From Candidatus Nanopelagicaceae bacterium (lineage in GTDB: Bacteria > Actinomycetota > Actinomycetes > Nanopelagicales > Nanopelagicaceae): 53,420 nt of DNA. The notes under the pieces are model-generated. The model saw only the letters and a list, made by a program, of their open reading frames with translations, had not been told where the DNA came from and searched no databases. Below are positions 1-53,420 of the stretch, in pieces. Location: positions 1-53,420 of the forward strand of contig JANQVH010000051.1 of the NCBI GenBank assembly GCA_030730425.1, written 5' to 3'. The translations under genes were made by a program, and so were the position numbers. The stretch's first letter is position 1. Each line of letters begins with the position of its first letter.

Positions 1-384
1 GATGCTGGGGTTATGGGAGAGCTTCGTTCATTTCTAAATCAAGGCGAGTTAGTTGCCCTAGTTGCTGATAGAGATTTAAGTAAGTCAGGAATAGATGTTA
101 ATTTCTTTGGAGCAAGAGCAAGGATGCCAGCTGGTCCTGCAATTCTTGCCCTAGAGACTGGGGCAGATTTAGTTACTGTCTTTGTTTCATACGCCGAAGA
201 TGGAATCGTTATAGATTGCGCCCCTCCAATAAAAGTTGATAAAGGCGCAGATCGAAAAGCTGAGATAGCTCGTGTTACTCAAGTAATGGCAAATAGATTC
301 GAGGATGCGATAAAAGCAGATCCAACTTCATGGCATATGCAACAGCGCATTTTCATTGATAGTGATTTCGTGGAGCGAGAATGA
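1..384 (+). CDS. Lysophospholipid acyltransferase family protein, probable phosphatidylinositol mannoside acyltransferase (C-terminal part)
   Basis: The reading frame is open from base 1, so this is the C-terminal part of a gene that begins outside the window. The visible 127 residues match the end of the LpxL/HtrB-like acyltransferase family, including a segment with ADRD and a FFGARARMPAGPA-like stretch that in the family follows the catalytic HxxxxD motif; that motif lies outside the window. Its stop overlaps the PimA-like gene start in an ATGA junction. Next to a PimA-like mannosyltransferase, the likely role is acylation of phosphatidylinositol mannosides at the inner face of the membrane (PatA type). 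The substrate is inferred from context only. Confidence 0.8.
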   Translation, partial: DAGVMGELRSFLNQGELVALVADRDLSKSGIDVNFFGARARMPAGPAILALETGADLVTVFVSYAEDGIVIDCAPPIKVDKGADRKAEIARVTQVMANRFEDAIKADPTSWHMQQRIFIDSDFVERE

Positions 385-1553
385 AGATTGGATTAATCTC
401 GCCATATGCCTGGGATGTTCCAGGAGGAGTTCAGGCACATATAAGAGATCTTGCTTATCACTATCTAGATCAGGGCCATGAGATCTCTGTTCTGGCTCCA
501 GCAAGTGATGAGAGCTCAATAGCTGAAAACTTTGTAGTGAGTGCTGGTAGGCCAGTTGCAATTCCCTATAACGGAGCGGTAGCGAGAGTTCTCTTTGGTC
601 CAGTTGCCGCATCAAGAGTTAGGCAGTGGGTAGCTGGCGGAGATTTTGATGTTCTCCATCTACACGAACCAGCGATTCCCTCTCTATCTCTTCTTGCCTG
701 CTCAATTGCCGAAGGGCCACTGGTTGGAACATTTCATGCAGCAGCCCCGCGTCAGAAAGTCACCTTCGCTATCGCGCCATTTCTAGAACCTGTTATTGAA
801 AAACTAAGAGCAAGGATTGCAGTTAGTGAAATTGCTCGAGAAACGCTGCGAATTCATCTAGATACTGATGCTGTGGTCATACCCAATGGAATCAGCGCAG
901 ATTTCTATCAGAGAGCAGAAGCAAATCCAGCTTGGAGTAGGGAGCTAACCATTGGTTTTATTGGAAGATTCTCAGAGCCGCGCAAGGGGCTAAATATTCT
1001 CCTTGAAGCTTTTCCTAAGATCGCTCTTGTTCTCCCAGATGTTCGCCTGCTTATCGCAGGGCCAGGAGATGGCATGGAGGCGATGGAGAGCGTTAATCCA
1101 GCTCTTCGCTCACGGATAAGATTTCTTGGAAGAATTGAAGATGAGGCTAAAGCATCTTTTCTAAAATCAATAAGTGTCTATGTAGCCCCAAATACCGGCG
1201 GTGAATCATTTGGAATAATCCTTACCGAAGCGATGGCATCTGGCGTTCCGATTGTGGCAAGTAATATCTCAGCATTTAGCCAGCTACTTGAAGATGGTAA
1301 ATATGGTTTACTTTTTGAAAATGAGAATGCCTCTGACCTTGCAGAGAAGTTAATTAGGCTCCTGAAAGATAAGGAGTTAGCGGGGAGTTATTCTGAGTTA
1401 GGAAGTGAGTATGCAAAGAGATTTGATTGGGCTCAGGTCGGCGATGAGATTATGAATGTCTATCTCCATGCCAGAGGGGAAGATGAGAAAGTAACGCTAC
1501 TGTCAGAGGCAAGGCCATGGAGCAGGCTCTTTACAAGAGGTGAGGAGGAGTAA
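381..1553 (+). CDS. pimA: GT4-family glycosyltransferase, PimA-like phosphatidyl-myo-inositol mannosyltransferase
   Basis: The 390-residue GT-B fold enzyme fits the first mannosylation of phosphatidylinositol on the cytoplasmic side of the membrane, with GDP-mannose as donor. Visible signatures are the N-terminal GGVQ loop (residues 15-18), GTFHA with His119, GFIGR with Arg196, RKG with Lys202, and an E-x7-E pair (Glu275, Glu283) in the GGESFG...EA segment. These match the residues known in mycobacterial PimA. It overlaps the upstream acyltransferase by 4 bases and the next gene by 1 base (TAATG), so the three are probably co-translated. Other GT4 mannosyltransferases look similar, so the exact acceptor rests on context. 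Confidence 0.85.
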   Translation: MKIGLISPYAWDVPGGVQAHIRDLAYHYLDQGHEISVLAPASDESSIAENFVVSAGRPVAIPYNGAVARVLFGPVAASRVRQWVAGGDFDVLHLHEPAIPSLSLLACSIAEGPLVGTFHAAAPRQKVTFAIAPFLEPVIEKLRARIAVSEIARETLRIHLDTDAVVIPNGISADFYQRAEANPAWSRELTIGFIGRFSEPRKGLNILLEAFPKIALVLPDVRLLIAGPGDGMEAMESVNPALRSRIRFLGRIEDEAKASFLKSISVYVAPNTGGESFGIILTEAMASGVPIVASNISAFSQLLEDGKYGLLFENENASDLAEKLIRLLKDKELAGSYSELGSEYAKRFDWAQVGDEIMNVYLHARGEDEKVTLLSEARPWSRLFTRGEEE

Positions 1554-2068
1554 TGGATCTACCTATATTTGTTGCGCCGCTAATCATTTTGCTTATCATC
1601 TGGTATCTCACCTTTAGCGCAACAAGGCTAGATCGTCTCCATCAGAGAGTTGAAACCTCTTGGGCTAACCTTGATGCTATTTTGCAGAGAAGAGCCTCAC
1701 TTGCTCTCGAGTTAACTCACTTTCCCGAGACAGATCCTGCGGCAAACCTGCTATTAACCTCTGCTGCTCATCATGCAAGAGCTGCTGATATTTCAGTTCG
1801 TAGCGAAGCTGAGAGCTCTCTAACGGCAGCTCTTCTGCTCCTGCGACAAGAGAGCTGGTTGGTTGAGAAACACCCAGATCTATTCGAAGAACTCGATCAG
1901 ATAACTGAGCGGCTAAAAGTTGGTATCTCACTTCATGTTGAAGGGGTTTCAGCTGCCAGAGCCCGAAGATCAAAGTTGATCTATCGCATCTTTCGCCTGG
2001 CTGGCAAAGCCCCACTGCCAGTCAAATATGCCTTCGAAGATGATTCATTGGTAGAGATTAAGCGATGA
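1553..2068 (+). CDS. Small membrane protein with LemA-like helical domain
   Basis: The protein has 171 residues. Residues 5-22 form one hydrophobic segment, followed by an amphipathic helical region (RLDRLHQRVETSWANLDA and onward) that resembles LemA-family proteins and the N-terminal half of a membrane protein found after pimA in many actinobacteria. From memory, several of those homologues carry a C-terminal NUDIX domain. No NUDIX box (Gx5Ex7REUxEExGU) is present here and the protein ends after a basic segment. It overlaps pimA by 1 base and the next gene by 4. The function is unknown; a membrane-anchored helper of PIM or envelope synthesis is only a guess from position. Confidence 0.75.
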   Translation: MDLPIFVAPLIILLIIWYLTFSATRLDRLHQRVETSWANLDAILQRRASLALELTHFPETDPAANLLLTSAAHHARAADISVRSEAESSLTAALLLLRQESWLVEKHPDLFEELDQITERLKVGISLHVEGVSAARARRSKLIYRIFRLAGKAPLPVKYAFEDDSLVEIKR

Positions 2069-3042
2069 AGAGATTACTTCCGCTCGCTCTTCTTTCTCTA
2101 CTGCTCACATCTTGCGCATCGCTTCCTTCGGCAGAAGAGAAAATAGAGATAGAGAGAAATTTCTATACAAATCTTCCTGGTAGTAGTGGAAAAGTATTGG
2201 CCGTTAAGTTTGATGACACAAGCGCTGCCCATCCTCAAGCTGGAGTTGAGGCAGCAGATATTGTTTACATCACTCAAGTTGAAGCAGGCTTGACAAGGCT
2301 TATGGGAATTTACTCTTCAAATTATCCGGAGGTATTAGGGCCTATCAGATCAGCTCGTATCTCTGATCTATCAATACTTGGTGAATATGGAAAAGTTGGA
2401 TTTCTCTATAGTGGAGCGCAGAGCAAAATGCGCCCAGTAATTTCAGCTTCAAATTTGGTAAATCTAAGCGCCGAACGAAATCCTCCCTCTATTTACTTTA
2501 ATGATTCATCTCGTCGCTCTCCCTACTCCATGATGGTTAGACCAAATCTTCTCCTTGAAAAGGCTGGAGATGTTGAATTAGCAAAGATGCCAGGATGGCA
2601 ACATGGCGCTAGAGCAGAAGACGCTAGAAAGATAATTTCTGCAGAAATAGAGTGGCCTAATGCTACTTATGAGGCGCTCTGGAGCGATAGTGAGAAAAAA
2701 TTTCTGCTAAACCATAATGGGAGAACAAACATTGCCTCATCTGGCATTCAACTGGGTTCAACGATGATGGTGATTCAAATAGTAAAGATTTCGCCATCAG
2801 AATATGGCGATAAATTCGGTGGAGTAACGCCAAAGAGTGAGGTAATTGGAAGTGGTCATGGCTATCTACTTCGCAACCAGAGAGTTGTTAAAGCCCTATG
2901 GAATCGAGAGAGCTTAAGTGAGCCAACTACCTGGAGCCTTGAAGATGGAAGCCCTGCCTATTTTTCCCCGGGGCAGATCTGGTTCTTCCTTACTGAAAAT
3001 GAACCTAAATTCACCTATCTACCGAAGGTGGCCAAGGGTTAA
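2065..3042 (+). CDS. DUF3048 (YerB-type) lipoprotein
   Basis: The 325-residue protein starts with a lipoprotein signal: basic KR, a leucine-rich core, and the lipobox LTSC with Cys17 as the lipidated residue. It should therefore sit on the outer face of the cytoplasmic membrane. The body matches DUF3048, with the [21 protein letters not shown]-type opening, the [11 protein letters not shown] segment and the LGPIRSAR motif. The biochemical role of the family is not settled. It overlaps the LemA-like gene by 4 bases and ends the PIM operon; the next gene has its own promoter. Confidence 0.88.
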
Positions 3043-3047
3043 TTCGA

Positions 3048-3083
3048 TTCGCCAGATGGCCTAATCAAAGTAGAATCCGTCCC
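3048..3083 (+). promoter_or_regulatory. Predicted leaderless promoter of pdxST-yebC
   Basis: TTCGCC (3048-3053) and TAGAAT (3071-3076) are separated by 17 bases. The -10 box ends 7 bases before the pdxS ATG at 3084, so transcription should begin at or next to the start codon. There is no convincing ribosome binding site. Confidence 0.6.
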
Positions 3084-3983
3084 ATGACAAAAGAGAGTTC
3101 AGCCCAGACCGGAACATCGCGCGTTAAACGCGGCATGGCAGAGATGCTCAAGGGCGGGGTAATTATGGATGTGGTCAATGTCGAGCAGGCGCGCATCGCA
3201 GAAGATGCTGGAGCTGTCGCAGTTATGGCACTTGAGCGAGTTCCAGCAGATATCAGAGCCCAAGGCGGCGTTGCTCGAATGTCAGATCCGGGGATGATTA
3301 CAGAGATTCAAAAGAGCGTTTCCATTCCTGTTATGGCGAAGGCTCGCATCGGTCATTTTGTAGAGGCTCAGATCTTGCAATCACTTGGCGTGGATTACAT
3401 TGATGAGTCAGAGGTTTTAACTCCTGCCGACTTCACCCACCATATTGATAAGTGGAATTTCACAATTCCTTTTGTCTGCGGGGCAACAAATCTTGGTGAG
3501 GCTTTAAGAAGAATTAATGAAGGCGCAGCGATGATTCGTTCTAAAGGTGAGGCAGGAACTGGCGATGTTTCAAATGCCACCACTCATATGCGCGCTATCT
3601 CAGATGAGATTCGTCGGTTAAGTTCAATGCGCGAGGATGAACTATATGTCGCAGCCAAAGAGCTACAAGCTCCTTATGATTTAGTAAAGGAAGTTGCTAC
3701 GACAGGAAAACTTCCAGTTGTTCTCTTCACCGCAGGAGGTATTGCTACCCCAGCAGATGCAGCGATGATGATGCAGCTTGGGGCTGATGGGGTATTTGTC
3801 GGATCAGGGATATTTAAATCTGGAGATCCTGCAAGAAGAGCTGCAGCAATTGTTAAATCAGTTACCTTCTTCGATGATGCAAAGGTTCTTGCTGAGCAAT
3901 CAAAAGGACTTGGCGAAGCGATGGTTGGCATTAATGTTGCAGATATCCCGGCGCCACATCGTCTAGCAGAGCGGGGCTGGTAG
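3084..3983 (+). CDS. pdxS: Pyridoxal 5'-phosphate synthase, PdxS (Pdx1) subunit
   Basis: This 299-residue (beta/alpha)8 enzyme makes PLP from ribose 5-phosphate, glyceraldehyde 3-phosphate and the ammonia delivered by PdxT. The two conserved lysines are present, Lys86 in VMAKARIGH and Lys154 in [10 protein letters not shown], as is the N-terminal MDVVNVEQA segment. Length is normal. It lies 4 bases before pdxT, and the two products form the usual synthase complex in the cytoplasm. The start is set by the -10 box placed 7 bases upstream. Confidence 0.97.
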
Positions 3984-3987
3984 GTCA

Positions 3988-4584
3988 GTGAAGATTGGAG
4001 TCTTAGCGCTCCAAGGTGATGTTGCTGAGCATATTGCCTCACTTGGAGATTGCGGCGTTAGCGCAAGTGGGGTTAGAAGTAGGCAAGAGATTGAATCAGT
4101 TGATGCCTTAGTAATTCCCGGTGGAGAATCAACAACAATTGCCAAACTTGCTAAAGCTTTTGGAGTATTTGATCTGATTAAATCTCGCATCGCATCAGGG
4201 ATGCCAACCTATGGCTCTTGCGCAGGGATGATTCTTATTGCCGATCAAATTCTTGATGGCGGCGTTGATCAAGAGAGTTTTGGCGGCCTTGGCGCCCAGG
4301 TTCGCCGTAATGCATTTGGTAGACAGGTAGATTCTTTTGAAACAGATTTAACTTTCGCAGGTATCGGCGGAGCGCCTTTTCGCGCGGTCTTTATCAGGGC
4401 CCCTTGGGTTGAGTCAGTAGGGGCAGGGGTTGAAGTACTAGCAAGTTTTAATGGCCATCCCGTTGCAATTAGGCAGGGGCATCTACTGGCCACCTCATTT
4501 CATCCAGAGTTAACTGGTGATAATCGAATCCATCGATTCTTTGTAGACCAGCTCTGTAAAGAAAGTTCAAAGGCAGGGATTTAA
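3988..4584 (+). CDS. pdxT: Pyridoxal 5'-phosphate synthase glutaminase, PdxT (Pdx2) subunit
   Basis: A 198-residue class I glutamine amidotransferase that hydrolyses glutamine and channels ammonia to PdxS. The triad is visible: Cys78 in YGSCAGM, and His172 and Glu174 in SFHPEL. The PGGESTT motif (residues 44-50) is the glutamine-binding hallmark of the family. It starts with GTG 4 bases after the pdxS stop and precedes yebC by 3 bases, so it depends on the pdxS promoter. Confidence 0.96.
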   Translation: MKIGVLALQGDVAEHIASLGDCGVSASGVRSRQEIESVDALVIPGGESTTIAKLAKAFGVFDLIKSRIASGMPTYGSCAGMILIADQILDGGVDQESFGGLGAQVRRNAFGRQVDSFETDLTFAGIGGAPFRAVFIRAPWVESVGAGVEVLASFNGHPVAIRQGHLLATSFHPELTGDNRIHRFFVDQLCKESSKAGI

Positions 4585-4587
4585 ATA

Positions 4588-5349
4588 ATGTCAGGTCATT
4601 CCAAATGGGCGACAATCAAACGCAAGAAAGCGCTAATAGATTCCAAGCGATCAAGAGCATTTGCTAAATACATCAAGGCAATTGAAGTCTCTGCTAGAAA
4701 TGGCGGGGCAGATCCTGATGGCAACCCCACTTTATATGATGCAATAACTAAGGCTAAGAAGAATTCTGTTCCGAGCGATAATATCGAACGCGCTCTTAAG
4801 AGAGCAATTGGTGAAGGTCAATCACAAGCTCAATGGGAGAACATAATCTATGAAGGTTATGGCCCTGGTGGGGTAGCGCTTCTTATTGAATGTCTATCTG
4901 ATAATCGAAATAGAGCTGCATCAGAGGTGCGAGTTGCTATCACTAGAAACGGTGGAACGATGGCCGATCCTGGATCAGTTTCTTATATGTTTGAAAGAAA
5001 AGGCGTGGTTATTGTTAAGAAGAGGCAAGGCGAAAAAGTTATTGCTGAGGAATTGTTATTGGATGCTGCCCTGGAGCATGGTCTATCAGAGGTTAATGAT
5101 CTAGGTGAGAGCTTTGAACTTATCAGCGCCGCTACAGATTTAGTTCCGGTAAGACAGGCTCTCCAAGTTGCAGGAATTGATTATGAATCAGCAGATGTTT
5201 CCTTCCTTCCTTCAATCTCTATTCCAATTGGAGCAGATGATGCAAGGGCCCTCTTTGAGTTAATTGAGGCTATCGAGGAGTGCGATGATGTGCAGAATGT
5301 CTATGGGAACTTTGATGTTTCAGATGAGGTAATGGCGAGCCTGTCATAA
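4588..5349 (+). CDS. yebC: YebC/PmpR family regulator / translation factor
   Basis: The 253-residue protein opens with the family signature [14 protein letters not shown] and keeps the [11 protein letters not shown] and three-domain architecture of YebC (TACO1) proteins. The family has been described as DNA-binding regulators and, for some members, as factors that relieve ribosome stalling; the sequence does not say which applies. It is the last gene of the pdxS-pdxT unit and directly precedes ruvC, a very common order in bacteria. Ribosome binding site AGGG lies shortly upstream of the ATG. Confidence 0.95.
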
Positions 5350-5368
5350 CTCTTTCTTGGCTGGCTAA

Positions 5369-5380
5369 TAGGCTTGGCTA
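5369..5380 (+). promoter_or_regulatory. Predicted leaderless -10 element of ruvCAB
   Basis: TAGGCT (5369-5374) followed by 6 bases and the ruvC ATG at 5381. It fits the TANNNT-N6-start pattern repeated across the window. No clear -35 box is visible. Confidence 0.5.
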
Positions 5381-5944
5381 ATGCGCGTTCTTGGTGTTGA
5401 TCCCGGTCTTACGCGCTGTGGCATTGGTGTGGTTGAAAAAGTTGGAGTTAAAGATCTTAAGTTAGTTGCCTGCGGCGTAATACAGACCGGCGTTGATGCC
5501 CCATTAGAAGAGCGTTTGATGCATTTAAGTGCAGAACTTGAAGTTTGGATCAATCGATATAAGCCAGATGTTATTGCGGTGGAGAGAGTTTTTTCAAAGC
5601 TCAATGTGCGAACCGCTATGGCCACCGGGCAGGCAGCAGGGGTTGCGCTCCTTCTTGCAGCAAAGGCAGGGGTTCCAATTGCTATGCATACCCCAAGTGA
5701 AGTTAAGGCAGCTGTCTCTGGCTCTGGGCGAGCAGATAAGAGACAGGTTGCTGCGATGGTAGTTAAAATCTTGAAATTAAAAGAGGCCCCAAAGCCAGTT
5801 GATACCACCGATGCGCTAGCTCTTGCTATCTGCAACCATTGGAGAGGAGCTGGAGCTAAGAAGTTAGCAACTGCTACAGCTAAAGAGAAAAGCCGGATAA
5901 AGCGTCTAAAATCTGAACCAAGATCTAGAAAGGCTAAGAAATAG
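5381..5944 (+). CDS. ruvC: Crossover junction endodeoxyribonuclease RuvC
   Basis: The 187-residue RNase H-fold nuclease resolves Holliday junctions. It begins MRVLGVDPGLTRCG, giving the first catalytic acid Asp7, and later has the AVERVF and DTTDALALAICNH segments that carry the remaining acidic site residues. The C-terminal 25-30 residues are very basic (KEKSRIKRLK...SRKAKK) and exceed the conserved core, perhaps as a DNA-binding tail. The stop is followed immediately by the ruvA ATG. Confidence 0.96.
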   Translation: MRVLGVDPGLTRCGIGVVEKVGVKDLKLVACGVIQTGVDAPLEERLMHLSAELEVWINRYKPDVIAVERVFSKLNVRTAMATGQAAGVALLLAAKAGVPIAMHTPSEVKAAVSGSGRADKRQVAAMVVKILKLKEAPKPVDTTDALALAICNHWRGAGAKKLATATAKEKSRIKRLKSEPRSRKAKK

Positions 5945-6541
5945 ATGATTGCCTTTATGACAGGTACGGTATTTGAGATTCGACTAAACCGGATCATTCT
6001 TCTTGTAAATGGAATTGGTTATGAAGTAATTGTTGCGCCAGATATTGCCTCAGAATCGAAAGTAGGGGGCGAATTATCACTTCACACATCTTTAGTTGTT
6101 AGAGAGGATTCCTGGAGCCTCTATGGATTCTTATCTCAGAGCGCAAAGAGCCTCTTTGAAGAGTTGCAATCTGTTACTGGAATAGGACCAAAAGTCGCTA
6201 GCGCCCTCCTTGCTGTTTATGGCCCAGATGCGCTGCGAAACATAATTGCTTCGCAAGATAATGAAGCCCTTGAGAGAGTTCCTGGAATTGGTAAAAAAGT
6301 TGCTTCAAGAATACTTCTAGAGTTGAAAGAGAAATTTGGAGCAAGCTATAAATCAAAATCTGCCCTAAGCGGGCCTTGGCGAACTCAAGTTATTGGCGCG
6401 CTTACTGGACTTGGTTATTCGCAAAAAGAGGCAGAAAGCTCCCTTGATAAAGTACTTGAGAGCTTTGGAAGAACTCCAACGAGTGAGGATACCCCTGAGA
6501 TGTTAAAACTTGCTCTCGCACAATCGCGACAGAAGAGATAG
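5945..6541 (+). CDS. ruvA: Holliday junction branch migration protein RuvA
   Basis: A 198-residue junction-binding subunit that tetramerises on the four-way junction and loads RuvB. It has the N-terminal OB fold (MIAFMTGTVFEI), two helix-hairpin-helix motifs (VTGIGPKVA and VPGIGKKVA), and a C-terminal domain III (VIGALTGLGYSQKEA) that contacts RuvB. The MIAF start matches the family better than the internal Met five codons on. It abuts ruvC and lies 3 bases before ruvB. Confidence 0.97.
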   Translation: MIAFMTGTVFEIRLNRIILLVNGIGYEVIVAPDIASESKVGGELSLHTSLVVREDSWSLYGFLSQSAKSLFEELQSVTGIGPKVASALLAVYGPDALRNIIASQDNEALERVPGIGKKVASRILLELKEKFGASYKSKSALSGPWRTQVIGALTGLGYSQKEAESSLDKVLESFGRTPTSEDTPEMLKLALAQSRQKR

Positions 6542-6544
6542 CTA

Positions 6545-7582
6545 ATGGATGAAGAGATAATGAGTAGCTCGCTTACTCCCGAGGAAATTAGCGCAGAGCA
6601 GGCTTTAAGGCCAGAGACGTTGAGAGACTTTGTTGGTCAGAAGCGTGTTAAAGATCAAGTGGACTTACTTCTTCGAGCAGCTAGAGAGCGCGGAGCGCCA
6701 GCAGATCACATTCTCTTCTCAGGCCCTCCTGGTCTTGGCAAAACTACTCTTGCAATGATTGTGGCAAGTGAGATGGATTCACCAATAAGAATTACCAGTG
6801 GACCCGCTATTACCCATGCTGGTGATCTAGCTTCAATACTTTCATCACTCGTTGAAGGAGAAGTTCTTTTTCTAGATGAGATCCATAGAATGGCAAGACC
6901 TGCAGAGGAGATGCTCTATATGGCAATGGAGGATTTCAGAGTTGATGTAGTAGTTGGAAAAGGACCTGGAGCAACTGCGATTCCTTTAACGCTTCCTCAT
7001 TTCACTTTAGTTGGCGCAACAACTAGAGCGGGCCTTCTTCCTGGGCCGCTTAGAGATCGCTTCGGTTTTACCGCTCATCTAGATTTCTATGATGAAGCAG
7101 ATATTGCAGATATCGTTGCTCGAAGCTCATCCCTACTAAATGTTGATATTAGTAAAGATTCAATTGCAGAGTTAGGAAAGCGCTCTCGAGGAACGCCGCG
7201 TATTGCAAATAGGCTCCTTCGTCGAGTTAGGGATTATGCCCAAGTACATGGTGATGGCAGTATCAATATTGATATAACTAACTCTGCTCTTAAAATGTAT
7301 GAAGTAGATGAGATTGGCCTTGATCGATTAGATAAAGCAATTCTTCGAGTATTGATAGAACAGTTCAATGGCGGACCTGTTGGCTTAGGAACCCTTGCGA
7401 TGGCCGTTGGTGAGGAGCGCGAGACAGTTGAATCTGTGGCTGAACCATTTTTAGTCCGCTCTGGATTTATCTCCAGATCTCCAAGGGGAAGAACTGCTAC
7501 ACCAGCAGCTTGGCGCCATCTAGGCAAGAAAGCTCCGGAGGTGGCAATCGGGCTTTTCGACAGTGAGGAGCTTGAGCCCTAG
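6545..7582 (+). CDS. ruvB: Holliday junction branch migration ATPase RuvB
   Basis: The 345-residue AAA+ motor drives branch migration. Walker A is GPPGLGKT (residues 60-67), Walker B is LFLDEIHR (Asp111, Glu112), sensor 1 lies in LVGATTRAG, and the arginine-finger segment GPLRDRFG follows. The C-terminal winged helix ends with SPRGR. Length and order are standard. From memory yajC normally separates ruvB from secD in actinobacteria; here only 11 bases remain. Confidence 0.98.
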
Positions 7583-7593
7583 ACTTTCGCCCC
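7557..7593 (+). promoter_or_regulatory. Predicted promoter of secDF inside the ruvB 3' end
   Basis: TCGACA (7557-7562), a 17-base spacer and TAGACT (7580-7585) precede the secD ATG (7594) by 8 bases. This is the best -35/-10 pair in the window. It overlaps the last ruvB codons and predicts a leaderless or nearly leaderless secD mRNA. Confidence 0.6.
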
Positions 7594-9129
7594 ATGTCTT
7601 ACGGAAATTCACAACGTAACTCTGGCGAGGTCAGAAAACCTCGCCCAGCTAGAACCTTAACTCTGACGGTTTTATCCACCCTTATTCTCTACGGCGTTGC
7701 CTTTGCCATTGGCGCAACCTCAATCAACTTAGGCCTAGACCTAAGAGGTGGAACTAGCGTGACTCTCCAGCCAAGACTTCAGGGCGGACAGAGCGGTGAA
7801 ATTACCAGTGAATCTATTGATCAAGCTGTCTCGATTATCCGTCAGCGCGTTAACTCACTTGGAGTTGTCGAGGCCGAGGTAACAGCGGAGGGAACAGGAA
7901 ATAACAGACAGATTGTCATCTCCGTTCCAGGTGAGACTGGAAGACGAGTTGTAGACCTTGTTGGTCAAACAGCAGAACTTAGATTTAGACAGGTATTACT
8001 AGTTGCAGGATCTATCCCAACTCCCGATGATGGGGCCCTGCTTGAAGGATCATCTCTTAGCACTGAACAAGCGGCAACATTTCAGGCACTTGATTGCACT
8101 AAGCCTGAGTCAACTCTTGGTAGCGGGGGAGATGATGCCAACTCTTTAATGATCACATGCGATAGAGATGGAGTTGCAAGATACATCCTTGCTCCGGCTC
8201 AAGTTGTTGGAAGTGATATTAAAGGCGCAACTGCTGCAATTGATCAGCAGAGCGCAAGTGGTTGGTTTGTTTCACTTGATTTCACAGGAGATGGATCTCG
8301 CAAATTTGGAGAACTAACTCAGAGCGTTGTTAATCTTGCTGAGCCACAGAATCAAGTAGCAATTGTTCTCGATGGAGTTGTTGTCTCTGCTCCTAGAATC
8401 AATGAAGCAATTTTAGGTGGAAGCGCTCAGATCACTGGAAGTTTTAGCCAACTTGAGGCGCAAGATCTAGCAAATGTTTTGAAGTATGGATCTCTACCTC
8501 TCGCCTTTGATCGCGGAGAGGTTCAACAAATATCTCCAACGCTTGGAAATGATCAGCTGCAAGCTGGTCTTATCGCAGGTGGTCTTGGATTGATTCTGGT
8601 AATGCTCTACTCAATGTTTTATTACCGAGCGCTAGGTCTAGTCGTCGTGGGATCTCTAGCAATAGCAGCCGCTCAATTGGTGATTCTCTTCCTTCTCTTA
8701 GGCGAGTGGATTGGATTTACCTTAACTCTTGCAGCCGTTGCTGGAGCTATTGTGGCAATCGGAATTACTGCTGACTCATTTATCGTCTACTTTGAACGTA
8801 TAAGAGATGAAATGCGAGAGGGTAAACCCCTACGAGTTGCTGCAGAGAGTGGTTGGCTGAGAGCGCGGAGAACTATCATCGTTGCTGACTTAGTCTCGAT
8901 TATCTCTGCTGTTATTCTCTATTTTGTCTCAGTTGGAAGTGTTCGTGGTTTCGCATTCACTCTTGGATTAACAACACTTGTTGACTTGGTTGTTATCTTC
9001 CTATTTACCAAGCCACTTGTAACACTTCTTGCTAAGAATAAATATTTCCAAGCTGGAGGCAAGTACTCCGGTGTTTCGCCGCGCAGTATCGGAGTTGTAA
9101 CTCCAACTCTAGAGAGCAAGGGAGCGTAA
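7594..9129 (+). CDS. secD: Protein translocase subunit SecD
   Basis: A 511-residue membrane protein that uses the proton gradient to help pull exported proteins through SecYEG. It shows a first membrane helix near residues 25-45, the GLDLRGGTSV motif just after it, a large extracytoplasmic region with the P1 domain, and five C-terminal helices including the ITADSFIVYFERIRDE segment shared with RND-type transporters. It is 3 bases from secF. The usual partner gene yajC is missing upstream. Confidence 0.97.
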   Translation: MSYGNSQRNSGEVRKPRPARTLTLTVLSTLILYGVAFAIGATSINLGLDLRGGTSVTLQPRLQGGQSGEITSESIDQAVSIIRQRVNSLGVVEAEVTAEGTGNNRQIVISVPGETGRRVVDLVGQTAELRFRQVLLVAGSIPTPDDGALLEGSSLSTEQAATFQALDCTKPESTLGSGGDDANSLMITCDRDGVARYILAPAQVVGSDIKGATAAIDQQSASGWFVSLDFTGDGSRKFGELTQSVVNLAEPQNQVAIVLDGVVVSAPRINEAILGGSAQITGSFSQLEAQDLANVLKYGSLPLAFDRGEVQQISPTLGNDQLQAGLIAGGLGLILVMLYSMFYYRALGLVVVGSLAIAAAQLVILFLLLGEWIGFTLTLAAVAGAIVAIGITADSFIVYFERIRDEMREGKPLRVAAESGWLRARRTIIVADLVSIISAVILYFVSVGSVRGFAFTLGLTTLVDLVVIFLFTKPLVTLLAKNKYFQAGGKYSGVSPRSIGVVTPTLESKGA

Positions 9130-9132
9130 GGG

Positions 9133-10149
9133 ATGAAGCTAACTGGTCTTGGCGGAAGGCTCTATCGTGGCGAGACTTCAATTAATATCGTTCGCGCTCG
9201 AAAGAAGTGGTATGCAGTAAGCGCTCTGTTTATCGCTCTCTCCGTCTTTGCACTCGGCTCGCAGGGGCTGCGACTTGGTATTGAATTTGAGGGCGGATCA
9301 GCCTTTGTTGTTACAACCTCTACTGGATCAATTGAACAAGCAAGGGAGGCTGTTTCATCTACTGGTTATAGAGACAATGTGATAATTCAAACTTTAGGTG
9401 AAGAGAAGATTCGTATCCAGACCGGCGTATTAGATACCGGGGAATCAAATGCGATTCAAGATGCCCTAGCTGCAGCATTTGGCGTTTCGGTTGAGTCAAT
9501 TGATACTCAAAATGTTGGCCCTTCATGGGGCGAGGAAATTTCAAAGAAGGCTTTCCAAGGACTTATCGCCTTTTTGATTTGCATCATGATTTATCTAGCT
9601 CTCACCTTTGAACCAAAGATGGCGGTAGCAGCTGTTGTCGCACTGATCCACGATGTTCTTATCACCGTTGGCCTCTATGCCTTTATCGGTTTTGAAGTAA
9701 CGCCGGCAACTGTTATCGGCTTTCTAACGATTCTGGGCTACTCCCTCTATGACACTGTGGTCGTCTTCGACAAAATACGAGAGAACACAAAGGGAATTAC
9801 TAGTACTGGAAAATCCACTTACTCTGATGCAACAAATCTTGCAGTTAATCAAACTCTTGTCCGCTCGATGAATACCTCACTTATCGCCCTTCTTCCAGTC
9901 TCTGCAATTCTCTTTGTTGGAGCAGGCCTATTAGGTGCTGGAACTTTGAAAGATCTAGCTTTAGCTCTCTTTATCGGCCTTATCGCTGGTACTTATTCAT
10001 CGGTTTTTATTGCTCCTCCAGTATTAGCCTCACTTCGTGAGCGTGAGCCAGCGATGAAGGCTTTAAGCGCGCGCGTTGCTGCAAGGGGCGGAAGTACTAC
10101 AAGCCCATTGCTCTCCAATCGAAAAGGAAAGAAGAAGCGCAACAAATAG
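9133..10149 (+). CDS. secF: Protein translocase subunit SecF
   Basis: The 338-residue partner of SecD has the family pattern: first membrane helix at about residues 29-46, GIEFEGGSAF after it, and five further helices with LGYSLYDTVVVFDKIREN. The C-terminus is short and basic (NRKGKKKRNK), as expected for a cytoplasmic tail. It is translated from an ATG 3 bases after the secD stop. In many actinobacteria apt follows secF (from memory); here relA follows directly. Confidence 0.97.
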   Translation: MKLTGLGGRLYRGETSINIVRARKKWYAVSALFIALSVFALGSQGLRLGIEFEGGSAFVVTTSTGSIEQAREAVSSTGYRDNVIIQTLGEEKIRIQTGVLDTGESNAIQDALAAAFGVSVESIDTQNVGPSWGEEISKKAFQGLIAFLICIMIYLALTFEPKMAVAAVVALIHDVLITVGLYAFIGFEVTPATVIGFLTILGYSLYDTVVVFDKIRENTKGITSTGKSTYSDATNLAVNQTLVRSMNTSLIALLPVSAILFVGAGLLGAGTLKDLALALFIGLIAGTYSSVFIAPPVLASLREREPAMKALSARVAARGGSTTSPLLSNRKGKKKRNK

Positions 10150-10169
10150 GGGAGAAGTAATCTATCCCC
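10149..10169 (+). promoter_or_regulatory. relA start region: leaderless -10 element and small hairpin
   Basis: TAATCT (10158-10163) lies 6 bases before the relA ATG at 10170. GGGGA (10149-10153) can pair with TCCCC (10165-10169), which would hide the purine-rich GGGGAGAAG sequence in any read-through transcript from secDF. A transcript from the local promoter would lack this sequence. Confidence 0.45.
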
Positions 10170-12341
10170 ATGAACGCACTTATTACCCCGGTAATTAATC
10201 GCCTTAGGGAGAGTCAAGAAGGCAGCGATACTGGAGTTGTTGAACGAGCTTTTGAAGTAGCAGAGCGGGCTCATAAAGGTCAATTAAGAAAAAGTGGCGA
10301 TGCTTATATAACCCACCCAGTTGCAGTTGCGGAAATTCTCCTTGATTTCGGTCTTGATGCAAATAGCATTGCAGCAGCCCTGCTACATGACACGGTGGAA
10401 GATACGAGTTATTCCCAAGAATCACTACGCAAAGATTTTGGCGCTGAGGTTGCATCTCTTGTTGATGGCGTAACAAAACTAGATCGCCTCACCTATGGTC
10501 CAACAGCGGAGGCTGAGACAGTTCGCAAGATGGTCGTTGCAATGGCGAAAGATATCCGAGTTTTAGTTATCAAATTAGCAGATCGCCTCCATAATGCTAG
10601 AACTTGGCAATATGTTGAGCCAGAATCAGCTGAGCGAAAAGCAAGAGAGACTCTAGATATCTATGCCCCGCTAGCGCACCGATTAGGAATGAATGCAGTT
10701 AAGTGGGAGCTGGAAGACCTCTCTTTTAAATACATTGAACCAAAGAAATTTGACGAAATTGAACGTTTGGTTCAAGAGAGAAATCCATCTAGGGAGAAGC
10801 TAACTAATGAAGTTATCACTCTAGTTGAACAAGACTTAGCTTCAGAGTCAATTGCTGCAAAGGTAACAGGCCGGCATAAACATCTCTACAGCGTTTATCA
10901 AAAGATGGTTATAAGAGGGCGAGAATTTAGCGATATTTATGATTTAGTTGGAATCAGGGTTTTAGTAGATGATGTACGAGATTGTTACGCTGTCCTTGGA
11001 GCGATTCACGCCAGATGGAGCCCAGTTCCTGGAAGATTTAAGGATTACATCGCTATGCCAAAGTTTAATCTTTATCAATCACTTCATACCACTGTAATTG
11101 GGCCCAATGGAAAAGCAGTTGAAATTCAGATTAGAACTCATGATATGCACTCAAGAGCCGAGTATGGAATTGCGGCCCACTGGAAATACAAATTATCTGG
11201 CTCCTCAAGATCATCGGATTCACCGGATATGCTCTGGCTAAAACAGCTTCATGAATGGCAGCAGGAGACCTCGGATGTAACAGAGTTTCTCGATGCCCTG
11301 CGTTTTGATCTTAGAACTCCTGAAACCTTTGTCTTTACTCCTAAGGGAAGCGTTATAGCACTTCCACTTGGAGCAACTGCAGTGGACTTTGCTTACGCAG
11401 TTCATACCGATGTTGGAAATCGATGCGTTGGCGCAAAAGTTAATGGAAAGTTGGTTTCTTTAGAGGTGCCACTAGTCAATGGTGATGTAATAGAGGTATT
11501 AACAAATAAAGCTGAATCTGCATCACCAAGTAGAGATTGGCTTAATTTCGTAAAATCATCAAGGGCTCGATCCAAGATAAAGGCCTGGTTTTCCAAGGAG
11601 CGACGTGAGGAGGCAATTGATGCAGGCAGAGAATCAATTGCCAGACAGATGCGAAAGGCAGGGCTACCACTACAGAAAATCCTCGGTGGTCATAGCTTGC
11701 TCCAGTTAGCTCATGATTTAAATTATCAAGATATTGAAGCTCTCTATGCCGCAGTAGGGGATGGCCACATCTCGGCAAATCATGTAATTGAAAGACTTGA
11801 ATCATCCCTAGGATTAGCAGAAACCTACGACAGCCCGATTGATGAAAATATAACAACTGCTTCGCCAAGTCGAATAAATAGACGGAGCGCCTCGGGGATA
11901 ATTGTTGAAGGCGTAGAAGATGTATTGGTAAAACTAGCAAGATGCTGCACTCCTGTGCCAGGTGATTTAATAACAGGGTTTATTACTCGAGGTAGTGGGG
12001 TATCAGTTCATAGAAGCGATTGTGTAAATGTAGCTGATTTGAAATTTCACCAAGGCGATCGAATCACTGCAGTTAGGTGGGATGAGGCAGCAAAATCTGT
12101 TTTCTTGGTTAATATCCAGATTGAGGCGCTAGATCGAGCCAGGTTGCTCTCGGATATTACGCGCGCACTATCTGATCAGGAGATAAATATCGTTCATGCT
12201 GCAGTTAATACCACTAAAGATCAAGTGGCCTTCTCACGCTTTACCTTCGAGATGGCTGATGCCTCGCATTTAGAGGCAGTATTAGCTTCAGTAAAGAAAA
12301 TCGAAGGCGTTTATGATGTTTATCGAATAACTAATAACTAG
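10170..12341 (+). CDS. relA: Bifunctional (p)ppGpp synthetase/hydrolase Rel
   Basis: This 723-residue long RelA/SpoT homologue makes and degrades the alarmone (p)ppGpp. The hydrolase HD domain is intact (HDTVEDT, His73-Asp74). The synthetase domain has YDLVGIRV and the RFKDYIA motif, the RxKD form typical of bifunctional enzymes and not of synthetase-only RelA. TGS (TPKGSVIALPLGATAVDFAY), the zinc-finger-like CC segment (ARCCTPVPGD) and a C-terminal ACT domain follow in order. Its TAG stop shares the palindrome CTAG with the stop of the convergent DUF349 gene. Confidence 0.97.
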   Translation: MNALITPVINRLRESQEGSDTGVVERAFEVAERAHKGQLRKSGDAYITHPVAVAEILLDFGLDANSIAAALLHDTVEDTSYSQESLRKDFGAEVASLVDGVTKLDRLTYGPTAEAETVRKMVVAMAKDIRVLVIKLADRLHNARTWQYVEPESAERKARETLDIYAPLAHRLGMNAVKWELEDLSFKYIEPKKFDEIERLVQERNPSREKLTNEVITLVEQDLASESIAAKVTGRHKHLYSVYQKMVIRGREFSDIYDLVGIRVLVDDVRDCYAVLGAIHARWSPVPGRFKDYIAMPKFNLYQSLHTTVIGPNGKAVEIQIRTHDMHSRAEYGIAAHWKYKLSGSSRSSDSPDMLWLKQLHEWQQETSDVTEFLDALRFDLRTPETFVFTPKGSVIALPLGATAVDFAYAVHTDVGNRCVGAKVNGKLVSLEVPLVNGDVIEVLTNKAESASPSRDWLNFVKSSRARSKIKAWFSKERREEAIDAGRESIARQMRKAGLPLQKILGGHSLLQLAHDLNYQDIEALYAAVGDGHISANHVIERLESSLGLAETYDSPIDENITTASPSRINRRSASGIIVEGVEDVLVKLARCCTPVPGDLITGFITRGSGVSVHRSDCVNVADLKFHQGDRITAVRWDEAAKSVFLVNIQIEALDRARLLSDITRALSDQEINIVHAAVNTTKDQVAFSRFTFEMADASHLEAVLASVKKIEGVYDVYRITNN

Positions 12342-13642
12342 GATTTAAAGTCAGCAAGACCTTTTTGGGCCTCGCTAAGCCACATACGTCTAGCGGCGGC
12401 AGCCTCAAGTAAATCAGCAGCCTTCTTAGAATCCCCATTAGCTTGAGCTTTGGCAGCTTTAGCTTCATAGTCAGCGACAGCATTTGTTAATTGAGTAACG
12501 ACATCGTTAGCTCTTGCAATCGCTGTTGGGTCGCTACGACGCCATTGCTCCTGCTCTGCCTCCTTGATCGTCATCTCCACGCTATCCACACGCTTATCTA
12601 ATACTGATCTCTTTTTGCGATCGATCATGCCAATTTTTGAGAGCTTCTGGCGAAGATCGCGGAACTTTCTCTTAACATCATCGAGGTTTGTAATCGGCAA
12701 GAGAGCTTCCATCTCAGCGACAATTGCCTCTCGCTTTTCTAGGTTTGCAGCCATTGATTCGCCGCGCTTTTCAAGGTCTGCATTCTTTGTGGTGAAGAAA
12801 GTATCTTGGGCTGCCTTAAATCTTAACCAAAGTTTGTCGTCATCATTCTTCTTACCTCGGCCGCTTGCCTTCCATTGATCCATCAGGGCCTTATAGCGTC
12901 TAGCTGTCGCCACCCAATCTGTGGAGGTAGCAAGTGATTCAGCTTCAATAACAATCTTCTCTTTAGAATCTTTTACCTGGTTCTGTTGAGCACTCAGTCC
13001 TGCAAAGTGAACCCTGCGACGTTTATCAAACTTATTTCGAGCAGATGAGAAACGCTTCCATAGCTCTGAATCTGTCTTCTTATCAAGGCGTGGAGCCTTC
13101 TTCCATTCATCTAGTAATACTTTGAGACGCTCACCAGTTACCTTCCAACTAGTGGAATCGATTAAACCTTCAGCTTCAACAACTAGAGCCTCTTTTGCGG
13201 CAATGGTTGCTGCGCGCTTCTCTGCTTTAGCCTCAGCCTCTGCTGCTTTTTTAGCTTCATAGGCAGGGCGATGTTCATCAATTAAAGGTGGAATCTGTTC
13301 GAGTGAACTTCTTAGAGCTTCGAGATTTCCTACGCCATTTAGATGTTCAATCTGATTTCTTAACTTCTTAACCGCTTCATTGGCATCTTGAGGAACCATA
13401 GCGCCGCTGATGATTCGAGCAGCAAGGAGAGCCACTTCTGAGGCAACAAGTTCAAATTTACGGACAAAGTAGGCAAGTGCTTCTTCTGCAGATTTTCCAG
13501 GATATGAACCGACTACTTTTTCGCCATCGTTGGTTCGAACATAGACCATTCCATTTTCATCAACGCGTCCAAATTTTGAAGGATCACCGATTAGCGCTGC
13601 AGCAGCTGAGTTAGGTAGAACTTGATTATCTAGGGCATCCAT
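12338..13642 (-). CDS. DUF349 domain protein
   Basis: The 434-residue protein has a short N-terminal beta-rich module (FGRVDENGMVYVRT...EKVVGSYPG) followed by alanine/lysine-rich helices and repeated DUF349 units (for example WKVTGERLKVLLDEWKKAPRLDKKTDSELWKRF-type repeats, about residues 160-390), probably a long coiled-coil array. It contains no enzyme motif. The gene sits beside relA in many actinobacteria. The start is ATG at 13642 with AGGA upstream. Unlike most genes here it has no -10 box close to its start, suggesting a true 5' leader across the structured region 13643-13815. Confidence 0.88.
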   Translation of the reverse strand: MDALDNQVLPNSAAAALIGDPSKFGRVDENGMVYVRTNDGEKVVGSYPGKSAEEALAYFVRKFELVASEVALLAARIISGAMVPQDANEAVKKLRNQIEHLNGVGNLEALRSSLEQIPPLIDEHRPAYEAKKAAEAEAKAEKRAATIAAKEALVVEAEGLIDSTSWKVTGERLKVLLDEWKKAPRLDKKTDSELWKRFSSARNKFDKRRRVHFAGLSAQQNQVKDSKEKIVIEAESLATSTDWVATARRYKALMDQWKASGRGKKNDDDKLWLRFKAAQDTFFTTKNADLEKRGESMAANLEKREAIVAEMEALLPITNLDDVKRKFRDLRQKLSKIGMIDRKKRSVLDKRVDSVEMTIKEAEQEQWRRSDPTAIARANDVVTQLTNAVADYEAKAAKAQANGDSKKAADLLEAAAARRMWLSEAQKGLADFKS

Positions 13643-13689
13643 TAGGTCCTACTTTCTCGAACGTTGCGCACCTGGAGTTTTTCTCACTC

Positions 13690-13815
13690 TGGCGTTATGG
13701 GTTCAGCGGTTGGTAAGGGCCAAACGCTACCCCCATAGGGGTCTTTCTGTAAAAAAGTCGCTCAGATAGGGCTCTTTTGAGCGGAAGTAGCGACCTTGGT
13801 TGGAAGAATGCCTAG
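13690..13815 (-). promoter_or_regulatory. Structured intergenic region with three hairpins, possible leader of the DUF349 gene
   Basis: Three inverted repeats lie in this gap. AGCG-G-TTGG pairs with CCAA-A-CGCT (about 13705-13728). ACCCC pairs with GGGGT around the loop CATA (about 13729-13742). GTCGCT pairs with AGCGAC, with an inner GCTC-TTTT-GAGC hairpin (about 13758-13793). On the minus strand the last one is followed by TTTTTT. The elements could form a regulatory leader of the DUF349 gene. I do not recognise a known RNA family. On the plus strand AAGAAT lies 6 bases before the GTG at 13816, a weak -10 for the MBL gene. Confidence 0.45.
13752..13793 (-). terminator. Intrinsic terminator-like hairpin on the minus strand
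   Basis: Read on the minus strand, GTCGCT...AGCGAC closes an inner GCTC-AAAA-GAGC hairpin and is followed at once by six T residues. No minus-strand gene ends here, so it is either an attenuator in the DUF349 leader or the end of a small antisense RNA starting in the MBL gene. Confidence 0.5.
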
Positions 13816-14523
13816 GTGAGCCTCTTGGTCGATCGAATAGTGGCGCCTTATTACGCCACCAATTGTTGGATCATTGCTCCATCAAAAAATTCCCATTGCG
13901 TAGTAATTGATCCCGGTATTGGCATACCGAATTTAACTCAAGAGATTAAAGCAAAGTTAACTGAACATAACTTAGTCATTGGTGCAATATTTATTACCCA
14001 TGGACATCTTGATCACACATTTTCTCTCTACTCTCTTGCTCAAGACTTTATTGAAAGTGATACATATATTCATAAAGCCGATAGGGATCTACTGGTAAAT
14101 CCAGAACGGGCCATGGGAGCTCAATCTCAAGCTTTATTAAGCGAGCTTGGAGAGCTATCGGGTAGCAAGATTGAGTTTCAAGAACCGGAGAGAACCTGGT
14201 CAATTGATTCAGATAGTCAATCAAAGCTTGGGGGAATGAATTTTTCCTTTAGACATGCTCCGGGGCATACCCCTGGATCAACTCTTGCAATTGTTGAAGA
14301 TGAGCTCTTAATTAGCGGAGATGTGCTCTTTAAGGGCGGAATTGGAAGAACTGATCTGCCACGTGGCTCAATGAGCGACATGGAGATAACTCTTCGTGAG
14401 AAAATAGCGACCTTGCCACCTCATCTCCGTGTTCTTCCTGGACATGGCGATGAGAGCAGAATGGATGCGGAATTGAAGAGTAATCAATACCTCCTAGCGG
14501 CGACTCAAGGGAGATTGGCATGA
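13816..14523 (+). CDS. MBL-fold metallo-hydrolase (glyoxalase II-like)
   Basis: The 235-residue metallo-beta-lactamase fold protein has the metal-binding THGHLDH motif (His62, His64, Asp66, His67), a downstream HAPGHTPGS histidine, the SGDVLF aspartate, and a final PGHGDES histidine. These complete a two-metal site as in hydroxyacylglutathione hydrolase and its relatives. The substrate cannot be read from the sequence, and glutathione itself is unlikely in an actinobacterium. It starts with GTG and overlaps hisS by 4 bases (ATGA). The position between the relA region and hisS is common in actinobacteria. Confidence 0.88.
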
Positions 14524-15800
14524 GTTCAAAGTTTGCAGCCCCTAAGGGCGTCTCTGAATACCTGCCGCCTAGATCAAATATTTTTGATCACATAGTTCAG
14601 ACTCTAAAGATTCCGGCGCTCGCTGCAGGATATGAATTAATTGAGCTACCCATTTTTGAAGATACTGAGTTATTTACGCGAGGAGTTGGCGCATCAACTG
14701 ATGTGGTAACAAAGGAGATGTATACATTTGAAGATCGCGGTGGTCGTTCACTAACACTTCGCCCTGAGGGAACTGCTGGAGTAATAAGAGCTGTTATCGA
14801 ACATGGCCTAGATCGCGCCAGCCTGCCAGTGAAACTCTTTTACCATGGACCATTTTTTCGAGCAGAGAGGCCACAAGCTGGTCGTTATCGTCAGTTCTAT
14901 CAATTCGGCATAGAGGCTATTGGAAGCGATGATCCCTATCTTGATGCTGAAGTTATCTCTATTGCCTATCAAGGATATAGAAAACTTGGGCTAAAAAACT
15001 TTGAACTTCAGATTACCTCACTTGGCGATAGTGACAGTCGAGTATCACATAGAAAAGACTTAGATGCATTTATCGCTGGGCTAAACCTGGATGAAGAAAC
15101 GCGCAATAGAGCTTTGAAAAATCCACTTCGCCTCTTTGATGATAAGCGTGATGAGATTAAGGATGCGATGAGCAAGGCTCCTCTACTACTTGATTACTTA
15201 AATGCTGAAAGTAGAGAGAATTTTGAACAGGTTAAATCTGCCCTTGATTCTTTGGGAATTGCTTATCAAGTTAACCCAAGAATGGTTAGAGGTCTTGATT
15301 ATTACACTGGAACTACATTTGAATTTGTTCATAGCGGGCTAGGGGCGCAATCTGGGATAGGTGGCGGCGGACGCTATGACGGACTTATGGAACTTCTTGG
15401 GGGATCAAAGCTCTCCGGAATTGGTTTTGGATTAGGGATAGATCGTATTCTTCTCGCCCTTGAAGCAGAGGCAGAAACTGGTCAACTTCTTCCAGGAGAG
15501 TTGAAATATATTGATCTCTATGTGATTGCTCTTGGTGATCAGGCTCGCTCAATGTGCTTTACTCTCGTTGATTCACTTCGAAAAGAGGGCTTTGTTGTCG
15601 AGCAGAATTTTGGGGATCGCTCCCTCAAGGCAGCGATGAAGGCGGCTGATAAATCTGGAGCGCGCTTTGCAATAGTTCTTGGTGATAGTGAATTGCAATC
15701 AGGGTCAGTGGAGTTAAAAGAGATGAGCAGCGGAGCGCTAACTTCGGTTAGGCTTACCTCTCTTGCTAAGACTTTGGCCGAGAAATCATCTGGGCTATAA
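14520..15800 (+). CDS. hisS: Histidyl-tRNA synthetase
   Basis: A 426-residue class II synthetase that charges tRNA-His. It begins [13 protein letters not shown], carries TLRPEGTAG in motif 1-2, motif 2 [18 protein letters not shown], the histidine-specific [14 protein letters not shown] segment, motif 3 [11 protein letters not shown], and a C-terminal anticodon-binding domain. Many HisRS have Tyr in place of Ala in the first part of motif 2 (RYERPQ); here it is RAERPQ. Translation is coupled to the MBL gene by the ATGA overlap. Confidence 0.97.
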
Positions 15801-15825
15801 GCAGAAAAGAGAGTAGGTCTTCAAA

Positions 15826-17559
15826 TTGCTTCGCTCCCATAGCGCTGGAACCCTTCGATCAAGTGATATTGGCGGCAGGGTAAAACTTGCCGGCTGGGTA
15901 GCTAGACGGCGCGATCATGGCGGTGTGGCATTTATTGATCTCCGTGATTACTCGGGAAGCATCCAGGTAGTTATCTCTGATGAAAAAGTCGCGGCAGCTC
16001 TTAGAGCTGAATGGTGCGTCTTAATCGAGGGAGTAGTGACCAAACGCCCGAGTGGAAATGAAAATACAGCTCTGCCTACTGGTGAAATTGAAATCAATTG
16101 TGAGAGCCTTGAAGTATTAAGTGAAGCTGCTGCGCTGCCATTTCCAGTTGATAGTGGGGAAGTGGTTAATGTTGGTGAAGAGGTCAGGCTCAAATATCGT
16201 TATTTAGATTTAAGGCGCGAAGGACCAAGTAGCGCGCTACGCCTTCGCTCTAAAGTCACCTCCATCATCCGTTCGGTAATGGATAGTGAGGGTTTTCTCG
16301 ATATTGAAACTCCCTATCTAACCCGTTCAACTCCAGAGGGAGCTAGAGATTTCTTAGTTCCTGTTCGTCTGCAACCTGGATCTTGGTATGCCCTTCCACA
16401 ATCACCACAGCTATTTAAGCAGTTATTGATGGTGGCAGGTATGGAGCGTTACTACCAGATCGCCCGCTGTTTTAGAGATGAAGACTTTAGAGCTGATAGA
16501 CAGCCTGAATTCACACAATTAGATATTGAGATGTCCTTCATTGATCAAAGTGATGTCTTAGCTGTTGCGGAAAAGATATTAAAGGAAGTATTTAAAAGAA
16601 CTTTAGATATTGATATTGCCCTACCAATTTCTCACATGACCTATCATGAAGCGCTAAGAAGATTTGGCTCTGATAAACCTGATCTTCGTTTTGGAAATGA
16701 ATTAGTTGATGTCACTGATTTCTTTAAGGAGACAAGTTTTAGAGTTTTTCAAGCAGAGTTCGTTGGCGCAGTTGTTATGCCAAATGGAGCCGCATCTCCT
16801 AGGCGTGAGCTAGATGCTTGGCAAGATTGGGCTAAAGCAAGAGGAGCTAAAGGACTTGCTTACATTCTCGTGGGCGAGGATGGAAGCCTTGGAGGCCCTG
16901 TTGCTAAGAATCTTTCGGAGAGGGAGAGTAAGGAGATTGCCTCTTTTGTTGGCGCTAAGAATGGAGATGCAATTTTCTTTGCAGCGGGGGATCAAAGTTC
17001 TTCGCTCCAACTTCTTGGCGCAGTCCGTTTGGAAATTGGAGAGAGATGTCATCTGATCGCAAAGGATCAATGGAAGTTTCTCTGGGTCGTTGATGCTCCG
17101 ATGTTTGAGGCAACAGAGTCTGGAGGATGGACAGCGGTGCATCATCCATTTACTGGACCAAAACCTGAGTATGAGAAGAGCTTTAAAGATGATCCTAAAT
17201 CGGCCCTTGCTTATGCCTATGACATAGTTTTGAATGGAAATGAAATTGGTGGAGGATCGATCCGTATCCATAAGCGTGAAATTCAGCAAGCAGTATTTGA
17301 TGTTATCGGTTTAACTAAGCAAGAAGCTGAGTCTAAATTTGGTTTCCTACTTGAAGCCTTTAACTATGGCCCGCCGCCACATGGAGGTATCGCTCTAGGA
17401 CTTGATCGCCTATGTGCGCTACTTGCCGGAGCTGAGTCAATCCGTGAAGTCATTGCTTTTCCCAAGACGGCAAGTGGAGCAGATCCATTAACTGGCGCTC
17501 CCACTCCGATAACCACCGCGCAGAGACGAGAGAGCGGAGTGGATTTCAAGCCGGAATAG
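15826..17559 (+). CDS. aspS: Aspartyl-tRNA synthetase, probably non-discriminating
   Basis: The 577-residue bacterial-type AspRS has the N-terminal OB anticodon domain, motif 2 [21 protein letters not shown], a GAD insertion domain, and motif 3 [10 protein letters not shown]. Residue 31 is His ([11 protein letters not shown]); His at this position, in place of the Leu of E. coli AspRS, is a known mark of non-discriminating enzymes that also charge tRNA-Asn and rely on GatCAB. The start is TTG; the residues right after it align with the family N-terminus. An imperfect TAGGTC lies 6 bases upstream. Confidence 0.96.
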
Positions 17560-17575
17560 GGCGAGAAATCTTTAG

Positions 17576-17587
17576 TAGGCTAACGCT
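17576..17587 (+). promoter_or_regulatory. Predicted leaderless -10 element of the DUF948-alaS-ruvX-mltG-aroE unit
   Basis: TAGGCT (17576-17581) plus 6 bases precede the ATG at 17588. The same TAGGCT-N6-ATG arrangement occurs at ruvC. Confidence 0.5.
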
Positions 17588-17986
17588 ATGTCCGCAGGTG
17601 GAATCGCAGCAATAATCGCAGCAAGCGCTCTATTAGTCATTGGTTTTGCCATCGCCTACGCTGTTATTCGACTCGGAAGAGCGATTGATGAAGTCGGAAG
17701 CGCAGTTCGCGATATCGCTAAGGAAACTGCGCCGCTACTAAATGAGGTCACAACCACAGTAGAACTTGTTAATGGGCCGCTACAGAGCATCAATAAAGTG
17801 ACTAAAACAATGGAGGAATTTAGCTCTAAAGTTTCTGAGAGCGCGTCAGGATTTCTTGATAAGAATCAAATGGCGATGAAGGCAGCAGGGGCTGTACTAA
17901 CAGCCGCCCAACTTCGCAAGAAGAAAAAAGGAAAGAAGAGTAAAAAGGCAAAAAACAGCAAGTATGTTGACGACGAGGAGTTCTAA
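17588..17986 (+). CDS. DUF948 membrane-anchored protein
   Basis: The 132-residue protein has one N-terminal membrane helix (about residues 5-27), a helical segment with regularly spaced hydrophobics typical of DUF948 (IDEVGSAVRDIAKETAPLLNEV), and a lysine-rich tail (KKKKGKKSKKAKNSK) ending in acidic DDEEF. DUF948 proteins of this type commonly precede alaS in actinobacteria. The function is unknown. The last codons and the stop form one arm and the loop of a hairpin that encloses the alaS ribosome binding site, so its translation may control alaS. Confidence 0.85.
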   Translation: MSAGGIAAIIAASALLVIGFAIAYAVIRLGRAIDEVGSAVRDIAKETAPLLNEVTTTVELVNGPLQSINKVTKTMEEFSSKVSESASGFLDKNQMAMKAAGAVLTAAQLRKKKKGKKSKKAKNSKYVDDEEF

Positions 17987-17994
17987 CTCCTCGT
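17973..17994 (+). promoter_or_regulatory. Hairpin enclosing the alaS ribosome binding site and start codon
   Basis: ACGAGGAGT (17973-17981) is perfectly complementary to ACTCCTCGT (17986-17994) around a TCTA loop. The 5' arm contains the ribosome binding site GAGGAG; the 3' arm resembles the anti-Shine-Dalgarno sequence and ends in the first two bases of the alaS GTG start. A ribosome finishing the DUF948 gene (stop 17984-17986) would open it. Confidence 0.6.
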
Positions 17995-20668
17995 GAATTC
18001 AGCGGAAATTCGTTCTCGCTGGCTAAAATTCTTTGAGTCAGGAAATAGCCAGGGCATCAAACATACAGTCGTTCCCTCAGCATCTCTTATTGCAGATGAT
18101 CCAAATCTTCTTCTTGTAAATGCAGGGATGGTTCCATTCAAACCATTTTTCCTAGGAGAGTTAACTCCGCCGTATAAGCGCGCCACCTCGGTGCAAAAGT
18201 GTGTAAGAACTTTAGATATAGAAGAGGTGGGTAAGACCACACGTCATGCATCTTTTTTTCAAATGTGTGGAAATTTCTCCTTTGGAGATTATTTCAAGGA
18301 GGGAGCAATCACCCTTGCCTGGGAACTCTTAACAAAGCCAATAAGTGATGGCGGGTATGGATTTGCTGAGGATAAATTATGGGTCACGGTTTATCTAGAT
18401 GATGATGAAGCAGCAGATATTTGGCATAAGAAGATTGGCATTCCTAAGGAGCGAATTCAAAGACGTGGAATGGCAGATAATTTCTGGTCGATGGGCATAC
18501 CTGGTCCCTGCGGGCCATGTTCTGAAATCTATTTTGATCGTGGTGCTGCCTATGGCAAGGAAGGTGGCCCAATTGCCGATGAAGATCGCTATCTAGAGAT
18601 CTGGAATCTTGTCTTTATGCAGAATATGAGAGGCGAAGGTGGGGGCAAAGATGGTTTCCCAATTCTTGGTGAACTTCCTGCCAAAAGCATTGATACTGGC
18701 TTAGGCCTTGAGCGCACTGCCGCTCTCTTGCAAGGAGTGGAGAACATCTATGAGATTGATACAACACAACATATTCTAAATCGCGCTAGTGATCTAAGTG
18801 GAGTTCGATATGGCAGAGAGCCTTCAAGTGATGTATCACTTCGGGTAATTGCAGATCATGCAAGAACTGCAACGATGTTGATTGGCGATGGAGTTACTCC
18901 AGGTAATGAGGGTCGAGGATATGTTCTAAGAAGAATGATGCGCCGCACTACTAGGAATATGAAGCTACTTGGCTCCGACGATCGTAATATGAGCGAGTTA
19001 ATTAAGGCCTCTATCGAAGCTATGGGTGCGCAATATCCAGAGTTGCAAAGTGATAGCGCTCGAATTCTAAAGGTGGCAGAGGCAGAGGAAGAGAGTTTCC
19101 TGCAAACTCTAAAGAGTGGAACTATGATCTTTGATCAGAGAAGCGCTTCATTAAAGAAGAGTGGCACAAAAGTTCTCTCAGGTGAGGATGTCTTCCAACT
19201 CCACGATACCTATGGATTCCCTTTTGATCTAACTCTTGAAATGGCAAATGAAGAGGGCTTAAGTATTGATGCTGATGGCTTTAAGCGCTTAATGAAGCAA
19301 CAGCGCGAAAGAGCTAAAGCTGATGCTAAGTCAAAAAAGAGTGGACATACTGATGTAACCGAGTATCGCAAATTAGCAGAAGGCGCTGGCAAGTTAGAGT
19401 TTGTTGGCTATGAGAGCTTAGAGAGTGAATCAAAAATTGTTGGTTTTCTAGTAGATGGTGCGGGGGTTAAATCTGCATCTGTTGGCGATGATGTTGAAAT
19501 TCTGCTCGATAGAACTCCCTTCTATGCAGAAGGTGGCGGGCAGTTAGCTGATGCTGGAGTGATAACAACTAGCGAAGGCTCTGTTATTGAAGTGGAAGAT
19601 GTTCAATCGCCGATTCCAGGAATTTTCATTCACCGCGGTCGAGTGCTCTCCGGCCAGATAAAGATAGGCGAATCTGTACTAGCAAAGATTGATGGCGATC
19701 GACGTAAAGCAATATCGCGTGCTCACACCGCAACCCATATGGTCCATAAAGCATTTCGAGAAATCCTTGGAGAAACTGCCACTCAAGCTGGATCAGAGAA
19801 TGCTCCAGGGCGTTTTCGCTTTGATTTCCCATCTAGTGGCGCCGTTTCAGAGGGCATTCTCAATGATGTGGAAGCTCGAGTTAATTCGCTTCTTCTAGAT
19901 AATTTAATTGTTAGCGCAGAGGAGATGTCTCAAGCAGAGGCGAAGAAAATCGGTGCAATGGCGCTCTTTGGCGAGAAATATGGTGAGCGTGTTCGAGTAA
20001 TTAGCGTTGGTGATTGGGCAAAGGAGCTATGTGGAGGAACCCATGTTTCAAGAAGTGGGGAACTTGGAATAGTAAAACTCCTTGGTGAATCCTCTATCGG
20101 AGCGGGAGTAAGGCGCGTTGAAGCTTTAGTCGGCGCAGATGCTTACTCATTTTTAAGTCGTGAACATATTTTGATCAACTCACTTCTTGAAATCATTAAA
20201 GGAACAAGGGCAGAGGAACTGCCGGAGAGAATCACCTCTCTTCTTGCTCGTCTAAGAGATGCCGAGAAGGAGATTGGATCGATAAGAACAGCAAAGGCTC
20301 TTAGTGATTCAGCTTCTCTAATAGAGAAGGCTGAAAATATTGGTCCATTTAAATTCATAGCAGCTGACATGGGCAAAGGCTTCTCTGGTGATGATTTGAG
20401 AACTGTTGCCTTGGACTTGAGAAATCGCCTCAAAGGCTCAGTTGTAGCGCTAGTAAGTAGCGGTGATGAAAAAGTGACTTTAGTTCTTGCAGCCGATGAA
20501 AGCGCTCGTAGCGCAGGAGCAAAAGCAGGTGCGCTAGTAAAGATTGGTTCTGGAATTCTTGGCGGCGGTGGCGGAGGAAAAGATGATTTCGCCCAGGGCG
20601 GCGGAAGTGAATTCACCAAGATTGATGAAGCTTTACTGGCCATCAAGGCTTCCCTCTCGGGTATGTAG
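17993..20668 (+). CDS. alaS: Alanyl-tRNA synthetase
   Basis: The 891-residue class II synthetase has the catalytic core (SRWLKFFES near the N-terminus, [18 protein letters not shown]), the editing domain with HTATH near residues 577-581 and the zinc-binding CGGTH near residue 679, and the C-terminal DHHA1 domain ending in the glycine-rich [17 protein letters not shown] segment. It is complete, so mischarged Ser- and Gly-tRNA-Ala can be cleared. It starts with GTG 6 bases after the DUF948 stop inside a hairpin and precedes ruvX by 5 bases. Confidence 0.98.
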
Positions 20669-20673
20669 CCTTT

Positions 20674-21129
20674 GTGATACTTCCAGGCGCAAGGCTTGCT
20701 ATAGATTACGGTGATAAGCGAATTGGAGTTGCAAAATCTGACGACTCTAGATTGATTGCATCTCCGCTTATCACCCTCGATAATGGCGAATCAACAGGTT
20801 CGGCGGTGATCGCGATCAAAGAACTTGTTGATGTAAGTAATGTGGAAATTATTTATATTGGACTTCCTCTGCATCTCTCAGGAAAAGAGAGTGATTCAAG
20901 TAATAAAGCTCGAAGCTTTGCAGCGCTACTTAAAAGCCATCTACCGCAAGAAATACAGGTACGGCTATTAGATGAGCGATTAACCACAAGTTCTGCACTT
21001 GGTGAGTTAAAGAGCGCAGGCCTTAAAAGCAATAAAGAGAACATTGATCAATTGGCTGCTGTAAAGATTCTAGAGTTTGCCCTGGAAGTAGAGCGGGTTA
21101 GCGGAGGTGCTGCTGGCCATGAGATTTAA
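20674..21129 (+). CDS. ruvX: RuvX/YqgF family RNase H-fold nuclease
   Basis: A 151-residue protein with the YqgF opening LAIDYGDKRIGVAKSD (first acidic site residue in AIDYG), the IIYIGLPLHLSG strand-loop and the VRLLDERLTT motif. Family members are implicated in processing the 5' end of pre-16S rRNA and possibly in junction resolution. The start is GTG at 20674. The alaS-ruvX-mltG-aroE order is a common actinobacterial arrangement. The last 11 bases overlap the chosen mltG start. Confidence 0.93.
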   Translation: MILPGARLAIDYGDKRIGVAKSDDSRLIASPLITLDNGESTGSAVIAIKELVDVSNVEIIYIGLPLHLSGKESDSSNKARSFAALLKSHLPQEIQVRLLDERLTTSSALGELKSAGLKSNKENIDQLAAVKILEFALEVERVSGGAAGHEI

Positions 21130-22171
21130 TACCGCTTCTTTGAAGCAATCACTTGAGAGAAGTCCACTTCTTCGTTTATTAGCTGCCGGCATTTTAATTG
21201 TCTTTATCACCCTTCTTCTTCGAGAGGCTAATTCAGGCGCTCAAAGCGCACCTGATTATGAAGTTGGATCTGCAGGCCAGGAGGTAATTGTCGAAATTCT
21301 CTCTGGCGAGAGTGGATCTGAAATTGGACGAAAACTTGAATCACTTTCAGTTGTTAAATCATCTGCTGCATTTTTTAGAGTAGCAGTTGCTGATTCCAGG
21401 TCACAGCGAATAGCACCTGGCGAACATCGAATTGAAACTCGTATCCCAGCCAGGGTGGCCCTAGAACAGCTCTTAGATCCCTCTCGAATTCCAAATCTAA
21501 TAGTTGTCAAAGATGGGCAGCGCCTATCTGAAATTTCTGAGAGCATTATCAACTTCGGTATAGGCAAAGTTGAGATTGAAAAAAGCGTAAAGAATGTCTT
21601 TCCACCAGAGATGTTTAAGAGCAAAAATATCGAAGGATTTCTCTATCCTGCCCAATACTCTTTTAACAAGAGCGTGGATAGCGATGAAATACTCTCAGCT
21701 ATGCTTAACAGGTTTGTATCAGCAACAAAGGATATTAACTGGAGCAACGAGAGAGATTTCACTCCTTTTGAAATTATGGTGATTGCATCCCTTGTGCAGA
21801 CAGAGGGAACGCCAGATGTTTTCGGAAAAGTCTCTCGGGTCATTTACAACAGATTAGAAAAGCGCATGCCGCTCCAATTTGATTCAACAGTGCACTATGC
21901 CTTAGAGCGCAGAGGTGAAATACGAGTCTCTCTAGTAGATACCAAAGTTAAGAATCGCTATAACACTTTTGTTTATCCAGGGCTACCTCCTGGGCCAATA
22001 GGAAGCCCAACTAAGCCGGCAATTGATGCGGCCATAAACCCTGAGGTTGGCAATTGGCTCTATTTTGTAACGGTTAGTCCTTTTGATACTCGATTTACCA
22101 ATTCCTATGATCAATTCCTAGAGTGGAAGTCTGAATATAAGAGAAATTTCAAAGCGGGGCTATTTGAATGA
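21119..22171 (+). CDS. mltG: MltG/YceG-like endolytic murein transglycosylase
   Basis: The 350-residue protein has one N-terminal membrane helix (about residues 19-38) and an extracytoplasmic YceG domain that cuts nascent peptidoglycan strands. IEGFLYPAQYSF and the active-site region MVIASLVQTEGTP are visible. The usual VEKE pattern there reads VQTE, so only the second Glu remains. I prefer ATG 21119 over an in-frame GTG at 21107, because the GGAGG at 21103-21107 overlaps the GTG. The stop overlaps aroE in an ATGA junction. Confidence 0.92.
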   Translation: MRFNTASLKQSLERSPLLRLLAAGILIVFITLLLREANSGAQSAPDYEVGSAGQEVIVEILSGESGSEIGRKLESLSVVKSSAAFFRVAVADSRSQRIAPGEHRIETRIPARVALEQLLDPSRIPNLIVVKDGQRLSEISESIINFGIGKVEIEKSVKNVFPPEMFKSKNIEGFLYPAQYSFNKSVDSDEILSAMLNRFVSATKDINWSNERDFTPFEIMVIASLVQTEGTPDVFGKVSRVIYNRLEKRMPLQFDSTVHYALERRGEIRVSLVDTKVKNRYNTFVYPGLPPGPIGSPTKPAIDAAINPEVGNWLYFVTVSPFDTRFTNSYDQFLEWKSEYKRNFKAGLFE

Positions 22172-22977
22172 TTAAGCGCGCAGCGGTCTTAGGATCACCG
22201 GTTTCTCACTCGTTATCTCCCTTAATTCATAATCATGCCTATTCTCTTCTCGGTTTTTCTGGAAACTATCAAGCGATAGAGGTTAAAAGCGGTCAGCTTG
22301 CTAGTTATTTAGAGCAAGAGTTACTCAAAGAGAATTTGCTTGGTTTTTCTCTGACAATGCCACTTAAAGAAGAGCTAACTGCGATATCAAACCCAGCGCT
22401 TATAGTTGATTCAAGATCAGAAGAGATTAATTCGGCCAATACCATCTATCGTGATGGAGATATTTGGAGAACGACTTCAACCGATGTAGATGGTTTTGAA
22501 TTCTTAACTAAAGATCTTTCCTTCTCTTCAGTGGCAATCCTTGGAGCTGGGGGAACGGCAAGGGCAGCAATTGCAGCGCTAGCACCAAGAGGGATAAAGA
22601 TTGAGGCATACAGAAGAAGTCCAGATAGAGATCCCTCTCTTATCAATTCAGCTCTGGGCTTCAATATTGAGATTAGGGATTGGGAGCGTTCTGCTCAAGC
22701 CTGGGAGAGTGAATTGGTTATCAATACAATTCCCTCGGATCAAGTTCTATCAATGACAAAAGAATTTAAAGCGCCTAAGTTCTTCTTCGATGCAACCTAT
22801 TGGCCATGGCCCCCAGAGCTATCAAAACTACAATTGGATGCCAGAGGTTCGTTGATTTCAGGGCTGCAACTATTAGCAGCGCAAGCGGTATTTCAGATTT
22901 CTCTGATGACAGAACTTGATTTTGATAAAAAGTGGCTCTTTGAGGAGTTACTTCTCAAGTTGGAAGCGGGCAAATAG
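22168..22977 (+). CDS. aroE: Shikimate dehydrogenase
   Basis: A 269-residue NADP-dependent enzyme that reduces 3-dehydroshikimate. The shikimate-binding SHSLSPLIHN segment lies at the N-terminus, the catalytic-lysine region is MPLKEEL, and the nucleotide-binding glycine loop is GAGGTAR. The C-terminal LISGLQLLAAQAVFQ completes the fold. It is the last gene of the alaS unit and lies close to aroCKBQ, so most late shikimate-pathway steps are grouped within 4.5 kb. Confidence 0.93.
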   Translation: MIKRAAVLGSPVSHSLSPLIHNHAYSLLGFSGNYQAIEVKSGQLASYLEQELLKENLLGFSLTMPLKEELTAISNPALIVDSRSEEINSANTIYRDGDIWRTTSTDVDGFEFLTKDLSFSSVAILGAGGTARAAIAALAPRGIKIEAYRRSPDRDPSLINSALGFNIEIRDWERSAQAWESELVINTIPSDQVLSMTKEFKAPKFFFDATYWPWPPELSKLQLDARGSLISGLQLLAAQAVFQISLMTELDFDKKWLFEELLLKLEAGK

Positions 22978-23020
22978 AGAGAGCTTGTGGATAAGTTCCA
23001 TTGATCTATCCTTTGCAAAA

Positions 23021-23032
23021 TAGAGTCTTCAT
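23021..23032 (+). promoter_or_regulatory. Predicted leaderless -10 element of the A24 peptidase gene
   Basis: TAGAGT (23021-23026) is followed by 6 bases and the GTG at 23033. The spacing supports the GTG start over an out-of-frame ATG at 23031. Confidence 0.5.
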
Positions 23033-23455
23033 GTGCTCTTTATCCATTTCGCAATTTTTGCAGCCATCATTTCTTGGAGAGATTATCAAGAGCATTTAAT
23101 CTCTAAGAGGGTCACTCACCTAGCGCTACTTTCTCTCATCCCTCTACTTCGCCAATCGTTGCTCGAGGCATCGCTGCTCTCGCTAATCAACTTTATGTTC
23201 TATGCAACTATCAACCTATTTTCAGGGCGCGCGATTGGCCGCGGCGATATAAGACTCTCACTTCTTATGGGGGCCTATATCTCCGCATTTGGTGGAGACA
23301 TATCTGACTTAATCTGGAGTAATGCGATCAGCTGGTTAGCTTGCTCAATTACCTTAATCATTCATCTATTAAAGCGTGAGAGCCTGAAAGGCAAGCGAGT
23401 TGCATTTGCTCCCTATCTCTTCTTTGGGGTCTTTCTCTTTGCAATAAATGTTTGA
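23033..23455 (+). CDS. A24-family prepilin peptidase-like membrane protein
   Basis: The 140-residue, mostly hydrophobic protein matches the catalytic half of type IV prepilin peptidases. Asp17 (SWRDYQEHLIS) and Asp72 in the GRGDIRL motif fit the two catalytic aspartates of the GxGD family. The N-terminal methylase domain of large PilD proteins is absent, as in TadV/FlpK-type enzymes. No pilin or Tad secretion gene lies in the window. In other actinobacteria a similar gene sits just before aroC. Whether it processes pilins is inferred. Confidence 0.78.
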   Translation: MLFIHFAIFAAIISWRDYQEHLISKRVTHLALLSLIPLLRQSLLEASLLSLINFMFYATINLFSGRAIGRGDIRLSLLMGAYISAFGGDISDLIWSNAISWLACSITLIIHLLKRESLKGKRVAFAPYLFFGVFLFAINV

Positions 23456-23496
23456 GCGTGGGTGTGATAAATAGGGAGCAGGAATCCAAATTAATC

Positions 23497-23511
23497 TGCG
23501 ATAATTAAGAA
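23497..23511 (+). promoter_or_regulatory. Predicted extended -10 promoter of aroCKBQ, leaderless
   Basis: TGC-GATAAT (23497-23505) is an extended -10 element ending 6 bases before the aroC ATG at 23512. Confidence 0.55.
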
Positions 23512-24693
23512 ATGAGATGGTTAACAGCAGGAGAATCCCATGGTCCAGCCTTGGTTGGAATTTTAGAGGGAATGCCTGCCTCAGTATCGGTTACAACTGC
23601 AGATATTGATGAAGATCTTCGTAGACGCAGACTTGGTTTTGGTAGGGGAGCAAGACAGAACTTTGAAGCAGATAAAGTTACAATTGTTGGAGGGATACGA
23701 CACGGTTTAACCCAAGGTGGTCCCATTGCTATTCAAATTGCTAATTCCGAGTGGCCTAAATGGGAAAAAGTTATGAGCGCAGATCCAATAGAAAAATCAG
23801 AGATTGAATCACTCGGAAGAAATGCCCCTTTAACAAGACCCAGACCTGGGCATGCTGATTTAGTTGGCATCCAAAAATATGATTTTGATGATGCAAGACC
23901 TGTATTGGAACGAGCATCAGCAAGAGAGACAGCTGCTCGAGTAGCGCTAGGAGCAGTTGCGCGAAGATTTCTTAGGCAGGTAGGCGGCATTGAGGTATTT
24001 AGCCATGTGGTCTCTATTGGAGCAGTGAGCGTCCCTGATGATTATCTACTTCCGCAGCCTAGCGATCGAGAGAGAATTGATAGCGATGAAGTGCGCTCAG
24101 CATTTAAAGATGTAAGTGCAAAAATGGTTGAAGAGATAAATGATGCACATGGCAATGGAGATACATTAGGTGGGGTTGTTGAAGTTTTAGTTTATGGCCT
24201 ACCACCAGGGCTTGGATCTCATGTTCACTGGGATAGAAGACTTGACTCACGCCTTGCAGGAGCCCTTATGGGTATTCAAGCAATTAAGGGCGTTGAACTC
24301 GGTGATGGATTTGCAACCGCTAGAAAACGTGGCAGTAGCGCTCATGATGAAATAGAGAGAGATAGTGAAGGAAATATTCGCCGTAGAACATCAAGATCTG
24401 GCGGAACAGAGGGTGGAATGAGTACAGGCGAAGTTTTAAGAGTTCGCGCTGCAATGAAACCCATTTCAACTGTTCCTAAGGCTCTAGACACAATTGATAT
24501 TACAAATGGCCAGGCGGCTAAAGCAATAAATCAAAGATCAGATGTTTGCGCTGTTCCAGCTGCGGGGATAGTTGCCGAAGCTATGGTGGCCCTAGTTTTG
24601 GCTGAAGCTATGCTTGAAAAATTTGGCGGAGACTCCCTCGGTGAGAGCATGAGGAACCTAGAGAGCTATCTATCTAATATGAAAGTGAAGTAG
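23512..24693 (+). CDS. aroC: Chorismate synthase
   Basis: A 393-residue FMN-dependent enzyme that makes chorismate from EPSP. It shows all three family signatures: [16 protein letters not shown] at the start, [13 protein letters not shown] in the middle with the [12 protein letters not shown] segment, and [13 protein letters not shown] towards the end. It is full length and heads the aroC-aroK-aroB-aroQ unit; aroK begins 3 bases later. Confidence 0.98.
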
Positions 24694-24696
24694 GGC

Positions 24697-25200
24697 GTGC
24701 CACCGATAATTCTCATCGGCCCTCCAGGAGCTGGAAAAACTTCGGTCGGAAAAGCTTTGGCAAAAAAACTAACTTTAAAGTTTCTCGATAGCGATAAAAT
24801 TGTTGAAGAAAAGAGCGGAAAGAGTATCTCTGAAATCTTTATTACCGATGGGGAGCCTGCCTTCAGAGATATGGAGCGCTCTACTGTAATTGATCTTCTT
24901 GAGAACCAAGATGGTGTAATCGCACTTGGCGGCGGCTCTGTAATGGATTTAGAGGTTTCCAAGAGATTACTTCCTATGGCAAATGTAGTTTTTCTTGATG
25001 TATCAATTTCAAATGCAGCTCCAAGAGTTGGGTTTAATAGAGATCGCCCCTTGCTTCTTGGAAACCCCAGACAACAGTGGATTGCTCTAATGGAAAAACG
25101 CCGGTCAACATATGAGGCGCTCTCAAAGGCGCGAGTCTCAACTGACAATAAAAAACCTATTGAGGTTGCTGAAGAAATTGTCAAAGAGTTAGCCCTATGA
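24697..25200 (+). CDS. aroK: Shikimate kinase
   Basis: The 167-residue P-loop kinase phosphorylates shikimate. The Walker A motif is GPPGAGKTS, the substrate aspartate and arginine lie in FLDSDK and FRDMER, ALGGGSV is the conserved glycine-rich loop, and NRDRPLL is the lid segment. It starts with GTG. The stop overlaps aroB in an ATGA junction. Confidence 0.96.
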   Translation: MPPIILIGPPGAGKTSVGKALAKKLTLKFLDSDKIVEEKSGKSISEIFITDGEPAFRDMERSTVIDLLENQDGVIALGGGSVMDLEVSKRLLPMANVVFLDVSISNAAPRVGFNRDRPLLLGNPRQQWIALMEKRRSTYEALSKARVSTDNKKPIEVAEEIVKELAL

Positions 25201-26225
25201 AGCCGATAACTGTTTCTTCTGAGCAGAGTTATGAAGTTATTTTCACAGATGATGCTTTCAAAGAGGCATCTCTTCTAGCTGGAGATAAGAAGGTAGTTAT
25301 TGTTGCTCCTAAATCTATCGTTGCTAGCTTTGGCGCAAGCTTTCCTTCAAAATATCTGCTAATAGAGGTGGAAGATGGAGAAGAGCAGAAGAGCATGCAA
25401 TCTTTTACTAAAGCTATTGAGAAACTCGCTGCCGCTAAGTTGGATAGAAGTTGCCTGATTATTGGAGTTGGGGGAGGGGCAACTACGGATCTAGCGGGCT
25501 TTCTTGCCGCCTCGTATCTGCGCGGAGTTGATTGGGTTGCTATTCCTACCTCACTTGCTGGGATGGTTGATGCAGCTATCGGCGGAAAAACAGGATTAAA
25601 TCTTGAGGCGGGAAAAAATCTTATAGGGGCATTTCACTCACCGAGCGCTGTCTTAATTGACCAGAGTTTTCTCTCCTCACTATCTCAGCGCGATCTCAAG
25701 GCGGGAATGGCAGAGGTTGCTAAGTGTGGCTTCATTGACGATACACAGATATTGGATCTCATAGAAGATAAATGGAGAGAGAATCTATCTGAGCTCATTT
25801 TTCGCTCAATCGCAGTCAAAGCCAGGGTTGTTAGCGCTGACTTTAAAGAATCAGATCTTAGAGAGATATTAAATTATGGTCACACTTTGGGTCATGCGAT
25901 AGAGAAACATTCGAAGTATTCACTTCGCCATGGCGAAGCGGTAGCCCTTGGATTGAGATTTGCTGCTCAACTCTCATTTGAATTCTCAGGTCTATCTAAA
26001 GAGCACCTAGATAGACAGAATCAGATTTTAGATACCCTTGAACTTAATGCGAAATACCCAAGGGCATCATGGTCAGAGCTTCTGGAGATTATGCGCAACG
26101 ATAAGAAGATGCGTGGGGGTAGAATTCGCTTTGTTACCTTAAGCGCTCTGGGAGTGCCAACCAGGCTTGAGGATATAAGCGATCAGCAGTTAGAGAAGTG
26201 TTTCCTAGAAAGCATTGGAGAGTAG
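25197..26225 (+). CDS. aroB: 3-dehydroquinate synthase
   Basis: A 342-residue NAD- and zinc-dependent enzyme that cyclises DAHP. The DGEEQKS segment, the GVGGGATTDLAGFLAAS glycine loop, PTSLAGMVDAAIGGKTGLN, and the metal-binding HTLGHAIEK and RHGEAVALG histidines are all present. It overlaps aroK by 4 bases and is followed directly by aroQ. Confidence 0.97.
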   Translation: MKPITVSSEQSYEVIFTDDAFKEASLLAGDKKVVIVAPKSIVASFGASFPSKYLLIEVEDGEEQKSMQSFTKAIEKLAAAKLDRSCLIIGVGGGATTDLAGFLAASYLRGVDWVAIPTSLAGMVDAAIGGKTGLNLEAGKNLIGAFHSPSAVLIDQSFLSSLSQRDLKAGMAEVAKCGFIDDTQILDLIEDKWRENLSELIFRSIAVKARVVSADFKESDLREILNYGHTLGHAIEKHSKYSLRHGEAVALGLRFAAQLSFEFSGLSKEHLDRQNQILDTLELNAKYPRASWSELLEIMRNDKKMRGGRIRFVTLSALGVPTRLEDISDQQLEKCFLESIGE

Positions 26226-26666
26226 ATGAGCGCGACCAAAGTGCTAGTGCTAAATGGACCTAATCTTTCAAGGCTCGATCTTCGCGAAAAATCCTATTAT
26301 GGAGATATCTCCTATTCCGATATTGAGACAATCTGTCTTGTAGGAGCTAAGGAATTTGGTTTTGAAGTTGAGATAAAGCAGAGCAATGATGAGTCAGAGT
26401 TAATCGGCTGGCTCCATGGAGCAGCTGATAGTAAGACTCCGGTTATCTTTAATCCCGCGGCATTTACTCATTATTCTTATGCAATTCGTGATGCAGTAGT
26501 CATGCTTAAGGCTCCCTGCATTGAAGTGCACTTAAGTAATCCGCTATCTCGGGAAGAGTTTCGCCACACCTCAGTAATTTCAGGGGTTGTACAAGGCAGC
26601 ATTGCAGGCTTTGGCCTTGATTCATATCGCCTAGCCTTTGCTGCGATGAGTAAATTAGTTAAATAG
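26226..26666 (+). CDS. aroQ: 3-dehydroquinate dehydratase, type II
   Basis: The 146-residue type II (non-Schiff-base) dehydroquinase has LVLNGPNLSRLDLRE with the flexible lid and its catalytic region, YYGD, QSNDESELIGWLH, FNPAAFTHYSYAIRDA and EVHLSNPLSREEFRHTS. Together with aroB, aroK, aroC and the nearby aroE, this covers all shikimate steps except DAHP synthase and EPSP synthase. It follows aroB without a gap. Confidence 0.96.
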   Translation: MSATKVLVLNGPNLSRLDLREKSYYGDISYSDIETICLVGAKEFGFEVEIKQSNDESELIGWLHGAADSKTPVIFNPAAFTHYSYAIRDAVVMLKAPCIEVHLSNPLSREEFRHTSVISGVVQGSIAGFGLDSYRLAFAAMSKLVK

Positions 26667-26678
26667 AGATATAAAAGG

Positions 26679-26692
26679 TAATCTTCGCCGCT
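26679..26692 (+). promoter_or_regulatory. Predicted leaderless -10 element of efp-nusB
   Basis: TAATCT (26679-26684) lies 8 bases before the efp ATG at 26693, the same distance seen at secD. Confidence 0.45.
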
Positions 26693-27253
26693 ATGGCTAC
26701 CACGAATGATCTTAAGAATGGAATGACCTTGGATATCGAAGGTCAGCTCTGGGGAGTTGTTGAGTTTCAACACGTTAAACCAGGTAAGGGACCAGCCTTT
26801 GTGAGAACCAAGCTTAAAAATGTTCTCTCCGGAAAAGTGGTTGAGAAGACCTTTAATGCAGGGGTTAAAGTTGATGTAGCAATTCTTGAAAAGCGCGATA
26901 TGCAATTTCTTTACAAAGATCAAGTGGGTTTTGTCTTTATGGACTCCAGCACATACGACCAGATGACAATTTCTGCGGAAACCGTTGGAGATGCAGCCAA
27001 TTACATGCTCGAAAACACCGAAGCGATAGTTGCAGTTCATGAGGGAAATCCACTTTATGTAGAACTTCCAGCAAATGTTCCTCTTAAGATCACCTATACC
27101 GAGCCAGGCTTACAAGGAGATCGTTCATCTGCAGGGTCAAAGCCAGCGACTCTTGAAACAGGAATCACGATTCAAGTTCCACTCTTTATTAAGCAAGATG
27201 AAGTTGTTTTAGTTGATACTCGCAATGGTGATTATCTCGGGCGCGCAAATTAA
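26693..27253 (+). CDS. efp: Translation elongation factor P
   Basis: The 186-residue factor relieves ribosome stalling at polyproline. It has the N-terminal KOW-like domain with the loop [14 protein letters not shown], whose Lys occupies the tip position, and two OB domains ending in [12 protein letters not shown]. No EF-P modification gene is visible nearby. Translation of nusB begins directly after its stop codon. Confidence 0.97.
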
Positions 27254-27664
27254 GTGAGCAGCCGCTCTAAGGCTAGAAAAGCCGCGCTCGATCTGCTCTA
27301 TGAAAGTGATATTAGAAAAGGTAGCGCAGCTGAGTTACTTTCAAAAAGAGTCACAGAGATGGAGTATGAAGCTAGAGAGTTTACAAAAGAGCTAATTGAT
27401 GGAATTGAGTTAAATAAGCGAAAAATTGATGAGTTAATTGCTACCTATGCCCAGGGTTGGGATATGGACCGTATGCCAGTTCTTGATAGAAATATCTTAC
27501 GCCTTGCGATCTTTGAACTGCTCTGGTCCCAATCGGTGCCCGAGGCAGTTGCTATCAGTGAGGCGCTAGAGCTTGCTGCAAATTTCTCAACTGAGGACTC
27601 AAGTAAGTATATAAACGGGGTATTAAGTAAGGTATTGGAGATTAAGCCTGACCTCGTGCTTTAA
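27254..27664 (+). CDS. nusB: Transcription antitermination factor NusB
   Basis: A 136-residue all-helical protein with the family start SRSKARKAALDLLYESD, the WDMDRMPVLDRNILRLAIFEL segment and EAVAISEALELAANFS. It acts with NusE (S10) on boxA RNA in rRNA operons. It starts with GTG directly after efp. The last 23 bases overlap the end of the convergent bldD-like gene. Confidence 0.96.
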   Translation: MSSRSKARKAALDLLYESDIRKGSAAELLSKRVTEMEYEAREFTKELIDGIELNKRKIDELIATYAQGWDMDRMPVLDRNILRLAIFELLWSQSVPEAVAISEALELAANFSTEDSSKYINGVLSKVLEIKPDLVL

Positions 27665-28127
27665 ATAGCAACTCCCGTATCTCCAGAGCTCTCTTTAGCT
27701 CTTCTGGTTCTTTCTGTAGCAAGAGTCCTAGAGCCTCATTATCTTGTGAGCGAATACTCATGATCTCGCCATTCCAGTCATCTCGCCTTCTCGCAATGAA
27801 TGATAGGAGGCTGTGAAGCTGATTTATTAGAGGATCATTTTCAGAGAGTCTGCTTCTTAAGTGTCTAAGGTCAATGCGTAGCCCAAGTTTAGAATCAAAT
27901 GTCTGCTTACTTGTTTCGATTTGAAAGAGAGCTGAGAGGGGAACTCCATAGAACTCGCAGAGGGATTTGGCTTTTGCGATGCTAAGTGATCTTGTGCCCC
28001 GCTCGTAGGAACCGATCACAACAGCTTTCCATTTTCCGCGTGAACGTATCTCAACTTGCTTAAGCGTTAAGTTCTGTTGTTTTCTTATCTGTCTAAGTCT
28101 TTTTGATATCTCTATAGGCGTTGTCAT
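27642..28127 (-). CDS. bldD: BldD-like transcription factor with conserved cyclic-di-GMP-binding signature
   Basis: The 161-residue regulator has an N-terminal helix-turn-helix close to Streptomyces BldD (GKWKAVVIGSYERGTRSLSI, then EFYGVPLSALF) and a C-terminal domain with R115-x-D117, eight residues, R126-x-x-D129. This is the RxD-x8-RxxD signature through which BldD binds tetrameric cyclic-di-GMP. From memory the nusB-bldD-pyrR order is as in Streptomyces. The frame stays open to 28253, but the ATG at 28127 matches the BldD N-terminus and has a -10 box 6 bases upstream. The target genes are unknown. Confidence 0.88.
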   Translation of the reverse strand: MTTPIEISKRLRQIRKQQNLTLKQVEIRSRGKWKAVVIGSYERGTRSLSIAKAKSLCEFYGVPLSALFQIETSKQTFDSKLGLRIDLRHLRSRLSENDPLINQLHSLLSFIARRRDDWNGEIMSIRSQDNEALGLLLQKEPEELKRALEIRELLFKARGQA

Positions 28128-28139
28128 TGGCTCAAAATA
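28128..28139 (-). promoter_or_regulatory. Predicted leaderless -10 element of bldD
   Basis: On the minus strand TATTTT (28139-28134) is followed by 6 bases and the ATG at 28127. This decides the start against an in-frame extension of 42 codons. Confidence 0.5.
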
Positions 28140-28202
28140 GGCGAAATGCAAGAAGGCCCTCTTGGTTTTTCCACAGATTTCATAGCCCCTTGAGGCCCAT
28201 GC

Positions 28203-28255
28203 TAGTATTGGCCAACCTTTAACGATCCGTCCTGTGAGGCGGCGAAGGAGCAAGA
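28203..28255 (+). promoter_or_regulatory. pyrR leader: -10 box, PyrR-binding loop and ribosome binding site
   Basis: A -10-like TAGTAT (28203-28208) would start a leader of about 40 bases. Within it, GTCCTGTGAGGC (28229-28240) matches the PyrR-binding loop consensus (TCCNGNGAGGY), flanked by CCG and CGG that can pair. The ribosome binding site GAAGGAG follows at 28244-28250, 5 bases before the ATG. With no terminator visible, PyrR bound to UMP would most simply block translation, as reported for mycobacterial PyrR. Confidence 0.7.
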
Positions 28256-28789
28256 ATGAGCGTTATTTTAAATAGCGGTGAAATCTCCCGCGCGCTACGG
28301 CGCATTTCCCATGAAATCCTTGAGAAGAATCACGGCCCTGAAAACCTTCTCCTGCTGGGCATACCTACTAGAGGTGCGTATCTAAGTAGGCGGATAGCAG
28401 GGGCTATCTCTGAGATCGAGAAAATCAATCTTGAAAGCGGCACTCTTGATATAACGATGTATCGCGATGATTTACGTCTCAAGGCTCCAAGGACTCTTCT
28501 TCCAACCAATATCCCAGGGGGGAGTATCGATGGAAGAGATGTTGTACTCATCGATGATGTCTTCTTCTCTGGCAGAACAATTCGCGCAGCCCTTGATGCT
28601 TTAAATGAACTGGGTCGTCCAAAGAGCGTTCAACTCGCAGTTCTTATTGATCGTGGCCATAGAGAACTGCCAATTAGAGCAGACTTTGTCGGAAAGAATA
28701 TTCCAACGGCTAAAGAAGAATCGGTTCGCGTTCACCTAAGCGAGATTGATTCTATAGATGAGGTACTTATTGAAGGTAGCTCACAATGA
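28256..28789 (+). CDS. pyrR: Pyrimidine operon regulator / uracil phosphoribosyltransferase PyrR
   Basis: The 177-residue type I phosphoribosyltransferase fold protein has the PRPP loop [24 protein letters not shown] and [10 protein letters not shown]. PyrR senses uridine nucleotides and binds a conserved RNA loop; such a loop lies just upstream of its own start. The stop overlaps pyrB by 4 bases. It heads an eight-gene pyrimidine operon. Confidence 0.96.
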
Positions 28790-29748
28790 AACATCTATTA
28801 TCGATAGCTGATTTAAGCAGAGATGAGGCAATTGAGGTACTTGATACTGCTGCCGAATTAGCTCGTCTCTCTGAAGGAACAGTTAAGAAATTCCCAACTC
28901 TTAGAGGAAGAACTGTTGTTAATCTTTTCTTTGAAGATTCAACTAGAACTAGAATCTCATTTGAAGCCGCGGCAAAACGTTTATCTGCCGATGTAATTAA
29001 CTTCGCCGCGAAAGGATCAAGTGTAAGTAAAGGCGAGAGCCTTAAAGATACAGCTCTCACTCTTCAGGCAATGGGAGCAGATGCAGTTGTAATTCGCCAT
29101 GGCGCATCTGGCGCAGCCCATCAACTTGCAAAGCAAGAGTGGATGAAAGGCGTTGTTATCAATGCAGGAGATGGAACTCATGAACATCCAACTCAAGCTC
29201 TTCTTGATGCCTTTACTATCCGGCGCCATCTAAAGGAGAATCAAGGAGATTTATCGGGAGTAAAGGTTGGAATTATTGGCGATATCCTTCATTCAAGAGT
29301 TGCAAGAAGTAATATTCTTCTTCTAAAAAAACTTGGCGCAGAGGTAGTACTAATTGCTCCTCCAACTCTAATTCCAGTTGGAGTGGCTAAATGGGGAGTT
29401 GACGTTAGTTATTCACTTGATGATCAGATCAAATCTCTTGATGTAGTAATGGCGCTTCGAGTTCAAAAAGAGCGGATGAACGATCTTTATTTTCCTACTG
29501 AGCGAGAATATGCCAGAGGATATGGGCTTACTTCAGAGCGAATGAAGCAGATGAAAACTAAATCAATAGTTATGCATCCCGGTCCTATGAACCGGGGACT
29601 TGAAATTTCGGCAGAATCTGCCGATTCACAGCGCTCAGTTATCGTTGAACAAGTTGCCAATGGAGTTAGCGTTCGAATGGCTGTTCTCTATCTAACACTT
29701 GGTGGAGCGACCTTTAAGGAGCTAGCTAGTAGCGGGGAGAGTTTATGA
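28786..29748 (+). CDS. pyrB: Aspartate carbamoyltransferase catalytic subunit
   Basis: A 320-residue enzyme that joins carbamoyl phosphate to aspartate. The carbamoyl-phosphate loop [13 protein letters not shown], the [12 protein letters not shown] segment and the C-terminal [11 protein letters not shown] are intact. No pyrI regulatory subunit lies near. It overlaps pyrR and pyrC by 4 bases each. Confidence 0.98.
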
Positions 29749-31019
29749 ACTCATATCGGATAACTGGTGCTAAAGATTCCAATGGGAAGGCAAGTGATTA
29801 CTTCATCTCTGATGGCAAATTTGTCAATGAAGGTGAGCTAGCAGGTGGCGCCAATGACATTGATGCAAAAGGTTTAACGATATTGCCAGGTTTTGTTGAT
29901 CTCCATACCCATTTGCGAGAGCCAGGTAGGGAAGATGCCGAGACTGTATTAACTGCTTCAATGGCCGCAGCTTCTGGAGGATTCACAGCGATATCTGCAA
30001 TGCCTAACACTCTGCCAGTTGCTGATACCGCGGGAGTTGTTGAGCAGGTTTATCGTTTAGGTAAACATCATGGAGTATGTGATGTCTTTCCAATTGGAGC
30101 GGTCACTGTTGGGCAAGGTGGAGCGCAGCTTGCTGAACTTGCCGCCATGAATCAATCAGAGGCAGGAGTTCGCATTTTTAGCGATGATGGACATTGTGTC
30201 TTTGATCCATTGGTTATGCGTAGAGCTCTTGAATATGTAAAGATTTTTGATGGAGTTATCGCTCAACATGCCCAAGATCCAAGGCTTACCCAAGATTCAC
30301 AGATGAATGAGGGTGAGATTTCAGCTCGCCTTGGATTGAAGGGATGGCCGGCCGTTGCAGAGGAGGCGATAATTGCGCGAGATGTACTTCTTGCAGAGCA
30401 TGTTGATTCGCGGCTGCATATCTGTCATGTCACGACCGCTGGTGGAGTTGAAATTATTAGAAGTGCAAAAAAGCGTGGAATAAAAGTAACGGCTGAGGTT
30501 ACTCCGCATCACCTGCTCTTAACTGATGATTTGGCAGAGAGTTATGACCCTGTTTATAAGGTAAATCCACCATTGCGAACTAAAGATGATGTGCAAGCAC
30601 TCCGTGAAGGCCTTGCTGATGGAACTATCGACATAGTGGCAACTGATCACGCCCCTCATCCTCATGAATCTAAAGATTGTGAATGGAGCGCTGCTGCATT
30701 TGGAATGGTTGGCCTTGAAACAGCATTCTCAATTGCCTATCAAGCGATGGTTGAGACAAAACTCTTAACCCTTACTCAATTGGTAGATCGCCTCTCAAAG
30801 AATCCAGCTGAGATAGGAAGATATACAGATCATGGCTCGATAAGGATTGGAGCGCGCGCAAATTTCACCTTGGTGGATCTTGATGCTAACTGGCGAGTTG
30901 AGCGGCTAAAGCTCGCCTCTAAGAGCAAAAACACACCTTTTGATGGCATGGTTTTGCCAGGAGTTATTACTAAGACATTCCATAATGGCGCGCTGGTTTA
31001 TGAAAGGAACTCAAAGTAG
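29745..31019 (+). CDS. pyrC: Dihydroorotase
   Basis: The 424-residue type I (long) dihydroorotase has the metal-binding [13 protein letters not shown], the SAMPNT loop, ICHVTTAGG, and the catalytic [12 protein letters not shown] with its Asp. It cyclises carbamoyl aspartate. It follows pyrB with an ATGA overlap and abuts carA. Confidence 0.97.
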
Positions 31020-32132
31020 ATGACGGCATATCTAGTGCTAGATGATGGCCGCATCTTTGAAGGAGAGCCTTGGGCTTGCAAAGGTGAAACATTTGGTGAG
31101 GCTGTCTTCTCAACTGGAATGACGGGATATCAAGAGACGCTTACAGATCCTAGTTATCATCGCCAGGTTGTAATTATGACCGCCCCGCATATAGGTAATA
31201 CCGGGATGAATACGCAGGATGAGGAGTCTAGAAAGATCTGGGTGAGTGGATTTGTGGTTAGAAATCCTTCTCCAAGAGTTTCAAATTGGCGCTCAGAGCG
31301 AAGTTTAGAAGATGACTTGATTTCAAATGGAGTAGTTGGAATCAGGGGAGTTGATACCAGAGCGCTAACCCTCCACCTGCGCGAGAGAGGGGCAATGAGA
31401 GTTGGCATCTTTTCAGATAGCGAGCTCTCAAGGGAGGAGATGGTAGTAAAGGTAAGAAGTGCGCCAGAGATGGTTGGAGCCTTTCTTGCCGAAGAGGTTA
31501 CCGTTGATGAGATAAAGATAATTCCTGCAGTTGGAGTAAGAAAATTTAAAGTCGCTGCAATAGATTTAGGGATCAAATATGCAACCCCTAGAAATATGGC
31601 TGCTCGCGGAATTGAAGTTCATCTAATGCCAGCAACTATTACTTTTGAAGAGATTAAATCCGGCGGCTTTGATGGGCTCTTTCTTTCAAATGGCCCTGGG
31701 GATCCAGCGACAATGGGTTCAATTGTTGCGCTAGTTAGATCCGCTCTTGATGCATCACTTCCAATTTTTGGAATCTGTTTTGGACACCAGATTTTAGGGC
31801 GAGCGCTCGGCTTTGATACTTATAAATTGCGTTTTGGTCATCGTGGAATTAATCAGCCAGTACTAAATATCGAGAGTAATAAGGTTGAGATTACCGCCCA
31901 GAATCATGGCTTTGCTGTTGAGGCGCCATTAGATGGAATCTTCTCAACAGTTTACGGCCCTGGAATGGTCACTCACATTAGCCTTAATGATTCAGTGGTT
32001 GAAGGATTAAAGCTTATGGAAAAACCCGCCTTCTCAGTTCAATATCATCCAGAGGCAGCAGCCGGTCCTCATGATGCTAATTATCTCTTTGATCAATTTT
32101 TGGAGATGTTAGGCAAGCATGCCTCTAGATAA
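31020..32132 (+). CDS. carA: Carbamoyl-phosphate synthase small (glutaminase) subunit
   Basis: A 370-residue subunit with the N-terminal CarA domain ([20 protein letters not shown]) and a class I glutaminase domain: FLSNGPGDP, nucleophile Cys in [11 protein letters not shown], and the His/Glu pair in [10 protein letters not shown]. It supplies ammonia to CarB. The carB start lies inside its last five codons, a 14-base overlap. Confidence 0.97.
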
Positions 32133-35100
32133 ATCAATTAAGAGCGTTCTTGTCATCGGTAGCGGGCCAATTGTTATTGGACAAGCTTGTGAATTCGATT
32201 ATTCAGGAACTCAAGCTTGCCGCGTTCTTAAAGCAGAGGGCATAAGAGTAATTCTTATTAATTCTAATCCTGCAACAATTATGACCGATCCAGAGTTTGC
32301 CGATGCTACCTATATCGAACCAATCACTTTAGACTTTCTCGAGCAGGTAATTGCTAAAGAACGCCCTGATGCCATCTTGGCAACTCTCGGAGGCCAAACT
32401 GCTTTAAATGCCGCAATAACTCTCCATGAAAATGGAATCTTGGAGAAGTATCAGACAAAGTTGATTGGCGCAGATGTGGCAGCGATTAGACGAGGAGAGA
32501 ACCGAGAAGAGTTTCGAGCTATCGTTGCAAGAATCGGGGGAGAGTCCGCCAAATCGATTATTTGTCACAGCATGGATGATTGCTTCAAGGCAGCAAGCGA
32601 ACTCAACTATCCGGTGGTGGTTAGACCATCTTTTACTATGGGAGGCCTTGGTAGCGGGATTGCCTTTAGTAAAGATGAATTAGAGCAGATAGCTGGCGCA
32701 GGGCTGCGTTTTAGCCCAGTTAATGAAGTTCTGCTAGAGGAATCAATAATTGGCTGGAAAGAATTCGAATTAGAGGTAATGCGCGATAACCATGACAATG
32801 TAGTTATCGTATGTAGTATTGAAAATATCGATCCAATGGGAGTGCATACGGGAGACTCTATTACTGTTGCTCCAGCGCTAACCCTTACCGATGTTGAATT
32901 TCAGAATCTAAGAAATCTAAGTATTGCGATAATTCGCGAAGTGGGAGTAGCCACCGGGGGTTGCAATATCCAATTTGCGATAAATCCAGCTAATGGACGG
33001 ATAGTTGTTATTGAAATGAATCCAAGGGTTTCAAGAAGTAGCGCGCTTGCCTCAAAAGCAACAGGTTTTCCTATCGCAAAGATTGCCACAAAGCTTGCTA
33101 TTGGCTATTCACTTAATGAAATTCCAAATGATATTACCCAGAAAACGCCAGCATCATTTGAACCAACCCTTGATTACATCGTAGTTAAGATCCCGCGCTT
33201 CGCCTTTGAAAAATTCCCTGAGGCAGATACTCGTCTAACTACAACGATGAAGAGCGTTGGAGAGGCTATGGCCTTTGGTCGCTCATTTCCTGAGGCGCTG
33301 CAGAAAGCGATGCGAAGTTTAGAAAAGAAGGGTTCATCTTTTTCTTGGGACATTACTGAAAGTCTTGAAGAGTTAATGGAGAAGATTGCCATACCCACTC
33401 AAGATAGATTGATTCAGGTTCAAAGGGCGCTCGCGCTAGGCGCTTCAATTGAAGAAGTATTTGCCAAGTGCGCAATAGATCCGTGGTTTCTCTCTCAGAT
33501 TGAGGAAATAAATAGGAAAGCAGTTGAGATTAAGAGCGCAGGCGAGCTATCTATAGAACTGCTAAAGAGCGCCAAACAAATGGGTTTCTCAGACCAACAG
33601 ATAGGCCAACTACGCTCTACTAGCGCATCAGAGATATTGAAAATCAGAGAGCGTTTAGGACTCTTTCCGGTTTATAAAACAGTTGATACCTGTGCTGGGG
33701 AGTTTGAGGCATTTACTCCTTATCATTACTCGTCATATGATCTAGAAAGTGAGGTAAAACCTAGAAGTAAACCTGCGATATTGATTCTTGGAAGTGGTCC
33801 AAACCGAATTGGTCAGGGAATCGAATTTGATTACTCCTGCGTTCATGCATGTTTTGCCCTATCGCAGGCAGGATATGAAACCATCATGATTAATTGCAAT
33901 CCAGAGACGGTCTCCACCGATTACGACACCGCAGATCGTCTCTATTTTGAACCATTAACTGTTGAAGATGTTTTAGAGGTTTATCGCGCAGAGCTTGCTG
34001 CTGGGCCAATTGCTGGAGTTATCGTGCAGTTAGGTGGTCAGACCCCTCTAGGAATTGCGGCAGCGTTAAAGAGCGCCGGAGTTCCTATTCTTGGCACCAC
34101 GCCAGAAGCAATTCATCTAGCTGAGGATCGTGGCGCATTTGGAAAGGTGTTAGAGCAAAGCTTACTTAGAGCTCCTAAATTTGGTACTGGATTTTCTTAT
34201 CAAGATGCGTTGAAGGTTGCAAAAGAGGTTGGATACCCAGTTCTGGTTCGACCATCCTTTGTTCTTGGCGGGCGAGGTATGCAGATTGTCTACGATGATG
34301 CCTCATTAGAAGAGTTCATTACTATTGCCGCTCAGATTAATCCAGAGCATCCGGTTTTAATTGATAAGTTTTTAGATGATGCAATCGAAATTGATGTTGA
34401 TGCGCTCTATGACGGAAGTGAACTATATCTTGCTGGGATTATGGAACATGTGGAGGAGGCAGGTGTCCACTCTGGTGATTCAGCTTGCGTCATTCCAGCT
34501 CAATCAATAACCAAAGAGTTGATCTCTGAGATTCGTCAAGCAACAGAGAAACTGGCTTTTGGCATTGGCGTCTTAGGACTCATAAATATCCAATATGCAA
34601 TCTCCGATTCTAAACTCTATGTTTTAGAGGCAAATCCGAGAGCCTCAAGAACTGTTCCCTTTGTTAGTAAGGCAACGGGAAGGCAAGTTGCAAAGGCTGC
34701 AGCTCTCATTGCAACGGGAGTAAAGATTTCGCAGCTACGCAAAAGTGGAATGCTTCCAGATAGCGGTGATGGAGTTGCAAAGGGAATAAGTGTTAAAGAA
34801 GCGGTTCTACCCTTTAATCGCTTTAGAAGAGTTGATGGCGAGGGTGTTGATACTGTTCTTGGCCCAGAGATGAAATCAACTGGTGAGGTTATGGGAATTG
34901 CTTCAACTTTCGGAGCGGCCTTTGCTAAATCACAGATTGCAGCCTTTGGCGCTCTGCCTCTTAGCGGAGCGATCTTTATCTCGCTCTCTGATAAAGATAA
35001 AGAGGAGGCAATCTCTGCAGTGAAGGGATTATCTGAGCTAGATTTCAATTTATATGCAACCCTTGGAACCCATAATTATCTAGCAGGTCATGGAATTTCT

Positions 35101-35376
35101 ACTGAGCTTGTTGCTAAACATAGCGAGAAAGATGGAAATCAAGGCGTTGTCTCTGCTGTAGATCTAATCAATCAGGGCAAGATTGCCCTTGTGATAAATA
35201 CGCCATTTGGTCGTGGGGCAGCTAGGGATGGGCGAAAGATTAGAACGGCTGCGGTGGCTAGGGGAGTCTCATGTATTACAACTCTTCCGGGATTAAAGGC
35301 AGCAGTTGAAGGAATAAGGGAGCTTAGACGAGGAAAATTAACGGCTAGATCAATTCAGGATTGGCACGCTTCATGA
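32119..35376 (+). CDS. carB: Carbamoyl-phosphate synthase large subunit
   Basis: This 1085-residue protein is the largest in the window and has two homologous ATP-grasp halves. Each opens with a glycine-rich GSGP motif ([35 protein letters not shown]), has LGGQT, and carries an ATP-binding VRPSF loop. A C-terminal MGS-like allosteric domain (residues about 950-1085) is complete. It makes carbamoyl phosphate for pyrimidines and arginine. The stop overlaps the pyrK ATG in an ATGA junction. Confidence 0.98.
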
Positions 35377-36233
35377 GTTCAATAAATAGGCATGCCGAGC
35401 AGCGAAGCGCTGAAATTATCTCTAATAAGAAAATAGGCGCTTATCACCATATGGTTTTTGCAGCTGGAGATATGGCTGCTCACTGTAGACCTGGAAACTT
35501 TGTTGCTATATCCGTTGGAGGTACTGGCTCTTCAATGATCCTCCGCAGAGCATTTGCCATCTATCGCGCTAGTGACCGCGGACAATACGGTGGCACTATC
35601 GAATTAGTTGTTGCTCCGCATGGCCAGGGAAGTCGTTGGTTAACAGGTCTTGAAATTCACGATGTTGTAAATATTGTCGGCCCACTTGGAACAAGTTTTG
35701 GTATACCAACAGAGCCTGCCTCAGCTCTTTTAGTAGGAGGAGGATATGGCTCGGCCCCATTATTTGGTCTAGCAGAAGTTCTAAAAGAACGAGGATGCCG
35801 CGTTGATATGGTTCTTGGAGCATCAAGTGCTGGGAAAATTTATGCACCCCTTGAAGGAAAGCGGAGCGTTAACTCGCTAACTATTACAACTGAGGATGGT
35901 GGAGCAGGAGTTAAAGGTCGGGTTACGCAAGTCATTCCTGGGTTAATAGAGAAACATGGAAGTGAGATTATCTACTCCTGTGGTCCGATGGCGATGCTTG
36001 CTGCAATAGAGGAGATTTCATCTAAGGAAGGCTTGCTGCATCAATGCGCTGTTGAGGAAGCAATGGCCTGCGGTATTGGAATCTGTATGACCTGCGTGCT
36101 TCCAGTCAAAGATTCATCTGGTGTTATTAAAATGACTAGATCTTGCATTGATGGGCCAGTTATGGATGGATCTAAAGTTATCTGGGATAGCTCGCGCAAA
36201 ATACCAGAGGGAACCTGGGGCTTTAATGGATAA
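35373..36233 (+). CDS. pyrK: Dihydroorotate dehydrogenase electron-transfer subunit PyrK
   Basis: The 286-residue ferredoxin-reductase-like protein has an FAD-binding region (ILRRAFAIY), an NAD-binding region ([20 protein letters not shown]), and a C-terminal 2Fe-2S motif, C-x4-C-x2-C-x16-C in [10 protein letters not shown]...RSCIDGP. It passes electrons from PyrD to NAD+. A TTG at 35361 also opens the frame, but the ATG at 35373 in an ATGA overlap with carB is the natural start. It overlaps pyrD by 8 bases. Confidence 0.94.
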
Positions 36234-37167
36234 CCAATTTCAAGCATTTGATTCTCGTTGTAAATTTGGTGGGAAGTACTTTCCATCCCCAATATTTACC
36301 GCAAGTGGCTGCGCTGGATCAGGGAAAGAGCTCTCGCAGTTCTTTGATTTAGATGAGCTAGGGGCTGTAGTAACCAAATCGATCTCGGTTAAACCTCGCT
36401 CAGGGCGAGCTACCCCTCGAATGGCTGAAACCCCTAGTGGGATGCTTAATTCAATTGGGTTACAAGGACCTGGCATTGATCAATTTCTAGCAGAGGATAT
36501 TCCTTGGTTGATTGCTAATAACGCTCGCGTAATAGTTTCAATCTCTGGAGAGACGATTGAGGAGTATTCATCGCTAGCTCGAAAACTAAGAGGCGTAGCG
36601 GGAATAAGCGGAATAGAGGTAAATATCTCTTGTCCAAATGTAGAAAATAGAGGGATGGTTTTTGCCTGTGATCCTGTCGCTTCCAGATCGGTAGTTGAAT
36701 CAGTTAGAAGAAATGTTGGTGGAGAACTTCCAATAATTGTAAAACTCTCTCCTGATGTCACAGATATTGTTTCTATCGCTGGAGAGGTGATAAGCGCTGG
36801 GGCAGATGGCTTAGCGCTGATAAACACATTGCTAGGTATGGCAATTGATATCGATGCTATGCGTCCTAAGTTAGCTGGAAAGACAGGCGGGTTATCAGGA
36901 CCAGCTATTAGACCGGTTGCAGTTAGAGCGATATATCAAGTGCATGCTGCCTTTAAAAATACTCCAATTTTAGGAATGGGCGGGGTTACATCTGGGCGAG
37001 ATGCTCTTGAACTAATAATGGCCGGAGCCTCTGCTATCTCAGTTGGTACGGCAAATTTCGGTGACCCAACAGCGGTAACTAGAATTAAGAAGGAGTTAAT
37101 AGAGCTACTAAAGGAACGCAAGTTTAGCTCTGTTGCTGCTGCTGTAGGTGTTGCACATGAAAAGTAA
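36226..37167 (+). CDS. pyrD: Dihydroorotate dehydrogenase, class 1B catalytic subunit
   Basis: A 313-residue FMN enzyme with FTASGCAGSGKEL, TKSISVKPR, catalytic Cys in VNISCPNVENRG (the class 1 mark, versus Ser in class 2), TLLGMAIDID and GMGGVTSGRDALELIMAGASA. Together with PyrK it forms the NAD-linked class 1B complex. It lacks the membrane-binding N-terminal extension of the quinone-linked class 2 enzyme. The frame is open from 36148, but the ATG at 36226 (residue 27 of that frame) matches the family start. Confidence 0.95.
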   Translation: MDNQFQAFDSRCKFGGKYFPSPIFTASGCAGSGKELSQFFDLDELGAVVTKSISVKPRSGRATPRMAETPSGMLNSIGLQGPGIDQFLAEDIPWLIANNARVIVSISGETIEEYSSLARKLRGVAGISGIEVNISCPNVENRGMVFACDPVASRSVVESVRRNVGGELPIIVKLSPDVTDIVSIAGEVISAGADGLALINTLLGMAIDIDAMRPKLAGKTGGLSGPAIRPVAVRAIYQVHAAFKNTPILGMGGVTSGRDALELIMAGASAISVGTANFGDPTAVTRIKKELIELLKERKFSSVAAAVGVAHEK

Positions 37168-37846
37168 TAGCCAAGTAATCCTGGCACTTGATTCAAGTGA
37201 TATACCAAGCACTATGGAGATGATTGAGAAGACGAGAGAATATATCGGAATTTACAAATTAGGTTTGGAATTTTACTTGGCCCAAGGAAAAGAAGGCGTC
37301 AAAGAGATTCAAAAACGTTTTAGCGGCATTGAAATCTTTCTAGATCTAAAACTTCATGATATTTCCAATACTGTAGCTGGCGCTTGCAGATCGATAGCTG
37401 ATCTATCTCCTCGCTTTCTCACAGTTCACGCCTCTGGTGGTTCGAAGATGATTGCTGCTGCTAGCTCTAGCCTGCCAAAAGTCGAGATTACTGCAGTGAC
37501 AATTCTTACCTCATTAGATCAAGAGGCCTTACTTGCGATGGGCTTTAAGGAGAAGATCGAAGACCTAACTCTTGCGCTAGCCAAGAACGCAGTTAACTCT
37601 GGAGCTAAGGCGATTGTCTCCTCTCCGCAGGAAGTTTCCTTTCTTAGACAGCACCTAGGCAAGGCAGTCACATTAATTACACCTGGAGTAAGACCTGTTG
37701 GAGCAGAACGTGATGATCAAGAGCGGGTAATGACCCCGAAGCAGGCAATTGAAGCTGGCGCAGATTTTGTAGTAATTGGCCGCCCTATTACTAAGGCCAC
37801 TAATCCAAAGCAAGCAGCAGAGGCGATTACAGCTTCGCTTAGATAA
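37157..37846 (+). CDS. pyrF: Orotidine 5'-phosphate decarboxylase, type 1 (short form)
   Basis: The 229-residue enzyme has VILALDSSD at the start, the catalytic FLDLKLHDISNTV, LTVHASGG, and the phosphate-binding ITPGVRP and DFVVIGRPIT segments. This is the short form of Bacillus and E. coli. From memory, Streptomyces and mycobacteria use the longer type 2. ATG 37157 is preferred over GTG 37148. It is the last gene of the pyr operon; pyrE is not here. Confidence 0.95.
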   Translation: MKSNSQVILALDSSDIPSTMEMIEKTREYIGIYKLGLEFYLAQGKEGVKEIQKRFSGIEIFLDLKLHDISNTVAGACRSIADLSPRFLTVHASGGSKMIAAASSSLPKVEITAVTILTSLDQEALLAMGFKEKIEDLTLALAKNAVNSGAKAIVSSPQEVSFLRQHLGKAVTLITPGVRPVGAERDDQERVMTPKQAIEAGADFVVIGRPITKATNPKQAAEAITASLR

Positions 37847-37863
37847 CTTGGTTTAATTACGCC

Positions 37864-38178
37864 ATGGGCGCTCCTCCAATCTTAACTACTGAAGAGAGAC
37901 GCGCGGCGTTAAAGGCAGCTGTTGCAGCTAGGAAAGTTCGCGCTGCTTTTAAGGAAGAGATCAAGATTGGTAAAAAGAGTTGGAAAGATGCATTTAAGGC
38001 AGAAGATGAGTCAATCAAGAAGATGCGTGTTCGAGAGCTGATTGAATCCCTTCCTGGGGTAGGAGAGGTTCGCGCAAAGAGTATTCTTGAAAAAGCTGGC
38101 ATCTCTCCCACTCGACGAGTTGGTGGAGTTGGGCGTAGCCAATATGAAAAACTTCTTGAGTTAATGAAAGCTAATTGA
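37864..38178 (+). CDS. Actinobacterial integration host factor (sIHF/mIHF)
   Basis: A 104-residue DNA-binding protein of the actinobacterial IHF family: a long basic N-terminal helix (TEERRAALKAAVAARKVRAAFKEE-type), then a helix-hairpin-helix-like region LPGVGEVRAKSILEKAGI and the C-terminal RVGGVGRSQYEKLLEL. It bends and compacts the nucleoid and is restricted to actinobacteria, a strong taxonomic marker here. TTTAAT lies 6 bases before the ATG, an imperfect leaderless -10. It overlaps gmk by 1 base. Confidence 0.95.
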   Translation: MGAPPILTTEERRAALKAAVAARKVRAAFKEEIKIGKKSWKDAFKAEDESIKKMRVRELIESLPGVGEVRAKSILEKAGISPTRRVGGVGRSQYEKLLELMKAN

Positions 38179-38729
38179 TGAGTAGACGTGGAAAGTTAAT
38201 TGTTCTCTCTGGCCCTGGCGGCGTGGGAAAGAGCACGATAGTTTCTAAACTAATAGATAATCCAAGTTTCTATTTCTCTGTCTCAGCAACCACTCGCAAA
38301 CCAAGGCTTGGTGAGATTGATGGAACTTCCTACCATTTCATAGATGATAGAAGCTTCGATGATCTAATATCAAAAAACTTACTTCTTGAATGGGCTGAAT
38401 TTGCTGGAGCAAGGTATGGAAGTATTAAAGATCCTATTGATCAAGCTTTATCAGAGGGAAAAAATGTTTTATTGGAAATTGAAATCCAAGGAGCTCGCCA
38501 AGTAAAAGCCTCAATGCCTGAGGCGATCATGGTCTTTCTCCAGCCTCCCTCTTTTGAGGAGCTTGAGGCGCGTATCGTGAATAGAGGCACTGATTCACCT
38601 GAGAGGATTGCAGCCCGCCTAGATCTTGCTCGTAGCGAGATGGCGGCATCAAGAGAATTTGAGCATATTCTGGTCAATCATCGAGTCGAGGATGTCCTTG
38701 AGGCACTGCTATCCTTGGCCGCTTCGTAG
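38178..38729 (+). CDS. gmk: Guanylate kinase
   Basis: The 183-residue kinase converts GMP to GDP. P-loop GPGGVGKST, the guanine-binding SVSATTRKPRLGEIDGTSYHF segment, LLEIEIQGARQVK, and RLDLARSEM are all conserved. I chose ATG 38178, which overlaps the sIHF stop, over TTG 38175. The pairing with sIHF, rpoZ and coaBC is standard in actinobacteria. Confidence 0.96.
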   Translation: MSRRGKLIVLSGPGGVGKSTIVSKLIDNPSFYFSVSATTRKPRLGEIDGTSYHFIDDRSFDDLISKNLLLEWAEFAGARYGSIKDPIDQALSEGKNVLLEIEIQGARQVKASMPEAIMVFLQPPSFEELEARIVNRGTDSPERIAARLDLARSEMAASREFEHILVNHRVEDVLEALLSLAAS

Positions 38730-38733
38730 AAGT

Positions 38734-38779
38734 TTGAGAAGCAAACATTAGAAGTTAGCCTTTAAAAAGGGGAGTAGCT
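38734..38779 (+). promoter_or_regulatory. Promoter and ribosome binding site of rpoZ
   Basis: TTGAGA (38734-38739), a 16-base spacer and TAGCCT (38756-38761) are followed by a short leader with GGGGAG (38770-38775), 4-5 bases before the GTG at 38780. This is one of the few leadered starts in the window. Confidence 0.6.
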
Positions 38780-39037
38780 GTGGCGACATTAGATGGCATC
38801 ACAAATCCACCGATCGATGAATTATTGGATAAGAGCGGTACTAAATATTCATTAGTTCTATACGCAGCAAAGAGAGCGCGTCAGATCAATGCTTACTACT
38901 CCCAGCTTGGTGAAGGTCTTCTTGAATATGTTGGCCCACTAGTTGAAACTCATGTCCATGAAAAGCCTCTCTCAATAGCTATGCGTGAGATTAATGAAGG
39001 CCTTTTAACAATTGAGAATTTAGAACCACAGAGCTAA
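38780..39037 (+). CDS. rpoZ: DNA-directed RNA polymerase omega subunit
   Basis: An 85-residue protein with the omega core [26 protein letters not shown], followed by the [17 protein letters not shown] segment typical of actinobacterial omega. It supports assembly of the beta' subunit. The start is GTG, set by the GGGGAG just upstream. coaBC begins 8 bases after its stop. Confidence 0.95.
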
Positions 39038-39045
39038 GAAGAGCC

Positions 39046-40266
39046 ATGAGTGGCGAAAAGATAATCTTCCCTAAAGGTCGCCAGATTGTTCTTGGAGTAA
39101 CTGGCGGAATAGCTGCCTATAAAGCCTGCGACCTACTTCGCCGTCTTCAAGATGCTGGTTTTTTGATTCGAGTAATACCAACCCAATCAAGTCTTAACTT
39201 TGTAGGTCGGGCAACTTGGGAGGCTCTCTCAGGGCAACCTGCTTTAAGCACCGTTTGGGAGAACCCTGCAGAGGTTTCACACCTAGCGGCTGCAGATAAC
39301 GCAGATCTAATTGTTATTGCTCCAGCAACAGCTGACACAATTGCAAAGCTCGCGCAAGGGCGCGCAGATGACTTATTGACCACCACAGTGTTGGCATCAT
39401 CGGCGCCGGTATTAGTAGTTCCTGCGATGCATCCAAATATGTGGCTCAATAGCGCAACAGTTCACAATGTAGAACTACTTCGCTCACGCGGATTTTTTGT
39501 TATGGATCCAGAAGTTGGGCGACTTTCAGGCAAGGACTTTGGGGTGGGAAGATTTCCAGAGAGTTCAAAGATAGTTGCCCAGGTTCTAAACATCTCAAAG
39601 TCAGAGCTATTACTTGAGGGCAAGAAGGTTCTAGTTACTGCTGGGGGAACTAGAGAGGAAATTGATCCAGTTAGATTTATTGGAAACAGATCAAGTGGCA
39701 GACAAGGTCTAGCTATCGCTTATGAGGCGCTTAGAAGTGGCGCTGAGGTAACCGTCATTGCAGGCCATACCGATCCCTTTGAATTAGAGGGCGCACGAGT
39801 GATTAAAGTAAATACAGCGCTGGAAATGATGTCAGCTGTTGAGAGTGAATTTACTAATAGCGATGCTTTAGTAATGGCGGCAGCGGTTGCAGATGCAAGG
39901 CCAGTATCTACTTCAACAACTAAGATTAAAAAAGCTGACCTAGAATCGATAGATCTCACTACAAACCCTGATATTTTAAGCAGAGTGGCTCAAAGCAAGA
40001 GAGAAAGCCAAGTAATAGTCGGTTTTGCCGCAGAAACTATTAGCGATTTAATCAAGGCAGGTGGAGAGAAGTTGATAGGCAAGAAGGCTGACCTTCTCTA
40101 TGTAAATGATGTCTCTGGGGGAGCGATATTTGGTCAGGATCAGACCAGTGGATCTCTCATTGGGCTAGGGATTGATACTGTTAATTTTGATGGAGTTAGT
40201 AAGCACGAAGTGGCAAGGAGCATTGTGGCTCATATGGCAAAGAAGTTGGAGAAGATCAATGGCTAA
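39046..40266 (+). CDS. coaBC: Bifunctional phosphopantothenoylcysteine decarboxylase / phosphopantothenate-cysteine ligase
   Basis: The 406-residue fusion catalyses two steps of coenzyme A synthesis. The N-terminal flavoprotein CoaC half has [28 protein letters not shown] and PAMHPNMW. The C-terminal CoaB half begins around [29 protein letters not shown] (residues about 185-215) and includes [11 protein letters not shown]. Length is normal. It overlaps metK by 8 bases. Confidence 0.96.
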
Positions 40267-41452
40267 GCGTTTATTCACATCGGAATCAGTTACTGAAGGC
40301 CATCCAGATAAAATTGCAGATGCTATTTCAGATGCAGTCCTTGACTCACTTCTAGCTCAAGATCCCAAAAGCAGAGTTGCCTGTGAAACTTTGATCACTA
40401 CTGGACAAGTTCATGTAGCCGGCGAGGTAACAACAGAGGGATATGCCGATGTTATGGGGTTAGTTCGTGAAACAGTATTAAACATTGGTTACGACAGCTC
40501 TGAAAAGGGATTTGATGGAAATAGTTGCGGTGTATCAATCTCTATTGGACAACAATCCCCAGATATTGCAGTTGGCGTTGACCATGCCTTTGAAGAACGA
40601 GTTGCCGCATCAAAGGATCCACTAGATCTACAAGGTGCGGGCGATCAAGGTTTGATGTTTGGCTATGCCACAAGAGATACCAAGGAACTGATGCCTCTGC
40701 CTATAGCTATGGCTCATAGGCTTGCTGAGCGCCTTTCAAGTGAGAGAAAAAGCGGCCAACTCGGTTACCTACGCCCCGATGGTAAAACGCAAGTAACTAT
40801 CGAATATGACGGAGATAAGCCGGTAGCGCTAAATACTGTTGTAATTTCCTCGCAGCATGCACCTGAGATTGATATTGAAAAGAAGATGGCTCCGGAAGTA
40901 AAGAAGTATGTGATTGATCCTATTCTTGCCTCCTATGACCTACCTGCTAGCGATGTTCGAATTCTTATTAACCCAACAGGGCGCTTTGTTATCGGCGGCC
41001 CCATGGGTGATGCTGGTTTAACCGGGCGAAAGATAATCGTTGACACCTATGGTGGTATGGCTCGCCATGGAGGTGGAGCCTTTAGCGGAAAAGATCCTTC
41101 CAAGGTTGATCGCTCAGCGGCGTATGCGATGCGTTGGGTAGCGAAAAATATTGTCGCTGCTGGACTTGCTGATCGTTGTGAGGTTCAAGTGGCCTATGCG
41201 ATCGGAAAAGCGCAACCAGTAGGTCTATTTGTTGAAACCTTTGGAACGGAGAAAGTTCCAACTCAACAGATTTCTGCTGCTCTTCTACAAGTTTTTGATT
41301 TGAGGCCAGCTGCCATTATTAGAGATCTCAATCTTCTCCGTCCAATCTATTCGAAAACTAGCGCCTACGGACACTTTGGTCGCGAGTTAGCTGAATTCAC
41401 TTGGGAGAAAACTGATAGAGCAAGTGCGCTAGCTGCTGCAGTTAAGGGTTAA
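40259..41452 (+). CDS. metK: S-adenosylmethionine synthetase
   Basis: A 397-residue enzyme that makes SAM from methionine and ATP. Signatures are [22 protein letters not shown] at the N-terminus, [12 protein letters not shown], and [19 protein letters not shown]. The same frame is open from 40172, but the first 29 codons of that longer frame only mirror coaBC. The ATG at 40259, preceded by GGAG, gives the family N-terminus. No SAM riboswitch is possible because the start lies inside coaBC. Confidence 0.97.
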
Positions 41453-41460
41453 GGATTGTT

Positions 41461-43290
41461 GTGGCCGCAGATAAGCCACTTACCTTGCGTCGCCAAAAAG
41501 GGAAATCGACTACAAGGGCCAGGCAGAGTTCTGAAAGTTACCAAGTTGATGTTCTAGTTGATACTGCAGTCTTTCATCTAGAACAACCTTTCTCATACTT
41601 TCTTCCAGAGGAGCTAGAAGGGCTTATTGGCGAAGGCTCTCTTATCCGAGTGCCCTTTAAGAACGATTTAAAAGACGGAGTTGTCCTCTCTATCAAAGAG
41701 AAAAGTCAAGCATCTCTAAAACCAGTCCATAGCCTTCTTACTCAAGTCCGCCTCTCTCAAAGTTTTCTAGAGTTCACTAAGAAAGTTTCAGAGCGCTATA
41801 TCGCTAATCAAGCCTCAATACTCTCTGCATGCCTTCCAAGTTTTACAAAGGCAATGAATACTTCCTTGGATGCTCCCACTCTGGATAAATCAAAGAGTTC
41901 AAAACCATCAAGAAGACTATTTCTTCTAAATCGCTTGGAGGCAGTTGAATCTCGTGTAGTAAGGCATATAAAAGAGCGAAAGGGTTTGAATTTACTAGTA
42001 ATTCTTCCAACGCAGAGAGAGATAGAGAGGGTTGTAAAGGCGTTAGGAGAGACGCAACAGCAAGTTATAGAGATAGGTTCTCATCTCACCTCCTCGCAGA
42101 AAAGGAAGAATTTCGAGTTAGCAGCTACTGCCACTTCAAAGATTGTCATAGGAACAAGAAGCGCCATCTTGGCACCAATGGCTCATATAGATGAAATTCT
42201 GATTGCCGAGGAGTCTGTTGAACACTTTCAAGAACAGAAGGCTCCGTATTGGAATGTTAGAGATATGGCTCTTCTTAGATCAGAATCTGAACACTGCAGC
42301 ATTACTTTTATCTCACACTCGATATCTCTTGAGTTAGCACGCCTAGTTGAGATTGGTTGGATAAGCGCTACCTCGGAGCGTAAGTTTCTTGGCGGCCATA
42401 GAGCAAATATTGCAACTGAACCGAACTCCTACCATGACACTATTCGCAAAGCTTTGAAGAACGGACCAGTCTTAGTCAGCGTTTCAGATAAGGGCTATGC
42501 CAACACCTTCTCTTGTCAGAGATGCCGAAATCTTGCTCTCTGTGAGTGTGGAGGACGGCAAATTATCGGCAAGAAGAACAAGTACTCCTGTTCGATATGT
42601 GATTATCAAAGCGATCAATGGCGCTGTCAAGTTTGTCAGGCAGATCAGATTCGTATCGTTAAAGGCGGGGCAGAGAAGATTGTTGAGGAGCTTGGAAAGG
42701 CTTTTCCTAGAGTTGCAATCTATTCATCTACCGGAGATAAAGCGATATTAAGTATCGATAACTCCCCAGCGATAGTTGTTTCAACCTTCGGCGTTGAGCC
42801 AGATGTGATCGGGGGATATGCTGGAGCAGTTCTTCTAAATGGGGAAGCTCTACTAAATAGAGCATTGATTCGCGCGGAGGAGGAGCTGCGCTTTAGATGG
42901 TTTAAGTTAGCGACAAAGGTGCGCTCCTCTGGATTTATCTATCTCTCGCTTCCCGCTTCGCACTCACTATCTCAAGCACTCATAGGCGATAACGTTATGC
43001 GCGCCATTCGAGCTGAGAGCGTTGAAAGGCAAGCTGTTTTACTTCCTCCCTATGTGCGAATAATTCAAGTATCTGGAGAAGAGAGATCGATATCTGGATT
43101 AAGAAGGAAGCTCTTGGAGCAATTCAAGGAGTTAGAGATTCTTACTTCTTCAGATAATCGCACTATTAATCTCAAGATTTCTCATCAAGGGGCCAGCCCT
43201 CTTCTCATCTCACTAAAAGCTCTTCAGAAGTATCGCTCTGCAGCAGGACAGGAACTTTTCTTGATTCGCGTAGATCCATACAAGCTCTAG
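41461..43290 (+). CDS. priA: PriA-like primosomal protein without helicase motifs
   Basis: The 609-residue protein aligns with PriA throughout: N-terminal DNA-binding domain (VDVLVDTAVFHLEQPFSYFLPEEL), the helicase-domain remnants, eight cysteines in four CxxC-type pairs (about residues 350-395) for zinc, and the C-terminal domain. The helicase is degenerate: no GxGKT Walker A is present, and the usual DEEH box reads AEES (about residues 249-252). Loss of helicase motifs is known for actinobacterial PriA. It starts with GTG, 5 bases after AAGGA. Confidence 0.9.
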   Translation: MAADKPLTLRRQKGKSTTRARQSSESYQVDVLVDTAVFHLEQPFSYFLPEELEGLIGEGSLIRVPFKNDLKDGVVLSIKEKSQASLKPVHSLLTQVRLSQSFLEFTKKVSERYIANQASILSACLPSFTKAMNTSLDAPTLDKSKSSKPSRRLFLLNRLEAVESRVVRHIKERKGLNLLVILPTQREIERVVKALGETQQQVIEIGSHLTSSQKRKNFELAATATSKIVIGTRSAILAPMAHIDEILIAEESVEHFQEQKAPYWNVRDMALLRSESEHCSITFISHSISLELARLVEIGWISATSERKFLGGHRANIATEPNSYHDTIRKALKNGPVLVSVSDKGYANTFSCQRCRNLALCECGGRQIIGKKNKYSCSICDYQSDQWRCQVCQADQIRIVKGGAEKIVEELGKAFPRVAIYSSTGDKAILSIDNSPAIVVSTFGVEPDVIGGYAGAVLLNGEALLNRALIRAEEELRFRWFKLATKVRSSGFIYLSLPASHSLSQALIGDNVMRAIRAESVERQAVLLPPYVRIIQVSGEERSISGLRRKLLEQFKELEILTSSDNRTINLKISHQGASPLLISLKALQKYRSAAGQELFLIRVDPYKL

Positions 43291-43307
43291 TTACTAGCTA
43301 AGTAAGT

Positions 43308-43319
43308 TAGAATTCATCC
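43308..43319 (+). promoter_or_regulatory. Predicted leaderless -10 element of def-fmt-rsmB-rpe
   Basis: TAGAAT (43308-43313) plus 6 bases precede the def ATG at 43320. The def gene has no ribosome binding site. Confidence 0.55.
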
Positions 43320-43880
43320 ATGGCAATTCAACCTATTCGATTCTTTGGAGATCCGGTATTGACCACTCCAGCAAGCGAAGTAATCGATTTTGATAAAGAA
43401 TTGCAGCGTTTGGTAAAGGATCTTACAGAAACAATGTTAGATGCACCGGGAGCAGGATTGGCAGCTCCTCAAATCGGTGTTCCGTTAAGAGTATTTGTTT
43501 GGCATGTAGATGATGTTTTTGGTCACCTTATAAATCCAACTTTAGATCTTGGTGATGAGATTCAGGAGGGGGATGAGGGATGTTTATCATTTCCTGAGCT
43601 CACCTATCAAACCCCGAGAGCTATGAGGGCTGTTGCAAAAGGTTTTGATATGTATGGAGAACCTCTTTTGGTCGAAGGAACTGAACTACTAGCAAGAGCG
43701 TTGCAACATGAAACTGATCATCTAAATGGAGTTCTTTTCATTGATCGCTTGCCAGCAGAACTTCGCAAAGAAGCAATGAAGGACATTAGGCAGGCTGAAT
43801 GGTTTTTAGCAGCAAGTGAATCAGGAACTACTCCCGAGATCCGTCTCTCTCCTCACTCAACTTTTGGTAAAGGTCTTTAA
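43320..43880 (+). CDS. def: Peptide deformylase
   Basis: A 186-residue metalloenzyme that removes the formyl group from new proteins. The three motifs are GAGLAAPQIGV, EGCLSFPEL (metal-binding Cys) and QHETDHLNGVLF (two metal-binding His and the catalytic Glu). It is 14 bases from fmt, which adds the formyl group to initiator tRNA, so the formylation cycle is encoded together. Confidence 0.97.
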   Translation: MAIQPIRFFGDPVLTTPASEVIDFDKELQRLVKDLTETMLDAPGAGLAAPQIGVPLRVFVWHVDDVFGHLINPTLDLGDEIQEGDEGCLSFPELTYQTPRAMRAVAKGFDMYGEPLLVEGTELLARALQHETDHLNGVLFIDRLPAELRKEAMKDIRQAEWFLAASESGTTPEIRLSPHSTFGKGL

Positions 43881-43894
43881 TTGATAGGTAGCCT

Positions 43895-44803
43895 GTGAAG
43901 ATCCTTCTTGCCTCCTCTTCTCATCTTGGAATAGATCTTCTTAAGCACCTTCAAAATTCTGAGCATCAACTTCTTGGCGCTATTTCATCACCTGATCAGG
44001 CAAGTGGTCGTGGACAATCTATTAGCAGTAATGAATTTGCCGCCCATTGCCAAAGAAATGATGTCGTTTGCGATAAACCTGGTAGTGACCAGCAGCTCTC
44101 AGAGGTTCTTCAACAAACTCAAGCCGAGCTAGTTATAACACTTGCCTATGGCCGTTTGATAAAAGCCAACGAACTGCAGATGCCTAAGTTTGGTTGGTTA
44201 AATGTGCATTTTTCTCTACTTCCAAGATGGCGCGGAGCATCCCCAGTACAGAGAGCTATCGCCGCAGGAGATAGAGAAACTGGAGTAACTGTTTTCAAAT
44301 TGGAAGAGGGATTAGATACCGGTCCGATCTATTCCACTATTAGCTACCCATTAGATAGTAAATCTAGAAGTGATGAAGTTCTAACCCATCTTGCATCTCT
44401 TTCAATCAAACCAGTTAATGAGGCTCTGAGAATGATTGAGAACAATCAGAGCCCTACCGCCCAGAGTGGCGATGGAGTAACTCTTGCACCAAAAATATTG
44501 AAGAGCGAGGGAAGAATTGATTGGAGCAAGGACTCACATGAAATTGAAGCGCGAATTAGGGCCTTTCATCCCTGGCCTGGCGCTTACACCTTGATAGATG
44601 GCAAGAGAATTGGCGTTATCGAAGGGCAAGTAAGAGATAACAAAGGAGCAGCAGGCGAAATCATCTCCCTTGAGCCTCTTATCGTTGCCTCAGGCTCTTC
44701 AGCTCTTGAGATCCTACGTGTAAAGCCTGAGAATAAAAAAGAGATGAGTAGTAGCGAGTGGTTAAGAGGGGCAAGAATTTCACTGCCATGTGCTTTTGAA
44801 TGA
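43895..44803 (+). CDS. fmt: Methionyl-tRNA formyltransferase
   Basis: The 302-residue enzyme formylates Met-tRNA with 10-formyl-tetrahydrofolate. The catalytic region NVHFSLLPRWRGASPVQRAI, the LDTGPI loop and the C-terminal domain with RAFHPWPGAYT are visible. It starts with GTG after AGG and overlaps rsmB by 4 bases. Confidence 0.95.
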   Translation: MKILLASSSHLGIDLLKHLQNSEHQLLGAISSPDQASGRGQSISSNEFAAHCQRNDVVCDKPGSDQQLSEVLQQTQAELVITLAYGRLIKANELQMPKFGWLNVHFSLLPRWRGASPVQRAIAAGDRETGVTVFKLEEGLDTGPIYSTISYPLDSKSRSDEVLTHLASLSIKPVNEALRMIENNQSPTAQSGDGVTLAPKILKSEGRIDWSKDSHEIEARIRAFHPWPGAYTLIDGKRIGVIEGQVRDNKGAAGEIISLEPLIVASGSSALEILRVKPENKKEMSSSEWLRGARISLPCAFE

Positions 44804-46104
44804 GTAAGAAGCCGAGAAAAATTGATGATCCACGCCTTTTAGCATTTGAAGTACTTGTCCAGGTGGAACTGGAAGGGGCATATAGCAATTTAATTCTTCC
44901 AAAAGCCCTTACCGATTCTGCACTTGAGGTCAAAGATCGCGCATTTGCTACCGAATTGGTTTATGGCTCTCTTCGAATGCAGGGCAGACATGATCACTTC
45001 ATCGCAGCAGCTAGCGATCGGGCACTTGAGCAAATAGATCCAAAAGCCCTTATAGTTTTGAGAATAGGAACACACCAATTAAAGGAGATGAGGGTTCCAA
45101 GCCATGCTGCAATTTATGAGAGCGTGGAGCTTGCTAAGAAGGTTGTTGGAAAGTCAACATCCTCTTTTATAAATGCGATATTACGAAAGATTGACTCATT
45201 AGATTTTGAGCAACTCCCCATTCCGAATCAGGAGTTTTCTCGCCTAGCTCTTGAATATTCACATCCAGAGTGGATTGTAAGTTCCTATTTCGACTCTTTA
45301 AAGAGTGAGCAGGAGGTGAGAAATCTTCTTAATGCTAACAATAGCGCCGCTAAACCCGTTCTGATTGCTTGGCCAGGTTTAGCCAGTATTGATGAACTAG
45401 TTGATGCTGGCGCTCTTCCTATTGCAACAAGCGGCGTTGCTGCCTCCTTTGATGGAAATCCAGGTGATATTCCAGCAATTAGACAGAGACGCGCTGGGGT
45501 CCAAGATCTAGGTTCACAGATTGTCGTTGAGAAGTTCTATCAATCATTTCTGCCAGATCTTCGATGGCTAGATCTATGCGCTGGCCCTGGCGGGAAGGCT
45601 GCATATCTTTCAGCTCTTTTGAATCGAGATGGGGGATATCTACTTGCTAACGAAATTTCAAATGAGCGGGCAAAATTGGTTTCTCAAGTTCTACATCATG
45701 GAGAAGTAACTGTGAACGATGGCCGTTCAATGCCAGAAGAGCTGGGTATATTCGATCGAATTCTTCTAGATGCCCCCTGTACTGGCATTGGAGCTTTGAG
45801 GAGAAGACCAGAGGTGCGCTGGAGGCGGAATTTACAAGATCTTAAAAACTTAACTCAACTACAAAGCGAACTATTGGATTCGGCAACTAGATTACTCTCA
45901 TCGGGTGGAGTGATTGCTTATGTCACCTGCTCATCTCATCAAGCTGAAACTAAGTTCCAGGTTAGATCTTTTCTCAAACGACATAGTACTTTTACAAGGA
46001 TTCCCGTAGAAGATGAGAGGGTAGATATAGATGGTGATTTACAATTGTGGCCTCATCGAGATGGTAGCGATGCTATGTTCCTCTCGCTTTTAAGGAAGGA
46101 GTAG
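44800..46104 (+). CDS. rsmB: 16S rRNA (cytosine-5) methyltransferase RsmB
   Basis: A 434-residue protein with an N-terminal NusB-like RNA-binding domain (about residues 8-140) and a C-terminal Rossmann methyltransferase domain. The SAM loop is LDLCAGPGGKAAYLS, and the two catalytic cysteines lie in LDAPCTGIG and YVTCSSH. By family it modifies 16S rRNA at C967 (E. coli numbering). It overlaps fmt by ATGA and is followed by rpe after 8 bases. Confidence 0.94.
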   Translation: MSKKPRKIDDPRLLAFEVLVQVELEGAYSNLILPKALTDSALEVKDRAFATELVYGSLRMQGRHDHFIAAASDRALEQIDPKALIVLRIGTHQLKEMRVPSHAAIYESVELAKKVVGKSTSSFINAILRKIDSLDFEQLPIPNQEFSRLALEYSHPEWIVSSYFDSLKSEQEVRNLLNANNSAAKPVLIAWPGLASIDELVDAGALPIATSGVAASFDGNPGDIPAIRQRRAGVQDLGSQIVVEKFYQSFLPDLRWLDLCAGPGGKAAYLSALLNRDGGYLLANEISNERAKLVSQVLHHGEVTVNDGRSMPEELGIFDRILLDAPCTGIGALRRRPEVRWRRNLQDLKNLTQLQSELLDSATRLLSSGGVIAYVTCSSHQAETKFQVRSFLKRHSTFTRIPVEDERVDIDGDLQLWPHRDGSDAMFLSLLRKE

Positions 46105-46112
46105 AGATTTCA

Positions 46113-46772
46113 ATGATAAGGATCTGTCCTAGCATTCTCAATGCAAACTTCGATGATCTTCCTGGCGAGATAGAGAAAGTTGCTGCAACCGCCGATCTAA
46201 TACATCTAGATGTCATGGACAATATCTTTGTTCCTAACTTCACCTTCTCGCCCGAGCGCACAAGGCAGATAATTGATTTTTCGTCCTTGCCAATTGATGT
46301 TCATCTTATGGTTGCTGAGGTTGATAAGAAGGTTGGCCAATACTGCTCGGATAATGCGGTGAGTATCACTGTTCATTATGAGGCTTGCGAAGATCCACTG
46401 CAGACCCTTAAGGAGATTCGCGGACTTGGAAAGAGGTCTGGTCTTGCAATAAAGCCAGATACACCAATTGAAGTTGTTGAAGAACTTCTTCCCGAGATAG
46501 ATATGATCGTTGTGATGACTGTTGAGCCAGGCTTCGGTGGCCAATCCTTCATGGCTTCTTTAATGCCAAAGGTTGAGAAAGCTCGTCGCTATCTAGAACA
46601 AAGCAATTTAGATGATGTTTGGCTTCAAATTGATGGTGGTATCTCTCTTTCTACTATCGAGATTGCTCGCCGGGCGGGGGCAGATACATTTGTAGCAGGC
46701 TCAGCGGTCTACAAGTCAGATAACCCTGGCGACATGGTTGAGCAATTGCGCTTGCTAGCAAGTAATTGTTAG
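46113..46772 (+). CDS. rpe: Ribulose-phosphate 3-epimerase
   Basis: A 219-residue TIM-barrel enzyme of the pentose phosphate pathway. The ICPSILNANF start, HLDVMDNIFVPNFTF, DVHLMV, VMTVEPGFGGQSFM and the QIDGGIS strand supply the metal and catalytic residues. GGAG lies upstream of the ATG. It ends the def-fmt-rsmB-rpe unit. Confidence 0.96.
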   Translation: MIRICPSILNANFDDLPGEIEKVAATADLIHLDVMDNIFVPNFTFSPERTRQIIDFSSLPIDVHLMVAEVDKKVGQYCSDNAVSITVHYEACEDPLQTLKEIRGLGKRSGLAIKPDTPIEVVEELLPEIDMIVVMTVEPGFGGQSFMASLMPKVEKARRYLEQSNLDDVWLQIDGGISLSTIEIARRAGADTFVAGSAVYKSDNPGDMVEQLRLLASNC

Positions 46773-46808
46773 CGGTTTATCGCCAAGCAAGAGGAGAGAA
46801 AAATTGGG

Positions 46809-46820
46809 TAAAATCTGACC
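46809..46820 (+). promoter_or_regulatory. Predicted leaderless -10 element of hisE-hisG
   Basis: TAAAAT (46809-46814) plus 6 bases precede the hisE ATG at 46821. Confidence 0.55.
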
Positions 46821-47099
46821 ATGGTCTCTTCCTCTCCTAAAAACTTCGAATCTCTCTGGGCTGAATTGCAGGAAATTTCGGAGAAAAAGCCTAGCGGTAG
46901 CAATACAGCCCAACTTTTAGATAGCGGCATCCATGCAATTTGTAAGAAGGTATTAGAAGAGGCGGGGGAGGTCTGGTTAGCAGCTGAACATGAATCTGAT
47001 GAGGCTCTGGCAGTTGAGATAAGCCAACTTCTTTATCATCTCCAAGTTCTAATGATTGCCCGCGGTCTATCCCTAGAAGATATCTACAGAAAGTTGTGA
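46821..47099 (+). CDS. hisE: Phosphoribosyl-ATP pyrophosphatase
   Basis: The 92-residue all-alpha pyrophosphatase catalyses step 2 of histidine synthesis. The metal-binding helix [15 protein letters not shown] and the second acidic helix [13 protein letters not shown] are conserved. It is unfused to hisI and pairs with hisG, which performs step 1. The stop overlaps the hisG start. Confidence 0.95.
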
Positions 47100-47953
47100 T
47101 GATGAGTTTAGATACCTCGGTATTGAAAGTTGCTCTTCCCAATAAGGGCTCTCTCTCAGAGTCAGCGAGTCAGATTTTGAAAGAAGCGGGCTATCGCCAG
47201 CGAAACGATGCCAGAGATTTAGTTTTTATTGATCCAGATAACAATGTTGAGTTCTATTACTTGCGCCCAAGAGACATAGCAACATATGTAGGAAGTGGAG
47301 AACTTGAGATCGGTATTACTGGAAGAGATCTTCTAAAGGATTCAGGAAGTTCAGCAGTTGAGATAATGGCCCTTGATTTTGGGAGAAGTTCCTTCCGTTT
47401 TGCTGCGAATAAGCCAATCGCATCACTTTCCGGCTTAAAGATCGCAACCGCTTATCCAAGTTTAGTGAAAGATTATTTAGCTAAAGAGAGTATCAAAGCA
47501 ACTGTCATTGCCTTAGATGGAGCGGTAGAGAGCGCTATTCGTCTTGGTTTAGCAGATGTAATTGCTGATGTAGTTTCAACTGGCGGTACTTTAAAGAGTG
47601 CAGGTTTGGTCACCTTCGGCGAACCTATAATGAAGAGTGAAGCTATTTTGATTCAGCGAGAGGGTCTGAAGCGATCAAGTGGAATTGAAGTATTGATCCG
47701 CAGAATTGAAGGAGTTGTAATAGCTAGGCAATATGTTCTCGTTGATTATGATGTTGAAAAAGTTAACCTGGATAAGGCCTGTAAATTGACTCCAGGATTA
47801 GAGTCTCCAACAATTTCACCACTTCAAAAAGAGGATTGGGTAGCGGTAAGAGCAATGGTTAAACGTCATGAAGTCAACGCAGTAATGGACCAACTCTGGT
47901 CTATTGGAGCTCGGGGCATTCTTGTTACTGATATTCATTCCTGCAGGTTATAG
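47099..47953 (+). CDS. hisG: ATP phosphoribosyltransferase, long form HisG
   Basis: The 284-residue enzyme commits PRPP and ATP to histidine synthesis. It has LKVALPNKGSLSESA, YVGSGELEIGITGRDLL, and the PRPP loop ADVIADVVSTGGTLKSAGL. The C-terminal 75 residues form the ACT-like regulatory domain of the long form, so feedback by histidine is expected and HisZ is not needed. GTG 47096, ATG 47099 and ATG 47102 are all possible starts; I chose the middle one because it overlaps the hisE stop. It converges on serB with a 4-base gap. Confidence 0.95.
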   Translation: MMSLDTSVLKVALPNKGSLSESASQILKEAGYRQRNDARDLVFIDPDNNVEFYYLRPRDIATYVGSGELEIGITGRDLLKDSGSSAVEIMALDFGRSSFRFAANKPIASLSGLKIATAYPSLVKDYLAKESIKATVIALDGAVESAIRLGLADVIADVVSTGGTLKSAGLVTFGEPIMKSEAILIQREGLKRSSGIEVLIRRIEGVVIARQYVLVDYDVEKVNLDKACKLTPGLESPTISPLQKEDWVAVRAMVKRHEVNAVMDQLWSIGARGILVTDIHSCRL

Positions 47954-47957
47954 AGCT

Positions 47958-48587
47958 TTATTCCAGGTATTGTATTAAGGCATCCAATCCTGGGCGATCG
48001 AGATGCAAACCTGCTCTACTTTTTAGAATCTCCTTGCCCATATAACTGACCCCAAGGCCTGCAAGCTCGATCATCTCAAGATCGTTTGCCCCATCGCCAA
48101 CTGCCACGGTTTTTTCTAGTTTAATCTCATGAGATGCGGCGAATTCCTTGAGAGCTCGACCTTTTGCTGCCCTATCTATCGGCTGCGATAAGAGCTTCCC
48201 GCTTATCTTAGAGCCCTTAACCTCTAAGGTATTTGCTCTTAAGAAATCAAGATTTAAATCAGCAAAGAACTTATCTAATACATTATGGAAGCCACCAGAG
48301 ACTGCTCCAATTAGAAAGTGATTCGCGCGGAGATATTCAAAGAGTTCGCTAAACCCATCAGAGAAGGAGATTTGACTCAACACCTCATCAAAGACTGATT
48401 CGGGAAGGCCCTCAAGAAGCGCTATTCGCATCTCTAAAGCTTGAAGAAAATCAATCTCTCCTCGCATTGCCCGTGTGGTTATCTGCGAAACCTCTGGTCC
48501 ATGTCCAGATTTTTCTGCAAGAAGATCAATTACCTCTTCTTTAATTAAAGTTGAATCCACATCGAATAGTATTAACTCATACTTCAT
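47958..48587 (-). CDS. serB: Phosphoserine phosphatase, HAD catalytic domain only
   Basis: The 209-residue HAD phosphatase has motif I FDVDST (nucleophile Asp9, Asp11), the cap region with MRGEIDFLQAL, motif II GAVSGGF, a conserved lysine in AAKGRAL, and motif III AVGDGANDLEM. It completes serine synthesis. Actinobacterial SerB usually has ACT domains fused in front; here an ACT-like domain is a separate upstream gene joined by an ATGA overlap. The catalytic core is complete. Confidence 0.93.
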   Translation of the reverse strand: MKYELILFDVDSTLIKEEVIDLLAEKSGHGPEVSQITTRAMRGEIDFLQALEMRIALLEGLPESVFDEVLSQISFSDGFSELFEYLRANHFLIGAVSGGFHNVLDKFFADLNLDFLRANTLEVKGSKISGKLLSQPIDRAAKGRALKEFAASHEIKLEKTVAVGDGANDLEMIELAGLGVSYMGKEILKSRAGLHLDRPGLDALIQYLE

Positions 48588-48820
48588 AGCAGATCACAGG
48601 CGACATCTAGATGGTCTAGGGCGCTTACTAGATCTGATTCAATGGCATCTAAGTGAGCTGGGTCTAGCTCTATCTCGAGAGCCAAAATCATGCGACCGGC
48701 CATTAATATCTCTTGCCTATCCAAAGTCGCAAAAGTGAAGGGTTTTAAGGTTTCATCAACAAGCTGGTTGGGAACTTGGCTTGCTGCTCCGCTGATTAGA
48801 ATAATTGCTCTCGCCTTCAC
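48584..48820 (-). CDS. Stand-alone ACT-like domain protein upstream of serB
   Basis: The 78-residue protein resembles one ACT domain (alternating strands and helices, KARAIILISGAAS at the start and MILALEIEL in the middle), like the regulatory part fused to SerB in other actinobacteria. Its stop overlaps the serB ATG (48587-48584). The GTG at 48820 has TAAACT exactly 6 bases upstream, the promoter pattern of this window, which supports it as a real gene. A serine-sensing partner of SerB is the natural inference. Confidence 0.75.
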   Translation of the reverse strand: MKARAIILISGAASQVPNQLVDETLKPFTFATLDRQEILMAGRMILALEIELDPAHLDAIESDLVSALDHLDVACDLL

Positions 48821-48832
48821 CGCCGAAGTTTA
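48821..48832 (-). promoter_or_regulatory. Predicted leaderless -10 element of ACT-serB
   Basis: On the minus strand TAAACT (48832-48827) is followed by 6 bases and GTG at 48820. Confidence 0.5.
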
Positions 48833-48855
48833 GCGAATACTCAATAGCAACGAGG

Positions 48856-48869
48856 TATCTTGTCACCCT
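48856..48869 (+). promoter_or_regulatory. Possible -10 element of the ABC ATPase gene
   Basis: TATCTT (48856-48861) lies 8 bases before the ATG at 48870. It shares a 49-base gap with the divergent ACT-serB promoter. Confidence 0.4.
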
Positions 48870-49655
48870 ATGGAACCCTTACTGCGCTGCATAGATGTGG
48901 AAGTACTTAGATCCAATAAGCGCATTTTGGGTCCAATTTCTTGGCAGATAAATACCCAAGAAAGATGGGTAATTCTTGGTCCTAACGGGGCTGGAAAAAC
49001 AACTCTTCTCCAACTACTTGCCGCCTTGATACATCCAAGTAAGGGAAGCGTAGAGATTCTTGGAGAGAAGTTGGGCGCATCTGATGTATTTGAATTAAGG
49101 CCACGAATTGGTTTTACCTCAAGTGCGATGATGGAGCTACTGCCCGGAGATGAAAAGGTAATTGATGTTGTATTAACTGCTGCTTATGCAATGGCTGGCA
49201 GATGGCAGGAAGATTACGATCTCTGGGACGAATCAAGAGCGAAAGCGCTATTAAATATCTTTGGAGTCAGAGAATTAGGTGATAGAACATTTTCAACTTT
49301 AAGCGAGGGAGAGAAGAAACGCGTACAGATTTCAAGAGCGCTTATGGCAGATCCCGAACTTCTACTCCTTGATGAGCCAGCTGCAGGGTTAGACCTTGGC
49401 GGTCGCGAAGACATTCTCTCTCGCATCACCTCATACACCAGTGAGGAGCGCGCACCAGCAACAGTAATTGTCACTCACCATATTGAAGAGATTCCTGCAG
49501 GAAGCACTCATGCACTTCTACTCAAAGAAGGCCAAGCGCTCTATGCAGGCAAGATCGATGAAATTCTTACAGAGGCAAATATTGAAGAGGTTTTTGGCGT
49601 TAAGGTTTCACTATCCTTTAATGGTCTGCGCTATTTCGCTATGGCTAGAGATTAA
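48870..49655 (+). CDS. ABC-type ATPase without a membrane partner
   Basis: A 261-residue nucleotide-binding domain: Walker A GPNGAGKTT, signature LSEGEKKRV, Walker B LLLLDEPAAGLD, and a switch His in IVTHH. It resembles the YlmA/ModF group of soluble or orphan ATPases. No permease or binding protein is encoded nearby; the downstream gene is ung. From memory a similar ATPase gene lies next to serB in mycobacteria and Streptomyces, so the pairing is old. Its cargo is unknown. Confidence 0.88.
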   Translation: MEPLLRCIDVEVLRSNKRILGPISWQINTQERWVILGPNGAGKTTLLQLLAALIHPSKGSVEILGEKLGASDVFELRPRIGFTSSAMMELLPGDEKVIDVVLTAAYAMAGRWQEDYDLWDESRAKALLNIFGVRELGDRTFSTLSEGEKKRVQISRALMADPELLLLDEPAAGLDLGGREDILSRITSYTSEERAPATVIVTHHIEEIPAGSTHALLLKEGQALYAGKIDEILTEANIEEVFGVKVSLSFNGLRYFAMARD

Positions 49656-50305
49656 TGCTCTCTTCTTTACTTCCAGATCATTGGAGAGAGATTCTGCGTG
49701 ATAGGCATTCTCAGATAGATGAGCTGGGATTACAGCTCCAGAAGAGAGCTGATCAAGGCGAGCGGATATTGCCAGATAAGAAGTATCTATTCCGTGCATT
49801 GGAGCTAGAACCTGAATCGGTAAAGGTAATTATTGTCGGGCAAGATCCCTATCCAAATATCTCAGATGCAATCGGTCTTTCCTTTGCTGTCTCACCAAGA
49901 AAGACAGGGCTACCCGGCTCGCTTCTAAATATTCAAAAGGAGATAATGACTGATATTGGATCTACTACAACAGCAGATGGTGATTTAACTAAGTGGGCTA
50001 GTCAAGGTGTGATGCTTCTAAACCGCGTTCTTACTGTTACTGCTGGAGAGAGCGGTTCACATTCAAAAATCGGCTGGCAAGAAATTACCGAGGAAATTGT
50101 TACTCACTGCGCCAATTTGGGGGCAGTTGGCCTGCTCTGGGGATCAAGTGCTAGGGAGCTTGCCCATCTCTTTGAAGCAAATTCCTTAGTAGAGGGAGTT
50201 CATCCAAGTCCACTCTCGGCCCATAGAGGATTTCTCGGTTCAAAACCTTTTTCAATGGTGAATCAGCTCTTGGAGAGTAAAGGAAAGTCAGGAATCACCT
50301 GGTGA
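49655..50305 (+). CDS. ung: Uracil-DNA glycosylase, family 1
   Basis: The 216-residue DNA repair enzyme removes uracil. Motif A is VGQDPYPN with the catalytic Asp; Pro follows Tyr where E. coli has His, as in other actinobacterial Ung proteins. GLSFAV, LLNRVLTV and the DNA-intercalating HPSPLSAHRGFLGSKPFS complete the fold. Its ATG overlaps the stop of the ABC ATPase by one base. A strong hairpin follows the gene. Confidence 0.95.
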   Translation: MLSSLLPDHWREILRDRHSQIDELGLQLQKRADQGERILPDKKYLFRALELEPESVKVIIVGQDPYPNISDAIGLSFAVSPRKTGLPGSLLNIQKEIMTDIGSTTTADGDLTKWASQGVMLLNRVLTVTAGESGSHSKIGWQEITEEIVTHCANLGAVGLLWGSSARELAHLFEANSLVEGVHPSPLSAHRGFLGSKPFSMVNQLLESKGKSGITW

Positions 50306-50310
50306 AATGA

Positions 50311-50338
50311 ATCTGGCCCGGGATTAACCGGGCCAGAT
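50311..50338. terminator. Bidirectional terminator hairpin between ung and the permease gene
   Basis: ATCTGGCCCGG (50311-50321) is perfectly complementary to CCGGGCCAGAT (50328-50338) with a 6-base loop. It sits between convergent genes. The T-tract after it is short (CTTTAAG), so termination could be partly factor-dependent. Confidence 0.7.
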
Positions 50339-50357
50339 CTTTAAGTGCAACTAGCTA

Positions 50358-51794
50358 TTAAGAAACCCAAGCATTAATTGGGCTATTTAGGAAGTAGATC
50401 ATAAATAGACCTGCGGTTAGAAGAAGCAGAGGATGAACATCTTTGCGTCTTCCTTGCAGATATCTAATTACTACATATGAAACAAAGCCTGCTCCGATAC
50501 CTACTGAGATGTTGTAGGTAAATGGCATCAAGATAATTGTTAAGAAGGCAGGAATTGCAATTCCATAATCTTCCCAATCAATTAACTTGATCTGAGTCAT
50601 CATCAAGAAACCTACAATGATCAGAGCCGGGGTAGCTGCTTCGTAAGGAATAACTGCAACGAGTGGAGCTAGGAAGGTTGTTAATAGGAATAGCAACCCA
50701 GTAACTACTGAAGCTAACCCTGTTCTTGCGCCCTCACCAACACCTGATGCAGATTCAATATATGAAGTATTTGATGAAACTCCAGCCGCGCCACCTGCAA
50801 CAGCTGCAAGTGAGTCAACAAGAAGAATGCGCTCTGCATTTGGAGGTGTTCCATCTTTATCATTTAGTCCAGCCTCTTGACCGATAGCTGTCATTGTTCC
50901 CATAGTGTCAAAGAAGTCAGCTAGTAGGAGAGTAAAGACAAGGAGAAGAGCTGTAATTAGTGGAACTCGATCAAATGAACCAAAGAGGTTAAATGAACCA
51001 AGTAGACCAAAGTCTGGAGTGGCAACAACTGCTTCAGGTAGAGCTGGAACATTTAGATTCCAACCCTTTGGATTTACATTGCCCGTTGCTCCATCAAAGA
51101 GTGGCCCAATCTTGTAGGCGCTCTCAAGAGCTATAGCAAGACCAGTTGAGATAATAATTCCAAGGAGAATAGCTGCTTTAATCTTTCTAACCATCAAGCC
51201 AATGGTTAAGAAGAGGCCAAAGGCGAAGACAACTACAGGCCAACCAACTAACTCACCATTATCTCCAAGAGTTACTGGAACAGGTCCTGAGCCAGTGCGT
51301 CGGACGAATCCGGCATCGACTAGACCGATAAGGGCGATAAAGAGACCGATACCAACTGAGATAGCGATCTTTAGCTGAGTTGGAACTGCGCGAAATACTG
51401 CAGTTCTAAAGCCAGTAAGAACGAGAACAGTGATGATAATTCCCTCAAGAACAACAAGGCCCATTGCATCTGCCCAGGTCATCTTGGAGGCGATACCAAC
51501 TGCAACGAAGGTATTAAGACCAAGACCAGTTGCGATGGCTAGAGGGAAGTTGGCAACAAAGCCCATCAGAATGGACATCACTCCAGCAACTAGAGCAGTT
51601 GCTGCTGCAACGAGGGCTAAATTTGGAACATCTCCGCCACCGAGGTATTTTCCATCGCCGTCTTTTGAAAGACCGATGATTAGTGGATTGAGAGCAACGA
51701 TATAGGCCATCGTAAAGAAGGTAACTACACCGCCGCGGACTTCTTGGGCTACTGATGAGCCCCTTTGCGAGATTTTGAAGTATGTATCGAGCAT
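50358..51794 (-). CDS. AzgA-type purine permease (adenine/guanine/hypoxanthine)
   Basis: The 478-residue polytopic membrane protein belongs to the AzgA branch of the NCS2 family: YFKISQRGSSVAQEVRGGVVTFFTMAYIVALNP at the N-terminus, the GLGLNTFVA segment, DFFDTMGTMTAIG, and GVSSNTSYIESASGVGEGARTGL. The likely substrate is a purine base imported with protons. The frame is open to 51809, but the internal ATG at 51794 has AAGGA 6 bases upstream, so I start there. It has a long, structured 5' region. Confidence 0.9.
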   Translation of the reverse strand: MLDTYFKISQRGSSVAQEVRGGVVTFFTMAYIVALNPLIIGLSKDGDGKYLGGGDVPNLALVAAATALVAGVMSILMGFVANFPLAIATGLGLNTFVAVGIASKMTWADAMGLVVLEGIIITVLVLTGFRTAVFRAVPTQLKIAISVGIGLFIALIGLVDAGFVRRTGSGPVPVTLGDNGELVGWPVVVFAFGLFLTIGLMVRKIKAAILLGIIISTGLAIALESAYKIGPLFDGATGNVNPKGWNLNVPALPEAVVATPDFGLLGSFNLFGSFDRVPLITALLLVFTLLLADFFDTMGTMTAIGQEAGLNDKDGTPPNAERILLVDSLAAVAGGAAGVSSNTSYIESASGVGEGARTGLASVVTGLLFLLTTFLAPLVAVIPYEAATPALIIVGFLMMTQIKLIDWEDYGIAIPAFLTIILMPFTYNISVGIGAGFVSYVVIRYLQGRRKDVHPLLLLTAGLFMIYFLNSPINAWVS

Positions 51795-51905
51795 GCTCTT
51801 CCTTTTCATCCCATTGAAGGGATGTCGCTAATTTTTTAACGGTGGTGGTTGCGACACCGTGTGGATTCAGTCCACAAGCCGAGGGGAGTGGCTTAAACCT
51901 ATTTG
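51795..51905 (-). promoter_or_regulatory. Structured leader of the purine permease gene
   Basis: The gap contains several perfect stems: 51876-51880 with 51890-51894 (AAGCC/GGCTT); 51860-51865 with 51871-51876 (TGTGGA/TCCACA); 51839-51844 with 51855-51860 (ACGGTG/CACCGT); 51823-51828 with 51851-51856 (TGTCGC/GCGACA); and 51808-51812 with 51819-51823 (ATCCC/GGGAT). The third and fourth share bases and exclude each other. The ribosome binding site AAGGA lies after them. It does not fit the purine riboswitch consensus I know. Confidence 0.45.
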
Positions 51906-52568
51906 TTACTCCTTGGTAATTCGGGAAACGACACCAAATCCTGCTGCGACGGCATAGCCAATGAGCAGGGCAAAGAGCGCTGTTCCAAGCCCAATTCGCC
52001 CGCCTAAGGCCCATCCAGCAAGAAGGACAGAGATTTCAATCGCCGTTCTAACTCTGCCAACCGGGATGCCGCTGCGTCTATGAAGCGAGGTCATCCAGCC
52101 ATCTCTTGGACCTGGTCCAAGGGCGCAGGTGATGTAGAGGGCTGATCCAATTCCAATTAATCCGATTCCTAGAAAAACATAAAGTAGCTGGAAGATGAAA
52201 AGCTCAGGAGTTCCAATTAGCGCAATACCAACGTCTATACCAATAGCGATTACTACAATATTTGCAAGCGTTCCAAATCCAGGTTTTTCTCTAAGTGGAA
52301 TCCAGAGAAGTAGAACTAGGCAGCTGATTAGAAATGTTGCGCCACCGATGGAGATAGATGTTTTAGTAGCAACGCCTTGAGCCAAAACCGACCACGGCGC
52401 ATTACCAAGTTCTGAAATGATTATTAAACTATCTCCAATTCCAAAAATAAATAGCCCAAAGGTGAGAATTGAGACTCTCTTGAAAGATAGATCCCAACGA
52501 TGAGCCGCGCTCCAAGGGGTTATCGGGATAGTCTTATGAGGTCTTAGAGCATCTATAAATCGCTTCAC
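51906..52568 (-). CDS. YczE/YitT-like membrane protein
   Basis: A 220-residue membrane protein with about five hydrophobic helices. Features of the YczE family are visible: ISELGNAPWSVLAQGV, the SIGGATFLIS segment, and GPGPRDGWMTSLHRRSGIPVGRVRTAIE. The function of the family is not established. It starts with GTG at 52568, six bases after a minus-strand TAGCGT box, and lies upstream of the purine permease on the same strand. Confidence 0.85.
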   Translation of the reverse strand: MKRFIDALRPHKTIPITPWSAAHRWDLSFKRVSILTFGLFIFGIGDSLIIISELGNAPWSVLAQGVATKTSISIGGATFLISCLVLLLWIPLREKPGFGTLANIVVIAIGIDVGIALIGTPELFIFQLLYVFLGIGLIGIGSALYITCALGPGPRDGWMTSLHRRSGIPVGRVRTAIEISVLLAGWALGGRIGLGTALFALLIGYAVAAGFGVVSRITKE

Positions 52569-52580
52569 TTTCTCACGCTA
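52569..52580 (-). promoter_or_regulatory. Predicted leaderless -10 element of the YczE-like gene
   Basis: On the minus strand TAGCGT (52580-52575) plus 6 bases precede the GTG at 52568. It faces the DUF554 promoter. Confidence 0.5.
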
Positions 52581-52594
52581 CACCATCAATACTC

Positions 52595-52607
52595 TAGACT
52601 TAACTTC
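52595..52607 (+). promoter_or_regulatory. Predicted leaderless -10 element of the DUF554 gene
   Basis: TAGACT (52595-52600) plus 7 bases precede the ATG at 52608. The sequence equals the secD -10 box. Confidence 0.5.
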
Positions 52608-53339
52608 ATGTTTGTCGGTATAGGAACTGTAATTAATGTAATTGCGATCATCTCTGGCGCTGCCTTGGGCGTTTTACTTGGAAACAAGATGAGCGAGAAA
52701 ACTCGAAGCCTTGCTATGGATGTTTTAGGTGCGATAACACTTATAGCTGCGGCAGGTGCAATTAAGGCCCTCTGGGATCAAGAGCTAATTCAATATCTTC
52801 CAGATGGAGCGCCGCTTCTGGTAGTACTAGCTTCCCTGCTTCTTGGTGGCCTACTTGGCTCACTTCTAAAGATAGAAGAGCGTTTAGAGGTTATGGGCAC
52901 TGGATTAAAGAAGCGCTTTGATAAAGATGGGAAGTCGCCTTTTGTTGAGGGTTTTGTCAGCGCCTCTCTTCTCTTTGTAATAGGACCACTTGCAATCCTA
53001 GGCAGCATTAGCGATGGAATGTCTACTGGGATCGAGCAACTTACCTTGAAGAGTATTCTCGACTTTTTCACATCGATTGCTTTTGCTGCAGCCCTTGGCT
53101 GGGGAGTGGCTCTCTCAGCCTTGCCTGTTGGTATCTATCAATTTGCATGGACAGGAGTTGGCTTTGGTCTTGGCGCAATTCTTGAACCTTATCAAGTTAG
53201 CGCTATGACGGCTACCGGCGGAGTATTGCTACTAGGAATTGCTCTGAAGTTATTAAATATCAAAAAGATTGCGATCGGCAATCTTCTCCCCGCGCTAGCT
53301 CTGGCACCGCTTTTTGCTCTATTAGCAAGGGCAATTTAA
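52608..53339 (+). CDS. DUF554 membrane protein
   Basis: The 243-residue protein has several hydrophobic helices and the family pattern: GIGTVINVIAIISGAALGVLLGN at the start, LLLGGLLGSLLKIEERLE, the soluble loop RFDKDGKSPFVEGFVSASLLFVIGPLAILGSISDG, and GGVLLLGIALKLLNIKKI near the C-terminus. The transport or other role of DUF554 (YdfK-like) proteins is not known. It is a single-gene unit divergent from the YczE-like gene. Confidence 0.9.
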   Translation: MFVGIGTVINVIAIISGAALGVLLGNKMSEKTRSLAMDVLGAITLIAAAGAIKALWDQELIQYLPDGAPLLVVLASLLLGGLLGSLLKIEERLEVMGTGLKKRFDKDGKSPFVEGFVSASLLFVIGPLAILGSISDGMSTGIEQLTLKSILDFFTSIAFAAALGWGVALSALPVGIYQFAWTGVGFGLGAILEPYQVSAMTATGGVLLLGIALKLLNIKKIAIGNLLPALALAPLFALLARAI

Positions 53340-53353
53340 ATTATTGAAAAGGT

Positions 53354-53380
53354 AGCGGTTCGATCGATTGGTGAGCCGCT
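53354..53380 (+). terminator. Weak hairpin after the DUF554 gene
   Basis: AGCGGTTC (53354-53361) pairs with GAGCCGCT (53373-53380), including one G-T pair, 15 bases after the DUF554 stop. No T-run follows, so its role as terminator is uncertain. I see nothing else in the last 80 bases. Confidence 0.35.
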
Positions 53381-53420
53381 CCTGAGTTTCTTGCAGTAAC
53401 TTTTCTCATATGGTGGCGAC

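Follow-up and report, generated by a model that had tools for sequence, protein, structure and literature searches.

The gap between the divergent DUF349 and MBL-fold hydrolase genes of the window (the whole 53,420-nt stretch of DNA that was analyzed) contains a hairpin that comparison across the Nanopelagicaceae family identifies as a conserved, covarying structured leader RNA, held at a fixed place before the DUF349 start codon. The anatomy of the gap is very probably that of a DUF349 promoter followed by a 5′ leader. As an explanation of the whole, we consider it fairly probable that the promoter is joined to a leader hairpin acting as a translational operator of DUF349. The result is a defined 37-nt RNA in place of a false terminator or antisense reading of the same gap.

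The DUF349 locus and its predicted promoter

The host genome (1.17 Mb in 54 contigs) has as its nearest named relatives uncultured Actinomycetota and Candidatus Nanopelagicaceae, the acI group. Members of the acI/Nanopelagicaceae, among the most abundant bacteria in fresh water, have very small genomes that encode few regulators. In the window, the DUF349 gene and the MBL gene are separated by 173 nt between their two divergent starts (13643 to 13815), and relA (RelA/SpoT, 10170 to 12341) adjoins DUF349, which confirms the proximity pointed out in the initial annotation (Table 1). The minus strand of the gap had a folding energy of −54 kcal/mol, compared with −42 ± 4.2 kcal/mol in shuffles, and none of the 200 shuffles folded as well.

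TTTACA and TAnnnT boxes 17 to 18 nt apart were present in 16/16 members of the window's genus, where the −10 variants were TAGCGT, TACCGT, TAACGT, or TACCTT and the −10 box ended 28 to 32 nt upstream of the leader hairpin. The other genera of the family retained the TAnnnT box, usually as GGGTACCTT or GGCTATCTT, with a weaker −35 box. The pair is predicted to be an actinobacterial housekeeping promoter reading toward DUF349. It resembles promoters of that class (TTGACA / TAnnnT) in its form, TTTACA-N17/18-TAnnnT, and differs from them in that its −35 box is one mismatch from the consensus and in that it is GC rich before and after the −10 box. In the window, this GC-rich sequence lies directly on either side of the −10 box (13724 to 13742), next to relA; a GC-rich discriminator is typical of stringent-controlled promoters.

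Table 1. Features in and around the DUF349-MBL gap, in window coordinates
Feature	Position	Strand	Remarks
DUF349 protein gene	12338..13642	-	434 aa, three PF03993 stretches; would be under the leader's control in the preferred explanation
Probable DUF349 ribosome-binding site AGGA	13647..13650	-	Between hairpin and start codon; inferred from sequence
Conserved leader stem-loop	13662..13698	-	37 nt; fold, R2 model match, family conservation and covariation
5′ flank AUAACG	13698-13693	-	Leader stem-loop
Stem CGCC/GGUG	13694-13691 with 13672-13669	-	Leader stem-loop
Stem GAGU/ACUC	13689-13686 with 13678-13675	-	Leader stem-loop
3′ flank GCGCAACG	13669-13662	-	Leader stem-loop
DUF349 transcription start, approximate	13714..13719	-	Inferred, 5-10 nt past the -10 box
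-10 box TAGCGT (TAnnnT type)	13724..13729	-	Predicted DUF349 promoter; kept in genus
-35 box TTTACA	13748..13753	-	Same predicted promoter; overlaps T-run 13751-13756; kept in genus
AGCGTTTGG with CCAACCGCT	13728-13720 with 13713-13705	-	Third repeat of the initial annotation
ACCCC..GGGGGT	13742-13729	-	Second repeat of the initial annotation
Two further hairpins	13705..13742	-	Judged not RNA structures; promoter spacer and repeat across the -10 box
AGCGAC	13762-13757	-	Outer "terminator" stem, 3′ arm; TTTTTT directly after (13756-13751)
GCTC-AAAA-GAGC	13782-13771	-	Inner hairpin
GTCGCT	13794-13789	-	Outer "terminator" stem, 5′ arm
"Orphan terminator"	13751..13794	-	Judged no feature; outer stem not conserved
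MBL-fold hydrolase gene, divergent	13816..14523	+	Neighbor, outside the element; followed by HisS

Conservation and covariation of the leader hairpin

We looked at the divergent DUF349/MBL gaps of 90 acI/Nanopelagicaceae genomes, several of which are incomplete assemblies, and read them on the DUF349 strand. Hairpin elements were located in 89/90 genomes, six of them being placed by hand. The cultured acI strain IMCC25003 (record CP015603) also carries the element. They followed a common plan, with an AUAACG or AUAGCG flank, a stem, and a CGCGCAAC or CGCGCUGA flank directly before the ribosome-binding site. The flanks were shared and close to invariant (A-N-C-G in 88/89 and CGYGC in nearly all), while the stem sequence differed in almost every genus; the arm sequence was not conserved, and lengths varied freely, from 3 to 9 pairs in the stem and from 3 to >20 nt in the loop. 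The end of the element lay 9 to 24 nt (median, 17) upstream of the start codon in 88 cases. A strict flank pattern, applied without structure, was found in 68/90 leaders, compared with 6.3 (maximum, 13) dinucleotide-shuffled leaders, and in 2 of the 90 on the opposite strand.

Because the flanks had guided the placement of the elements, the stem was tested separately. A good helix was present at the expected place in 81% of 42 dissimilar elements, compared with 17% when the inner parts were shuffled and 25% when the 5′ and 3′ halves were swapped between genomes, and the observed mean helix score was unmatched in 500 trials each of shuffling and half-swapping. In alignment A4 (27 sequences with linkers hand-padded with N, a padding favorable to structure), 96.8% of the cells were paired and 61 double-change cells were counted, compared with 18.5 in shuffles (0/500); when the partner was slid by 1 to 3 columns, pairing fell to 21 to 53%. 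The model-fitted alignment A7 (45 rows) gave 95.6% paired cells and 83 double-change cells versus 23 (0/500); here, as in the other tests, sequence counts do not equal independent events, and the shuffle and permutation nulls are not phylogeny aware.

One genus carries a second hairpin just upstream of the first, with flanks CACGG and CCAACGCA (11 sequences: L084, L091-L093, L096, L098, L099, L102, L103, L107, and L108). This second hairpin covaries as well (94.8% of cells paired; 10 double-change cells versus 3.2, 0/500), and tandem hairpins would fit a binding site.

The hairpin of the window itself was missed by our first model, R1, because the window's stem is atypical. The refined model R2 detected it with filters off (15.4 bits, E value = 8.7e-4 over 601 bases). 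The score reaches only about 15 bits because the stem is short and has one G-U pair in the window's genus.

Strand, gene specificity, and distribution

Counts of wobble pairs over whole helices (26 G-U versus 16) were too close to decide the strand, so the strand test was redone on close pairs. These showed 10 distinct single stem changes in which pairing was retained as a G-U of the DUF349-sense strand, compared with 2 for the other strand. The window's own copy contains such a change, GGUG in place of the GGCG of its relatives.

When R2 was run against 40 family genomes that are nearly complete, 27 matches had E values of ≤0.1. By their coordinates, 22 of these were at the DUF349 locus; the remaining 5 were all weak, with 4 expected by chance (40 genomes × 0.1). 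Several of the off-target matches of R1 fell inside coding sequence. Since the R2 matches away from DUF349 were at chance level, each genome has, by this model, a single element, and it is linked to a single gene. The short length of R2 (36 positions) bounds both the power of this genome scan and the sensitivity of the outgroup search, in which the leaders of 57 DUF349 loci from other actinobacterial families did not yield the element; the only R2 match there was weak and lay in L183, on the opposite strand. In the outgroups (L134-L190), a ppi gene of the cyclophilin type preceded DUF349 on the same strand in 33/54 loci; in the Nanopelagicaceae, DUF349 is divergent from MBL and has its own predicted promoter. 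Taken together, the missing element and the position behind ppi in the outgroups suggest that the hairpin leader appears to belong to the arrangement where DUF349 has its own promoter.

The search of Rfam that the initial annotation had proposed matched no family: the Rfam 15 covariance models gave no match at the gathering score in the window and, at a relaxed threshold, nothing meaningful in the gap or in 18 relatives. Among the papers searched, none was found to describe a leader of DUF349 genes or acI transcript starts. Structured leaders close to the ribosome-binding site of one gene are well known, and the hairpin is presented as a new candidate of this kind that, in the present sampling, is limited to one family.

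Terminator-like repeats in the gap

The initial annotation had explained the gap by other structures. All the repeat strings that it quoted do occur on the gap's minus strand, and the outermost of them, together with the six T residues that follow, had been taken for an intrinsic terminator near 13752, ending either an antisense RNA from the MBL gene or an attenuated minus-strand transcript. We regard such a terminator as very improbable. The hairpin and the six T residues do exist in the window sequence, but the outer stem GTCGCT/AGCGAC is gone in most close relatives (52% paired in seven of them, with covariation of the whole structure not above that of shuffles), and the hairpin as described was not formed in the minimum-energy fold of the minus-strand gap. 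The T-run after the stem is present and conserved in relatives, though within a −35 box, being retained as TTTACA with a −10 box 17 to 18 nt away. No minus-strand gene ends at the site, which is upstream of the predicted DUF349 promoter. Terminator-like patterns within the surrounding 10 kb were at chance (9 found versus 8.7 expected), and the pattern that was listed for this gap lies on the plus strand and is not the hairpin described. With its stem not conserved and its T-run part of a conserved −35 box, the orphan terminator is not supported. No support was found for the antisense RNA, whose supposed end is removed by the assignment of the T-run to the −35 box. Nor is an attenuator of DUF349 supported, since the predicted promoter has no conserved terminator downstream of it.

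The two further hairpins of that account exist as strings but were judged not to be RNA structures. The ACCCC/GGGGT repeat is the spacer between the −35 and −10 boxes, and the dyad around the −10 box was without covariation, its observed value being reached by 122/500 permutations; because the AGCGTTTGG/CCAACCGCT repeat begins in the −10 box, its 5′ arm would be outside the transcript. The general idea of a regulated DUF349 leader is supported, although not by way of the hairpins named for it. Aligning relatives in search of covarying pairs, as had been suggested, gave none in those stems and revealed them instead in the unlisted leader hairpin of Table 1, which is seen only by comparison.

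Proposed function of the leader hairpin

The hairpin is most likely a gene-specific translational operator, and we consider a regulatory role reasonably probable. In this mechanism, the TTTACA-N18-TAGCGT promoter would start the DUF349 message at about 13717. Some 20 nt farther on, the leader would fold into a small stem-loop in which invariant flanks (AUAACG ... CGCGCAAC) enclose a stem of free sequence and which ends just upstream of the DUF349 ribosome-binding site. A protein on the flanks and stem would then hinder 30S loading, and this protein might, more tentatively, be the RNA-binding DUF349 protein itself, under autogenous control.

The ribosome-binding site is not covered by the hairpin itself, and a further helix pairing the leader with it was not supported by covariation, which fell below the permuted mean; any control would thus have to come from a bound factor. 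The hairpin is positioned within or next to the region covered by a 30S subunit, and a protein bound there would therefore hinder initiation. Gene-specific leaders are a usual mark of autogenous control.

In Mycobacterium smegmatis, the protein MSMEG_2731, which likewise has three DUF349 repeats, binds both RNA and the ribosomal protein S1, with no ATPase activity detected (PMC3348880). DUF349 is the best candidate factor because this homologue binds RNA and S1 and because the leader is gene specific. MSMEG_2731 also bound single-stranded and double-stranded DNA (PMC3348880), which argues against a specific site. Among solved structures, no relative was found by sequence or by the fold of a predicted model. 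By analogy with the homologue, an autogenous step in which the DUF349 protein controls its own leader is conceivable, though we hold it to be doubtful. We give the same tentative standing to the proposal of a new family of RNA regulators, in which the acI DUF349 protein would repress its own translation by recognizing the AUAACG/CGCGCAAC hairpin of its mRNA, an element that one genus has in two tandem copies. If this is true, DUF349 would be a sequence- and structure-specific RNA-binding translation factor.

The single short stem adjoining the ribosome-binding site, present in one copy per genome, and its wide variation in length and loop might also be expected of a passive part of the leader, one that shields the 5′ end or keeps the ribosome-binding site accessible and constant without any regulation. 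We think this rather unlikely, since protection alone would not call for flanks as nearly invariant as these. Binding sites typically have conserved flanks on either side of a free stem, and this arrangement, like the tandem hairpins of one genus, would also agree with a small-molecule riboswitch or with the target of a protein other than DUF349, such as a ribosomal protein or S1. Such a role is unlikely, however, given that one gene per genome carries the element, which is far smaller than most known riboswitches and has no Rfam match.

The element is, in addition, an inverted repeat that lies between divergent genes and downstream of a promoter, as would a DNA operator for a transcription factor. 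This is improbable: the free stem and loop lengths and unconserved arms are unlike an operator, the G-U pairs agree with DUF349-sense RNA, and the element keeps its distance from the start codon rather than from the promoter. The translational operator remains our preferred reading.

Relation to known systems

The element is like the autogenous operators of ribosomal proteins (e.g., the S15 leader) in that it is a small structured leader before the ribosome-binding site of a gene whose product is of an RNA-binding class and in that it is limited to the gene's own leader (22 R2 matches at DUF349, with 5 others at chance level). Unlike in S15-type leaders, the product is not a ribosomal protein, and the hairpin differs in sequence and shape and has no Rfam match. 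The mycobacterial proteins MSMEG_2731 / Rv2731 share the three-repeat DUF349 architecture with the window's protein; for these, however, no leader hairpin or self-regulation is described, and the sampled outgroup loci are without the element. Candidate structured RNAs of the Weinberg type are recognized in the same way, by conserved flanks and a covarying stem upstream of one gene, but the DUF349 element differs from such motifs in being a single short hairpin of one bacterial family, outside Rfam 15. A conserved, covarying leader tied to a single uncharacterized gene offers a way into its function; from this leader, we predict that DUF349, a widespread and functionally uncharacterized domain, is dosage controlled and likely RNA binding.

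Other conserved sequences in the gap

In the window's genus, CCGCTGAACCC (13699-13709, minus strand), between the promoter and the hairpin, is almost invariant, which is not the case in other genera, and CGTTCGAG follows the hairpin in a subset of the genus. A closing GAAC/GUUC helix, with little variation in its sequence, is possible. On the plus strand (13803-13816), an AGAAT/GAGAAT motif recurs in the genus about 6 nt upstream of the MBL start and might serve a leaderless MBL transcript as its −10 box.
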